Positions 1-44,270 of a DNA stretch of 44,270 nt are shown here, one piece after another. The notes under the pieces were generated by a model. That model worked only from the letters and a program-made list of their open reading frames with translations, did no database searches and was not told the origin of the DNA. Numbering within the stretch: the stretch's first letter is position 1; the number at the start of each line of letters is the position of its first letter. The position numbers were made by a program, and so were the translations under genes. This DNA comes from Clostridiales bacterium (lineage in GTDB: Bacteria; Bacillota; Clostridia; Oscillospirales; JAAYOS01): positions 1-44,270 of the forward strand of contig JAAYOS010000074.1 of the NCBI GenBank assembly GCA_012520195.1, written 5' to 3'.

Positions 1-45
1 GCAAATGAGCCAGAACAGCACCTATACAGAGTTTACATAATCTCC

Positions 46-75
46 TGTGGATAACTCTGTGGAAACTGTGTATAA
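46..75. other. Cluster of DnaA-box-like 9-mers, possible edge of oriC
   Basis: TGTGGATAA at 46-54 is the exact reverse complement of the consensus DnaA box TTATCCACA. TGTGTATAA at 67-75 differs from it at one position, and TGTGGAAAC at 58-66 at two. All three face the same way within 30 bases. Such clusters are typical of oriC next to dnaA in Firmicutes, but dnaA is not in the window, so it would have to lie to the left. Confidence 0.5.
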
Positions 76-302
76 CCCTTTTGAAAGGCCCCTTTGTGAT
101 TTCGGAAATGGATTATTTTCGATGTAATCAGTGTTTTATGAAAACATGTGACGAAGGCTGCAGCGTGTGAATTTCATAAAATACAATTTGCACAAAATGT
201 AGAGCATATATTTGAGCAGTAATTACAGATATTAAAAATCCTGTCGAATTTTGTAGAAGTAAACCTTAATATTACGGGTTTGTTACAGTTATCCAATTCC
301 TA
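76..302. other. AT-rich intergenic stretch without a gene
   Basis: Between the DnaA-box cluster and the first promoter I see no convincing coding sequence. The stretch is AT-rich, which would suit a DNA-unwinding element if the cluster to its left is part of oriC, but there are no further clear boxes. Confidence 0.4.
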
Positions 303-331
303 TTGACTTGCTTTATTGTTTTGCATACGAT
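303..331 (+). promoter_or_regulatory. SigA-type promoter of the first SLH gene
   Basis: TTGACT (303-308), a 17-base spacer and TACGAT (326-331). Transcription would begin near 338. The in-frame ATG at 316 would then lie upstream of the transcript, which supports the ATG at 379 as the start. Confidence 0.6.
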
Positions 332-378
332 ACATAGGAAACAGGACATTTTTCGTTGTGGGAGGCTTACACATAACT

Positions 379-2139
379 ATGAAACGCGTATTGGTGCTAT
401 TACTTATAATCTGCCTGATTTCGGGCTTGCCGACGTCACACGCGGCCCGCAATGCTGACTCCCCAGAAACAGCTAAGAAGGAAGCCGTGGAGCTTCTCCA
501 CTGTCTAAATATTATCAATGACAGCTACGATACATTTGAACCAAACAAGCTGATTACCCGAGCTGATGCAGCTAGGATGATATACATAATCATTAAGGGT
601 GGAAACGACGACGGTGCCATAAACTTTACCGGTCAGTCAAACACATTCTCCGATATTTCGGGACACCCCGCAGAGGGTTACATCAACTATTCGTTTGCCA
701 TGGGCTTTATCTCAGGTTACTCGGACGGCACATTCAAACCCAACCGACAAATTACAGGATATGCTTTTCTTAAGATTGCTCTTGCTGTAATCGGTTATGA
801 TGCGAAGATTGAGGGCTTTGAGGGGAAGAACTGGGATCAGAAGGTAGTAGCAAGGGCGATGACAAGCGGAATCTTGAAGGATTATAATGGGACTCCGCAC
901 GATCCGATCAATGCAATAGATGCTGTGTGTATCCTATACAATACTTTGTTCACATCAGCGGTAGAGTATACACGGTCGGGGGAACTTCGAAAGACCGGCA
1001 GTACTGTTGCCGATGCCATGTTCGGCCTCCGCACCTACAGTGGTATCCTCTGGGCAACCGATCAGGCAGCTCTCGGGATTGCACCTATAGCGGGAAACAG
1101 TAAATCATGGATCGATCTAAACGGTGACGAGCAGTTTGATAGTCGGAATGAAGTGTTCAACACTACCGCTGACACAAGTCTGCTTGGAAGCCATGTAACT
1201 ATAGCAGTACGCGTTAGGGATGATAGTGTTATCGGAGTGTACGGGCTGTATGCAACGCCAGGTATGTCGGAGAAAATGCAGATTAGTAATTTGACGCCTG
1301 GGAACTCTTCGAAAGATGTGCTCTACTTCTATAACTTTGAATCTGACGCAGATAACGATGATGACGGCATAATGGACGGTCTTGCCCGTGCAACTTATGT
1401 AGAGTATATCGACAACAACGGCGACGGAAAATGTGACGTTGTGCTCTCATGGTCATACACCTACGCGGCAGTTACATCAAAAAGATTTGATGAGAATAAA
1501 CAGACTGTCGAATACCATATTGCAATAGAAGGCCGAGATTCGGTTCTCTTTTTGGAAGACTACACTGGTCTCAACGCTGTCTCTGAGGGAGACAGGATTA
1601 TTTACCTTGAAGGCAATAGCAGCATGAAGAAGGGTATTATTAAGGTTATAGAGCCCATAAAGGGCAGTATAACCAGTATTAGAGTAGAGAGTGTCTACTT
1701 TAACGGTAAGCCATGCTCCTATTCCCAAGTTAATGGATCCCTTGAGAGACGTCCCGGCTTTGGAGCTGTCAACGAGAACATTGGAAAAGATGCACTGCTG
1801 TACGCCTACAACGGTTCAGTACTAGAAATTGCACCGACTATCGATAAGAACACACCTGAAGCTTTCGCGTACGTATTTCAAATAGAGTATACAGATATAC
1901 TAAACGGAAACTTTGAAGAGGAGATATACGACAGGAGCTACACAGCTCAGGTGGTCCTTGAAGATGGAAGCATACATATGTATAGGCTACGGCAGGTTGA
2001 CGGAGCTGTTCTACCGGGAAGTAATGATATAGATGCATCTCCTGAACAGGGGCTCTACCGGTACAGAATAAACTCATTCGGACAACTGGAGCTTAAAACG
2101 GTGTATGTCACCGCGCAAAGAGCAAAATATGTCGACTAG
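379..2139 (+). CDS. SLH-domain secreted surface protein with Ca-loop-like motifs
   Basis: A 586-residue exported protein. The N-terminus reads MKRVLVLLLIICLISG followed by PTSHAA, a signal peptide with a plausible signal peptidase I site. About 170 residues of three S-layer homology repeats follow; the clearest has a GFISGYSDGTFKPNRQITG core. SLH domains bind pyruvylated secondary wall polymer. The rest is a beta-rich ectodomain of unknown fold with three DxNxDG-type acidic loops (1114-1140, 1345-1377, 1411-1437) that could bind calcium. I chose ATG 379 because it starts the signal peptide, follows a GGGAGG site (with long spacing) and lies downstream of the promoter at 303-331; the ATG at 316 lies inside that promoter. 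The next gene has the same SLH layout and a similar VEY segment after the repeats, which suggests old paralogy. It may be a minor S-layer component or an anchored protein. Confidence 0.85.
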   Translation: MKRVLVLLLIICLISGLPTSHAARNADSPETAKKEAVELLHCLNIINDSYDTFEPNKLITRADAARMIYIIIKGGNDDGAINFTGQSNTFSDISGHPAEGYINYSFAMGFISGYSDGTFKPNRQITGYAFLKIALAVIGYDAKIEGFEGKNWDQKVVARAMTSGILKDYNGTPHDPINAIDAVCILYNTLFTSAVEYTRSGELRKTGSTVADAMFGLRTYSGILWATDQAALGIAPIAGNSKSWIDLNGDEQFDSRNEVFNTTADTSLLGSHVTIAVRVRDDSVIGVYGLYATPGMSEKMQISNLTPGNSSKDVLYFYNFESDADNDDDGIMDGLARATYVEYIDNNGDGKCDVVLSWSYTYAAVTSKRFDENKQTVEYHIAIEGRDSVLFLEDYTGLNAVSEGDRIIYLEGNSSMKKGIIKVIEPIKGSITSIRVESVYFNGKPCSYSQVNGSLERRPGFGAVNENIGKDALLYAYNGSVLEIAPTIDKNTPEAFAYVFQIEYTDILNGNFEEEIYDRSYTAQVVLEDGSIHMYRLRQVDGAVLPGSNDIDASPEQGLYRYRINSFGQLELKTVYVTAQRAKYVD

Positions 2140-2245
2140 TATGTGCTGTCGCTAAACCCAGCAAGAGCTGTTCAGGCTCCAATATTACAGAATTTTAATA
2201 ATACTTCCCTAATATTACAGTTACATTACAAGTAGACCAAAAGCA

Positions 2246-2274
2246 TTGACAGAGGCAACCAATTCAAATATACT
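2246..2274 (+). promoter_or_regulatory. Strong SigA promoter of the S-layer gene
   Basis: Consensus TTGACA (2246-2251), 17-base spacer and TATACT (2269-2274). An AT-rich tract upstream contains the decamer AATATTACAG twice and could act as an UP element. The predicted transcript start near 2281 gives an unusually long leader of about 125 bases, as expected for a very highly expressed surface protein. Confidence 0.75.
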
Positions 2275-2287
2275 TCACGTGTGGTAA

Positions 2288-2381
2288 ATCCTTCATTAGG
2301 TACTAACGCCTTGCAGGTCGGCTGAAGGATATCCGGGTCTGCAAGCGAGTACATATAACAAAACTATCCCGGGAAAACGGG
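2288..2381 (+). promoter_or_regulatory. Structured S-layer mRNA leader with interleaved hairpin arms
   Basis: ATCCTTCA (2288-2295) pairs with TGAAGGAT (2323-2330). CTTGCAGGTC (2310-2319) pairs with GGGTCTGCAAG bases 2336-2345 over 10 positions, two of them G-U. The arms alternate A-B-A'-B', so they form either an H-type pseudoknot or two mutually exclusive hairpins. A third small hairpin, TCCCG/CGGGA (2367-2382), precedes the Shine-Dalgarno site. The pairing is seen in the sequence; a role in mRNA stability or translation is inferred. Confidence 0.55.
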
Positions 2382-2407
2382 AAACAAAATTTTAAGGAGG
2401 ACGACAA

Positions 2408-4786
2408 ATGAGATCCTTTAAGAAAGCTCTAACCATGGCGTTAGTCTTTGTTATGGCGATCGGTCTTCTGACTGCAGGAGCTCTGGACTTCACAGATGCT
2501 AATGACATTCAGTACAAAGAAGCCGTTGAAGTCATGACAGGAATTGGCGCAATCAATGGTTATACCGATGGCACATTCAGGCCAGATGGCCTTCTGACAC
2601 GTGCAGAAGCCGCAAAACTCGTTACTTACGCAATCCTCACTGAGCGTGTAGCTCAGTACCTCCCAAGTGGAAGCTCAAGCTTCACTGACGTGGCTACAAA
2701 CCATTGGGCTGTACCGTACATTGAGTACTGTGTATCCAAGGGCATCATCAACGGCCGCGGCAATGGCATTTTCGATCCTAATGGTAACGTAACCGCTTTT
2801 GAGATTGCTAAAATGCTTCTCACAGCAGCAGGCTACGGCCAGAACGGCGAATATGTAGGAGCATCCTGGAGCCTGAACGTTGTTGCTGATGCTATTGACA
2901 ACGACATTTTCCTCGGATCAAAGGCAACAAACTACGGAGCACCTGCAACCCGCGAAGAGGCAGCTCTCTATGTATTCAACGGTCTAACAAAAGTTAACCG
3001 TGTTGAGTATAGCAAAGACACAGATTCCTATAAAGACCTTACTAGCGATAAGACCATTGGTGAGTGGAAGTATGGTCTGAATGACGTAGCATCCACTGTT
3101 AACGGTGTCTCTGGTTATACATGGATGAGCAAGAGTGGTCCTGTTTCCAGCTTCATTGTAGCCGAGAACGTACTTGGAACAAGCATGAACGGAACAGCTA
3201 TTAGCGAACTGACCAAAAAGTACGGTGCATCCTTTATCGCTGAAGAAGATGACACAGTAGACTATTTCTACAATGGCTTTGGCGCAACTGCATACGCTGT
3301 AAATACTGACTATGCTAAAGACGACCTCATTGTTGAAGATGGTAAAGTATATGAAGTAACTGCAGATATTGCTAAAGCTGCTAACACGAAGTTTAGCGAT
3401 GTTGCAACCACATTGATTGTAGACCCGGCAACAAAGGGCGTAATTGTAAACCTAGTTGATGGAAACCGTAACGGCAAAGCCGACAAGATTGCAATCACTA
3501 ACAAGGCTGTTGCAAAACTTTCTGCTGATCCCGTTGTTAAGAACGACACTGTAGACATTGCCGGTATTACTCCAACAGCTGTTGATGTTAAGTATGTACC
3601 AGGTTATGATACACTCGCTAAAGACGATGTTGTACTCTGGTATCTAGACGCATCAGGCGTGTACAACATTGAGAAAGCTGAAACAACTACAGGAACTGTA
3701 ACTGCAATCAGAGGTTCAAAGTATTACATTGACGGTGTTGTTTTCGAGCTGTCAGGTCTGACCGGCGCAACAGGAACCCCAGCACTCGGCAATGCAACCG
3801 ATACTTATTTCCTTGACAATGGTGGTTACATTGTGTTCAAGAGTGGCCCGACTGCTCCTCAGGTAGACGACACATATGCACTGGTTATAGATTATAACTA
3901 CGAACCCGCTGACACTTGGGCAGGAGTAGCTGCAAGCTCCAAGGCAAAGCTGCTTCTCGAAGACGGAACTGTAGGCATTTATGACCTTGTAACTAACTCA
4001 GGCAAAGTAGCTAATTATGCTCTTGCTAAGGGTTCTCTCATCAAGTATGTCATGGATGATGATGATGTAATCACAAGTGTTGTTAAGGAAGACAATGTAA
4101 ACATAATCGGTCTAACTGCAGCAACTACAACTAAGGGTGGAAATACAACTACTATTGGCGGTACTACCTACTATAACAGCGCCTCCACTGTATTCTTCTT
4201 CTATGAGGATAATGCAGGTGTAATTGAGAACTATGGAGTCACTGTTGGCTACAAGACCGTCCAAGCAGTAACTGGTACAACAGATGGAGCTTATGTTGCG
4301 GATGCAAATAAAGTACTTAAGGTAATGTCAGTTAACGTTAAGGCTGAAGCTGCGGTGAGTGACAAAGTTTACGCTTACATCACAAACGCCACACCGCTTG
4401 AGACTATAAAAGACGGAAAGACTGTCTATTCCTACGATGCATTCATAAACGGTGAAGCAGTAACCGTAACAGAGGGAACTCAAACTGTAGCGGCAGCTGG
4501 TCTCTATGAGGCAGTTGAAGCTAAGGGTCTCTACACACTAACATCAAAATCATTTACTGTGTCAGGTAAGGATGTAACAATTGCAGAGAGCACCTACTTT
4601 GTTGCTGATTCAACATTGTACAACATTACCAACACAACTCAGGCCTACAAGGCCACAATCACTGGCGGCGCAGTTACTAAGCTCGAAGCAGCAGATTTTG
4701 CACTCGTAGCAGGCAAGACTCTGAAAGCTGACATACTTGCAGATGGTAGCAGCAACGCATTATTCGTAGTATTCTGGTACGAATAA
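2408..4786 (+). CDS. Major S-layer protein candidate, three SLH domains
   Basis: A 792-residue exported protein, probably the main S-layer subunit or an abundant cell-wall-anchored protein. It opens with MRSFKKALTMALVFVMAIG, a signal peptide ending near GALDF. Three SLH repeats follow (about residues 25-70, 85-130 and 135-185), with typical cores such as INGYTDGTFRPDGLLTRAEA. The rest is Thr/Val/Asp-rich, cysteine-poor beta-type sequence typical of S-layer ectodomains, with one acidic DxNxxGxxD loop at 3458-3484. Start: AAGGAGG lies 8 bases before ATG 2408. The near-consensus promoter (2246-2274), long structured leader and strong terminator (4852-4886) all point to high expression as a single gene. 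It shares its layout with the upstream 586-residue protein. No enzymatic domain is recognised. Confidence 0.9.
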   Translation: MRSFKKALTMALVFVMAIGLLTAGALDFTDANDIQYKEAVEVMTGIGAINGYTDGTFRPDGLLTRAEAAKLVTYAILTERVAQYLPSGSSSFTDVATNHWAVPYIEYCVSKGIINGRGNGIFDPNGNVTAFEIAKMLLTAAGYGQNGEYVGASWSLNVVADAIDNDIFLGSKATNYGAPATREEAALYVFNGLTKVNRVEYSKDTDSYKDLTSDKTIGEWKYGLNDVASTVNGVSGYTWMSKSGPVSSFIVAENVLGTSMNGTAISELTKKYGASFIAEEDDTVDYFYNGFGATAYAVNTDYAKDDLIVEDGKVYEVTADIAKAANTKFSDVATTLIVDPATKGVIVNLVDGNRNGKADKIAITNKAVAKLSADPVVKNDTVDIAGITPTAVDVKYVPGYDTLAKDDVVLWYLDASGVYNIEKAETTTGTVTAIRGSKYYIDGVVFELSGLTGATGTPALGNATDTYFLDNGGYIVFKSGPTAPQVDDTYALVIDYNYEPADTWAGVAASSKAKLLLEDGTVGIYDLVTNSGKVANYALAKGSLIKYVMDDDDVITSVVKEDNVNIIGLTAATTTKGGNTTTIGGTTYYNSASTVFFFYEDNAGVIENYGVTVGYKTVQAVTGTTDGAYVADANKVLKVMSVNVKAEAAVSDKVYAYITNATPLETIKDGKTVYSYDAFINGEAVTVTEGTQTVAAAGLYEAVEAKGLYTLTSKSFTVSGKDVTIAESTYFVADSTLYNITNTTQAYKATITGGAVTKLEAADFALVAGKTLKADILADGSSNALFVVFWYE

Positions 4787-4851
4787 GACCTACGTTTCAA
4801 ATCTGACCACGAAAGTCATAGTTTATAAACTTGTCTAATCGTGTTCAATAG

Positions 4852-4886
4852 CAAATCCCCCTCAGGTTTAACCTGAGGGGGATTTG
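4852..4886 (+). terminator. Intrinsic terminator of the S-layer gene
   Basis: A perfect 16-bp stem (4852-4867 with 4871-4886) with a three-base loop, rich in G/C at its core (CCCCCTCAGG). The following T-tract is short (ATTTGT), but the stem is very stable. Confidence 0.8.
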
Positions 4887-4924
4887 TACTAGGATCTAGT
4901 ATTATTGATAAGTGCTCAATAACA

Positions 4925-5119
4925 GTAAGCGGTAAGCGAAAAATAGCACGGACATTGAAACCACATTAACCGCTTTATTAAGATAGGCTTATATCTTTTA
5001 GAAGGAGCGGATTATTTGGGGGCAAAAGACGCACACGAGAAGAATGGAAGGAATTAATTGAACAGCAGCAGGCCAGCTAGCTCGGCCAGAAAGAATGATG
5101 TGAAAAACACGGTATAGAC
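4925..5119 (+). mobile_element. Decayed left end of an IS66-family insertion sequence
   Basis: GTAAGCG occurs twice in tandem at 4925-4938; IS66-family terminal repeats typically begin GTAAGCG. About 95 bases further on is a broken reading frame resembling the IS66 OrfA/TnpA accessory protein (5021-5119). I could not find a convincing right end (CGCTTAC) or a target-site duplication, so the right boundary is set at the last recognisable codon. Confidence 0.55.
5021..5119 (+). pseudogene. IS66-family orfA (tnpA) remnant with two stop codons
   Basis: The frame beginning at 5021 reads GKRRTREEWKELIEQQQAS, stop, LGQKE, stop, CEKHGID. This matches the N-terminal helix-turn-helix region of IS66 OrfA proteins, whose usual form is KRRT-EW-LI-EQQASGLSQKEFC-HGI. 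In-frame stops lie at 5078-5080 (TAG, where G is expected) and 5096-5098 (TGA, where F is expected). A GAAGGAG site remains at 5001-5007, and a TTG start candidate at 5016 is one base out of frame across a run of five G. Similarity ends after HGID. Identification rests on remembered family sequence, not a search. Confidence 0.6.
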
Positions 5120-5350
5120 ACTGGATCGATGGGGACGGCGATACATCGACTCCAAAAGTACATGCAACATCACACAGGATGGGTCGGAGTCAACAGTGTT
5201 GAGGCGGCACTGACCTGAGAAAAGAGTAATATGGGTTGATGCTGCTCTCAACGAGTAGATTTCAATCGGATTAGTTTGCCGCTTGCAGTTCTATAGTATA
5301 TGGTTACGGCTTATGAAAGATTAGAGTATACGCACAATATCATGAGCCCC
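5120..5350. other. Intergenic stretch with no recognisable gene
   Basis: No frame on either strand combines a start, a Shine-Dalgarno site and a recognisable product. A 65-codon minus-strand frame here has no ribosome binding site or family resemblance. The stretch may be further debris of the IS66 element; CCGCTTGC near 5280 weakly resembles an IS66 right-end sequence. Confidence 0.4.
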
Positions 5351-5397
5351 TCCAAATGAAAAGCCCCATGTCAACAAACTGCACTGTTAACATAGGG
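5351..5397 (-). terminator. Probable terminator of the DUF4015 gene
   Basis: A 13-bp stem with two G-U pairs (5364-5376 with 5385-5397) and an 8-base loop. On the minus strand it is followed by CTTTTC. It lies about 100 bases beyond the stop of the gene ending at 5497. Confidence 0.55.
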
Positions 5398-5496
5398 AAC
5401 AATTGATTTTTACGCATTCTCACTCTTCAATATTCAATAGTCTTAAAGAAGGGAGGATGTATTGAAGAGCATGCAGGTAGGAACCATCTCTCAAGT

Positions 5497-6696
5497 CTAC
5501 CAACCAACCGATGGGTAAAGCCCTGAGTCATCGTAGATCACCCAGCCGTATCCACGGGGGACGTAGGTACCAATGGCAACCTGAATGTTCTCTGAGGCTG
5601 AAGGGTCGTCGTAGCTGCGTGGCGAGGCTATTACTGGAACTAGTTTCACAGAAACGTCTTGAGTATCATAGTCTTGGGCGATTTCCTGTACCTTTGCATA
5701 TATAGCTGATGAAGTGTCTGCGTCTGTGCCAATGTTGACATATATTCTATCACTAACTTCATAAAGTGAGGCTACATCATGTCCTAATGCGGTGTCTGCA
5801 CCTTCGATTACTGTGTCAGATGACAAACTTATTGATAAAAGTGCATTTTTTTCTCGGAGTAGAGCTGATAGGTGTTCGGTGAAAGAACTTATTGTGTCTG
5901 TCTTTGGGACTGAGTCGTGCTCGCCATATGCTATGAGCTGTGGACGTCCGATCGTCGGATAGCAAAAGTTTTCAAGTAAAACCTCATCGAATCCTAAATC
6001 GGCTAACTCTAGAGAGATATCTGTAACATAATCCTGAGCTTCTTGAAGATATGGATTCATCCAACCGTGGTAATCTCTATCAAGCCATATAACTCCGCTC
6101 TGTACCTTCACTGAAAGTGATTGGATTTTGCGTGGGACCAGATTATCCTTAAATGCGGAGACTCTCGCTATGAGATATAGCCCTGAATCCCTAAGCTCCT
6201 TGAGCGCTGTTACCGAATAATCCTCTGAGGGATTTGCCCCTGCTTGTTCAGCATACTGGTTTGCTGAGGAGTAGCTTAACGTACCGTCGTCGTGCTTCAT
6301 GTCAATAACTACTGCATTAATCGTACCATTCTCGGATAGCTGGATAATGCCCGCTATTGCAACAGGATCGGAAAGACTGGGGAGGTACGCAGCATTTATT
6401 ACAGTTTCATGCTTAGGTGTGGGAGTAGGTGAGGGCTCTGGAGTTTTTGATGGCGATGGTGACTCAATAATGAGGCCTGGTAACTGGCTTGGTAATGGAG
6501 ATGGTGTCGGCTCGTCTTTCTCCTTATTGGCGAAGGGATTCTTGAACAAGATGCCCTCCGATGAAAAAACAAGGGAGTCGCTTAGGCTGAGGTAAAGTAA
6601 ACCAAGTGCAATAAGGAGGAAAAGGGCAGCAAAAACGATTGGGATCTTACCGCGTCTTGTCCGTCTACCCCTATAGGAGCGGTATCCTCTTGGCAT
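5497..6696 (-). CDS. Membrane-anchored putative glycoside hydrolase (DUF4015)
   Basis: About 399 residues. A short Arg-rich cytoplasmic tail (RGYRSYRGRRTRRGK) is followed by one membrane helix (IPIVFAALFLLIALGLLYL) and a Pro/Ser/Thr-rich linker (PSPSKTPEPSPTPTPK). An extracytoplasmic domain then resembles the DUF4015 putative glycosyl hydrolase family, a TIM-barrel-like fold: INAVVIDMKHDDGTLSY near its start, LARVSAFKDN-type strands, WLDRDYHGWMNPY, then GFDEVLLENFCYP. Start choice: the ATG at 6705 directly abuts the AAGGGGG site, whereas the ATG at 6696 has 9 bases of spacing, so 6696 is preferred. It lies 151 bases after rnfB on the same strand with its own candidate terminator. A role in wall or glycan processing is inferred from family and topology; the substrate is unknown. 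Confidence 0.75.
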   Translation of the reverse strand: MPRGYRSYRGRRTRRGKIPIVFAALFLLIALGLLYLSLSDSLVFSSEGILFKNPFANKEKDEPTPSPLPSQLPGLIIESPSPSKTPEPSPTPTPKHETVINAAYLPSLSDPVAIAGIIQLSENGTINAVVIDMKHDDGTLSYSSANQYAEQAGANPSEDYSVTALKELRDSGLYLIARVSAFKDNLVPRKIQSLSVKVQSGVIWLDRDYHGWMNPYLQEAQDYVTDISLELADLGFDEVLLENFCYPTIGRPQLIAYGEHDSVPKTDTISSFTEHLSALLREKNALLSISLSSDTVIEGADTALGHDVASLYEVSDRIYVNIGTDADTSSAIYAKVQEIAQDYDTQDVSVKLVPVIASPRSYDDPSASENIQVAIGTYVPRGYGWVIYDDSGLYPSVGW

Positions 6697-6847
6697 ATAA
6701 GGCATCCCCCTTCGCGAAAAATCTGTGTTTTTTCTGTGTGTTATATTTACTATTTAAGTATATGATTCATTCATAAATAAATAATGAATAGAACATAAGA
6801 AGTTTCAGTAAATGTCGCGGTTATAGTTCGTCTGATTTGCTTTGTAG

Positions 6848-7681
6848 TTATTGTGCCTTATCTAATACTCTCGGTGTACGATCGAGGTTTGAGTCGACAA
6901 TAAGTTTACGGGGGCACTTGAGAGCGCATTCACCGCAGCCTGTGCATTTTTCATAGTCAATTACAGCGAGGTTGTCAATAACGTGGATTGCATCATATTG
7001 GCAGGTCCTCTCACATATCTTACACCCAATACAGCCGATATTGCAAATCTTCCTGAGAGCGCCGCCCTTCTCGTGTGAGGAGCAGGCCACATTGACATCG
7101 GCGTAATAGGGAACTGGGTGAATCACGTGCTTCGGGCAGGTATCTACACAGATGAGACATCCGGTACAGATCTCGTGGTCTACCTTTGCAACTCCATTTT
7201 CGAGATGTATGGCGCCGAAGGGACAGGCCTTAACACAGCTTCCCAGGCCAAGACACCCAAAGCGGCAAACTATAGGACCGTCAGCTAACCGCATGGCAGC
7301 GTGGCAGTCACTTATTCCAATGTAGTTGTATCTCTTTGCAGCATTGTTACCACCTGAGCAGTTTACAAACGCAGCGAGACGAGTATTCTTCTCTAACTCA
7401 ACGCCGAGTATTTCTGCTATTGCTTTAGAGCTCTCCTCTCCGCCCACAACACATGCATTTGTAGATGCAGAGCCTTCAAGCAGTGCTTCAGCGAGAGCGG
7501 AGCAGCTTGCATAACCACATGCACCGCAGTTCGCCCCCGGTAGGACCTCGATGATCGGTTCGAACAGGGGGTTCTTTTTAACCTCGAATATCTTTGAAGC
7601 AGCAGCAAGCACCAGCCCGAATAGCGCACCTAGGAGGCCGAGTACGAGTACTGCATTAAGTATTGCGAACAATGAATCCAT
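6848..7681 (-). CDS. rnfB: Rnf complex electron-transfer subunit B
   Basis: 277 residues, the ferredoxin-like entry subunit of the ion-pumping ferredoxin:NAD+ oxidoreductase. An N-terminal helix (about 5-28) anchors it. Next comes an Fe-S domain with GANCGACGYASC and a later Cys, binding one [4Fe-4S]. Two tandem 2x[4Fe-4S] ferredoxin modules follow: CLGLGSCVKACP with CTGCLICVDTCP, and CIGCKICERTCQ with CTGCGECALKCP. The last gene of the rnfCDGEAB operon, it starts 30 bases after the rnfA stop. All cluster-binding cysteines appear present. Confidence 0.95.
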   Translation of the reverse strand: MDSLFAILNAVLVLGLLGALFGLVLAAASKIFEVKKNPLFEPIIEVLPGANCGACGYASCSALAEALLEGSASTNACVVGGEESSKAIAEILGVELEKNTRLAAFVNCSGGNNAAKRYNYIGISDCHAAMRLADGPIVCRFGCLGLGSCVKACPFGAIHLENGVAKVDHEICTGCLICVDTCPKHVIHPVPYYADVNVACSSHEKGGALRKICNIGCIGCKICERTCQYDAIHVIDNLAVIDYEKCTGCGECALKCPRKLIVDSNLDRTPRVLDKAQ

Positions 7682-7711
7682 TTATATTACTCCAATCTGC
7701 CGCAGCACTAA

Positions 7712-8302
7712 TCAAAATACTTTTAGTCCCGAGAAGCCCATAAAGGACATAGCCAGTAGGGCGGAAGATACAAGGGCGATAGGAATACCCTCGAAGGCTT
7801 TTGGTATATCCGCGGACACTTCCAGTCGCTCCCTTATCGTAGAGAACAGCAGCAGAGCAAGTGAGAAGCCAACAGCGGAAGCGAATCCATTGACAACCGA
7901 CTCGATGAATGTATACTCAGAAACAACATTTAGTAGTGCGACACCTAGCACGGCGCAGTTAGTAGTGATAAGTGGTAAGTATATACCGAGAGCTTGATAT
8001 AGTGCCGGTACAGCCTTCTGCAAAAACATCTCTACCAACTGGACAAGTACAGCTATTACAAGGATGAATACTACCGTCTGCATATACTCAAGGTTGAGAA
8101 GAACTAGCAGATATTCGTTTACCAGATATGTAACTGCTGAGGCAAGTGTCATTACGAAAATTACTGCAAAACTCATCCCTACTGCAGTGTCCGTCTTTTT
8201 GGACACGCCGAGGAAGGGACAAATGCCGAGAAACTGTACTAGGACATAGTTTTCAACGAGTATGGCGCCGAGTGAAATTGATATTAGACTGGTTAAACTC
8301 AT
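7712..8302 (-). CDS. rnfA: Rnf complex membrane subunit A
   Basis: 196 residues and six predicted membrane helices, the usual RnfA length and layout. It opens MSLTSLISISLGAILVENYV and carries the conserved FLGICPFLGVSKK segment with a cysteine near the first helices. In Rnf, the A and E subunits have inverted topology and share an intramembrane [2Fe-2S] site that passes electrons between RnfB and the flavin subunits. The ATG overlaps the rnfE stop in an ATGA junction (8299-8302), implying translational coupling. Confidence 0.95.
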   Translation of the reverse strand: MSLTSLISISLGAILVENYVLVQFLGICPFLGVSKKTDTAVGMSFAVIFVMTLASAVTYLVNEYLLVLLNLEYMQTVVFILVIAVLVQLVEMFLQKAVPALYQALGIYLPLITTNCAVLGVALLNVVSEYTFIESVVNGFASAVGFSLALLLFSTIRERLEVSADIPKAFEGIPIALVSSALLAMSFMGFSGLKVF

Positions 8303-8955
8303 GATTGGCCCCCCTCACTCTTACTTATCTTGCGTTTTCTGTTGTTTTGAATCATCGTGATTTTTTGCTTTCCGGCAATGATGAAGCCGAGGGTGAGGAA
8401 CCCGCCTACTGGCATGATCATGAGCATTGCGGGCTGTATTTTGCCGCCAAATGTGAGGTCGAGCTCGAAAGGCAGTCCGCTGAAAAGTGTGCCATTGCCC
8501 AATATTTCTCGAATGATAGACATAAGCAGCAGCGTAAATGTAAACCCGAGCCCCATCCCAAGTCCGTCGATTGCCGACTTAAGTACACCATTCTGCGAGG
8601 CATAGGCTTCGGCACGTGCAAGTATTATGCAGTTTACGACGATAAGGGGGATGAATATTCCGAGGGAGTTTGATATATCGGGTAGATACGCCTGTAGCAA
8701 CATATCCACAGCCGAGACAAATCCCGCAATGATTACCACATAACTGGCGATTCGAATCTGGTTGGGTATAACCTTTCGTAGTAAAGATATAACGACATTT
8801 GAGCATATAAGTACTACTGTTGTTGATATCCCCATTCCGAGGCCGTTTACCACAGATGTACTGGTTGCAAGAGTGGCGCACATACCCAGAAGTAGGACCA
8901 TGATCGGGTTCTGTTCCCAGATGCCCTCCCTAAGCTGCTTGAGGATTCCTTTCAT
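8299..8955 (-). CDS. rnfE: Rnf complex membrane subunit E
   Basis: About 218 residues, six predicted membrane helices and the RnfE-type opening MKGILKQLREGIWEQNPIMV. It is the paralogue and partner of RnfA and carries conserved GMCATLA and VNCIILARAEA segments with the paired cysteines. Start: GGGAGGTGG lies 8 bases before the ATG at 8955; an in-frame ATG at 8973 would put the ribosome site inside the gene. The start lies two bases after the rnfG stop codon and the gene overlaps rnfA at its end. Confidence 0.95.
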   Translation of the reverse strand: MKGILKQLREGIWEQNPIMVLLLGMCATLATSTSVVNGLGMGISTTVVLICSNVVISLLRKVIPNQIRIASYVVIIAGFVSAVDMLLQAYLPDISNSLGIFIPLIVVNCIILARAEAYASQNGVLKSAIDGLGMGLGFTFTLLLMSIIREILGNGTLFSGLPFELDLTFGGKIQPAMLMIMPVGGFLTLGFIIAGKQKITMIQNNRKRKISKSEGGQS

Positions 8956-8957
8956 CT

Positions 8958-9812
8958 CTATGCCACCTCCCAAATATCATCCATGCTGCTGAAACTGAGA
9001 TACATACTTGTACTATTGTCCTCGGAGTTTGAGGTGGTAGCACCGCTAGTACCGTCGACACTCCCGTCGAATGTCACCTGACCTTCAGCATTTACTGTTA
9101 TGGCATCGAGGGCAGTATTAACGCCTCTGTTGACTGCTAGTGAGGTTACTGTTGCACCTGTGATTGCGTCGACATCGACATCGCCTCTCCCGATAGTTAT
9201 TGCACTCGGTGAGATATTTAGCGTCCCGTCCTCGTTCTGCACAGGGTAGAAGAGGCCATTATATTGGGACAAGAAGGACTCATCATTTGCCTTAGTGCCC
9301 AGGCCGGCGGTCTCCTGCATTGATGTTATTGCAACACCCACAACGCGTTTTTCATATCTACCCTCATTCATAACTACTTCGATGCCCACAATCATATTGA
9401 TGGGGCCGCCAAAGCCATAAGGTGCGACCTCGACGCAGTAGCCGTATGAGCCGTTAGGACGTTCGAGGGTGAATATTGTCAGGGTTTCAGTTGTGAAGGT
9501 CTTATCCTCAAGGACGGTGCTATTGGGCATGACCGCTAACAGGGCTTTGTTACGTGTTTCAATCTTTAGATTAGCAATTGGCTCCTTAGTAAGTGCGTTT
9601 ACTCCTGCAAGCATGACAGCTGTGATAGAAGTAATAAGAAACAGTGTAACTGCTAATTTTATGATCGCACGACGGTCTTTTGATAGGTCGCGGTTCTCGG
9701 TTGAGCGGTTCTCTTTCGAAAGACTGCGGTTCTCAGATGAGTGTTTCTCTTTCGATAGACGGCGACCCTTACTTGAGCGCTGCTTTTCAGGTTCTTTCTT
9801 CATATTACTCAT
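8958..9812 (-). CDS. rnfG: Rnf complex flavoprotein subunit G with repetitive N-terminal tail
   Basis: 284 residues. RnfG carries covalently bound FMN on a Thr. Here DAITGATVTS (about residues 214-223) fits the ApbE flavinylation site, with the second-to-last residue (about T222) the expected acceptor. One membrane helix (about 49-70) follows an unusual charged cytoplasmic tail built on a 12-residue repeat, SKEKHSSENRSL then SKENRSTENRDL then a partial copy. Near the C-terminus DGTSGATTS resembles a second flavinylation motif with Ser at the acceptor position. Start: the ATG at 9812 overlaps the rnfD stop (ATGA) and follows AGGTG; an upstream ATG at 9890 would run deep into rnfD. Identity is certain; the tail and second motif are unusual. 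Confidence 0.93.
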   Translation of the reverse strand: MSNMKKEPEKQRSSKGRRLSKEKHSSENRSLSKENRSTENRDLSKDRRAIIKLAVTLFLITSITAVMLAGVNALTKEPIANLKIETRNKALLAVMPNSTVLEDKTFTTETLTIFTLERPNGSYGYCVEVAPYGFGGPINMIVGIEVVMNEGRYEKRVVGVAITSMQETAGLGTKANDESFLSQYNGLFYPVQNEDGTLNISPSAITIGRGDVDVDAITGATVTSLAVNRGVNTALDAITVNAEGQVTFDGSVDGTSGATTSNSEDNSTSMYLSFSSMDDIWEVA

Positions 9813-10804
9813 TTCTTCGCACCTGCCTTTTTCCAAGTGGGTACTCCGTAGCGGCGAGGACGGAACGCCTTGTCGAGGATCCATGCACATGCGTTCATTA
9901 TCAGGATGGAGAAGGATACGCCGCCGGCATATGAGCCGAAATAACGTATAAAAACCGTAATCAGACCGCAGCCAATGCCGAACAAAATCTGGCCACCACG
10001 AGTTACTGGAGATGTGGCATAGTCGGTCGCCATAAAGACAGCGCCGAGCATGAGACCGCCAGACAGTATGTTATATAGCATCCACTGCAGATTATCGAGT
10101 CCTCCGCGTGGGAAGATATATGTAATTACGGCAACAGTGCCGATATAGAACAGAGGTATTCTTGGGCTTATGACTTTGCGTAAAACGAGATACACGCCAC
10201 CAAGTAATAGGACAATGGCAGAGGTTTCACCTAGGCATCCGCCATGCTGGCCTAACAGCATTTCCATTAAAGTGTAGTTGGGGAGCGTTACCGCTTTCAA
10301 TGATGCGAGGGGTGTTGAGGATGTAACAACATCTACAGTTGAGCCGAAGAGCGGAGCTCTCTCAAAGACCTTTGGCCAGGTGGCCATAATGCCAGGCCAT
10401 GACAGCAGAAAAACCCTGGCGGCAAGCGCCGGATTCATAAAGTTCTTCCCGAGGCCGCCATACAGCTGCTTGACTACGATGATAGCGAAAGCAGCTCCTA
10501 CTACAGCCATCCAGTATGGTGCGGAGACAGGCAAGTTAAACGCGATAAGCATACCTGTTACGACGGCAGATAGATCTCCGATGGTGTTTGACTTTTTCAT
10601 AAGCTTCCGATATAGGAACTCAAACACGATACAGGATACTGTGGATACGAGAGTTAAAATCAGTGAGCGAAATCCGAAATAGAAGATCGAAAGCACAAGT
10701 GCAGGTGAAAGGGCAATTATAACATCGAGCATAATCGATCTAGTATCCTCGGCTATATCGATATGCGGGTGAGAGGTTACCTGGAGTTGCTTGTTCATGG
10801 CCAT
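9809..10804 (-). CDS. rnfD: Rnf complex membrane flavoprotein subunit D
   Basis: 331 residues, polytopic, homologous to NqrB. It opens with the typical LQVTSHPHI segment. The flavinylation site reads VDVVTSSTPLASLK, with T164 the expected FMN acceptor. The conserved GGLGKNFMNPALAARVFLLSWP precedes it (the run given here spans two adjacent helices). RnfD forms much of the ion-translocating core. The start lies two bases after the rnfC stop, and the stop overlaps the rnfG start in ATGA. Confidence 0.95.
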   Translation of the reverse strand: MAMNKQLQVTSHPHIDIAEDTRSIMLDVIIALSPALVLSIFYFGFRSLILTLVSTVSCIVFEFLYRKLMKKSNTIGDLSAVVTGMLIAFNLPVSAPYWMAVVGAAFAIIVVKQLYGGLGKNFMNPALAARVFLLSWPGIMATWPKVFERAPLFGSTVDVVTSSTPLASLKAVTLPNYTLMEMLLGQHGGCLGETSAIVLLLGGVYLVLRKVISPRIPLFYIGTVAVITYIFPRGGLDNLQWMLYNILSGGLMLGAVFMATDYATSPVTRGGQILFGIGCGLITVFIRYFGSYAGGVSFSILIMNACAWILDKAFRPRRYGVPTWKKAGAKK

Positions 10805-10806
10805 CT

Positions 10807-12147
10807 TTAGTTCGCCCCCTTCTTCGTATCGTCCGAATCATTGTGCTGGTTAAGACGGATTTTTGCAACACCGAATGTCTGTGTGAGGAAGAGTCGCCCG
10901 GGGCAAACATATGAGCATGCGCCGCATTCGATACAGTCAGACACGTTCAGGTTAAGCACTTCTTGGAAGTTTTCTTTGTGGTAATACATGTACATATAGA
11001 GTGGCATAAGATTCATTGGACATGCTGTAACACAACGTCCGCACCGGATGCACACTTGTTCCTTTGAATAGATGTCGTCATACTGTAAAAACCCGAGAAA
11101 TGCGTTTGTCGCTTTAATGACCGGGATTTCTATGTCGGTAAGAGCAGTACCCATCATAGGGCCGCCCATGATAAGCTTGAAAGGCTCATCTTTGAACCCG
11201 CCAGCAGCGGCGACTAGCTCAGAAAAACAGGTGCCGATTCTGCACTTCAGGTTTTTTGGGTTTGCGATGGCACCTCCCGTGACAGTGACTCCGCGCGTGA
11301 TTAGCGGCATGCCAGTTGTCACAGCGTTGTGGATAGCAGCGCAGGTGTCGGTATTGAATACAGCGCAACCCACATCGCCCGGTAGTTTTCCGGGGGGTAC
11401 CTCCCTCTTTGTAATGGCGTATATGAGCTGCTTTTCTCCGCCTTGAGGATATTTGGTTTTCAGAACCTTTACTTTAATCGGAGAATTCTTCTGAGGAAGC
11501 ACCTTTTCGAATACCCGTACAGCATCCAGCTTGTTCGATTCGATACCAATGATGGCATTATCTACACGGAATATCTTCATCAGCACACGGATACCGCCGA
11601 TAATTTCTTCAGGAGTTTCCAGCATTGCCCGATGACCGGAGGTTATGTAGGGTTCACATTCTGAGCCGTTGATAATGAGTGTATCAACCTTGCCCAAGCA
11701 GGACTGGATCTTTGCGTGGGTTGGATATGCGGCACCACCAAGTCCGACAATACCTGCTTGACGAATTATCTTAATGAGCTCGTCGGCTGACAGAGACTCG
11801 ACAGAGCCCTTTGGTACTACCGACTCATGGAGGGTGTCGTTAAAGTCATTTTCGATAACGACGGAAGTTACCATACATCCATTTGGATGTAGCCGCGGCT
11901 CAACCGCTATAACTTTTCCGGATACTGATGCGTGAATTGGTGCGGAAACGGGCGCATTACTGTCGCCGATCATCTGCCCCATCTTCACCAAGTTGCCCTC
12001 TGACACTAGGGGCTTGCAGGGTGCACCAACGTGCATCTGCATCGGGATGACAACTGTGGCAGGAGCTGTGATAGACTCGAAAGCCTTCTTGTTAGTCAGA
12101 TCTTTCTTATCATCCGGGTGTACCCCGCCACGGAAGGAAAGAGCCAT
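10807..12147 (-). CDS. rnfC: Rnf complex NADH-reactive subunit C
   Basis: About 446 residues, a peripheral subunit holding the NAD(H) and FMN site and two [4Fe-4S] clusters. It opens with the RnfC-type SFRGGVHP motif. GLGGAAYPTHAK and LIINGSECEPYIT mark the nucleotide/FMN domain, and CIRCGRCVTACP with CIECGACSYVCP near the C-terminus bind the clusters. Start: AAGGTG lies about 6 bases before the ATG at 12147; the in-frame GTG at 12156 overlaps that site and is less likely. First gene of rnfCDGEAB, in the order usual for Clostridia. A TATAAT on the minus strand (12212-12217) may be the operon -10 element. Confidence 0.95.
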   Translation of the reverse strand: MALSFRGGVHPDDKKDLTNKKAFESITAPATVVIPMQMHVGAPCKPLVSEGNLVKMGQMIGDSNAPVSAPIHASVSGKVIAVEPRLHPNGCMVTSVVIENDFNDTLHESVVPKGSVESLSADELIKIIRQAGIVGLGGAAYPTHAKIQSCLGKVDTLIINGSECEPYITSGHRAMLETPEEIIGGIRVLMKIFRVDNAIIGIESNKLDAVRVFEKVLPQKNSPIKVKVLKTKYPQGGEKQLIYAITKREVPPGKLPGDVGCAVFNTDTCAAIHNAVTTGMPLITRGVTVTGGAIANPKNLKCRIGTCFSELVAAAGGFKDEPFKLIMGGPMMGTALTDIEIPVIKATNAFLGFLQYDDIYSKEQVCIRCGRCVTACPMNLMPLYMYMYYHKENFQEVLNLNVSDCIECGACSYVCPGRLFLTQTFGVAKIRLNQHNDSDDTKKGAN

Positions 12148-12211
12148 GTTTTTCACCTTCTATATTATTTATTTTCGGACCCCACCTTAATGACGATGAC
12201 CGCCATCAATC

Positions 12212-12217
12212 ATTATA
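12212..12217 (-). promoter_or_regulatory. Candidate -10 element of the rnf operon
   Basis: A perfect TATAAT on the minus strand about 65 bases before the rnfC start. I see no good -35 element at 16-18 bases, so this is tentative; the operon could also be read through from prmA. Confidence 0.35.
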
Positions 12218-12341
12218 CACTAAATAGACAGATTATGATAGAAAACATTTTGGAAACTTAATGAAATATTCGTTATATGAAGCTTTTGACCGAATATTGT
12301 TATAAATTTGTCAAATGGCGTAGTTCTGTTGTTGCATTCGG

Positions 12342-13328
12342 TTATGATGTTTGCGCTACGATAGCCGACCAACCTTCAGAGGTTATCGTCTCCACAATAT
12401 TCATGCCGGCATCAACAAGTGCATTTTCGACCTCGTGGAGCCTGGGTTCGATAATGCCGGAGGCTATGAAGACTCCGTCTTCCTTACTAATTGCGGCCTT
12501 AACAAGGGGAGGCAGTCTCATAATAACGTCGGCGACAATGTTTGCAAGCACAATGCGGTATTCGAGTGCGCCGCTATTGCTCTGCAATATGCGGTCTATT
12601 AGTTGTTTGTCGGTGAGCACATCACCGACATATGTTGTAAACCTTTCGGGGGAAATGCTGTTCCTCTCTGCATTCTTCATTGCAATAGGGACAGCATTAG
12701 GGTCGATGTCTACAGCTGTCGCTCTATCAGCACCCATTAGCAGGCCGCAGATTGAAAGAATGCCGCTGCCGCATCCCAAATCAAGCAGATTGTCACCCTG
12801 ACGGATATGCTTCTCAAGGAGCTCTAGAGAAAGCCTTGTTGAGGCGTGTGTGCCCGTTCCAAATGCCAGACCGGGGTCATTAATGAATACCGACCTGTTG
12901 GTTTCAGGTACGGGCTCCCATTCTGGAACTATAAGCAGCTTCTCGCCAATAGGAGTGATTTTGTAATACTGTTTCCAAGACTCTTCCCAGTCCGATTCCC
13001 GAACTGTGTTTAGAGAGATTTTGAGTGTGCCGAAATTGATATCCTCTAGCTGAGATGGCAGAAGTGCAACTTCCGTTCGCAATGTCGAAAGTGTGTCACG
13101 GCCTTCTGGAGTATCTGACAGATAAACAATTACAGCAGTAGGCGCCTTTTTCTGCTCGATAAGAGATTCGTCGACGTAGTCCCAGGTGGCCTTTTTGTCC
13201 TCAATAAACTCTTGGAAGTCAAGACTATCTTCAATTCGCATTCCCTCGATACCGATGGAAATTAGCTTTGCACAGACGGCGTCGACCGCCTGCGATGTGG
13301 TTTCTATTGAAACCTCTATCCAGTTCAT
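12342..13328 (-). CDS. prmA: Ribosomal protein L11 methyltransferase
   Basis: 328 residues. PrmA trimethylates ribosomal protein L11 using S-adenosylmethionine. The N-terminal L11-recognition domain (MNWIEVSIETT...) is followed by the conserved DPGLAFGTGTHAST segment (about 151-164) and SAM motif I, LDLGCGSGILSI (about 182-193). A later VLANIVADVI segment is the PrmA version of the catalytic-site motif. Start: AAGGAG lies 7 bases before the ATG at 13328; the ATG at 13349 has no such site. In many Firmicutes prmA lies after dnaJ; here no chaperone genes are adjacent. A minus-strand TATAAT at 13404-13409 and repeats of CTTCTTAG precede the gene. Confidence 0.93.
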   Translation of the reverse strand: MNWIEVSIETTSQAVDAVCAKLISIGIEGMRIEDSLDFQEFIEDKKATWDYVDESLIEQKKAPTAVIVYLSDTPEGRDTLSTLRTEVALLPSQLEDINFGTLKISLNTVRESDWEESWKQYYKITPIGEKLLIVPEWEPVPETNRSVFINDPGLAFGTGTHASTRLSLELLEKHIRQGDNLLDLGCGSGILSICGLLMGADRATAVDIDPNAVPIAMKNAERNSISPERFTTYVGDVLTDKQLIDRILQSNSGALEYRIVLANIVADVIMRLPPLVKAAISKEDGVFIASGIIEPRLHEVENALVDAGMNIVETITSEGWSAIVAQTS

Positions 13329-13403
13329 GGAGATTCTCCTTATCATCATAAATAAAATAAAGCTTCTAAAAACTTCTTAGAATAGAATCAAGCTTCTTAG
13401 ATA

Positions 13404-13409
13404 ATTATA
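13404..13409 (-). promoter_or_regulatory. Candidate -10 element of prmA
   Basis: TATAAT on the minus strand, about 75 bases before the prmA start, with only a poor -35 (TTTTAC). Between it and the gene, CTTCTTAG/CTTCTAAA-type words recur three times. Confidence 0.35.
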
Positions 13410-13435
13410 CATTTTTTTTGCGCAATGTAAAACGA

Positions 13436-13494
13436 TTTTAGTAAAATTAAAACCAGACTATAGAAACCACGCCTTGTGGAGTCTACAGTCTGGT
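13436..13494 (-). terminator. Intrinsic terminator of the citrate synthase gene
   Basis: A long hairpin: ACCAGACT (13452-13459) with AGTCTGGT (13487-13494), then TAGA with TCTA, then CCAC with GTGG, broken by small mismatches. On the minus strand it is followed by TTTTAATTTTAC. It lies about 70 bases after the citrate synthase stop. Confidence 0.75.
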
Positions 13495-13564
13495 ATACTG
13501 CTAAGTTTGGACATACTATTTTGCTTTCCAACTTGAGCAAATATCTTTCGCCATAAAATCTTTG

Positions 13565-14926
13565 CTATCTATCTTTTATCGGCACATAGGGTTTTTGTGA
13601 GGTTACATATCCATATGCAGGACGCATGATTCTGCCACCCGATACTATCTCTTCTATACGATGCGCACACCAGCCTGCAATACGTGCAATAGCAAAAAGT
13701 GGAGTATATAGCTCCTCGGGTATATCGAGCATCTTGTAGACCAACCCTGAGTAGAGATCAACATTGGCGCAGATTCTCTTCCCGTTACCCTTGCACTTGC
13801 TAAATATATCGGGAGTCAGTCGCTCCACAGCCTCCATGAGTGTGAAATCCTCGAGACAACCCTTCTTTTCGGCAAGGTCCTTTGCATATTGCTTGAGAAG
13901 GATTGCTCGCGGGTCCGATATTGTATAGACTGCGTGGCCCATTCCATATATCAGGCCAGTGAGGTCGTTTGCTCCACAGTTTATTATCTTCTCCAGATAA
14001 GATGCAATTTCTTCTTCGTCATCCAGGTCACGTACATTACCCTTGATATTATAGAACATCTCCATAACCTTGGAATTTGCACCGCCGTGTTTGGGTCCTT
14101 TTAGAGAGCCGATTGCTCCTGCTATTGCAGAGTAGGTATCGGTACCGGTCGATGATAGAGCACGACACACAAATGTCGAGTTGTTCCCGCCGCCGTGCTC
14201 CGCGTGGAGGACCAGCATGAGGTCTAGCAGTTGTGCCTCTTCGGGTGTGTAGGAGTTATCCCTGCGCAGCATATGCAAAAAGTTCTCCGAAACAGAGAGG
14301 TCCTCCTTAGGATAATGCAGGTAGAGCGATTCGCCGTCAAAGAAGCGCCGCTTAACAGAGAATGCGTCCGCGACTATTACGGGAAACCTTCCGATAAGCT
14401 CGATCGATTGCCTTACGACGTTCTTTAGCGAGGTGTCGTCGGGATTTGGATCGTATGAGTAGAGCGCAAGCACACTTCGTGCTAACTTGTTCATAATATT
14501 CTTGCTAGGCGCCTTAATGATCATGTCCTCTGTAAAACCCGGTGGAAGTTCGCGGGCGGCCGAAAGCACTCTGTCGAATGTGGCCAGCTGTTGCATATTC
14601 GGCAGTTTTCCAAGCATAAGAAGGTATGCGACTTCCTCGTAGCCGAAGGTTTTGTCACGCGCGTGCGAATGTACGATCTCCTCGACGTCGATACCACGGT
14701 AATACAGCTTGCCGGGGATTGGGTGCTGAACGCCATCCCACATTACATATCCCTGCACGCTGCCAATCCCGGTGATGCCTGCGATCACACCGGAGCCGTC
14801 TGCGTTTCGAAGTCCGCGTTTAACATTATAGTTGTTGTAGTGTTGGGGGTCGATAGTGTACTGTTCTTTGATATCTGAGCATAAACTATCTATATAGCCG
14901 GACAAGATTGAGTCGCTGTATTGCAT
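13565..14926 (-). CDS. gltA: Citrate synthase
   Basis: 453 residues, a type I citrate synthase condensing oxaloacetate and acetyl-CoA. Catalytic residues are visible: H280 in GPKHGGAN, H331 in GMGHAVY and D390 in ANVDLYSG; LHAEHGGGNN (H244) supplies the oxaloacetate-binding His. The length and the N-terminal extension before RGLRNADG match the longer clostridial citrate synthases. Start: GGGTGA lies 8 bases before the ATG at 14926. It is monocistronic, with its own promoter (14970-14998) and terminator. No aconitase or isocitrate dehydrogenase gene is in the window. It shares its upstream region, including a 9-bp dyad at 15014-15045, with the divergent spoIID. Confidence 0.95.
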   Translation of the reverse strand: MQYSDSILSGYIDSLCSDIKEQYTIDPQHYNNYNVKRGLRNADGSGVIAGITGIGSVQGYVMWDGVQHPIPGKLYYRGIDVEEIVHSHARDKTFGYEEVAYLLMLGKLPNMQQLATFDRVLSAARELPPGFTEDMIIKAPSKNIMNKLARSVLALYSYDPNPDDTSLKNVVRQSIELIGRFPVIVADAFSVKRRFFDGESLYLHYPKEDLSVSENFLHMLRRDNSYTPEEAQLLDLMLVLHAEHGGGNNSTFVCRALSSTGTDTYSAIAGAIGSLKGPKHGGANSKVMEMFYNIKGNVRDLDDEEEIASYLEKIINCGANDLTGLIYGMGHAVYTISDPRAILLKQYAKDLAEKKGCLEDFTLMEAVERLTPDIFSKCKGNGKRICANVDLYSGLVYKMLDIPEELYTPLFAIARIAGWCAHRIEEIVSGGRIMRPAYGYVTSQKPYVPIKDR

Positions 14927-14969
14927 CTGTTATCACCCGAACTTTCATGCATTTGGAATATGTTATGCA

Positions 14970-14998
14970 ATATTAACCCTTTGAGCAACAATTGTCAA
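14970..14998 (-). promoter_or_regulatory. SigA promoter of the citrate synthase gene
   Basis: Minus strand TTGACA (14993-14998), 17-base spacer and TAATAT (14970-14975), about 35 bases before the start codon. Confidence 0.7.
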
Positions 14999-15013
14999 GG
15001 GGTAAAATGTAAA

Positions 15014-15045
15014 ATTTGCAAGATTCAATATAGCAACTTGCAAAT
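15014..15045. promoter_or_regulatory. Perfect 9-bp dyad between gltA and spoIID
   Basis: ATTTGCAAG (15014-15022) and CTTGCAAAT (15037-15045), separated by 14 bases. It lies just upstream of the gltA -35 element and inside the presumed spoIID promoter region, so it could be an operator for either gene. A weak SigE-like -10 (GATTCAAA, 15048-15055) follows on the plus strand. Confidence 0.4.
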
Positions 15046-15082
15046 GGGATTCAAATGAGCCGCTCTTCGAAAGGAGTATGTA

Positions 15083-16153
15083 ATGAAGAAACTCATCATT
15101 ATGGCAATAGTACTCACACTCCTTACTTTTCTGCTTCCGGTGATGGCTGTTTGGGGGATGTCCGGCGAGGATAGAGAGAGCGATGTTGATGTTATTCCGG
15201 AAAACGCTGTTGAGGCTGCTGGCACGGTAACGATAGATAGTGATGAAGATAGCACTTCGAGTACCAATACAGCTAAAGATATTGATAGCCCGTTGACAGG
15301 CAAGGCGGATAGAGAGATATATGTGAGCGTAGAGATTGATGGTCGAGTTGAGACGATGACACTGCAGTACTATTTACTGGGTGTGGTATCCGCAGAAATG
15401 CCGGCATCTTATCCTACTGAAGCGCTAAAAGCCCAAGCTGTTGCGGCGCGGACATACACATATAGCAGAATGCTAGCTGCCCTCGCCGGCAAAAATGTGC
15501 ATGACAGCGCCGATGTTTGTACAAACCCCGGCCATTGCAAGGCATACATCGATTGGGAGCAGCAGACAGATGTTTGGGAGGAGATCGGCCGTACCGATTA
15601 CATTGATAAAATTGCAGATGCGGTAATGAGTACAGACGGAGAGGTTATGCTCTACGATTCGAAGCCTATTGTCGCTGTGTTCCATGCGGCGTCGGGTGAT
15701 TACACCGAAAACGCAAAAGATATTTGGGGAAGCGATGTCCCCTACCTTGTAAGTGTGGAGAGTCCCAATGGAGCGGATTACAAAAAAACCATTACCATCA
15801 GTGCCGAAGAGTTTCAAGAGATGATATATAATGAATATCCAGATGCACTGCTTACAGGAGAGCCGTCTGAGTGGTTTGGCGAGATAGTACGCACGCAAGC
15901 AGGTGGGGTAGAAAGCATTATTGTGGGAGGAGTTGAGGTTACAGGAAAGGAAATGAGAGAAATCTTTGATCTCCCGTCAACGAACTTTGACGCCATTCCA
16001 AAGAAAAACACAATCGTGTTCAATACGAAAGGGTATGGCCACTGCGTCGGGATGAGCCAGTACGGTGCAAGAGCGCTTGCACTAAAGGGTAAAAATTATA
16101 GAGATATTCTGCATTGGTATTATACAGATGTAGACATAAGAAAGCTCACATGA
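15083..16153 (+). CDS. spoIID: Stage II sporulation protein D, lytic transglycosylase
   Basis: 356 residues. SpoIID cuts glycan strands during engulfment, working with SpoIIP and SpoIIM at the septum. An N-terminal signal anchor (MKKLIIMAIVLTLLTFLLP) leads through an acidic linker to the SpoIID domain. The catalytic Glu lies in VVSAEMPASYPTEALKAQAV (E105), followed by ARTYTY. The DVCTNPGHC cysteine pair, FHAASG and GYGHCVGMSQYGA are family hallmarks. Start: AAAGGAG lies 6 bases before the ATG. It is convergent with the spoIIQ-like gene; they share a terminator. SigE control would be expected, but the promoter match is weak. Confidence 0.93.
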   Translation: MKKLIIMAIVLTLLTFLLPVMAVWGMSGEDRESDVDVIPENAVEAAGTVTIDSDEDSTSSTNTAKDIDSPLTGKADREIYVSVEIDGRVETMTLQYYLLGVVSAEMPASYPTEALKAQAVAARTYTYSRMLAALAGKNVHDSADVCTNPGHCKAYIDWEQQTDVWEEIGRTDYIDKIADAVMSTDGEVMLYDSKPIVAVFHAASGDYTENAKDIWGSDVPYLVSVESPNGADYKKTITISAEEFQEMIYNEYPDALLTGEPSEWFGEIVRTQAGGVESIIVGGVEVTGKEMREIFDLPSTNFDAIPKKNTIVFNTKGYGHCVGMSQYGARALALKGKNYRDILHWYYTDVDIRKLT

Positions 16154-16171
16154 TGGTGAGAGGCTCAAAAA

Positions 16172-16215
16172 AAGGCCGATTGCGAAGTTTTGCCTTCACA
16201 ACCGGCTTTGTTTTT
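16172..16215. terminator. Bidirectional terminator between spoIID and the spoIIQ-like gene
   Basis: AAGGCCG (16172-16178) pairs with CGGCTTT (16203-16209), extended inward by TTG/CAA and GAAG/CTTC with single mismatches. TTTGTTTTTG follows on the plus strand, and a T-run (GGCCTTTTTTTG) follows on the minus strand. Confidence 0.8.
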
Positions 16216-16241
16216 GTGCTGTACTGCTTAGGGCTAAGGGC

Positions 16242-17111
16242 TTAGGGCAGCAGTCCGACAGGGTCGATCTGTTCACCTTCCCGGATTACCTCCAAATGGA
16301 GATGCGGTGGGTCGGATATCTCATTTATAGCAGTCTGTCCGACGCCTCCTATGACATCACCCGCATATACAGTGTCTCCAATCGATACAACGACGCTCTC
16401 CATCAGATTGCGGTAGACACTGCGAACACTTTTACCATGGTTGATGACCACCGACACTCCCATCAGCTCGTCGGTATACACATCCTCCACAGTGCCATCG
16501 CCCATGGCGCAGACCTGGGTACCCAAAGCGGAAGCGATATCGACGCCCGGATGGACCCGCCAATCGCCGAGGGTCTGACTGAATACGAGCTCATCTATAC
16601 TGAAGCGTTCAATTATCTCACCATTCACGGGCCAGACATAGAAGCTTGCGGTAACTGGAACCGCCTCAGCATCTGATGTGGAGATGCTAGAGGTCAACCC
16701 TTCGTCCGATTCTCCCGGATCATCAAAATTTCCGACCTCGGCCATTACACTTTTTGCGGGGTCAGTTAATGTGTCATCATGGGAATCATCGTCGCTATCC
16801 GTATTATCAGATATTGATAGATCGTCGAAATCATCTTCCATGACAATTTCGCTTTCACGGTTTGCGTAGTCGGGTATCTCTACATACATTTCGGTCTCAT
16901 ATGGTGTCGGAGCGGGGGTCTTCTCGCCTTCGCTAAGGATGTTACTGAGGTCAGGGTCATTCACATAAAGCATGTCGTTATCATCGCTATTATCGCTAAA
17001 GAAGAGCACATAACCCGATATCCCGATTGCTGCAATGCACAGGATAAGGATTATGTAAAATCCTTTCTCTGCAAAGAAGTTCACTATTTTGTTTGGCTTT
17101 TTCTTCTGCAT
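16242..17111 (-). CDS. spoIIQ: SpoIIQ-like membrane-anchored M23 (LytM) peptidase
   Basis: 289 residues. One membrane helix (about 17-38), a long acidic Asp/Ser/Glu-rich linker (about 40-150), then an M23 endopeptidase domain. SpoIIQ in the forespore membrane pairs with SpoIIIAH across the septum to form the feeding channel. Unlike the Bacillus protein, which lost a zinc ligand, this one keeps H187 and D191 (RVHPGVDIAS) and the HxH motif (H270, H272 in PPHLHLEV), so it may be an active or zinc-binding form, as in other Clostridia. Start: GGAGGTGG lies 4 bases before the ATG. A very good forespore-type promoter precedes it (17129-17158). A generic M23 peptidase is the alternative, but neighbour and promoter favour SpoIIQ. 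Confidence 0.85.
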   Translation of the reverse strand: MQKKKPNKIVNFFAEKGFYIILILCIAAIGISGYVLFFSDNSDDNDMLYVNDPDLSNILSEGEKTPAPTPYETEMYVEIPDYANRESEIVMEDDFDDLSISDNTDSDDDSHDDTLTDPAKSVMAEVGNFDDPGESDEGLTSSISTSDAEAVPVTASFYVWPVNGEIIERFSIDELVFSQTLGDWRVHPGVDIASALGTQVCAMGDGTVEDVYTDELMGVSVVINHGKSVRSVYRNLMESVVVSIGDTVYAGDVIGGVGQTAINEISDPPHLHLEVIREGEQIDPVGLLP

Positions 17112-17128
17112 ACTTCCACCTCCGCACG

Positions 17129-17158
17129 TATTATTGACAGTAGGTTGGAAGGATATTC
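17129..17158 (-). promoter_or_regulatory. Forespore sigma (SigF/SigG)-type promoter of the spoIIQ-like gene
   Basis: Minus strand GAATA (17154-17158), then 18 bases, then AATAATA (17129-17135). Read as SigF, the -10 is GTCAATAATA after 15 bases, one mismatch from GGnnAnAhTR. Read as SigG, AATAATA differs from CATwhTA at one base. Known spoIIQ genes are SigF-dependent. The predicted leader is very short, about 11 bases. Confidence 0.6.
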
Positions 17159-17164
17159 ACTAAT

Positions 17165-17184
17165 ATACTTAAATTACTAAGTAT
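17165..17184. promoter_or_regulatory. Small dyad between divergent promoters
   Basis: ATACTTA (17165-17171) and TAAGTAT (17178-17184), perfect over 7 bases with a 6-base centre, between the forespore promoter and the femX promoter. An operator is possible but unproven. Confidence 0.25.
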
Positions 17185-17216
17185 TTGTTAAGTGTTTTTC
17201 AAGCTCCCTAATTCGA

Positions 17217-17245
17217 TTGACAGGCTGAGTATCAAAGGATATAAT
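17217..17245 (+). promoter_or_regulatory. Consensus SigA promoter of the femX-alr-glmU-like cluster
   Basis: TTGACA (17217-17222), 17-base spacer, TATAAT (17240-17245): a perfect consensus match, about 50 bases before the start at 17296. Confidence 0.8.
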
Positions 17246-17295
17246 TTCATGGAACGAAACTTTTTTGAGAGATGAAGTGCGAGGTATAAGAATTA

Positions 17296-18387
17296 ATGAC
17301 AGAAATTGTTACAGATACGACTCTACAGGAATATGAAGACTTTATCGCCTCACACCCAAACGGGCATTTTATGCAGAGCTCACTATGGGCAAAACAGAAG
17401 CCCGAATGGGAGTGGGTTGCCATCGTACGCAGAGATAATAACAGCAAGATCATAGGGAGTCTTTCGATGCTGATCCGCAAGCTTCCGGGCATCCCTTCAA
17501 CACTTATGTATTGCTGTAGAGGACCGGTATGCGACCTCAACGACTACGATACCATACTCGACTTGCTCGAGGGTGCAAAGAGAATTGCAGAGTCTTTCAG
17601 AAGCTATTGTATCAAACTCGATCCCGATATCCACAGCAACAGGACGGATATAAGGGATTTACTGATATCTGCAGGATTTAAGTTGCTCGACAACGGTAAG
17701 GACTTTGAAGGCATACAGCCGCGCTACGTGTTCCGTCTAGACGTCGAAGGGAAGACAGAGGAAGAGCTGCTGGCCTCCTTTAACTCAAAGACGAGGTACA
17801 ATATCCGTCTTGCGAAGAGGAGAGGAGTCGTTATCAGGCAGGCTGATGCCGAAGGTCTCGATGACTTTTCCGAACTGATGGTTGAGACGGGAATCCGGGA
17901 TAACTTTGTTACACGCCCGAAAAGATACTTTGAGAACCTGCTAAAAAATCTGGGTGATCATGCCCGGCTGTATATGGCGTATTATGAAGACATTCCTATA
18001 GCTGGTACGCTAGCTATCTGTTTTGGTGACAAGGTGTGGTACCTTTACGGTGCTTCAGCGAACAGTTACAGAAACCTAATGCCAAACTACCTTCTTCAGT
18101 GGACTATGATAAAGTGGGCACTAGAAGAGGGGTGCAAAATCTACGATTTTCGCGGTGTATCTGGTGACCTCAGCGAGGACAACCCTCTCTACGGTCTGTA
18201 CAGGTTCAAACGCGGATTCAACGGTGACTTCTGCGAGTTTCTCGGGGAGTTTGACTGTGTTGTAAACCCTTTGATTTATGCTGCTGTCAATGTTGCCCAA
18301 AAGGTCAGAAACTTTGCAATAAGACAGAAATTTAAGTGGCAGAACAGAGATAGGATCTGCGAGAACCCCCAAGAGAGTAAAGAGTGA
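17296..18387 (+). CDS. FemAB/FemX-family aminoacyltransferase (peptidoglycan interpeptide bridge)
   Basis: 363 residues. FemX-type enzymes add the first bridge amino acid to lipid II from aminoacyl-tRNA; each is built of two GNAT-like folds. Typical family segments are HPNGHFMQSSLWAKQKPEW near the N-terminus, FNSKTRYNIRLAKRRGV in the middle and GASANSYRNLMPNYLLQW towards the end, then YDFRGVSGD and GLYRFKRGF near the C-terminus. It heads a plus-strand group with an alanine racemase-like gene and a GlmU-like gene, which fits cell-wall precursor synthesis. GAGG lies 13 bases before the ATG, so initiation may be modest. The amino acid transferred cannot be told from sequence. Confidence 0.85.
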   Translation: MTEIVTDTTLQEYEDFIASHPNGHFMQSSLWAKQKPEWEWVAIVRRDNNSKIIGSLSMLIRKLPGIPSTLMYCCRGPVCDLNDYDTILDLLEGAKRIAESFRSYCIKLDPDIHSNRTDIRDLLISAGFKLLDNGKDFEGIQPRYVFRLDVEGKTEEELLASFNSKTRYNIRLAKRRGVVIRQADAEGLDDFSELMVETGIRDNFVTRPKRYFENLLKNLGDHARLYMAYYEDIPIAGTLAICFGDKVWYLYGASANSYRNLMPNYLLQWTMIKWALEEGCKIYDFRGVSGDLSEDNPLYGLYRFKRGFNGDFCEFLGEFDCVVNPLIYAAVNVAQKVRNFAIRQKFKWQNRDRICENPQESKE

Positions 18388-18451
18388 AGAGATATAGGCA
18401 CAAGAGATGAGTGAAGTGATATAAGCATATAGGAAAGGGACGGTTCGGGCC

Positions 18452-19543
18452 ATGAAGACATTACAGATAAATAAGAATAAGCTTAAGGCGAATGTTGCAA
18501 AGGTGCGTGACCGGGCGGGCAATGTCCTGGTCTACGGAGTTCTAAAAGGTAATGGATACGGTTTGGGTCTGCTGGAAATGGCAGAGCTACTCAGGAGTGA
18601 GGGGATAATCAGGTTTGCACTCACAGATGTTGAGGACGCCGTTACACTCAGGGAAAATGGATTTCAGAACGAAGAGATTCTGATGATGCGCTCAACGACC
18701 GAGCCCGAATTCATTGAAAAGATCGTCACATATAATCTGATTGGGACCATCGGATCCCAGGATGCGGCGCTGGCTCTCAATGGAATAGCGGACAAGCATA
18801 AGACCGTAGTCGAGGCACACATAAAAATCGACACCGGTATGGGAAGGTACGGATTTGTCCCTGGCGAAATCGACAAGATCATCTCTTTCTATAAACACCT
18901 GTCGAATGTGGCTCTTACGGGTATATACACACATTTCTACAGCGCTTGGAACAGCGAAAAGATAACGAGGCATCAGGTGGAACTGTTTGAAGGCGTAATC
19001 GAGAAGCTCCGCCAAAAGGGCATCGAGCCCGGCCTTGTACATGCCGCAAACTCATCCGCCCTTTTCCGCTTCGACTTCTGCAGATTTGACGCCGTCCGAA
19101 TCGGCTCCGCCTTCACCGGACGAATGGCGACAAAGGGAAGCTACGGCCTTCAAAACGTTGCGCAGATCGCGTGCCCGATTGCCGAGATTCGCTGGCTCCC
19201 CAAGGGCTCAACAGTGGGCTATGCCGGTGTGTATAGAACTAGGGAGGCGCGGCGCATTGCAGTTATCCCAGTAGGGTATTGCGACGGCTTTTGTGTCGAG
19301 AAGTCTCATGACTCGTACCGATATAGGGATGCAATCAGATATATGCTCTCCGAGTTTAAGAGGGGGCTCATACGCAAAAAGATGTATGTAACGGTTAACG
19401 GTACAAATGCCAGAATTATCGGACATGTAGGTATGGTCAATACTACTATCGATGTCACTGATATCGACTGCTCTCCCGGAGATATGGCATACTTTGACGT
19501 AAACCCACTGTTGACAGGAAGTATAAAGCGCACATACGTTTAG
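18452..19543 (+). CDS. Divergent PLP-dependent alanine racemase-like protein
   Basis: 363 residues, fold type III. K32 in YGVLKGNGYGLG is the expected PLP lysine; the usual alanine racemase motif is VVKANAYGHG. IKIDTGMGRYG, HAANSSA and VRIGSAFTG match PLP and barrel motifs, and VGYAGVYRT aligns with the segment holding the catalytic Tyr (Y265 in Geobacillus Alr). Near the C-terminus GHVGMVNTTIDVTD is kept, but the usual INYE-type segment with the second active-site Tyr and the RVPR tail are absent; the protein ends VNPLLTGSIKRTYV. It may belong to the clostridial racemase subgroup with a different substrate, or be a biosynthetic Alr. It follows femX by 64 bases; its stop lies inside a 14-bp tandem repeat. 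Confidence 0.8.
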   Translation: MKTLQINKNKLKANVAKVRDRAGNVLVYGVLKGNGYGLGLLEMAELLRSEGIIRFALTDVEDAVTLRENGFQNEEILMMRSTTEPEFIEKIVTYNLIGTIGSQDAALALNGIADKHKTVVEAHIKIDTGMGRYGFVPGEIDKIISFYKHLSNVALTGIYTHFYSAWNSEKITRHQVELFEGVIEKLRQKGIEPGLVHAANSSALFRFDFCRFDAVRIGSAFTGRMATKGSYGLQNVAQIACPIAEIRWLPKGSTVGYAGVYRTREARRIAVIPVGYCDGFCVEKSHDSYRYRDAIRYMLSEFKRGLIRKKMYVTVNGTNARIIGHVGMVNTTIDVTDIDCSPGDMAYFDVNPLLTGSIKRTYV

Positions 19544-19598
19544 AGGTTACGGTTTAGAGGTTGCGGTTTAGAGGTTACGTTACATCTAGAGGCTACGG
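19538..19598 (+). repeat. 14-bp tandem repeat spanning the alr-like stop codon
   Basis: GTTTAGAGGTTACG at 19538-19551, a one-base variant at 19552-19565 and an exact copy at 19566-19579, then a degenerate copy to 19598. The first unit contains the stop codon TAG (19541-19543). Confidence 0.8.
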
Positions 19599-19630
19599 TA
19601 CATCAAGATTAAATCCTTGGAGGAAATGAC

Positions 19631-20386
19631 ATGACATGCAAAGCAATTGTGCTCGCTGCCGGCAAAGGGAAGCGGCTGCGGGCAGGGGAAGACGACAGGG
19701 TTCCAAAAGTTATGAAGCCTGCCTGCGGACACCCGCTAATTGCCTACGTATTACGGGCGATTCAGTGGGTTGAGCCCGACGACAGAATATTAGTTGTCGG
19801 ATACAGCAAGGAGCAGGTTATAGAATATTGCCGCGACATGTGCCGGTTCGTCGTGCAGAAGGAGCAGTTAGGTACAGGAAACGCCGTTGATGTATGTAGA
19901 GAAGAGCTTAAGGATTATGACGGTGCGGTTTTGGTATGTGCAGGGGATATGCCCCTTGTAACTGAAAAGACATATAGAGACCTTGTTTCGGTCCACCTGA
20001 GAGAGCAGAGTGACTGCACCATACTCTCGGCAGAGTCAAAAAATCCTGCCGGTTATGGTAGGATCCTACGAGGCGCAGACTCCTCATTTGAGGCGATTGT
20101 TGAGGAGCGGGACTGCACACCTGAGCAGAGGGGGATAACCGAGATAAACTCGAGCATATATGTCTTCGACTCAAAAAAGCTGTTTTCAGCCCTGCTCGAT
20201 GTTACTGCCGACAACGCACAGAATGAGCACTATCTGACTGATGTTCCCGGCATAATGAAAAGCCGCGGCCAAAAGGTCTCGATACACAAGATCAACGATG
20301 ACTGGCAGCTACTTGGCATAAACACAATTGAACAGCTGTCTGAAGCAGAAGGCTTGATCCGAGAAAAAGGGCTTTCATTAAAATAA
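19631..20386 (+). CDS. GlmU-like sugar-phosphate nucleotidyltransferase, pyrophosphorylase domain only
   Basis: 251 residues, a Rossmann-type NTP transferase. LAAGKGKRL (about residues 8-16) binds the nucleotide phosphates, followed by VPKVMKP, EQLGTGNAV, CAGDMPL with its metal-binding Asp, NPAGYGRI and EINSSIY, all as in the N-terminal uridyltransferase half of GlmU. The left-handed beta-helix acetyltransferase half is absent; full GlmU is about 450 residues. It therefore probably makes UDP-GlcNAc or a related UDP-sugar from the 1-phosphate. The start at 19631 follows GGAGG by 7 bases. Third gene of the femX group; a full-length glmU may lie elsewhere. Confidence 0.85.
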   Translation: MTCKAIVLAAGKGKRLRAGEDDRVPKVMKPACGHPLIAYVLRAIQWVEPDDRILVVGYSKEQVIEYCRDMCRFVVQKEQLGTGNAVDVCREELKDYDGAVLVCAGDMPLVTEKTYRDLVSVHLREQSDCTILSAESKNPAGYGRILRGADSSFEAIVEERDCTPEQRGITEINSSIYVFDSKKLFSALLDVTADNAQNEHYLTDVPGIMKSRGQKVSIHKINDDWQLLGINTIEQLSEAEGLIREKGLSLK

Positions 20387-20457
20387 TTACTATCGCCTTA
20401 CTAGAATATTTATTATCGCCTTAGAGAGTTTATCAGCTAAGAGAAAAGAGGAGAATT

Positions 20458-20817
20458 ATGTTCAAATTCAACCATTTTAATTTCAACGTAGTCGACCTAG
20501 AGAAAAGTATAAAATTCTACAAGGAGGCCCTCGGCTTTGAGCCTGTCCGCGAAATAAACGGCGAAGGCTTCAAGCTGGTGTTCCTTGGCGACGGTACTCA
20601 AAACTTCCAGCTTGAGCTCACATGGCTCGAGGACCATCCGCAGCCCTACGACCTTGGAGAGGTTGAGTTCCATCTGGCCGTCACGGCGGACGACATGGAA
20701 GCAGCTCGTAAGAAGCACGAAGAGATGGGTTGCATTTGCTATGTAAACGATAGAATGGGTATCTACTTCATTGAGGATCCCGATGGCTATTGGATCGAAA
20801 TCGTTCCAAAGAGATAG
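20458..20817 (+). CDS. VOC-family protein, glyoxalase I-like
   Basis: 119 residues, two beta-alpha-beta-beta-beta modules. The four expected metal ligands are present: H6 (FNHFNF), E in QLELTW, H in EFHLAV, and E in YWIEIVP. This is the glyoxalase I pattern (lactoylglutathione lyase family), but other VOC enzymes share it, so the substrate is uncertain. AGAGGAG lies 6 bases before the ATG. Last gene of the plus-strand group; a hairpin overlaps its stop. Confidence 0.85.
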   Translation: MFKFNHFNFNVVDLEKSIKFYKEALGFEPVREINGEGFKLVFLGDGTQNFQLELTWLEDHPQPYDLGEVEFHLAVTADDMEAARKKHEEMGCICYVNDRMGIYFIEDPDGYWIEIVPKR

Positions 20818-20883
20818 GACCTATCCATAGTTTGGGACAGGTCCACTGTAAGTTTGATTTAGTCGGTCCTTAGGTATCCTAAG
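20817..20883. terminator. Weak hairpins between convergent genes
   Basis: GGACCT (20817-20822) pairs with AGGTCC (20839-20844); CTTAGG-TAT-CCTAAG forms a second stem at 20869-20883. Neither has a good T-tract, so termination on both sides is only likely. Confidence 0.4.
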
Positions 20884-20885
20884 TG

Positions 20886-22535
20886 CTACATTTCAATTCT
20901 TTTGTATTTATAGTCCGCAAACCTGGCGAGAGCAAATGTCGATACTAGTGCTACTCCGCCTATAAACACGAACACGAGAAATATTGCAAGTTGCTCAGCA
21001 AGTCTGTTTATTAAAAACACAGATACAACTACGAATATAAATCCAAGCGCAACTGAAGCGAACATACCCAGGACTACGTTCAGGTTTTGTTTAATTGCCT
21101 CGGTTTCGCTTGACCACTTAAGCTTTGGCCGTGCTATGTCGATAATCATACTCGTTGAAGTTAGCGGAATGGCTCCCATAAGTGCACAGATAAATGCAGG
21201 AATCAGACTAGTAATTGTACCTGGAAGCATTATTAGTGCCGGGATCAAACACAGTACAATAGTTACGGCTGAGATGCACCAAGTGAATAACAGCTTACCG
21301 TATACCTGTATCCTATAGGGTACAGGTATTACTTTGCTCAACCAGAAATGCTCACCCTCACGTGATAGTACGGTACTAGCCGCAGCGTTCATTGTACACA
21401 CGACAAGCCCGACACCAAACGCCCCGACAAAAAGCATAGACGGAGGAAGTGAGGACATGAGCTCATCAATAGCCGTCAAATCAGGATCGGTTGAGGACAT
21501 CATTGGGAAAATAAATATCATTACCGGGAATAGCACAACGCCTATAAGTGAGTTTAGAGCGTATACCGGTGAGCGCAAAATGAGCTTAAACTCGCGAATA
21601 CAGATTGCAATGATTGGAGAGCGTGACTTCTTTTTTAACTTATTGAAGTGCACCTTTTTACCTTTTTTCGCGGTCTCGAGCTGGGCCAGAGCTCCAGAAA
21701 GATATATTTTTGACCCAATAAAGCATGTTAAGGCGAACGCGGCCAATGAACTCGCCAGATACAGTGCCCAGTTTATGAGGGAGTCTACTCCCGATAGAGT
21801 TACTGCGTTAACAGCCCAAAGAGCAGGAGGGAAAGACCTTCCTATCACCTTAACAAAGCTGCCAGCTTCCATGATAAGGGCGATTATGGCATCCTGCGAC
21901 ATTGTTGAGATTTTGGACATGAGGAACTGTTGACCGACAAGGTATCCGATGACGAGCAGAAAGCCCCCAACTACCGCAAAGAGATCACGGCGTTTTGATA
22001 GTCCGCTGAATCGCATTAAGACTAGAGAAATCAGCGTGGATAATATCAGTGGGAGCATGGGCAGTAATAGCATGGCGATGGTGGCCTTGATGTAGTACAG
22101 AACACCACCGGACGTGAAAATGCCATATACGATTATTGCAGGTAATACGGCTCCAATCAAGACAGCGAGCTCGTAAAGATATACGATAAAGAACTTGGAT
22201 GCGAAAACTGCACCCTGCTTAAGGGGAAGTGAAGCGAGAAACGAGATATCCTTGGATTGGAAAAGCACACCCAAGACCCCGACAACCCCAAAGATCAGGA
22301 CGACGAGCATCCCAGCAATAAAAATCGAGAGAAGCCCCACGTCGAGCATGTTTGCCTGGTGCAGAGTCGCGAACAGTCCGTGTAAAACAAATGCCCAAGA
22401 AAACAGTAAAGACCCTAATGATAGGACGATTACCAAACCCAGCCCGAAGTTCTTCCACCGCTCTTTACGGGATGATGCTTTTTGACTGAACCGGGCACGG
22501 AGTTGAATCCGGAAGACCTTTAAGAAATCCGACAT
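20886..22535 (-). CDS. ABC-2 type exporter permease
   Basis: 549 residues with about 12 hydrophobic segments and a Lys-rich cytosolic loop in the middle (KKGKKVHFNKLKKKSRS). It resembles the large putative ABC exporter permeases of Firmicutes, where one gene encodes a doubled ABC-2 unit. A GAGGAG site overlaps the stop region of the ATPase gene, with only two bases between that stop and this ATG, so the two genes form one translational unit. The substrate cannot be inferred. Long frames on the opposite strand here are shadows. Confidence 0.85.
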   Translation of the reverse strand: MSDFLKVFRIQLRARFSQKASSRKERWKNFGLGLVIVLSLGSLLFSWAFVLHGLFATLHQANMLDVGLLSIFIAGMLVVLIFGVVGVLGVLFQSKDISFLASLPLKQGAVFASKFFIVYLYELAVLIGAVLPAIIVYGIFTSGGVLYYIKATIAMLLLPMLPLILSTLISLVLMRFSGLSKRRDLFAVVGGFLLVIGYLVGQQFLMSKISTMSQDAIIALIMEAGSFVKVIGRSFPPALWAVNAVTLSGVDSLINWALYLASSLAAFALTCFIGSKIYLSGALAQLETAKKGKKVHFNKLKKKSRSPIIAICIREFKLILRSPVYALNSLIGVVLFPVMIFIFPMMSSTDPDLTAIDELMSSLPPSMLFVGAFGVGLVVCTMNAAASTVLSREGEHFWLSKVIPVPYRIQVYGKLLFTWCISAVTIVLCLIPALIMLPGTITSLIPAFICALMGAIPLTSTSMIIDIARPKLKWSSETEAIKQNLNVVLGMFASVALGFIFVVVSVFLINRLAEQLAIFLVFVFIGGVALVSTFALARFADYKYKRIEM

Positions 22536-22537
22536 TA

Positions 22538-23266
22538 CTACTCCTCGCTTTCTGTCAGCTCAAAGAATATCTTCTCGAGTGTCTCATTTGCTTTAGGACC
22601 GCGCAACTCATCTAGCGTACCCACGGCGATGAGCTTTCCGTGTTGGATGATTCCTATGCGATCGCACAGCCGCTCTGCAACTTCTAATACATGTGTGGAA
22701 AAGAAGACAGTGTTGCCTGCACTACAATGTTTGTGCATCTCTTCCTTCAGAAGCATAGAGGATTTGGGATCGAGTCCGGTAAGCGGCTCATCAAGTATCC
22801 AAAGGGGCGGGTGGTGGAGCAGTGCGGCGGTGACCATAAGCTTTTGCTTCATGCCGTGTGAGTAGGTCTTGATTCTTTCCCCTGCGGCGTCGGCAATACT
22901 GAACATCTCCAGGTACTTCTCCATACGCTCGTTTCGAACATCAGGGTCGACCTCATATACATCTGCAATAAAGTTGAGATATTCTATGCCGGAGAGGCGC
23001 TCGTAGGTTTCGTGGTTATCAGGCACATAGCCTATGGCCCTTTTTGCAGCTATTGGATTTTCGTTGATGTCGTAGCCGTCTATCAGAATGTTTCCGCTGT
23101 CCGGAGGAAGAATACCGCAAATCATCTTGATTGTTGTTGTTTTGCCGGCGCCGTTGGGTCCGATAAACCCAAAGATCTCTCCTCTCTCTACGTTTAGATT
23201 TAGGTTGTCAACGGCCTTAACATTGCCTTTCGAATAGCTTTTTGATACGTTTTTTATCTTAAGCAT
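22538..23266 (-). CDS. ABC transporter ATP-binding protein (partner of the adjacent permease)
   Basis: 242 residues. Walker A GPNGAGKTTTIKM, signature YSHGMKQKLM, Walker B LWILDEPLTGLDP and the switch His in STHVLE are all present, as in ABC-2 exporters of the CcmA/YhaQ type. Start: AGGGGGAG lies 5 bases before the ATG at 23266; the ATG at 23281 would include that site. A good promoter lies upstream (23347-23374). Confidence 0.93.
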   Translation of the reverse strand: MLKIKNVSKSYSKGNVKAVDNLNLNVERGEIFGFIGPNGAGKTTTIKMICGILPPDSGNILIDGYDINENPIAAKRAIGYVPDNHETYERLSGIEYLNFIADVYEVDPDVRNERMEKYLEMFSIADAAGERIKTYSHGMKQKLMVTAALLHHPPLWILDEPLTGLDPKSSMLLKEEMHKHCSAGNTVFFSTHVLEVAERLCDRIGIIQHGKLIAVGTLDELRGPKANETLEKIFFELTESEE

Positions 23267-23346
23267 ATGTCTCCCCCTCATTTGATTCGCTCTTTCCTGG
23301 GTATTTGCTTAGCAACATTACTTGAAAAATAATATCTTCCCAATTT

Positions 23347-23374
23347 ATTATACATTGTAGGAATAATATGTCAA
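23347..23374 (-). promoter_or_regulatory. SigA promoter of the ABC exporter operon
   Basis: Minus strand TTGACA (23369-23374), 16-base spacer and TATAAT (23347-23352), both perfect. It is divergent from the hisC promoter 20 bases away. Confidence 0.8.
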
Positions 23375-23392
23375 ACAAAAAATCAGAAATAC

Positions 23393-23420
23393 TTGCAAAG
23401 TACTGAAAAGGGTGTATAAT
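23393..23420 (+). promoter_or_regulatory. SigA promoter of hisC
   Basis: TTGCAA (23393-23398), 16-base spacer and TATAAT (23415-23420), about 65 bases before the hisC start. Confidence 0.75.
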
Positions 23421-23486
23421 ACACTAAAGAGCTAAAGTGAAGAAGTGAGACAGGTGCATGCAGGATGCCTATTTGGAGGAGTTTGA

Positions 23487-24632
23487 ATGAGTAGATTCTG
23501 GAATACAAAGACTCGGCAGATTGAGCCGTATGTAGCGGGAGAGCAGCCCGGAAACCCGTCCGAGTGGATAAAGCTAAATACAAATGAGAACCCGTATCCA
23601 CCGTCGCCAGCTGTAACCGAAGCTATTATGAATGAGTTGTATGCGGGTACAGATATGGACTCTGAAAAGGTGGGCAATAGGGTTCTGAAAGTGAGCAATA
23701 CAGTTTTACGTGAAGTGGGAGATGTATTGCGGTTTTATCCCAACCCCGACGCCGATGATTTTCTGGAAGCGATATGTGAGAGATTTAGCTTGCGGAGGGA
23801 GCAAGTATTTGCAGGTAACGGATCGGATGAAATCTTAGCCTTCAGCTTTATCGCGTTTTGGGATAGAGACAGGCCAGTAATGGCACCGGCTGTGTCATAC
23901 AGCTTTTACCCTGTCTACGCAGACATCTTTGATATACCTCTAAAGCGGGTTCCTATGACGAACGGCCTTGAGGTTGATGTGGACGGGATTATCAGTGGAG
24001 ATGGAGGGGTTGTAATAGCAAACCCGAATGCGCCGACCTCAGTTGCGCTGACTCTTCACGACATTAGGAGGATTCTCGATTCACGCCGCAATGAGGTTGT
24101 GTTGGTCGACGAAGCATATATTGACTATGGAGGAGAAAGTGCTATCACATTATTGCCAGAGTATGAAAACCTTCTGGTAGTACGCACTTTGTCGAAGTCA
24201 TACAGTCTTGCAGGCATGAGGGTCGGATTTGCAGCCGGATCCCCGGAATTGATTGAGGGACTTAGGCGGGTAAGGGATTCGTTTAACTCGTATCCACTCG
24301 ACAGGTTGGCGATTGCCGCGGGAGCAGCCGCTATTCGGGACATCGATTACTTTGAGGAGTCAAGGGAGATGGTGTTGAGCACGCGCGCCAGAACAGCGGC
24401 AGAACTCTGCTCACTCGGCTTTAGGATGCCCGACTCATCAACCAACTTTCTCTTTGTTACACATCCGGATCATGCCGCGAAAGATATTTTTATGCATCTC
24501 AGAGAAAGAAAGATGCTGGTGCGTTATTTTAATAAGCCGGATATTGATAATTATCTACGCATTACAATAGGAACCGACAAAGAAATGGATCTTCTAGTAT
24601 CGGCATTAAAGGAAATTCTAGCTGAGGAATGA
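23487..24632 (+). CDS. hisC: Histidinol-phosphate aminotransferase
   Basis: 381 residues, class II PLP aminotransferase. The enzyme transaminates imidazole acetol phosphate in histidine synthesis; HisC-like proteins may also act on aromatic amino acids. LNTNENPYPPSP, FYPNPDADDF, AGNGSDEIL, LVDEAYIDY and TLSKSYSLAGMRVGF (PLP lysine K237) match the family. GGAGGAG lies 6 bases before the ATG. It is not next to other his genes, so it may be an orphan with broad specificity. Its last 15 bases overlap the 3' end of gpr on the other strand. Confidence 0.9.
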   Translation: MSRFWNTKTRQIEPYVAGEQPGNPSEWIKLNTNENPYPPSPAVTEAIMNELYAGTDMDSEKVGNRVLKVSNTVLREVGDVLRFYPNPDADDFLEAICERFSLRREQVFAGNGSDEILAFSFIAFWDRDRPVMAPAVSYSFYPVYADIFDIPLKRVPMTNGLEVDVDGIISGDGGVVIANPNAPTSVALTLHDIRRILDSRRNEVVLVDEAYIDYGGESAITLLPEYENLLVVRTLSKSYSLAGMRVGFAAGSPELIEGLRRVRDSFNSYPLDRLAIAAGAAAIRDIDYFEESREMVLSTRARTAAELCSLGFRMPDSSTNFLFVTHPDHAAKDIFMHLRERKMLVRYFNKPDIDNYLRITIGTDKEMDLLVSALKEILAEE

Positions 24633-25520
24633 GGTGATTTCCTCAACAGAGAAGTCGTGCAGTGCCATATTTACGGCATAGCCCAGTAGTTTCGATATAT
24701 CTTGAATTTTCTTATCCACATCCTTTGGAGCGACATGCAGATTACCTCGAATTTTATCTAGCGCTTCGGGCTCGGGAGTTCCTCCGGACTGTTCGACTAT
24801 GTCGTATGCTAGGGTTGCCGCATCCACCACCGTTGGGATTCCAGCCGCAATCACAGGTATGTGTAGCGTTTCGCTATTTATTGCAGCCCTGGAGTTACCC
24901 ACTCCGGAACCCGGTATAATTCCGGTATCAGAAAACTGTATCGTGCTGCAGAGCCGGGACACACTGCGGCTTACCAGCGCATCTACTACTATAATAATGT
25001 CAGGATTTACGTTTGAGCAGACCCCGCGAATTATGTCGAGGCTCTCCATTCCTGTAATACCCAGCACACCGGGTGCGAGTGCGGAGACAGGGCGATATGA
25101 CCCGAAGTATTCCGGTATTTTCTCCACAAGGTGACGTGTAACCATAATGTTCTCAACAGTGCGAGGTCCTACAGCATCGGGAGTTATGTGCCAGTTTCCA
25201 AGTCCAATAACCATAACCGATGTAGTGTCGCCAGCCTGTTGTTTTTCTAATAACTCCTTTATGATATTCGCCGCGGATTCTACCATCGACGGAAATTCAT
25301 CAGGTATATGGTTGGGGTCGAATTCTAGCGTCACGTATTTGCCAACAGGTTTTCCAATCGCGTGCTCTCCGTTCTCGTCGAGGATATCAACAACCGTAAT
25401 ACCTGCACCTTTCTCGGTATATTCGCGCACGATGACTCCTTCAATCTCAGTTTTATCCTCAACCTGTTCGCCGGCAAGTTTCCATGATTCAACTGCCAAG
25501 TCTGTTCTTATTGAAAACAT
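24618..25520 (-). CDS. gpr: Germination protease (GPR) for small acid-soluble spore proteins
   Basis: 300 residues. GPR degrades SASPs in the germinating spore and is made as an inactive zymogen. IRTDLAVE lies at residues 4-11, near the usual propeptide cleavage region. GLGNWHITPDAVGP (D115) and VVDALVSR (D180) carry the two aspartates of this unusual aspartic protease family. The protein is shorter than Bacillus GPR (about 370) and close to the clostridial length. It shares its upstream region with the divergent rpsT. I could not find a convincing SigG promoter. Confidence 0.93.
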   Translation of the reverse strand: MFSIRTDLAVESWKLAGEQVEDKTEIEGVIVREYTEKGAGITVVDILDENGEHAIGKPVGKYVTLEFDPNHIPDEFPSMVESAANIIKELLEKQQAGDTTSVMVIGLGNWHITPDAVGPRTVENIMVTRHLVEKIPEYFGSYRPVSALAPGVLGITGMESLDIIRGVCSNVNPDIIIVVDALVSRSVSRLCSTIQFSDTGIIPGSGVGNSRAAINSETLHIPVIAAGIPTVVDAATLAYDIVEQSGGTPEPEALDKIRGNLHVAPKDVDKKIQDISKLLGYAVNMALHDFSVEEITSFLS

Positions 25521-25580
25521 AAAGTCACTCCTCTCTTCAACATAATTACTATCATTCTCAAATAAATAAGAAATTATAGT

Positions 25581-25609
25581 TGATTTCGGGAAAATGTGAT
25601 GCTATAATA
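25581..25609 (+). promoter_or_regulatory. SigA promoter of rpsT
   Basis: TTGATT (25581-25586), 17-base spacer and TATAAT (25604-25609); the transcript would start near 25616. Confidence 0.7.
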
Positions 25610-25623
25610 TATGTCTGTCCGAC

Positions 25624-25644
25624 ATTCGGATTTTTTATCCGAAT
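25624..25644 (+). promoter_or_regulatory. Hairpin in the rpsT mRNA leader
   Basis: ATTCGGAT and ATCCGAAT form a perfect 8-bp stem around a five-T loop, starting within about 8 bases of the predicted 5' end. It may stabilise the mRNA or serve as an autoregulatory site for S20. Confidence 0.5.
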
Positions 25645-25678
25645 AAGGCAAGAACTATTGTTGGAGGAGGTGGACATA

Positions 25679-25945
25679 TTGGCAAATGTTAAGTCTGCCA
25701 AAAAGCGAATAAAAGTTGGTGCTACAAAACGCATCCAAAACCAGATGATAAAGTCTGCCATGAAGACAGCAGTTAAGAAGGTAAAGATTGCAGTAGAGGC
25801 CGGCGATTATGAGCTTGCCAGCAATTTGTTCTCTGATGCTGCTTCACAAATCGATAAGGCCGCAAAAGCAGGTGTAATCCATAAGAATACCGCTGCAAAC
25901 AAGAAATCGGGTCTTGCCCGTCAGATCAACGGCCTAGCGTCATAA
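25679..25945 (+). CDS. rpsT: 30S ribosomal protein S20
   Basis: 88 residues, basic, helical, binds 16S rRNA. It begins with (M)ANVKSAKKRIKVGATKR and ends with the alanine-rich helix typical of S20 (NTAANKKSGLARQI). The start is TTG: GGAGGAGG ends 8 bases before it, and family alignment puts MAN-type residues exactly there. It has its own promoter and terminator. Confidence 0.95.
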   Translation: MANVKSAKKRIKVGATKRIQNQMIKSAMKTAVKKVKIAVEAGDYELASNLFSDAASQIDKAAKAGVIHKNTAANKKSGLARQINGLAS

Positions 25946-25965
25946 ATTCTTTTATTCGCAAACAA

Positions 25966-25996
25966 ACTCCCATGTCTTGTGCATGGGGGTTTTTTC
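25966..25996 (+). terminator. Intrinsic terminator of rpsT
   Basis: ACTCCCATG (25966-25974) pairs with CATGGGGGT (25982-25990), loop of 7, followed by TTTTTTC. Confidence 0.9.
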
Positions 25997-26122
25997 ATAT
26001 CCCAAATACTTAAATGCAAGTCAAATAAGCAGAAAACACGTCTCAGCGCTTATGACCAGCCTTCCGGAAGCCCGAAACTGACATACTCAGCAAATATATA
26101 TTATGAATTTGCAATATTATCC

Positions 26123-26149
26123 TAAAGATTTTGAAGCTTTGTCCGAAAT
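26123..26149 (+). promoter_or_regulatory. Motility sigma (SigD/sigma-28)-type promoter of the chemoreceptor gene
   Basis: TAAA (26123-26126), exactly 15 bases, then TCCGAAAT (26142-26149); the SigD consensus is TAAA-N15-GCCGATAT. Chemoreceptor genes are commonly in this regulon. The leader would be about 110 bases. Confidence 0.55.
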
Positions 26150-26269
26150 AACTATATAGACCCTTTTTAACATGATAATTAGTAAGATAAAAAAGCTACT
26201 TAGCACTCGCACTAAACATCAAATAGACTATGCCATTTTGGCAAGCATTGAGAAGGGAGCCGTGTGGCG

Positions 26270-28363
26270 ATGAGGATATTGGAAAAAGCTTTCGGTAAGA
26301 AACAGGAGAAACAGAATAATAAGGCAAAGCAAGATGCCGGTAAGGGAAACGGAAAGGACACAGGGGTAGACAAAAAGATGAAAAAGAGGTCTGATCCATC
26401 CCGTAGGAGTGTCGTTACGCTGGGAGGAAAAATCGTCACGGCAATCGTTGCATGTGTTCTCGTGGTTGGAGTTTCGCTAGGTGTAATATCCGGGTTCTCA
26501 ATTTCGAGAAGCACAAAGAATGCACTTAGTATGAACATGGAAGATGCTGCAGTAATCGCTGCCAGTGTTATTTATGGTGAGATAAATGACAGAGTTATCA
26601 ATATGGAGTACTTGTCGGACGAGGTAAACACAATTGCGAGTAAAGATCTTAAGCGCCTCAAAATCGATATTATGCTCGATGAACAGGGCTTCGTAGAGTT
26701 AGGTATGGCAGACGAAACCGGGCTACTTGCCGGCAGGGATGAGACAAGGAACGTGTCGGGGGAAGAATTCTTTATCGTGTGCCAAGAGACACTGGAGCCT
26801 TACATAAGCGATATCACAATAGCAGGAGGCAACAGAGCTCTATTAACAATAGCGGTACCATATATTGAAGACGGCACTTTTAAAGGAGTGTTCTATTCGG
26901 TTCAGGACGCAGACTTTATTAACGAAGCGCTGGCAGTACTGCGTATGGGGCAAAAGGGAAACGCCTATGTTATCAACAGAACCGGACAAATTGTAGCTCA
27001 TGAGGATAGGAGCTTTGTATATTCGCAGCTAAACCCGATCATGGAAGCTGAAATCGATTCGTCATGGAAAGATGTAGCCGAAATGACAGACAAAGTTATA
27101 CAAGGAGATTTCAGCGCTACGTATTATGGGTACAACGGTGAAAACAAAGTCGCTGCAGCGGCGTCCATATGGAAAACAAACGGCTGGTATCTGATCCTCA
27201 CGGCTGATAGTGATGAATACACGGTAATGCTTAACTCATCCATTCGGACTATCGTATATGTAGTAGTAGGACTAATGCTTGGAGCTATAGTCGTTGCATT
27301 ACTTCTTTCTCGCGGAATATCCAGACCTGTTAAGAAACTTGAGGGTGCTGTCCGGCAGATGGCAGATGGCGACTTAAGTGTTAGCATTACAAGCAGGGGA
27401 ACCGATGAAGTCGCCCAGCTTGCAAAATCAACTCGTGAGATGCAGGCAAACCTTCTGCTTTACGTAAGTGAGATTAGACGCTGTTTATCAGCGCTTACAA
27501 ATGGAGACTTAACAGTTGCCGTTGAGGCAGAGTTTAAGGGCGATTTCAATGAAATACGTGATTCCCTTGAAACAATTATTGACTCCCTAAATAGTTCGAT
27601 ATCGGAGGTCAAGGAATCCGCTGAGCAAATAGCAGCTAGCGCTGACCAGGTTGCTGCAGGTGCTCAGACTCTTGCTACCGGAACTGCCGAGCAGGCCTCA
27701 ACCATAGAAGAGATCTCCGCGATGGTACAGGAAATTGAGACCGAAGCGAATAACTCAGCAAAAAATACCGTAGAGGCTGAGGAGAAGACCAGAGCTGCCG
27801 TCAGCGAGATAGAATTATGCAGTCAGGACATGCAGTCCCTGTCTGACGCGATGGACGATATCTCCCGGGCTACAAGTGACATCAGCAAGATAATCAAGAC
27901 CATTGAGGATATCGCTTTCCAAACAAATATTCTTGCACTGAACGCGGCAGTAGAAGCTGCAAGGGCAGGCGAGGCAGGCAAGGGGTTCTCGGTTGTTGCG
28001 GACGAAGTTCGGAACCTCGCATCCAAGAGTGCTGAAGCTGCTAAAAATACAACCGATCTTATAGATGACACGGTAAATGCAGTTGTTAACGGTACTACAA
28101 TTACTGAGAAGACAGCACTATCGCTTAACAGAGCTGTAGAGCATGTCAAGGGTATGGACGAGATAATGAGACAGATTAGGATTGCCAGCGATGAGCAGGC
28201 ACTGTCTGTTGAGCAGGTAAATACCGGAGTGGAGCAGATATCTGCCGTTGTTCAGACTAACTCTGCAACAGCTGAAGAAAGTGCTGCATCTAGTGAAGAG
28301 ATGATGTCCTACGCCCAAGTACTGATGAAACTCACAGAGCATTTCAAGATCCGCTCAAATTAA
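26270..28363 (+). CDS. Methyl-accepting chemotaxis protein with extracytoplasmic Cache-type sensor
   Basis: 697 residues. A Lys-rich cytosolic tail (about 1-50) precedes TM1 ([18 protein letters not shown]). A periplasmic-type sensor of about 270 residues follows, with dCache features such as [32 protein letters not shown] and TNGWYLI. TM2 ([20 protein letters not shown]), a HAMP domain and a long signalling coiled coil come next. The conserved tip reads [20 protein letters not shown], then [19 protein letters not shown], and binds CheA/CheW. Start: AGGGAG is 10 bases before the ATG at 26270 and 4 before a GTG at 26264; ATG is preferred. No other chemotaxis gene is nearby. The ligand is unknown. 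Confidence 0.93.
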
Positions 28364-28386
28364 CGAAATACGAGGTGCAAATAACT

Positions 28387-28421
28387 ATAGGCCGTGGCTC
28401 TTGAAGTCACGGCCTATTTTT
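28387..28421 (+). terminator. Intrinsic terminator of the chemoreceptor gene
   Basis: ATAGGCCGTG (28387-28396) pairs with CACGGCCTAT (28408-28417), followed by a T-run. Confidence 0.9.
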
Positions 28422-28458
28422 AACAAAAACTTCTCTGTTATCAGCGCTATTACAGTCT

Positions 28459-28486
28459 TTGCAAGACTTTTGCAGTATGATATAAT
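28459..28486 (+). promoter_or_regulatory. SigA promoter of lepA-hemW
   Basis: TTGCAA (28459-28464), 16-base spacer and TATAAT (28481-28486); leader of about 85 bases. Confidence 0.7.
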
Positions 28487-28579
28487 TGTTTTATGTAAAT
28501 CACTATAGGTGCTGAAAGAGTTAACGGTCCGACTTGATTAATAATGACAACGTTTAATAACCCTTTTGGGAGGAATAAT

Positions 28580-30385
28580 TTGCATAACATAAATAATATT
28601 CGTAATTTCTCGATTATTGCCCATATCGATCACGGAAAATCGACATTGGCCGACAGGTTGATTGAGCTGTGCGGCGGAGTGGGTAAACGCGATATGGAGA
28701 CCCGTATTCTTGACAGTATGGATCTTGAACGCGAGCGGGGCATTACCATTAAAGCGCGCGCAATCAAATTGAATTATAGGGCGTCCGACGGTGAGGACTA
28801 TGTTCTCAACCTAATTGACACACCGGGGCACGTCGACTTCAACTATGAGGTGAGTCGTTCACTTGCAGCATGCGAAGGAGCACTACTTGTAGTAGATGCA
28901 GCTCAGGGAATTGAAGCACAGACGCTGGCAAACACTTATCTCGCAATCGATGCGGGTCTTGAGGTTCTGCCTGTAATCAATAAAATAGACCTGCCATCGG
29001 CAGACCCCGAAAGGACGGTCCATGAGATTGAGGACATAATCGGGATACCTGCTGAAGATGCGCCGAGAATATCAGCTAAGAACGGCGTGAACGTGGAGAG
29101 TGTCCTTGAGTACATCGTAGAGAACGTGCCTGCGCCTGTGGGGGATGCCGATGCCCCGCTGAAAGCGTTGATATTCGACAGCCAATATGACCAATACAAG
29201 GGTGTCATTGTGTATGTAAGAGTGCTCGAAGGCGTACTCCGTACAGATGACCTCGTTCGCATGATGGCGACAGGAGCTGAGTACGAAATCGTAGAAGTTG
29301 GATATCTCAGGCCAATCGGTATGGAGAAGTGTGAAGAGCTCCTTCCAGGCGAAGTCGGCTACTTTACCGCATCTATTAAAAACGTCAGGGACACGCGTGT
29401 TGGAGATACAGTAACACAAGTCGAAAGACCTACTCAGAAGGCGCTACCCGGCTACCGTAGGGTTCAGCCGATGGTCTTCTCTGGAGTGTATCCCTCTGAT
29501 GGTGCAAAATACCCCGATCTCCGTGAAGCGCTTGAGAAGCTACAGTTGAATGATGCGTCACTAACGTACGAGGCAGAGAGCTCTGTCGCACTCGGGTACG
29601 GATTCCGTTGTGGATTCCTTGGACTTCTCCACATGGAGGTAGTTCAGGAGCGCCTTGAGAGGGAGTTCAACCTGGACCTCATTACGACCGCACCAAGTGT
29701 TATATATAAAGTTAAGTATACAGACGGCCGCGAGGAGAAGATTGACAATCCGTTAAACTTCCCTGACCCCACATTGATAGAGTACGCAGAGGAGCCGTTT
29801 GTCGCGGCAAACATAATAGTGCCCTCTGAGTATACTGGCAATATCATGGATCTCTGTCAGGGGCGCCGCGGTATCTTCAAGGACATGAAATATATCGATA
29901 CCAACCGGGTTGAACTCCACTATGAACTCCCCCTAAATGAGATAATCTACGATTTCTTCGATGCGCTAAAGTCGCGTACAAGAGGCTATGCCTCCCTCGA
30001 CTACGAGCTGAAGGACTACCGTCAAAGCGATCTTGTCAAGCTCGACGTCCTTCTTAACGGTGAAGAGGTCGACGCACTCAGCTTCATCGTGCACAAGGAA
30101 AACGCATATGCCCGTGCACGTCGCATAACCGAAAAGCTGAAAGAACACATTCCGCGCCAGATGTTCGAAGTCCCAATCCAGGCGGCTATCGGCTCAAAGA
30201 TTATTGCACGTGAGACAGTCAGGGCATTGAGGAAAGACGTTCTTGCAAAATGCTACGGTGGAGATATAACAAGGAAAAAGAAACTGCTCGAAAAGCAGAA
30301 GGAAGGCAAGAAGCGGATGCGGTCGCTCGGAAGCGTCGAGGTTCCGCAGGAGGCTTTCATGGCAGTGCTAAAGCTCGATGAGTAG
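28580..30385 (+). CDS. lepA: Elongation factor 4 (LepA), ribosome back-translocase GTPase
   Basis: 601 residues, the usual length. GTPase motifs: G1 [10 protein letters not shown]3 DTPGHVD, G4 NKIDLP; RGITIKA is the switch region. The EF4-specific C-terminal domain follows, with [19 protein letters not shown] and [19 protein letters not shown]. The start is taken as TTG 28580: GGGAGG is 6 bases upstream, and the protein then begins (M)[14 protein letters not shown] as in other LepA. The ATG at 28544 has no ribosome site and would add 12 unmatched residues. Operon with hemW, 32 bases downstream. Confidence 0.93.
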
Positions 30386-30417
30386 CCTTGAATACCATTT
30401 TCGGATAGGGGTTCAGA

Positions 30418-31617
30418 ATGAACAGAAGAGACAGGAAGAGGATAAACAAGGAGCCCCGGGCTAAGCGGAGAGTGACTGATGACCGCCTAGAGCCTCTCCC
30501 GGGGATATACATACACATACCGTTTTGTCGAAAGAAATGTGACTACTGCGATTTCTATTCTGTTATACCAGCCAGCGATTTACAACAGAGGTACACAGAG
30601 GCTCTGCTTACGCACCTGAGAGAGACTTCGCAATTTGTCCATTCCCCAGTTGAGACTGTCTACATTGGGGGAGGCACCCCCGCAATGCTGGGAGAGAAGA
30701 ACCTTGTAACCCTCTTGAAGGAAGTGCAGAGGCTTTACGCGATCACAAGCAGCCCTGAAATAACTGTTGAGTTGAATCCTGAATCTACTAGCTTTAAGCT
30801 CTTAAGCTCATTAAAAAAAGCCGGATGTACTCGGCTCTCAATAGGAGTACAGTCCGCAGTAGATGATGAGCTAAAGAAACTGGGGCGTCTGCACACCTTT
30901 GATGAGGCAAAAAGCGCTGTGGAGCTTTGCAGGAAAGCAGGGTTTGACAACATCAGCGTTGATCTGATGTACGGCATCGAGGGGCAGACACCTGAAAGCT
31001 TCAGGTATAGTCTTCAGGAAGTCATAAACCTTGACCCGGAGCATGTATCCTGTTATGGGCTTAAGGTGGAGCAAGGCACGCCACTTTGGGACCGCAGAGA
31101 GACAGCGGACCTTCCTGATGACGACGCACAGGCGGATTTCTATGAGACAGCGTGCACTATGCTTCGTCAAGCAGGTTATCAGCATTATGAAATATCCAAC
31201 TTTGCAAAGCCCGGTTATGCGTCGCAGCACAACCTGAAGTACTGGCGGCTTGAGCCATACTTGGGATTCGGACCCGGAGCCCATTCTGATTTTGCGGGGA
31301 GGAGGTACTCGATAGTCTCATCTCTTGATGCATATATTGAAGGAATTGAAAACGACGGTGAGGTTATTGAGGAGATGGAGGAGATCCTGCCGCAACAACG
31401 CGCAGCAGAGTACGTTATGTTGCGTCTACGCCTGGCGGAGGGATTTGACCCTTCTGAGTTCTTGCGTCAATTTATGATATGGCCCGATTCAATAGAAGAT
31501 AAGCTGAGAGAATACGAAAAGAGCGGACACGCGAAGGTAGACGGACGTTGGTCGCTGACAGAAAAGGGGTTCCTAATATCTAACACGATCATCTCTTCTT
31601 TGCTTGAATATATTTAG
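30418..31617 (+). CDS. hemW: HemW-type radical SAM heme chaperone (formerly oxygen-independent coproporphyrinogen oxidase-like)
   Basis: 399 residues. The radical SAM motif C37-x3-C41-x2-C44 (CRKKCDYC) follows GIYIHIPF; YIGGGTPAML, RLSIGVQSAVDDEL and SVDLMYGIEGQT are standard HemW/HemN segments. HemW lacks the extra residues needed for coproporphyrinogen oxidation and hands heme to respiratory enzymes. A basic 25-residue N-terminal extension (NRRDRKRINKEPRAKRR) is unusual. In many Firmicutes lepA-hemW is followed by hrcA-grpE-dnaK; here a DUF3810 gene follows instead. Confidence 0.9.
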   Translation: MNRRDRKRINKEPRAKRRVTDDRLEPLPGIYIHIPFCRKKCDYCDFYSVIPASDLQQRYTEALLTHLRETSQFVHSPVETVYIGGGTPAMLGEKNLVTLLKEVQRLYAITSSPEITVELNPESTSFKLLSSLKKAGCTRLSIGVQSAVDDELKKLGRLHTFDEAKSAVELCRKAGFDNISVDLMYGIEGQTPESFRYSLQEVINLDPEHVSCYGLKVEQGTPLWDRRETADLPDDDAQADFYETACTMLRQAGYQHYEISNFAKPGYASQHNLKYWRLEPYLGFGPGAHSDFAGRRYSIVSSLDAYIEGIENDGEVIEEMEEILPQQRAAEYVMLRLRLAEGFDPSEFLRQFMIWPDSIEDKLREYEKSGHAKVDGRWSLTEKGFLISNTIISSLLEYI

Positions 31618-31672
31618 GAGAGACCCTGAACACACATAAGAGCCAGGTTACACGGAAAGTGGGGTGTGCGTT

Positions 31673-32782
31673 TTGAAGAGGAAAGAGCTGCGGAATGGCT
31701 GCATTCGTATGGTTGTTGCCGCTGTGTTGATATCTATGCCAATAATCCTCCGTAGACTCTTGCCACCCAAATGGATATCAAGTGCTTTTAAGCCCGTATC
31801 CCGCTACATATCTAGAGTGCTATCAAAGATATCAGGTATTTTCCGGTTCTCAATTGCTGAAATACTGCTATATCTAGTAGTCGCTTCGGTACTATTCTAC
31901 ATAGTATTTACAGTAATCAGGATAATCCGAAAAAAGGACCCACCTATATACATACTTCGCTGTTTGTCGAGAGTAGTCCTCGGACTATGCTCGCTTGTGT
32001 TCTTGTTTAACACTCTTTGGGGATTCAACTATTACTCCCTGTCTCTCGCCAGCGAGTTGAAAATGGATATAGGACGCTATTCCGTTGAAACACTTCGCCT
32101 AGCGACTGAGAGTTTCGTCGTGGAGCTAAACGCAATATCGTCAGAGATCCCAAGGTTTCACAACGGGGTAAGCAAGTTTGAATCGTTTGATGAACTGGCA
32201 GACAAGGCTATTGAGGGCTGGACCAATTTAGCGAAGTCTAATGCCGCGTTTAGCAGCGTTAGGGTAGCTAAGCCCAAGCGCCTTTCGTCGGTTGCAAGCG
32301 AACTGATGTCCCGAGCTGGCATTACAGGGATCTACATACCATTTACCGGAGAGGCAAATGTAAATGTCGGCATACCCGACTCATCACTCCCGTTCACGAT
32401 GTCCCATGAGCTCGCCCATTCTGCCGGTGTGGCTCCAGAAAATGAGGCAAACTTCGCTGCATTCCTTGCCTGCCGAGAAAGCCCTCACGCAGAGTTCAGA
32501 TACTCGGGCTATCTCAGCGCATTCGTATACAGCTACAATGCACTTTACAGGGAGGACCCGGAAGGAGCATACGAACTGATGTTTAGTCTGAACAGGGAGG
32601 TTCTGGCGGATCTGCAGTATCGCTCAGAATATTGGAGGAGATATTCAGGAGAGATGCGTAAGGTCGCAACAAAGGTAAATAACACATATCTAGTCGCCAT
32701 GAAACAGACGGACGGTGTGAAGAGCTACGGAATGGTAGTGGATCTTCTCATTGCCGACTTCCTGGCCCGAAACACACCATGA
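31673..32782 (+). CDS. DUF3810 membrane protein with zinc-metallopeptidase-like HELAH motif
   Basis: About 369 residues. N-terminal hydrophobic segments (VVAAVLISMPIILRRLL, AEILLYLVVASVLFYIVF, VVLGLCSLVFLFNTLWGF) give about three membrane helices; the rest is soluble. SHELAHSAGVAPENEANF (about residues 244-261) has the HExxH form plus a downstream Asn-Glu, the zinc-binding pattern of gluzincin-like peptidases and a hallmark of DUF3810. Protease activity is likely by motif but unproven; the substrate is unknown. Start: TTG 31673 is 8 bases after AGTGGGG; an in-frame GTG at 31664 is the alternative. It follows hemW by 55 bases and is probably co-transcribed. Confidence 0.8.
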   Translation: MKRKELRNGCIRMVVAAVLISMPIILRRLLPPKWISSAFKPVSRYISRVLSKISGIFRFSIAEILLYLVVASVLFYIVFTVIRIIRKKDPPIYILRCLSRVVLGLCSLVFLFNTLWGFNYYSLSLASELKMDIGRYSVETLRLATESFVVELNAISSEIPRFHNGVSKFESFDELADKAIEGWTNLAKSNAAFSSVRVAKPKRLSSVASELMSRAGITGIYIPFTGEANVNVGIPDSSLPFTMSHELAHSAGVAPENEANFAAFLACRESPHAEFRYSGYLSAFVYSYNALYREDPEGAYELMFSLNREVLADLQYRSEYWRRYSGEMRKVATKVNNTYLVAMKQTDGVKSYGMVVDLLIADFLARNTP

Positions 32783-32911
32783 TACGAAGTTGAAACTACT
32801 GAAACATTAAGATTTAATAAACATTTAATATTTTTTATATATTGTATTAACATATTAAGAATATCATTAATCATGCAAGAAGTGATAGCAGTTTTCATCT
32901 TTTCCCTCCTT

Positions 32912-32941
32912 TGAGGCGGCAGTAGTCGCCTCATTTTTCTT
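32912..32941 (+). terminator. Intrinsic terminator after the lepA-hemW-DUF3810 operon
   Basis: TGAGGCG (32912-32918) pairs with CGCCTCA (32927-32933), followed by TTTTTCTT. It lies 130 bases after the DUF3810 stop. Confidence 0.85.
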
Positions 32942-33150
32942 GCGCAAATAAAGGGATGTTTGTGGGAAAATGGGTGTTGAGGAAGAAATAGGTCGATTAT
33001 TGGAGAGAAATCAACAAAATTACCATATTTATCAACGGGCATAGATATACAAGAAAATGAATATATCACATATGAAACTTGTCTACTATTTCCTGAAACA
33101 TAATCTGGTTAAGGCTCAAAAACCCTTCCATAAATATCACTCACAAGAGA
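32942..33150. other. Intergenic stretch between two terminators
   Basis: Only short frames without start or ribosome site are present; the longest on the plus strand is about 40 codons, ends at TAA near 33103, and has no start. I see no known RNA or repeat. Confidence 0.4.
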
Positions 33151-33151
33151 T

Positions 33152-33208
33152 ACCAAAAAGCCCTCTCAGGAACGACTCCTACTAGGTGTTCTTGTCCTTG
33201 AGAGGGCT
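33152..33208 (-). terminator. Intrinsic terminator of the oad operon
   Basis: AGCCCTCTCA (33159-33168) pairs with TGAGAGGGCT (33199-33208), with further pairing of GGA/TCC inside. On the minus strand TTTTTGG follows. Confidence 0.85.
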
Positions 33209-33252
33209 AATTAGTTTGTGTATTTGTTAGCGGTTATGCGTAGTAGCTGGCA

Positions 33253-34428
33253 TTACCCACCGAAGGTTGCTAACAGGAATCCTGCTGCGACTGCTGAGCC
33301 AATGACACCAGCAACGTTTGGACCCATAGCATGCATTAGCAGGAAGTTTGAAGGATTAGCTTTCTGACCTTCGACCTGGCTAACACGTGCTGCCATAGGT
33401 ACAGCGGATACGCCTGCTGAACCGATTAACGGGTTTATCTTACCTTTTGTGACGACATACATGAGTCTACCAAGTAACAGGCCACCAACAGTGCTAAATG
33501 CGAAGGCAAGCAGGCCGAGTAAGATTATCTTTATCGTCTCAATTGAGAGGAAGCTGCTTGCCACAGTAGTAGCTCCGACACTGATTGAAAGGAAAATCGT
33601 AACGATGTTCATCAGTGCATTCTGTGCTGTGTCCGAGAGGCGTTCAGTTACGCCGCACTCACGAAGGAGGTTTCCAAGCATCAACATACCAATCAGCGGA
33701 GCGACGGAAGGCAGTAGCAAGATGCAAAATGCTGTAACGATTATTGGGAAAACAATCTTTTCAGTCTTTGATACTTCACGTAGCTGATCCATCTTTGTCT
33801 CACGCTGCTTTTTGGTTGTAAGTGCACGCATCAACGGTGGTTGAATCATTGGAATCAATGCCATATAAGAATAAGCTGCAATGGCAATCGGACCTAGAAG
33901 ATGGGGTGCCAGCTGTCCTGTAATGAATATGGCAGTTGGACCGTCAGCGCCACCAATAATTCCAATTGAAGCGGCTTCCTGTACGTTGAAGCCCAGTGTA
34001 ATAGCAAGGATAAAAGCACAGTATATTCCAAGCTGAGCCGCAGCGCCCAGTAGCAGGGACTTGGCATTGGCTAGGAGTGGACCAAAATCTGTCATGGCCC
34101 CAACGCCTAGGAATATCAGAGAAGGATAGACTCCTGTCTTTATGCCTATATATAGTATGTCGAGCAGACCGCCTTCTTTCAGGACACGTGCATAATCGAC
34201 GTCGCCCTGCCAGAGATTGGAGTGGAACATACCAGATCCCGGAAGGTTAGTGAGCAACATTCCAAATGCAATACCAACTAGTAGAAGGGGCTCAAACTTC
34301 TTGACTATACCCAAATAAAGCAGAAGGAAAGCAAGCCCTATCATAAGGAGCTGGCGCCAGTCTCCGCTTAAGAGGAAGAAGCCGGACTGTTCCCATAGAT
34401 TTTGTAGTATCTGACCAATGGAACTCAT
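33253..34428 (-). CDS. oadB: Na+-translocating decarboxylase beta subunit (OadB/GcdB/MmdB family)
   Basis: 391 residues, polytopic. This membrane subunit decarboxylates carboxybiotin and couples it to Na+ export. The conserved [21 protein letters not shown] carries the essential Asp; the [20 protein letters not shown] segment and the [11 protein letters not shown] end are also typical. The N-terminal helix extension is of the usual length. Last gene of oadA-oadG-carrier-oadB, 14 bases after the carrier gene. Substrate specificity lies in the alpha subunit, not here. Confidence 0.95.
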
Positions 34429-34442
34429 CTGTTATCTCCCCC

Positions 34443-35216
34443 CTATCCTAAAACTACTAGAGGAGCACCTGTATCGACTGACGCACCCTGTGTCGTAATA
34501 ATCTGAGCGATTACGCCATCTCTGGGAGCGACAATTTCATTCTCCATCTTCATGGCTTCTAGTATTAACAGAACCTGCCCCTTTTTTACGGCTTGGCCCT
34601 GGGTTACCTTGACGCCTAGAATTGTTCCCGGCATTGGTGAGGCAATAACTTCTCCGTCGACGGGTGCTGCAGGGGCTGCAACCGGAGCCTGGGCGACAGG
34701 TGCAGGAGCCGGTGCTGGTGTTGCAACTGGGGCAGGAGCAGGAACCGCAACCGGTGCAGGTGCCGCTACTGGAGCAGGAACTGCTACAGCAGACGGGTTT
34801 CCGAATATAACAAGCGGAGTGCCTGTATCGACTGAGGCGCCTTGAGCTACTGGAATTGCACCAATAGTACCGTCAACTGGAGCGACAATTTCGTTTTCCA
34901 TCTTCATGGCCTCAAGAATCAAGAGGATCTGTCCTTTTTTGACAGTTTGTCCCGGGGAGACCTTTATGCTTAGAATAGTTCCAGGCATGGGAGAAGCGAC
35001 AACTTCTCCATCGGCATGTGTAGGTGCCGCTGGTGCAGCAACTGGTGTAGGAGCAGCAGTAACTGGCGCAGCAGGAGCTGGAGCTGCTACTGGAACTGGA
35101 GCTGTAACAGGGGCGGGAGCAGGAGCGTAAGCTGCGTATTCGTCAACGAGGATAGCCTCTCCCTTTTCGACCTCCACCTCGTATGTTTTTCCGTTCAAAG
35201 TCACTTTATATTTCAT
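34443..35216 (-). CDS. Biotin carrier subunit with two tandem biotinyl domains
   Basis: 257 residues. The carrier moves CO2 from the carboxyltransferase to OadB. An N-terminal segment (MKYKVTLNGKTYEVEVEKGE) is as in GcdC/MmdC carriers. A Pro/Ala/Val linker leads to biotinyl domain 1 (about 69-140) with EAMKMEN, lysine K105. A second PAPV-rich linker (about 141-185) leads to domain 2 (about 186-257) with EAMKMEN, lysine K223. Family members normally carry one such domain of about 70 residues, so this is an internal duplication. Both copies keep the ASPMPGTIL entry and GASVDTG exit; their DNA has diverged, so the duplication is not recent and both seem under selection. Encoded between oadG and oadB. 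Confidence 0.92.
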   Translation of the reverse strand: MKYKVTLNGKTYEVEVEKGEAILVDEYAAYAPAPAPVTAPVPVAAPAPAAPVTAAPTPVAAPAAPTHADGEVVASPMPGTILSIKVSPGQTVKKGQILLILEAMKMENEIVAPVDGTIGAIPVAQGASVDTGTPLVIFGNPSAVAVPAPVAAPAPVAVPAPAPVATPAPAPAPVAQAPVAAPAAPVDGEVIASPMPGTILGVKVTQGQAVKKGQVLLILEAMKMENEIVAPRDGVIAQIITTQGASVDTGAPLVVLG

Positions 35217-35296
35217 AGATCAAAATCCTTTCATTCGTCCCCGCGGTTCTATGCACGGTGGGACATAGTGAGTATGTGTGTGCAAGGTCGGGGCAA

Positions 35297-35677
35297 CTAA
35301 TCCAATCGTTTGATCGATTTGAAACGCAGTTGGTTGAGCGGCGTTTTGAGATGGTCGGCGACAATGGCCATGACCATAGCGGCCTGTTTGTCCGGTACAT
35401 TGTATAGTTTGATTTCGCCCGCAGAGCCGGGTGCAACGCCGTTATTAGCAGTTGATTGTTGACTCGTCTGCATAGATTCAACTTGTACGGGTTCGGATAT
35501 CGCCGGTTGATTGCTGTCTGAACCTTCGTTTACCCTATTATTGTTGCCTGCAACTTTCGACAAAAGGAATATAACAAACATCAACACAATAAGTCCTACG
35601 AATACAACGAGCATTCCCAAAAGAGAAAGACCGGCAGCTTCTGGTATTGTAATAGTCGCTAAAGCGGTAGTAAGCAT
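35297..35677 (-). CDS. oadG: Sodium pump decarboxylase gamma subunit (OadG-like)
   Basis: 126 residues. One membrane helix (LSLLGMLVVFVGLIVLMFVIFLL) is followed by a polar, Gln/Ser/Asn-rich linker, then a short C-terminal region (AAMVMAIVADHLKTPLNQLRFKSIKR) that tethers the soluble alpha subunit. Position between oadA and the carrier is as in OAD, glutaconyl-CoA and methylmalonyl-CoA decarboxylase operons. Identification rests mainly on topology, C-terminal motif and context. Confidence 0.8.
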   Translation of the reverse strand: MLTTALATITIPEAAGLSLLGMLVVFVGLIVLMFVIFLLSKVAGNNNRVNEGSDSNQPAISEPVQVESMQTSQQSTANNGVAPGSAGEIKLYNVPDKQAAMVMAIVADHLKTPLNQLRFKSIKRLD

Positions 35678-35689
35678 TTATTATCCCTC

Positions 35690-37066
35690 CTACGCTTCAA
35701 CTATGGTATAGGTTGCCCTGTTTTCTTCCTCTTCGGTACGTTTCTTGAGGAAGTTTTCCGCCACTGTTGGGAATAGTGCGTAGCTGAGTACATCTTCGTC
35801 AGTCTTAGCGTATTCGCCAATTTCCTTCTTAAAATTCTCAAACTGGGGTTCGAGAGTGTCGGCAAACCTTGTTGTAATACGTTTCTCGTCACCGAGTACG
35901 ATTTTTACGATTTCGGGATCGATTTCTCCTGGAGGGGTTCCATATTCGCCGCGGACATAGGCGCGAACTTCGTTGGAGATGTTCTTATAGCGCTCTCCAG
36001 TAATGACGTTGCTAACTGCCTGCACGCCGACCATCTGGCTCATAGGAGTGACCAGCGGTGGATAACCGAACTCGGCACGTACCTTTGGAGTCTCCTCTAA
36101 TACCTCGTCGAGACGGTCGATAGATTTCTGAGCTTTAAGCTGAGCGATAAGGTTGGAAAGCATTCCACCAGGGATCTGATAGGTGAGAGCGTCTGTCTGG
36201 ACTCCCATTACATAAGGATCGAGAAGACCGGTCTCGATATAGTTATCCTTGATAGGCTTGTAGTAATCGTTAATCTCCTTGAGTACATCATCGTTCAGGT
36301 CAACCTCGTAACCAAGCTGGCGCAGTGAGTAAGCCATTGATTCGGTTGAGTACTGTGATGTTCCGCCGGACATACTGGAAATAGATGTATCAATAATGTC
36401 GGCACCGGCTTTAACTGCTTTGAGCAGAGTAAGCGGAGCAAGTCCGGTAGTGGAGTGTGTGTGGAGGTCGATTGGAACCTTGACGGTCTCCTTCAGTGCC
36501 TTAACTAGGTCATATGCCTCCTGAGGACCCATGATGCCGGCCATATCCTTAATACAAATTGAGGAAGCACCCATATCCTCCATCTGCTTACCAAGTTTTG
36601 CGTATGCTTCGATGGTATGGACTGGAGATGTGGTATAGGATATTGCCAACTGTGGCTCGCCACCGCGCTTTATGGTTTCTTCAACCGCAACCTCGACGTT
36701 ACGAAGGTCATTAAGTGCGTCAAAGATCCGCATAACGTCTATGCCGTTCTCGATGGATTTAGCGACGAACAGACGAACAATATCATCGGGATAGTGCTTG
36801 TAGCCAAGTAGGTTCTGCCCACGAAGGAGCATCATCAGTTTTGTGTTCTTAACATTCTTACGAATGTTGCGCAGTCTGTCCCACGGATCTTCGTTCAGGT
36901 AGCGGAGACAAGAATCGAACGTTGCGCCTCCCCAGCATTCAAGAGCGTAGTAGCCTGCTTTGTCCATGGCCTGCAGAATATCCTTAAACACACTGTAGGG
37001 CATCCTTGTGGCCAGCAAAGACTGTTGTGCATCACGTAGCACAGTCTCTGTAAATCTTACTTTCAT
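35690..37066 (-). CDS. oadA: Oxaloacetate decarboxylase alpha subunit / pyruvate carboxylase subunit B-type carboxyltransferase
   Basis: 458 residues, TIM-barrel carboxyltransferase. FTETVLRDAQQSLLATRM, ECWGGATFD and RGQNLLGY bind substrate; ICIKDMAGI carries the active-site lysine, and DLHTHSTTG holds zinc ligands. It ends without the biotinyl domain found in enterobacterial OadA; that function is in the separate carrier gene. With OadG, the carrier and OadB it would form a Na+-pumping oxaloacetate decarboxylase. A soluble pyruvate carboxylase use is possible if a biotin carboxylase is encoded elsewhere. AAGGAGG lies 6 bases before the ATG. Confidence 0.92.
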   Translation of the reverse strand: MKVRFTETVLRDAQQSLLATRMPYSVFKDILQAMDKAGYYALECWGGATFDSCLRYLNEDPWDRLRNIRKNVKNTKLMMLLRGQNLLGYKHYPDDIVRLFVAKSIENGIDVMRIFDALNDLRNVEVAVEETIKRGGEPQLAISYTTSPVHTIEAYAKLGKQMEDMGASSICIKDMAGIMGPQEAYDLVKALKETVKVPIDLHTHSTTGLAPLTLLKAVKAGADIIDTSISSMSGGTSQYSTESMAYSLRQLGYEVDLNDDVLKEINDYYKPIKDNYIETGLLDPYVMGVQTDALTYQIPGGMLSNLIAQLKAQKSIDRLDEVLEETPKVRAEFGYPPLVTPMSQMVGVQAVSNVITGERYKNISNEVRAYVRGEYGTPPGEIDPEIVKIVLGDEKRITTRFADTLEPQFENFKKEIGEYAKTDEDVLSYALFPTVAENFLKKRTEEEENRATYTIVEA

Positions 37067-37354
37067 AAAGTCCTCCTTCAGGTTAATAAAAACTTCAATA
37101 ATTCAAAGCAGCGTGGCCTAGATTAATACCGATATTTTCCGAGGTTCTTCTTGACGCCATTCTGCCCCATTATTAATATCATCCACATTACATGATAACA
37201 TATAGCGAGCCAAATGAAAAGTACGCAGAATAAATAAAATATCGAAAAGTCATGAAGAATAATAGGGATATTTGTGCAGAAGGGGAAAATACATATAATA
37301 TATAATATAAAGAGAGTGAAATTCCTGCTATCATCATACGGTGTATAATTATCC
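37067..37354. other. Intergenic stretch between divergent oadA and rpmH
   Basis: No gene is visible. The stretch is AT-rich. TCATCCACA at 37179-37187 is one base from a DnaA box but stands alone. No convincing promoter for oadA is seen; TTGGCT-N17-TAATGT on the minus strand is the best weak match. Confidence 0.4.
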
Positions 37355-37384
37355 TTGACACTTGGTTAAACAGTAATATATAAT
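37355..37384 (+). promoter_or_regulatory. SigA promoter of the rpmH-rnpA-yidD cluster
   Basis: TTGACA (37355-37360), 18-base spacer and TATAAT (37379-37384); both hexamers are perfect. Leader of about 75 bases. Confidence 0.75.
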
Positions 37385-37464
37385 CTAGTTTGCGTCACTC
37401 TGCGATAATTATCATTAGGGTTTGGATAAGCAGGTTTCGCAACGGTGTTAAGGAGGTGTTACAG

Positions 37465-37602
37465 ATGCCGAAACGTACCTATCAGCCAAAGAAGCGCCAG
37501 CGTTCGCGTGAGCACGGATTTCGCAAGAGAATGCGGACTTCGAACGGACGTAAAATCTTGAAAGCTCGTCGCGCAAAGAGAAGAGCACGCCTGACCCATT
37601 AA
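37465..37602 (+). CDS. rpmH: 50S ribosomal protein L34
   Basis: 45 residues, very basic. [19 protein letters not shown] followed by [20 protein letters not shown] is diagnostic. AAGGAGG lies 8 bases before the ATG at 37465. First gene of the conserved rpmH-rnpA-yidD-yidC-jag cluster; rnpA follows after 9 bases. Confidence 0.97.
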
Positions 37603-37611
37603 GGAGGCGTC

Positions 37612-37956
37612 ATGGTATTTACTGAATCCCTTAAGGAGAACTATCAGTTCAAAAGACTATACCGGCGGGGGAAGAGTGAAGCGGGCCTCTATGTCGCGGT
37701 ATACTGTCTAAGAAATGGTATGAACATCAATAGGCTGGGAATTACGACCGGCGGCAAGCTGGGAAAGGCGGTTGTCAGAAACCGGATAAGACGACGAATA
37801 AAGGAAGCATACCGGCTCTCTGAGGAACGTATGAGACGCGGATATGACATTGTGGTTGTAGCCCGGAACCGCTCGGCAACAACCGATTATCACCATATTG
37901 AGTCGGACTTGCTGTACTGCCTGCAAAAGCTTGGATTACTGTGTGAAATGAAATGA
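37612..37956 (+). CDS. rnpA: Ribonuclease P protein component
   Basis: 114 residues. It is the protein cofactor of RNase P for tRNA 5' processing. The signature [15 protein letters not shown] (RNR motif) lies at about residues 58-72, with LYRRGKS and GYDIVVVAR flanking. TAAGGAGG precedes the ATG. Its last four bases overlap the yidD start (ATGA). Confidence 0.95.
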
Positions 37957-38162
37957 AATGGTTACTGATCAAGCTGATTAAGTTTTACAGAAGATGCATT
38001 TCACCCTTGACACCGCCCTCCTGTCGTTTCATACCTACTTGTTCTGAGTACGCCCTTCAGGCCGTCGAGAAGTATGGTGCACTAAAGGGCACTTGGCTTG
38101 CTTTGCGGAGGTTATTAAAATGCCACCCCTTTCACAGAGGGGGTTATGACCCGCTTCAATAG
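37953..38162 (+). CDS. yidD: YidD, membrane protein insertion efficiency factor
   Basis: 69 residues. [32 protein letters not shown] and [12 protein letters not shown] are the family hallmarks, including its conserved cysteines. It helps YidC-dependent membrane insertion. Translationally coupled to rnpA by ATGA overlap. Confidence 0.96.
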
Positions 38163-38232
38163 TATGCTCAAGTAGTATGCTACAATAGTTTGTTAATACG
38201 GTCTAATGACCACGGTCTTATCGGCAAGACCG
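38161..38232 (+). promoter_or_regulatory. Direct repeat and hairpin between yidD and yidC
   Basis: AGTATGCT occurs twice (38161-38168, 38174-38181), beginning at the last base of the yidD stop codon. CGGTCTT (38213-38219) and AAGACCG (38226-38232) form a perfect 7-bp stem without a T-run, about 40 bases before the yidC start. It could modulate yidC expression. Confidence 0.35.
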
Positions 38233-38273
38233 GAATTTGAAAAAGAGCCTTGCTCTGATGGAGGATATTCTCA

Positions 38274-39404
38274 GTGTGGAATAGTTTAATTGTCCAGCCC
38301 ATTTCGTGGCTGCTGAGAACGCTGTATGAGTTGACCTCTTCCTATGGATTGGCCATTATACTCTTTACACTCATCATGAAGTTTGTCTTTTTGCCGCTTA
38401 CGATGAAGGGCAAGAAGTCAATGCTTGTCATGCAGCGACTCAACCCAAAGCTCAAGGAGCTTGAGGCAAAATACAAAAACGATAAGGAAAAGTATAACAT
38501 CGAGTTACAGAAACTCTATAAGCAAGAGAAAGCGAACCCGCTTTCAGGGTGTCTCTGGCAGCTAATTCCCTTTCCAATCATGATTGCGCTATTCGATGTT
38601 GTACGCAGACCGCTCACGAATTTAATGGGACTGAGTGCAGAGCAGATAGATCTCATTATCTCGAATGCTACGATAAGCGAAGCTCTGATTGCCAAAGGCG
38701 TAGATATTGCAACGGTCGCCAAGCAGAGCCAGATCGTTCTCGCAAATGCTATACATGAAAACTTCGATGCACTATTGCGTGCTCTGCCCGAGCTTGGATC
38801 AACACTTATCGATATCGACTTTACATTTCTTGGAATCAATCTCTCACTTACTCCTTCTGCCGGAATACTGAACATATACTGGTTCATACCAATAATATCG
38901 GGTGTACTGTCGTGGCTCGGTGTTTTCATTAATCAGAAGCTTACTCAGGGTCTTGGCGGAACAGCGGATCAGAACCCTCAGCAGCAGAACAAGATGATGA
39001 CAATGATGGGACCGGTTATGTCTATTTGGTTTGGATTTATGTGGCCGGTAACAATATCGATTTACTGGATATCAAACTCTTTGTTCGGCGTCGCGCAGGA
39101 TGTTCTACTTAACCTGTACTACGGGAAGAAGCTAGGGATAGCGGACGAATTGAAGTCAAGAAAAGGAATCGAGGCAAAGAAAGCAGAAGCTAAGGAGAGG
39201 GCTGCTCTCAAAGCCGACAATCAGGAAGACGAAAAGGATACGCGCTCCAACCTTTCCAATGTATCAAGAAAGAAGTATGAAAGGTTAAAGAAACAGCAGC
39301 AGGAGCAGAGACGCCGGATGAGTGGGCCGGACGCAGACGAAGTAACCGAAGAAGCCGACTCCGGCGAGACGGATGATGCGAAAGGAGCCAACAGCGATGA
39401 TTAG
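38274..39404 (+). CDS. yidC: Membrane protein insertase YidC
   Basis: 376 residues. The Gram-positive form has no large periplasmic domain; about five membrane helices begin at LIVQPISWLLRTLYELT. IIL-FTLIMKFVFLPLT is the conserved second helix, and WPVTISIYWISNSLFGVAQD the last. A long charged, helical C-terminal tail (about 285-376, KAEAKERAALKADNQED and KKYERLKKQQQEQRRRM) may contact ribosomes. Start is GTG, with GGAGG 9 bases before. Its stop lies inside the first codons of jag. Confidence 0.95.
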   Translation: MWNSLIVQPISWLLRTLYELTSSYGLAIILFTLIMKFVFLPLTMKGKKSMLVMQRLNPKLKELEAKYKNDKEKYNIELQKLYKQEKANPLSGCLWQLIPFPIMIALFDVVRRPLTNLMGLSAEQIDLIISNATISEALIAKGVDIATVAKQSQIVLANAIHENFDALLRALPELGSTLIDIDFTFLGINLSLTPSAGILNIYWFIPIISGVLSWLGVFINQKLTQGLGGTADQNPQQQNKMMTMMGPVMSIWFGFMWPVTISIYWISNSLFGVAQDVLLNLYYGKKLGIADELKSRKGIEAKKAEAKERAALKADNQEDEKDTRSNLSNVSRKKYERLKKQQQEQRRRMSGPDADEVTEEADSGETDDAKGANSDD

Positions 39405-40068
39405 GTCGGTTGAAGCTACCGGCAAAAATATAGAAGAGGCTTTTGCCAATGCCATGAAAGAGCTCGGCATTGATGACGACATGCTTAATGTTGAAAAGGT
39501 TGTGCTAGAAAACCCGAGATCGGGATTCCTAGGAATCGGGAGTTCGCCGGCCAAGGTACGTGTAAGCTACAAAGTAAGCCGAGCCGATAAGGCAGTGGAT
39601 TTTCTAGAGGGTCTTCTCGAGAGAATGGGTTCTATTGCACAGCCCAGTGTTGTGGAATCGAACGATGAGAACATTGAGCTCCGTATCGACGGACAGGAAC
39701 TCGGAATGCTGATAGGGCGACGCGGTGAAACCCTCAACGCTATTCAGCACATCACGAATTTCGTGGTTAACAAGGACGAAGAAGAGCGTGTGCGCGTAAT
39801 AGTGGATGTGGAAAACTATCGCAAAAAGCGCGAGGAATCCCTCATAAAGCTAGCTGAGAAGACAGCGTCCAAGGTTATGCGCTATAAGCGAAACATCGCT
39901 CTAGAGCCTATGAACTCTTACGAGCGCCACGTTATACATTCTGCCCTTCAGGATTGGAAAGATGTATCCACCTTTTCCTCGGGTTCAGATCCGCGTAGAT
40001 GTGTTGTTGTAAGCTACACACCCAATGGTGAAAAGCCACCAAAGGGAAATCGCTCGCGTAAGGGGTAA
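39397..40068 (+). CDS. jag: Jag/KhpB-type RNA-binding protein (Jag_N, KH, R3H)
   Basis: 223 residues. Jag_N (1-50) contains the ENPRSGFLGIGSSPAKV motif. A KH domain follows with the GxxG loop in LIGRRGETLNAIQ, then an R3H domain with NSYERHVIHSAL. KhpB binds small RNAs and mRNAs and affects division and sporulation in several Firmicutes. Start: AAAGGAG is 9 bases before the ATG at 39397, which overlaps the yidC end by 8 bases; an ATG at 39373 is less likely. In most genomes mnmE follows; here the cluster ends with a terminator. Confidence 0.95.
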   Translation: MIRSVEATGKNIEEAFANAMKELGIDDDMLNVEKVVLENPRSGFLGIGSSPAKVRVSYKVSRADKAVDFLEGLLERMGSIAQPSVVESNDENIELRIDGQELGMLIGRRGETLNAIQHITNFVVNKDEEERVRVIVDVENYRKKREESLIKLAEKTASKVMRYKRNIALEPMNSYERHVIHSALQDWKDVSTFSSGSDPRRCVVVSYTPNGEKPPKGNRSRKG

Positions 40069-40114
40069 ACTTGAAATAACAGTTTGACTCTAAAATATAA
40101 CTATCGAAAATGAT

Positions 40115-40151
40115 AAAAGAGCCGTTCCCTATCGAAAGGGAACGGCTTTTC
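40115..40151. terminator. Bidirectional terminator between jag and degV
   Basis: GCCGTTCCCT (40121-40130) pairs with AGGGAACGGC (40137-40146), flanked by A-run and T-run so that it can act in both directions. Confidence 0.9.
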
Positions 40152-40177
40152 AAATCGTAAATGCTGCTAAACCTTTA

Positions 40178-41035
40178 CTATTCCTCTGTCATGAATAGGA
40201 CACCAAGAGTCTCAGGGCCGCAGTGTGCCGAGATTGTGCAGCTCGCCTGGGTGACAAATATCTCATCAAACAGGTTGAGTCCTTTTATATAGTCATATAC
40301 CGGAGCTATACTTTCCTCCGAAACGCCTGAATGGGTAATAAATACGCGGTCCTTCTTGATATTTGGATAGCGCCCAAGCTGATCCTTTGTGTACTGCAGG
40401 CGCTGCTTCTGAAGATTACCCCGATAGATTTTTCCTACCCCCATCTTACCTGTAGAGTTGTCAACCTCGATTGAGACCTTCAGTCTTAACAGGTTGGATC
40501 CCATCGAAGCCAGTGCGGAACAGCGTCCACCTGCACGCAAAAATTCCAAAGTGTCGAGGATAAAACTTGCGTGGACGTGGTCTCTGAGCTCGTTGAGCTC
40601 CTCTGCGATGTGCTCTGCGGGCATACCCTTCGCAATCCTCTCGGCAGCTTCAATAACAAGTAGGGCAGAGCCTGTAGAGAGATTTCGGGAATCTATTGGA
40701 TAGACATTCCCGAGCTCCCTGGCAGCAGCCAGGCAATTCTGGTGTGAGGATGACAGTGATGAGGCGAGATTAACATGGATAATATCATATCCCTGATCGG
40801 TCCACTCTTTGAAAAAGTCGATGTAGTTAGAAATGTTGACGGCAGCGGTCTTCGGAAGTAATCCTTTTTCGCGGTAGGTCCTGTAAATATCTTCAGGCTG
40901 AATATCCACACCGTCAGTGTATGTCTTGTCATCAAGAATCACGTTGTAGGGGAAAAAATGTACATTGTATCGTGCGCCTAACTCATCACCGAGGTCACAT
41001 GTACTGTCTGCGCAGAGTATAATCTTATTAGCCAT
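40178..41035 (-). CDS. DegV-family fatty-acid-binding protein
   Basis: 285 residues. DegV/FakB proteins bind a fatty acid and present it to the kinase FakA. IILCADSTCDLGDEL and FFPYNVILDDKTYTDGVDI are typical of domain 1. LPKTAAVN, VNLASSLSSSHQN, IDSRNLSTGSALLV and LEFLRAGGRCS are the core motifs; AHCGPETLGVLF ends the protein. A FakA partner is not in the window, so a FakB role is likely but unproven. AAGGAGG lies 9 bases before the ATG. Its leader carries degenerate GGAGATA-like repeats. Confidence 0.92.
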   Translation of the reverse strand: MANKIILCADSTCDLGDELGARYNVHFFPYNVILDDKTYTDGVDIQPEDIYRTYREKGLLPKTAAVNISNYIDFFKEWTDQGYDIIHVNLASSLSSSHQNCLAAARELGNVYPIDSRNLSTGSALLVIEAAERIAKGMPAEHIAEELNELRDHVHASFILDTLEFLRAGGRCSALASMGSNLLRLKVSIEVDNSTGKMGVGKIYRGNLQKQRLQYTKDQLGRYPNIKKDRVFITHSGVSEESIAPVYDYIKGLNLFDEIFVTQASCTISAHCGPETLGVLFMTEE

Positions 41036-41056
41036 GTTATCAAAATCCTCCTTGCA

Positions 41057-41122
41057 CTATCTCCAAATTATCTCCTAAAAACTCTCCATACTATATCTCA
41101 AACATCGCTCAAAACATCTCTA
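41057..41122 (-). repeat. Degenerate GGAGATA-type repeats in the degV leader
   Basis: On the minus strand TTTGGAGATA, TTAGGAGATA, ATGGAGAG, TTTGAGATA, TTTGAGCGATG and GAGATG follow each other at intervals of about 10-14 bases just upstream of the degV ribosome site. Their Shine-Dalgarno-like cores could hold or distract ribosomes. Confidence 0.45.
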
Positions 41123-41286
41123 ACAATCGGGATATAAATATCTTAGTGTCTCCTCATAATTACTCTTTAGCTCTTTGGAAAAATCAAAGAAATATTCCTA
41201 CACACAGAATGATTAAAAATATTTAAGCAATCTAACATTCCAATGTTACCACAGAACAGCTTCAAATAAAAGAGTCAATTTATGGT

Positions 41287-42669
41287 CTAGACCGTGTGCA
41301 TCTCCTTCAAGCCCTGTTCCAAATCGAATTCACGAATAGCGTATCTATATTTACCTGATTTTCCTGCAGGTATCTCATCAACAAATGAGACAGAGATATC
41401 TGTGCCAGGTAATACATCTTTGATATTACGGATAAATGCGTCTGCTTCGGATACGGCGGAGTCGCTATGGAGTACGATATGTAGGCATGCACTTTGGGGT
41501 GAATGCTGTCTGATTTGAAATTTACTGATCGGGTTGTGGCTCCTAGCGATGTGACTAAACACATGTCCGTGTACGAGCTTACCGTCTATAGTCAGGAAGA
41601 CATCGTCCTCGCGGCCAACAACATTATCCATAAGGGGTAATCCGCGACCACAGGTGCATGCTTTATCAGAGAGGGCGATGCTGTCTCCTAACTTGTACCT
41701 TAGGCGAGGCATCGAGAAGTTGTTGAGGTCAGTGACTATTAGTGCGCCGTTTTCACCAATTGGCTGGTCCTCTGACGTTATGGGGTCGACTACCTCGAAG
41801 ACGGCGTTTTCTACAGTTATATGCATGCCACCGTGTTCACATTCGAAGGCCAGAATTCCTGCGTCCCTCGCCCCGTACTCATTTACTACACGGCATCCAA
41901 ATGCCGACTCTATAGCTTCTCTTTGAAAGTCATGAAGTGTTTCAGCTGTTGATACCACAGCCTTAGGCACAAAACTCAATCGAGCTTTCTCTTTGAGCAT
42001 CAGTATAGCGAAAGCGTGCAGAGCTGACGCATAGCCATAGAAGTATTCCGGTTTGAAACGCTCGATTCTGTTTATGTAATTGATAATCGAATCACTCTTT
42101 AGGGAATATGCCGGAATGATGATCCTGTTTTTCAGCCATCTCTCCTTAAGGTGGTAGGACTTCTGTTTCATTGAGTCGAGCTCGATGGGATTGCCCCATA
42201 TCATTACACTCCGGCTCCCGGGCGTAATACCGCTCCACGATAGACCGCGCCAGCGCGCCGCCTCATAGTGCTCAACGGTTCTCCTGTCCATATAGAAATT
42301 GAGAGGCTGGCCTGTTGAGCCGCCAGTGATGTTCGAAATTAAACTTGATTTATCTACCGTATCATTGATAAAGTTCTCAGAGGTGTCGCGGAAACGGTCC
42401 TTATCCAGAATCGGAATCTTCTTAAGAGCGGATATTGGGTTAGTCTCAATCTCATCTTTCAAGTAAGCATATGGCCTGTACGCCGGTACGTTTGCTATGC
42501 ACTCTAACAGAAGAGCCTTCAGCTTCTCCGTTTGCAACTCATTAAGCGCTTGTATTGTCATCTGCTGAGAGCTCGTTAACTCGGTAAGATACTTCCTTAT
42601 CCTATTTCCGTTTTTCTTTTCCATTACAGGGTAGAGGATATTTTCGATAAAAACCTTAACTAAATCCAA
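41287..42669 (-). CDS. CapK/PaaK-like adenylate-forming enzyme
   Basis: About 460 residues, AMP-binding superfamily, nearest to phenylacetate-CoA ligase and capsule CapK proteins. The phosphate loop is SNITGGSTGQPLNFYMD; AVVSTAETL, VVNEYGARDAGILAFEC and RYKLGD follow, and a C-terminal lid domain ends with IPAGKSGKYRY. ACTCGRGLP has the Cys pair seen in CapK relatives. Start: AAGGGGGAG is 9 bases before TTG 42669. An ATG at 42813 would add 48 residues unlike the family and lacks a ribosome site. No capsule genes adjoin it. Its leader holds an attenuator-like terminator and a perfect 13-bp tandem repeat. The acyl substrate is unknown. Confidence 0.82.
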   Translation of the reverse strand: MDLVKVFIENILYPVMEKKNGNRIRKYLTELTSSQQMTIQALNELQTEKLKALLLECIANVPAYRPYAYLKDEIETNPISALKKIPILDKDRFRDTSENFINDTVDKSSLISNITGGSTGQPLNFYMDRRTVEHYEAARWRGLSWSGITPGSRSVMIWGNPIELDSMKQKSYHLKERWLKNRIIIPAYSLKSDSIINYINRIERFKPEYFYGYASALHAFAILMLKEKARLSFVPKAVVSTAETLHDFQREAIESAFGCRVVNEYGARDAGILAFECEHGGMHITVENAVFEVVDPITSEDQPIGENGALIVTDLNNFSMPRLRYKLGDSIALSDKACTCGRGLPLMDNVVGREDDVFLTIDGKLVHGHVFSHIARSHNPISKFQIRQHSPQSACLHIVLHSDSAVSEADAFIRNIKDVLPGTDISVSFVDEIPAGKSGKYRYAIREFDLEQGLKEMHTV

Positions 42670-42692
42670 CTTGTTAGTCTCCCCCTTGTCTG

Positions 42693-42718
42693 TTTGATAT
42701 CGGGATTTGATATCGGGA
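42693..42718 (-). repeat. Perfect 13-bp tandem repeat upstream of the CapK-like gene
   Basis: TTTGATATCGGGA occurs twice, head to tail (42693-42705 and 42706-42718). Each copy contains the palindrome GATATC. The pair ends 13 bases from the gene's Shine-Dalgarno core. Confidence 0.9.
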
Positions 42719-42740
42719 AATATATGTAGGGATATATATC

Positions 42741-42771
42741 TAACAAAAACAATCCGGCATAGAGAGCCGGA
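42741..42771 (-). terminator. Leader terminator (possible attenuator) before the CapK-like gene
   Basis: TCCGGC and GCCGGA (42753-42758 with 42766-42771) form a 6-bp GC-rich stem with a 7-base loop. On the minus strand TTGTTTTTG follows. It lies between the promoter (42841-42869) and the start (42669), so it could end transcription early. Confidence 0.6.
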
Positions 42772-42840
42772 GAGAAATGAGATGTTACTCTGATAAGGAC
42801 AAATCAGCTGCATTGCTAGATATTACCGGGCACATAAATG

Positions 42841-42869
42841 ATTATATCGTGCCCCTATAGCTTTTGCAA
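42841..42869 (-). promoter_or_regulatory. SigA promoter upstream of the CapK-like gene
   Basis: Minus strand TTGCAA (42864-42869), 17-base spacer, TATAAT (42841-42846). The transcript would have a 165-base leader. Confidence 0.7.
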
Positions 42870-42928
42870 GTGCACATTATGTCGGATTATGGCGAATAGT
42901 TTTTGTAGAATAATGGCTCAATATTTTG

Positions 42929-42934
42929 TATAAT
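42929..42934 (+). promoter_or_regulatory. Candidate -10 element of the small gene at 42993
   Basis: A perfect TATAAT about 60 bases before the start codon. The nearest -35-like hexamer (TTGTAG, 42903-42908) is 20 bases away, so the promoter is uncertain. Confidence 0.35.
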
Positions 42935-42992
42935 AGAGTTGCGGCAGACATAATGACGAATCAACCGATGCGGAATATAAGGAGGACCCAAA

Positions 42993-43187
42993 ATGAGAAA
43001 AGGAAGGTTCTGTTTCGTTATCAGAGCATTGCAGGTCCTGTTGCTGAGTATAAGAATTGAGTTCAGCAGAAGGCGGTTGAAGAGAATCCATGCCCATAGT
43101 GAGTTTTCCTCTGAGTCTCTGATCGAGGCTAATAACAGACTATCATTGCTAGGCAATAGATGGATGGAGTTGAGAAAGGAAGCATAG
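42993..43187 (+). CDS. Small basic hypothetical protein
   Basis: 64 residues, not recognised. The N-terminal half is hydrophobic and basic (GRFCFVIRALQVLLLSIRIEF), then RRRLKRI and a polar helical C-terminal half (LIEANNRLSLLGNRWMELRKE). TAAGGAGG lies 8 bases before the ATG, and TATAAT is upstream; these are the main reasons to believe it. The size and terminal helix suggested Spo0E-like phosphatases, but the SQELD signature is missing. Could be a small membrane-associated regulator. Confidence 0.5.
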   Translation: MRKGRFCFVIRALQVLLLSIRIEFSRRRLKRIHAHSEFSSESLIEANNRLSLLGNRWMELRKEA

Positions 43188-43448
43188 GGCGGAGGTTTAT
43201 CGGTAGCAGCTTCCAGTGACAGCGTCTTGCCAATGTAAATTTCTGAATACTAGATTCAGATGCAGAATTCTAAAATAGGTTATTCTGTACCCAAATGGGA
43301 TTGATGTATACTAAATACAGCCTGAGAGCTTTTCGGTATGGACCTGATGAGTTTTATCGAAGAGCTCTCATATTTCATAGAAAAATATGTGCGTCTGACG
43401 GCGCACATACTAGTTAAGTTGAGATTTATGTAAGTGGTGTGGGTGTGG
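43188..43448. other. Intergenic stretch rich in small hairpins
   Basis: No gene is visible. In order: TCTGAAT/ATTCAGA (43242-43260), TGCAGAAT/ATTCTGTA (43261-43289, one G-U), TGTAT/ATACA (43305-43319), a 13-bp stem (43323-43335 with 43358-43370) around a 22-base loop, and the terminator at 43381-43409. The density is unusual and may reflect a structured RNA. Confidence 0.45.
43380..43409 (-). terminator. Intrinsic terminator of the 143-residue hypothetical gene
   Basis: TATGTGCG (43386-43393) pairs with CGCACATA (43402-43409); on the minus strand TTTTTC follows. It lies 40 bases after the stop at 43449. Confidence 0.75.
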
Positions 43449-43880
43449 TCAGCTTGCGGTCATTTCCTCTATTTCTTGCGTCTGGGTCAGATCTGAGAAA
43501 CTAATATTGTTTCTTTCAGCGAATTTCGATAAGAGTTTTTTATAGATGATAAACTCCTTGCCGCATGCCTTTTTTCCGATTACCAATGTCGGATATATTC
43601 CGGTTTCTGCTGCTTCCTCTGCGGTAATAAACTTCTGTACAGGGATTCTGGGAGTCTCAGAAAACTCAATAAGTATTTCCTCAGTTTCAACGTTGCGAAA
43701 AATTCGTCTTGCACTGGTTGGCTGAATAGTAATATTTCTAATCTTCTTGGTGTCAAAGGTCACGTTTACCGGTTCATCCTTTGAACTGGCAAACATTGAG
43801 ATCTCATCATTCTCAATGTTTAGAAAAATGCTCTTGTACTTCGGCAGTTCGCCCCTGGTTACTGCTGGCAAAATCATCAT
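43449..43880 (-). CDS. Hypothetical protein, 143 residues
   Basis: Not recognised. A soluble, mixed alpha/beta protein: beta-like N-terminal half (SIFLNIENDEISMFAS, VNVTFDTKKIRNITIQP, EILIEFSE), then EEAAETGIYPTLVIGKKACGKEFIIYKKLL and an acidic end. No signal peptide or membrane helix. Two ATGs in a row follow AAGGG at very short spacing (43880 and 43877). A good promoter (43924-43952) and terminator (43380-43409) frame it, so it is probably a real single gene. The first half could be a PilZ- or PH-like barrel, but I cannot support a call. Confidence 0.65.
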   Translation of the reverse strand: MMILPAVTRGELPKYKSIFLNIENDEISMFASSKDEPVNVTFDTKKIRNITIQPTSARRIFRNVETEEILIEFSETPRIPVQKFITAEEAAETGIYPTLVIGKKACGKEFIIYKKLLSKFAERNNISFSDLTQTQEIEEMTAS

Positions 43881-43923
43881 CCCTTCTCAACACATAACAT
43901 AAACAATACTATTAACCATATAA

Positions 43924-43952
43924 ATCCTAGCATGTTTGAATATATGTGTCAA
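43924..43952 (-). promoter_or_regulatory. SigA promoter of the 143-residue hypothetical gene
   Basis: Minus strand TTGACA (43947-43952), 17-base spacer and TAGGAT (43924-43929), with a leader of about 37 bases. Confidence 0.65.
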
Positions 43953-44031
43953 CGGGCAAATATTCGGATATTGTGACAAGAATATTGTGCATTGTGTCGA
44001 ACAAGTGAAAGGTAACGCTGAAATATTGATA

Positions 44032-44060
44032 TTGACATTTATCTGAGTCTGTTGTATCCT
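44032..44060 (+). promoter_or_regulatory. SigA promoter upstream of tRNA-Ser
   Basis: TTGACA (44032-44037), 17-base spacer and TATCCT (44055-44060). The tRNA begins about 110 bases after the predicted start, an unusually long leader. Confidence 0.65.
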
Positions 44061-44078
44061 ATTTAGGCGGATATTTTC

Positions 44079-44133
44079 CGGATAGGTGATTTGGACCTCG
44101 GGTCTAGAATTATCCTATCTGTGGTAGTTGAGC
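44079..44133 (+). other. Structured leader of the tRNA-Ser transcript
   Basis: GATAGG pairs with CCTATC (44082-44087 with 44116-44121), enclosing TTTGGACC/GGTCTAGA around a TCG loop (44091-44109). GTAG/CTAC follows at 44126-44138. No T-box consensus is seen. Confidence 0.35.
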
Positions 44134-44177
44134 TACAAAGCCGCAATTGCTTGTACAATGCAGTATGCGAAATATTT

Positions 44178-44270
44178 GGAGAAGTCGCGTAGCCTGGTCG
44201 AGCGCGCACGATTGGAAATCGTGTAGGCCCCAAAAGGGTCTCGAGGGTTCGAATCCCTCCTTCTCCGCCA
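44178..44270 (+). tRNA. tRNA-Ser, anticodon GGA
   Basis: A class II tRNA. Acceptor GGAGAAG pairs with CTTCTCC, discriminator G, encoded CCA. Anticodon loop TTGGAAA within CACGA/TCGTG gives GGA (reads UCC and UCU). The long variable arm (GGCCCCAAAAGGGTC region) and GGTTCGAATCC T-arm are as expected for tRNA-Ser. The CCA is the last three bases of the window. Confidence 0.97.

Follow-up and report, generated by a model that had tools for sequence, protein, structure and literature searches.

A conserved hairpin, probably regulatory, in the leader of an S-layer gene subfamily of Clostridiales

Few cellular proteins are as abundant as S-layer proteins, and the way in which their synthesis is matched to the demand of the cell surface is poorly understood. 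The leader of the S-layer gene in the stretch analyzed here (the window, 44,270 nucleotides of a Clostridiales bacterium) had been read, from its letters alone, as holding two interleaved stems that could form an H-type pseudoknot or exclude each other. Is this arrangement the conserved feature of the leader, or is it another structure, and how might that structure act on the S-layer mRNA?

Promoter, leader and gene

The S-layer gene (2408..4786; this gene and the parts of its promoter and leader given below are on the + strand) encodes a protein of 792 aa with two SLH domain stretches and is preceded by the Shine-Dalgarno sequence AAGGAGG (2394..2400). The promoter, TTGACA-17-TATACT (2246..2274), agrees with the consensus at 11 of 12 positions, as its earlier description as near-consensus implies. 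From the promoter spacing, the transcript start is expected near 2281, which places the whole of the conserved element described below within the leader.

The pattern search located TTACA-N6-TTACA-N15-TTGAC at 2215..2250, with the TTACA boxes 11 bp apart and followed by the -35 box. The same spacing recurs before many S-layer-like genes of the order, and the architecture, which S-layer genes share across many families of the order, is a likely binding site of a common S-layer activator. Within the same family and order, the promoter of many S-layer genes is preceded by the two TTACA boxes, and the leader has a short GC hairpin near its 5' end, followed by an A-rich stretch and GGAGG. The leader in the window has all these parts, including a short GC hairpin (UCCCG/CGGGA, 2367..2382) between the conserved element and the ribosome-binding site, the position of which agrees with that in other S-layer leaders; it has, in addition, ~75 nt that separate the transcript start from this hairpin.

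The TTACA-TTACA-TTGAC promoter is also present before a different conserved gene, in the family f26 (L158, L159, L161-L163, L180-L182); the f26 proteins show LCMGCM/LCLGCM...CGYS...PYLPSYLAPGT near their start. Directly upstream of the S-layer gene, the window contains a gene for an SLH-domain protein (376-2139), and a related SLH gene is found at the end of a different contig (G000:C202, L059). The window's genome comprises 2.45 Mb in 209 contigs and is 96% complete.

Interleaved stems and the extended hairpin

Stem A/A' pairs ATCCTTCA (2288..2295) with TGAAGGAT (2323..2330) through 8 Watson-Crick pairs, and stem B/B' pairs CTTGCAGGTC (2310..2319) with GGTCTGCAAG (2336..2345) through 10 pairs, two of them G-U. 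The A-B-A'-B' order, the lengths of the stems and the loops of 14, 3 and 5 bases are all as the sequence-only reading had given them. The low chance of such an arrangement, also claimed there, is borne out in the sense of uncommon, not unique: when the 130-nt leader was shuffled with its dinucleotides kept, interleaved stems of at least 8 and at least 10 pairs (G-U allowed) turned up in 5 of 3000 sequences, and stems of that size are found in 17 of 1360 of the window's own 130-nt tiles, taken on both strands.

The predicted fold of the leader has an energy of -35.8 kcal/mol (z of -3.14 with respect to shuffles, i.e. more stable) and places stem B inside a longer hairpin (2300-2352), as its upper and middle part. 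The pair probability of A-A' is 0.0 at all eight positions. By nested folding, a method that cannot score a pseudoknot, A/A' without B reaches -23.6 kcal/mol, ~12 kcal/mol worse than the hairpin.

The hairpin is closed at its base by the helix P1, in which GUAC (2300..2303) pairs with a second GUAC (2349-2352) in all 10 sequences that carry the element. An asymmetric internal loop separates P1 from the 12-bp stem P2, formed by the 5' arm CGC(C)UUGCAGGUC (2307..2319, one C bulged, including the B strand of stem B) and the 3' arm GGUCUGCAAGCG (2336..2347, including B'). The apical loop GGCUGAAGGAUAUCCG (2320..2335) includes A' and contains the palindromic octamer GGAUAUCC (2327..2334). The 3' arm of P1 continues into a conserved tail, the two together reading GUACAUA (2349..2355). 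Neither the octamer nor GUACAUA varies among the 10 sequences; the loop octamer is frozen, whereas the letters of the stem drift.

The alignment A5 (10 sequences from 7 genomes, fitted to the covariance model R2, on which fit the pair counts depend) has 96.9% of its 160 cells paired, and in six stem pairs both partners change, whereas shuffles average 1.3 such pairs and none of 500 is as high. Controls slid along the sequence gave 0-2 both-side pairs and 26-38% of cells paired. The eight rows of genus g168 alone show weak covariation (2 both-side pairs, 36/500 shuffles as high), and much of the signal stems from the window and G395. RNAalifold returned the same hairpin with no structure supplied. 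Six of the 16 pairs include G-U cells, which fits an RNA stem rather than a DNA palindrome. The homologous leaders thus keep stem B, extended and with compensatory changes.

The pairing of stem A is not kept. A/A' is present in one of the 10 element-bearing leaders, that of the window, and the other nine have no equivalent; individual leaders can pair over as many as 9 nt in other ways, either with G-U pairs or at different places. Loss of the pairing in homologous leaders had been named beforehand as counting against the proposed arrangement, and for stem A this is what is found. In addition, only 4 nt separate A from the conserved base helix, so that A, judging by geometry, would not reach the loop once the whole hairpin is formed, and there seems to be no room for A/A' beside the fully extended hairpin. 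As a conserved feature, the pseudoknot or switch is already contradicted by the comparison of leaders. A structured leader with a probable regulatory role stands from the earlier proposal; the H-type pseudoknot does not, nor does a switch in which A/A' and B/B' exclude each other, and despite eight perfect pairs interleaved with ten, matched in so few shuffles, we regard either as very improbable. Stem A of the window would then be a lineage-specific extra pairing, or chance, and not the core of the device.

Several other pairings and reading frames in the leader were considered and rejected as shared features. The probability that A pairs with the ribosome-binding site in the window is ~0.55, and a similar segment is present in G400; over the 10 leaders, the stretch before the hairpin (22 nt, or 18 nt in the window) nevertheless has a complementarity to the ribosome-binding site close to that of shuffles (1065/2000 as high for Watson-Crick pairs, 208/2000 with G-U), which speaks against an anti-Shine-Dalgarno as a shared feature. 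Pairing of the apical loop with a GGCC of the downstream hairpin is plausible by eye in several g168 leaders; the GGCC is self-complementary, and the pairing is lost, also as judged by eye, in the window and both G389 copies. Lastly, a frame opened by an ATG within the stem continues through GGA TAT CC in 8 of 10 sequences (by eye), and the window has no such ATG; of the two G389 frames, one ends ahead of the octamer and the other shortly past it, and no ribosome-binding site was seen for this upstream ORF. In G394b and G395 the frame of the hairpin ATG continues into the S-layer gene.

Distribution of the element

By plain DNA similarity, the extra leader piece has no copy elsewhere in its own genome and none in 59 relatives, and only chance-sized matches were obtained in 394 genomes of the order. 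The promoter pattern TTACA-N6-TTACA-N13-17-TTGNC, searched in the same 394 genomes, matched in 124 of them. The leaders were read at 60 of the matching places, chosen mostly for the commonest spacing, of which ~30 precede S-layer-like N-termini (by eye). One of these 60 leaders, from genome G389 of another family, has the element: TTAGGTACT, a differing stem, AAGGATATCCG, then GTACATA.

A two-sequence model (R1), run with stricter filters on the 394 genomes, gave E below 1e-5 only at the window and at two places in G389, and nothing else convincing. Among 198 relatives of G389, R1 matched five genomes at E <= 0.01, all of genus g168. The model R2, built from eight g168 leaders with the window left out, matches the window at 2297-2360 with 44.9 bits (E of 2.6e-10 in the window and 1.5e-8 in the whole genome). 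In 40 chosen genomes, R2 gave strong matches in seven (G000, G389, G394, G395, G396, G399 and G400); the other matches (E 0.006 to 4.5) are regarded as antisense mirror images or chance. Among 86 loci, only L146, the G389 copy, was matched by R2, on both strands. The range of the element is narrow, as it is found in 6 of 11 g168 genomes and in 1 of 10 genomes of the window's family. In viral contigs a loose pattern matched 98 stretches, and among the matches listed with GTAC behind, none resembles the element; a tighter pattern matched no stretch. No ortholog was found by synteny, the G001 contig with the neighboring DUF4015 gene having no S-layer gene there.

All 10 copies of the element stand before S-layer genes. 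The gene in the window and both G389 genes encode SLH domains, and the other copies precede genes of the same MKSLNRTLSL type. In a comparison in which several sequences were cut at locus ends, the S-layer protein of the window scored 196-313 bits with five g168 S-layer sequences; among six relatives of its own family and order, the highest score was that of G003, 186 bits. Three g168 proteins fall below G003, namely the two of G394 (184 and 167 bits) and that of G395 (173 bits). The higher g168 than own-family scores suggest that the element and the gene subfamily travel together.

Possible function and comparison with known leaders

The hairpin is real and conserved, and probably regulatory: its presence before related surface-coat genes in other bacteria makes it a probable control element. 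A frozen loop on a drifting stem fits a recognition loop held up by its stem, and we take the element as a cis-acting hairpin that would be read by a trans-acting factor. In the leader, the order is S-layer promoter (missing in one copy), hairpin and ribosome-binding site. The hairpin would act in cis, its apical loop would be what the trans-acting factor recognizes, and this factor, most probably a protein that binds RNA, would adjust translation or decay of the abundant S-layer mRNA. We lean, with confidence only a little above even, to a conserved leader hairpin of an S-layer gene subfamily, the loop of which is read by a putative factor tuning translation or decay. More tentatively, and at somewhat less than even confidence, it would represent an S-layer regulatory RNA family not previously described. 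A dedicated factor would bind GGAUAUCC, or the octamer would kiss that of another leader, and S-layer synthesis would in this way be set at the level of the mRNA; hairpin and S-layer gene would pass together from one bacterial family to another. A literature search, chiefly outside subscription journals, found one paper on an S-layer RNA motif (PMC6429828) and none on this hairpin, and S-layer terms had no match in the text of PMC8040213. A short conserved hairpin with an invariant loop could serve as bait in pulling down the factor that recognizes it, and lends itself to reporter assays.

The factor could be CsrA, binding the GGA of the loop and that of the Shine-Dalgarno sequence and repressing translation, since GGA is invariant at both places in 10 of 10 leaders and four of the seven genomes with the element, the window's among them, encode CsrA. 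The presence of CsrA in 3 of 5 non-bearing g168 genomes speaks against this, as does the lack of a match in the bearing draft genomes G399 (97% complete), G400 (95%) and G395 (87%), and GGA alone leaves the invariant AUAUCC unexplained; as judged from the genomes and leaders, CsrA is a possible partner of the hairpin, and we assign this explanation a small probability. In a loop-loop dimer, the palindromic GGAUAUCC would let two leaders kiss and couple translation or stability to the abundance of the mRNA. The octamer is self-complementary (computed duplex energy of -10.8 kcal/mol) and invariant in 10 of 10 sequences, but for want of variation in it covariation cannot test kissing; we know of no loop-loop dimer in a bacterial mRNA and consider this quite improbable. 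An invariant loop could also contact a ligand, the hairpin being all or part of the aptamer of a metabolite- or ion-sensing riboswitch, possibly of the published SLH motif, whose gene context is the same (PMC6429828). A single simple hairpin, without a shared switch to the ribosome-binding site and found in two genera only, makes this unlikely: pairing of the ribosome-binding site varies among the leaders in the folding comparison, which revealed no expression platform shared across those bearing the element. In Rfam 15, no family reached its gathering score on the element (window and four g168 loci), and there was no match among 4227 families, a set that possibly does not include the SLH motif.

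The element could instead act as DNA, as a site at which recombination switches S-layer genes. G389 has two divergent S-layer genes, both with the element, on either side of a tyrosine recombinase gene; their leaders form inverted repeats and only one promoter is present. In G399 an ORF with an integrase domain lies just upstream of the element-bearing gene. Against this, no recombinase was seen (by eye and with a crude motif scan) beside the element in the stretches examined of G394 (2 copies), G395, G396 (2) and G400, nor was one noticed among the listed ORFs of the window, and the window's genome has no second copy. A second inverted copy with a recombinase nearby is found only in G389. Many stem variants are also G-U pairs, which keep an RNA stem and break a DNA inverted repeat, and recombination seems to us the least probable of the explanations considered.

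Some arrangements of S-layer genes in these genomes deserve separate mention. In G389 (C35), the two divergent genes around the recombinase gene (L292, 4700-6500), with a terminator ahead of the copy that has no promoter, look like an invertible S-layer switch. The phage-integrase-domain ORF of G399 (C94) occupies 3-1379 of L297, directly upstream of the S-layer gene. Opposed S-layer genes that share leader and start, some without a recognizable promoter, are present in G005, G009 and G006 (L050, L053, L054, L055), and G042:C2:1172623-1208998 carries SLH ORFs clustered on the two strands, several of which have no start codon at a shared GGTTCTCGCGCTG. The opposed genes and the G042 cluster are possible silent cassettes.

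In respect to known leaders, stabilizing stem-loops exist at the 5' end of S-layer and other abundant mRNAs. The element resembles them as part of a structured S-layer leader, and many S-layer leaders of the order carry a 5' GC hairpin; unlike them, the hairpin has a loop of invariant sequence, and a fixed loop sequence would not be needed for a block that is purely mechanical. The leader of the flagellin gene (hag) of Bacillus subtilis is repressed by CsrA, which binds one GGA in the loop of a hairpin and another at the ribosome-binding site. The leaders described here share with this type the GGA in an upstream hairpin loop and the second GGA in the ribosome-binding site, and differ in the invariant octamer beyond GGA and in that CsrA was not found in 3 of 7 bearers. 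The SLH motif is reported as a riboswitch candidate (Stav et al. 2019, PMC6429828); its 80 examples come from Synergistaceae, Clostridia and Negativicutes, and about 60% of them lie upstream of SLH-domain genes. Like that motif, the element is a structured leader RNA before SLH-domain genes, and Clostridia lie within the motif's range as given there; unlike it, with its three groups and 80 examples (PMC6429828), the element is found in two genera of one order. Compared by gene context and range rather than by consensus, the two may be one and the same RNA or two different ones.
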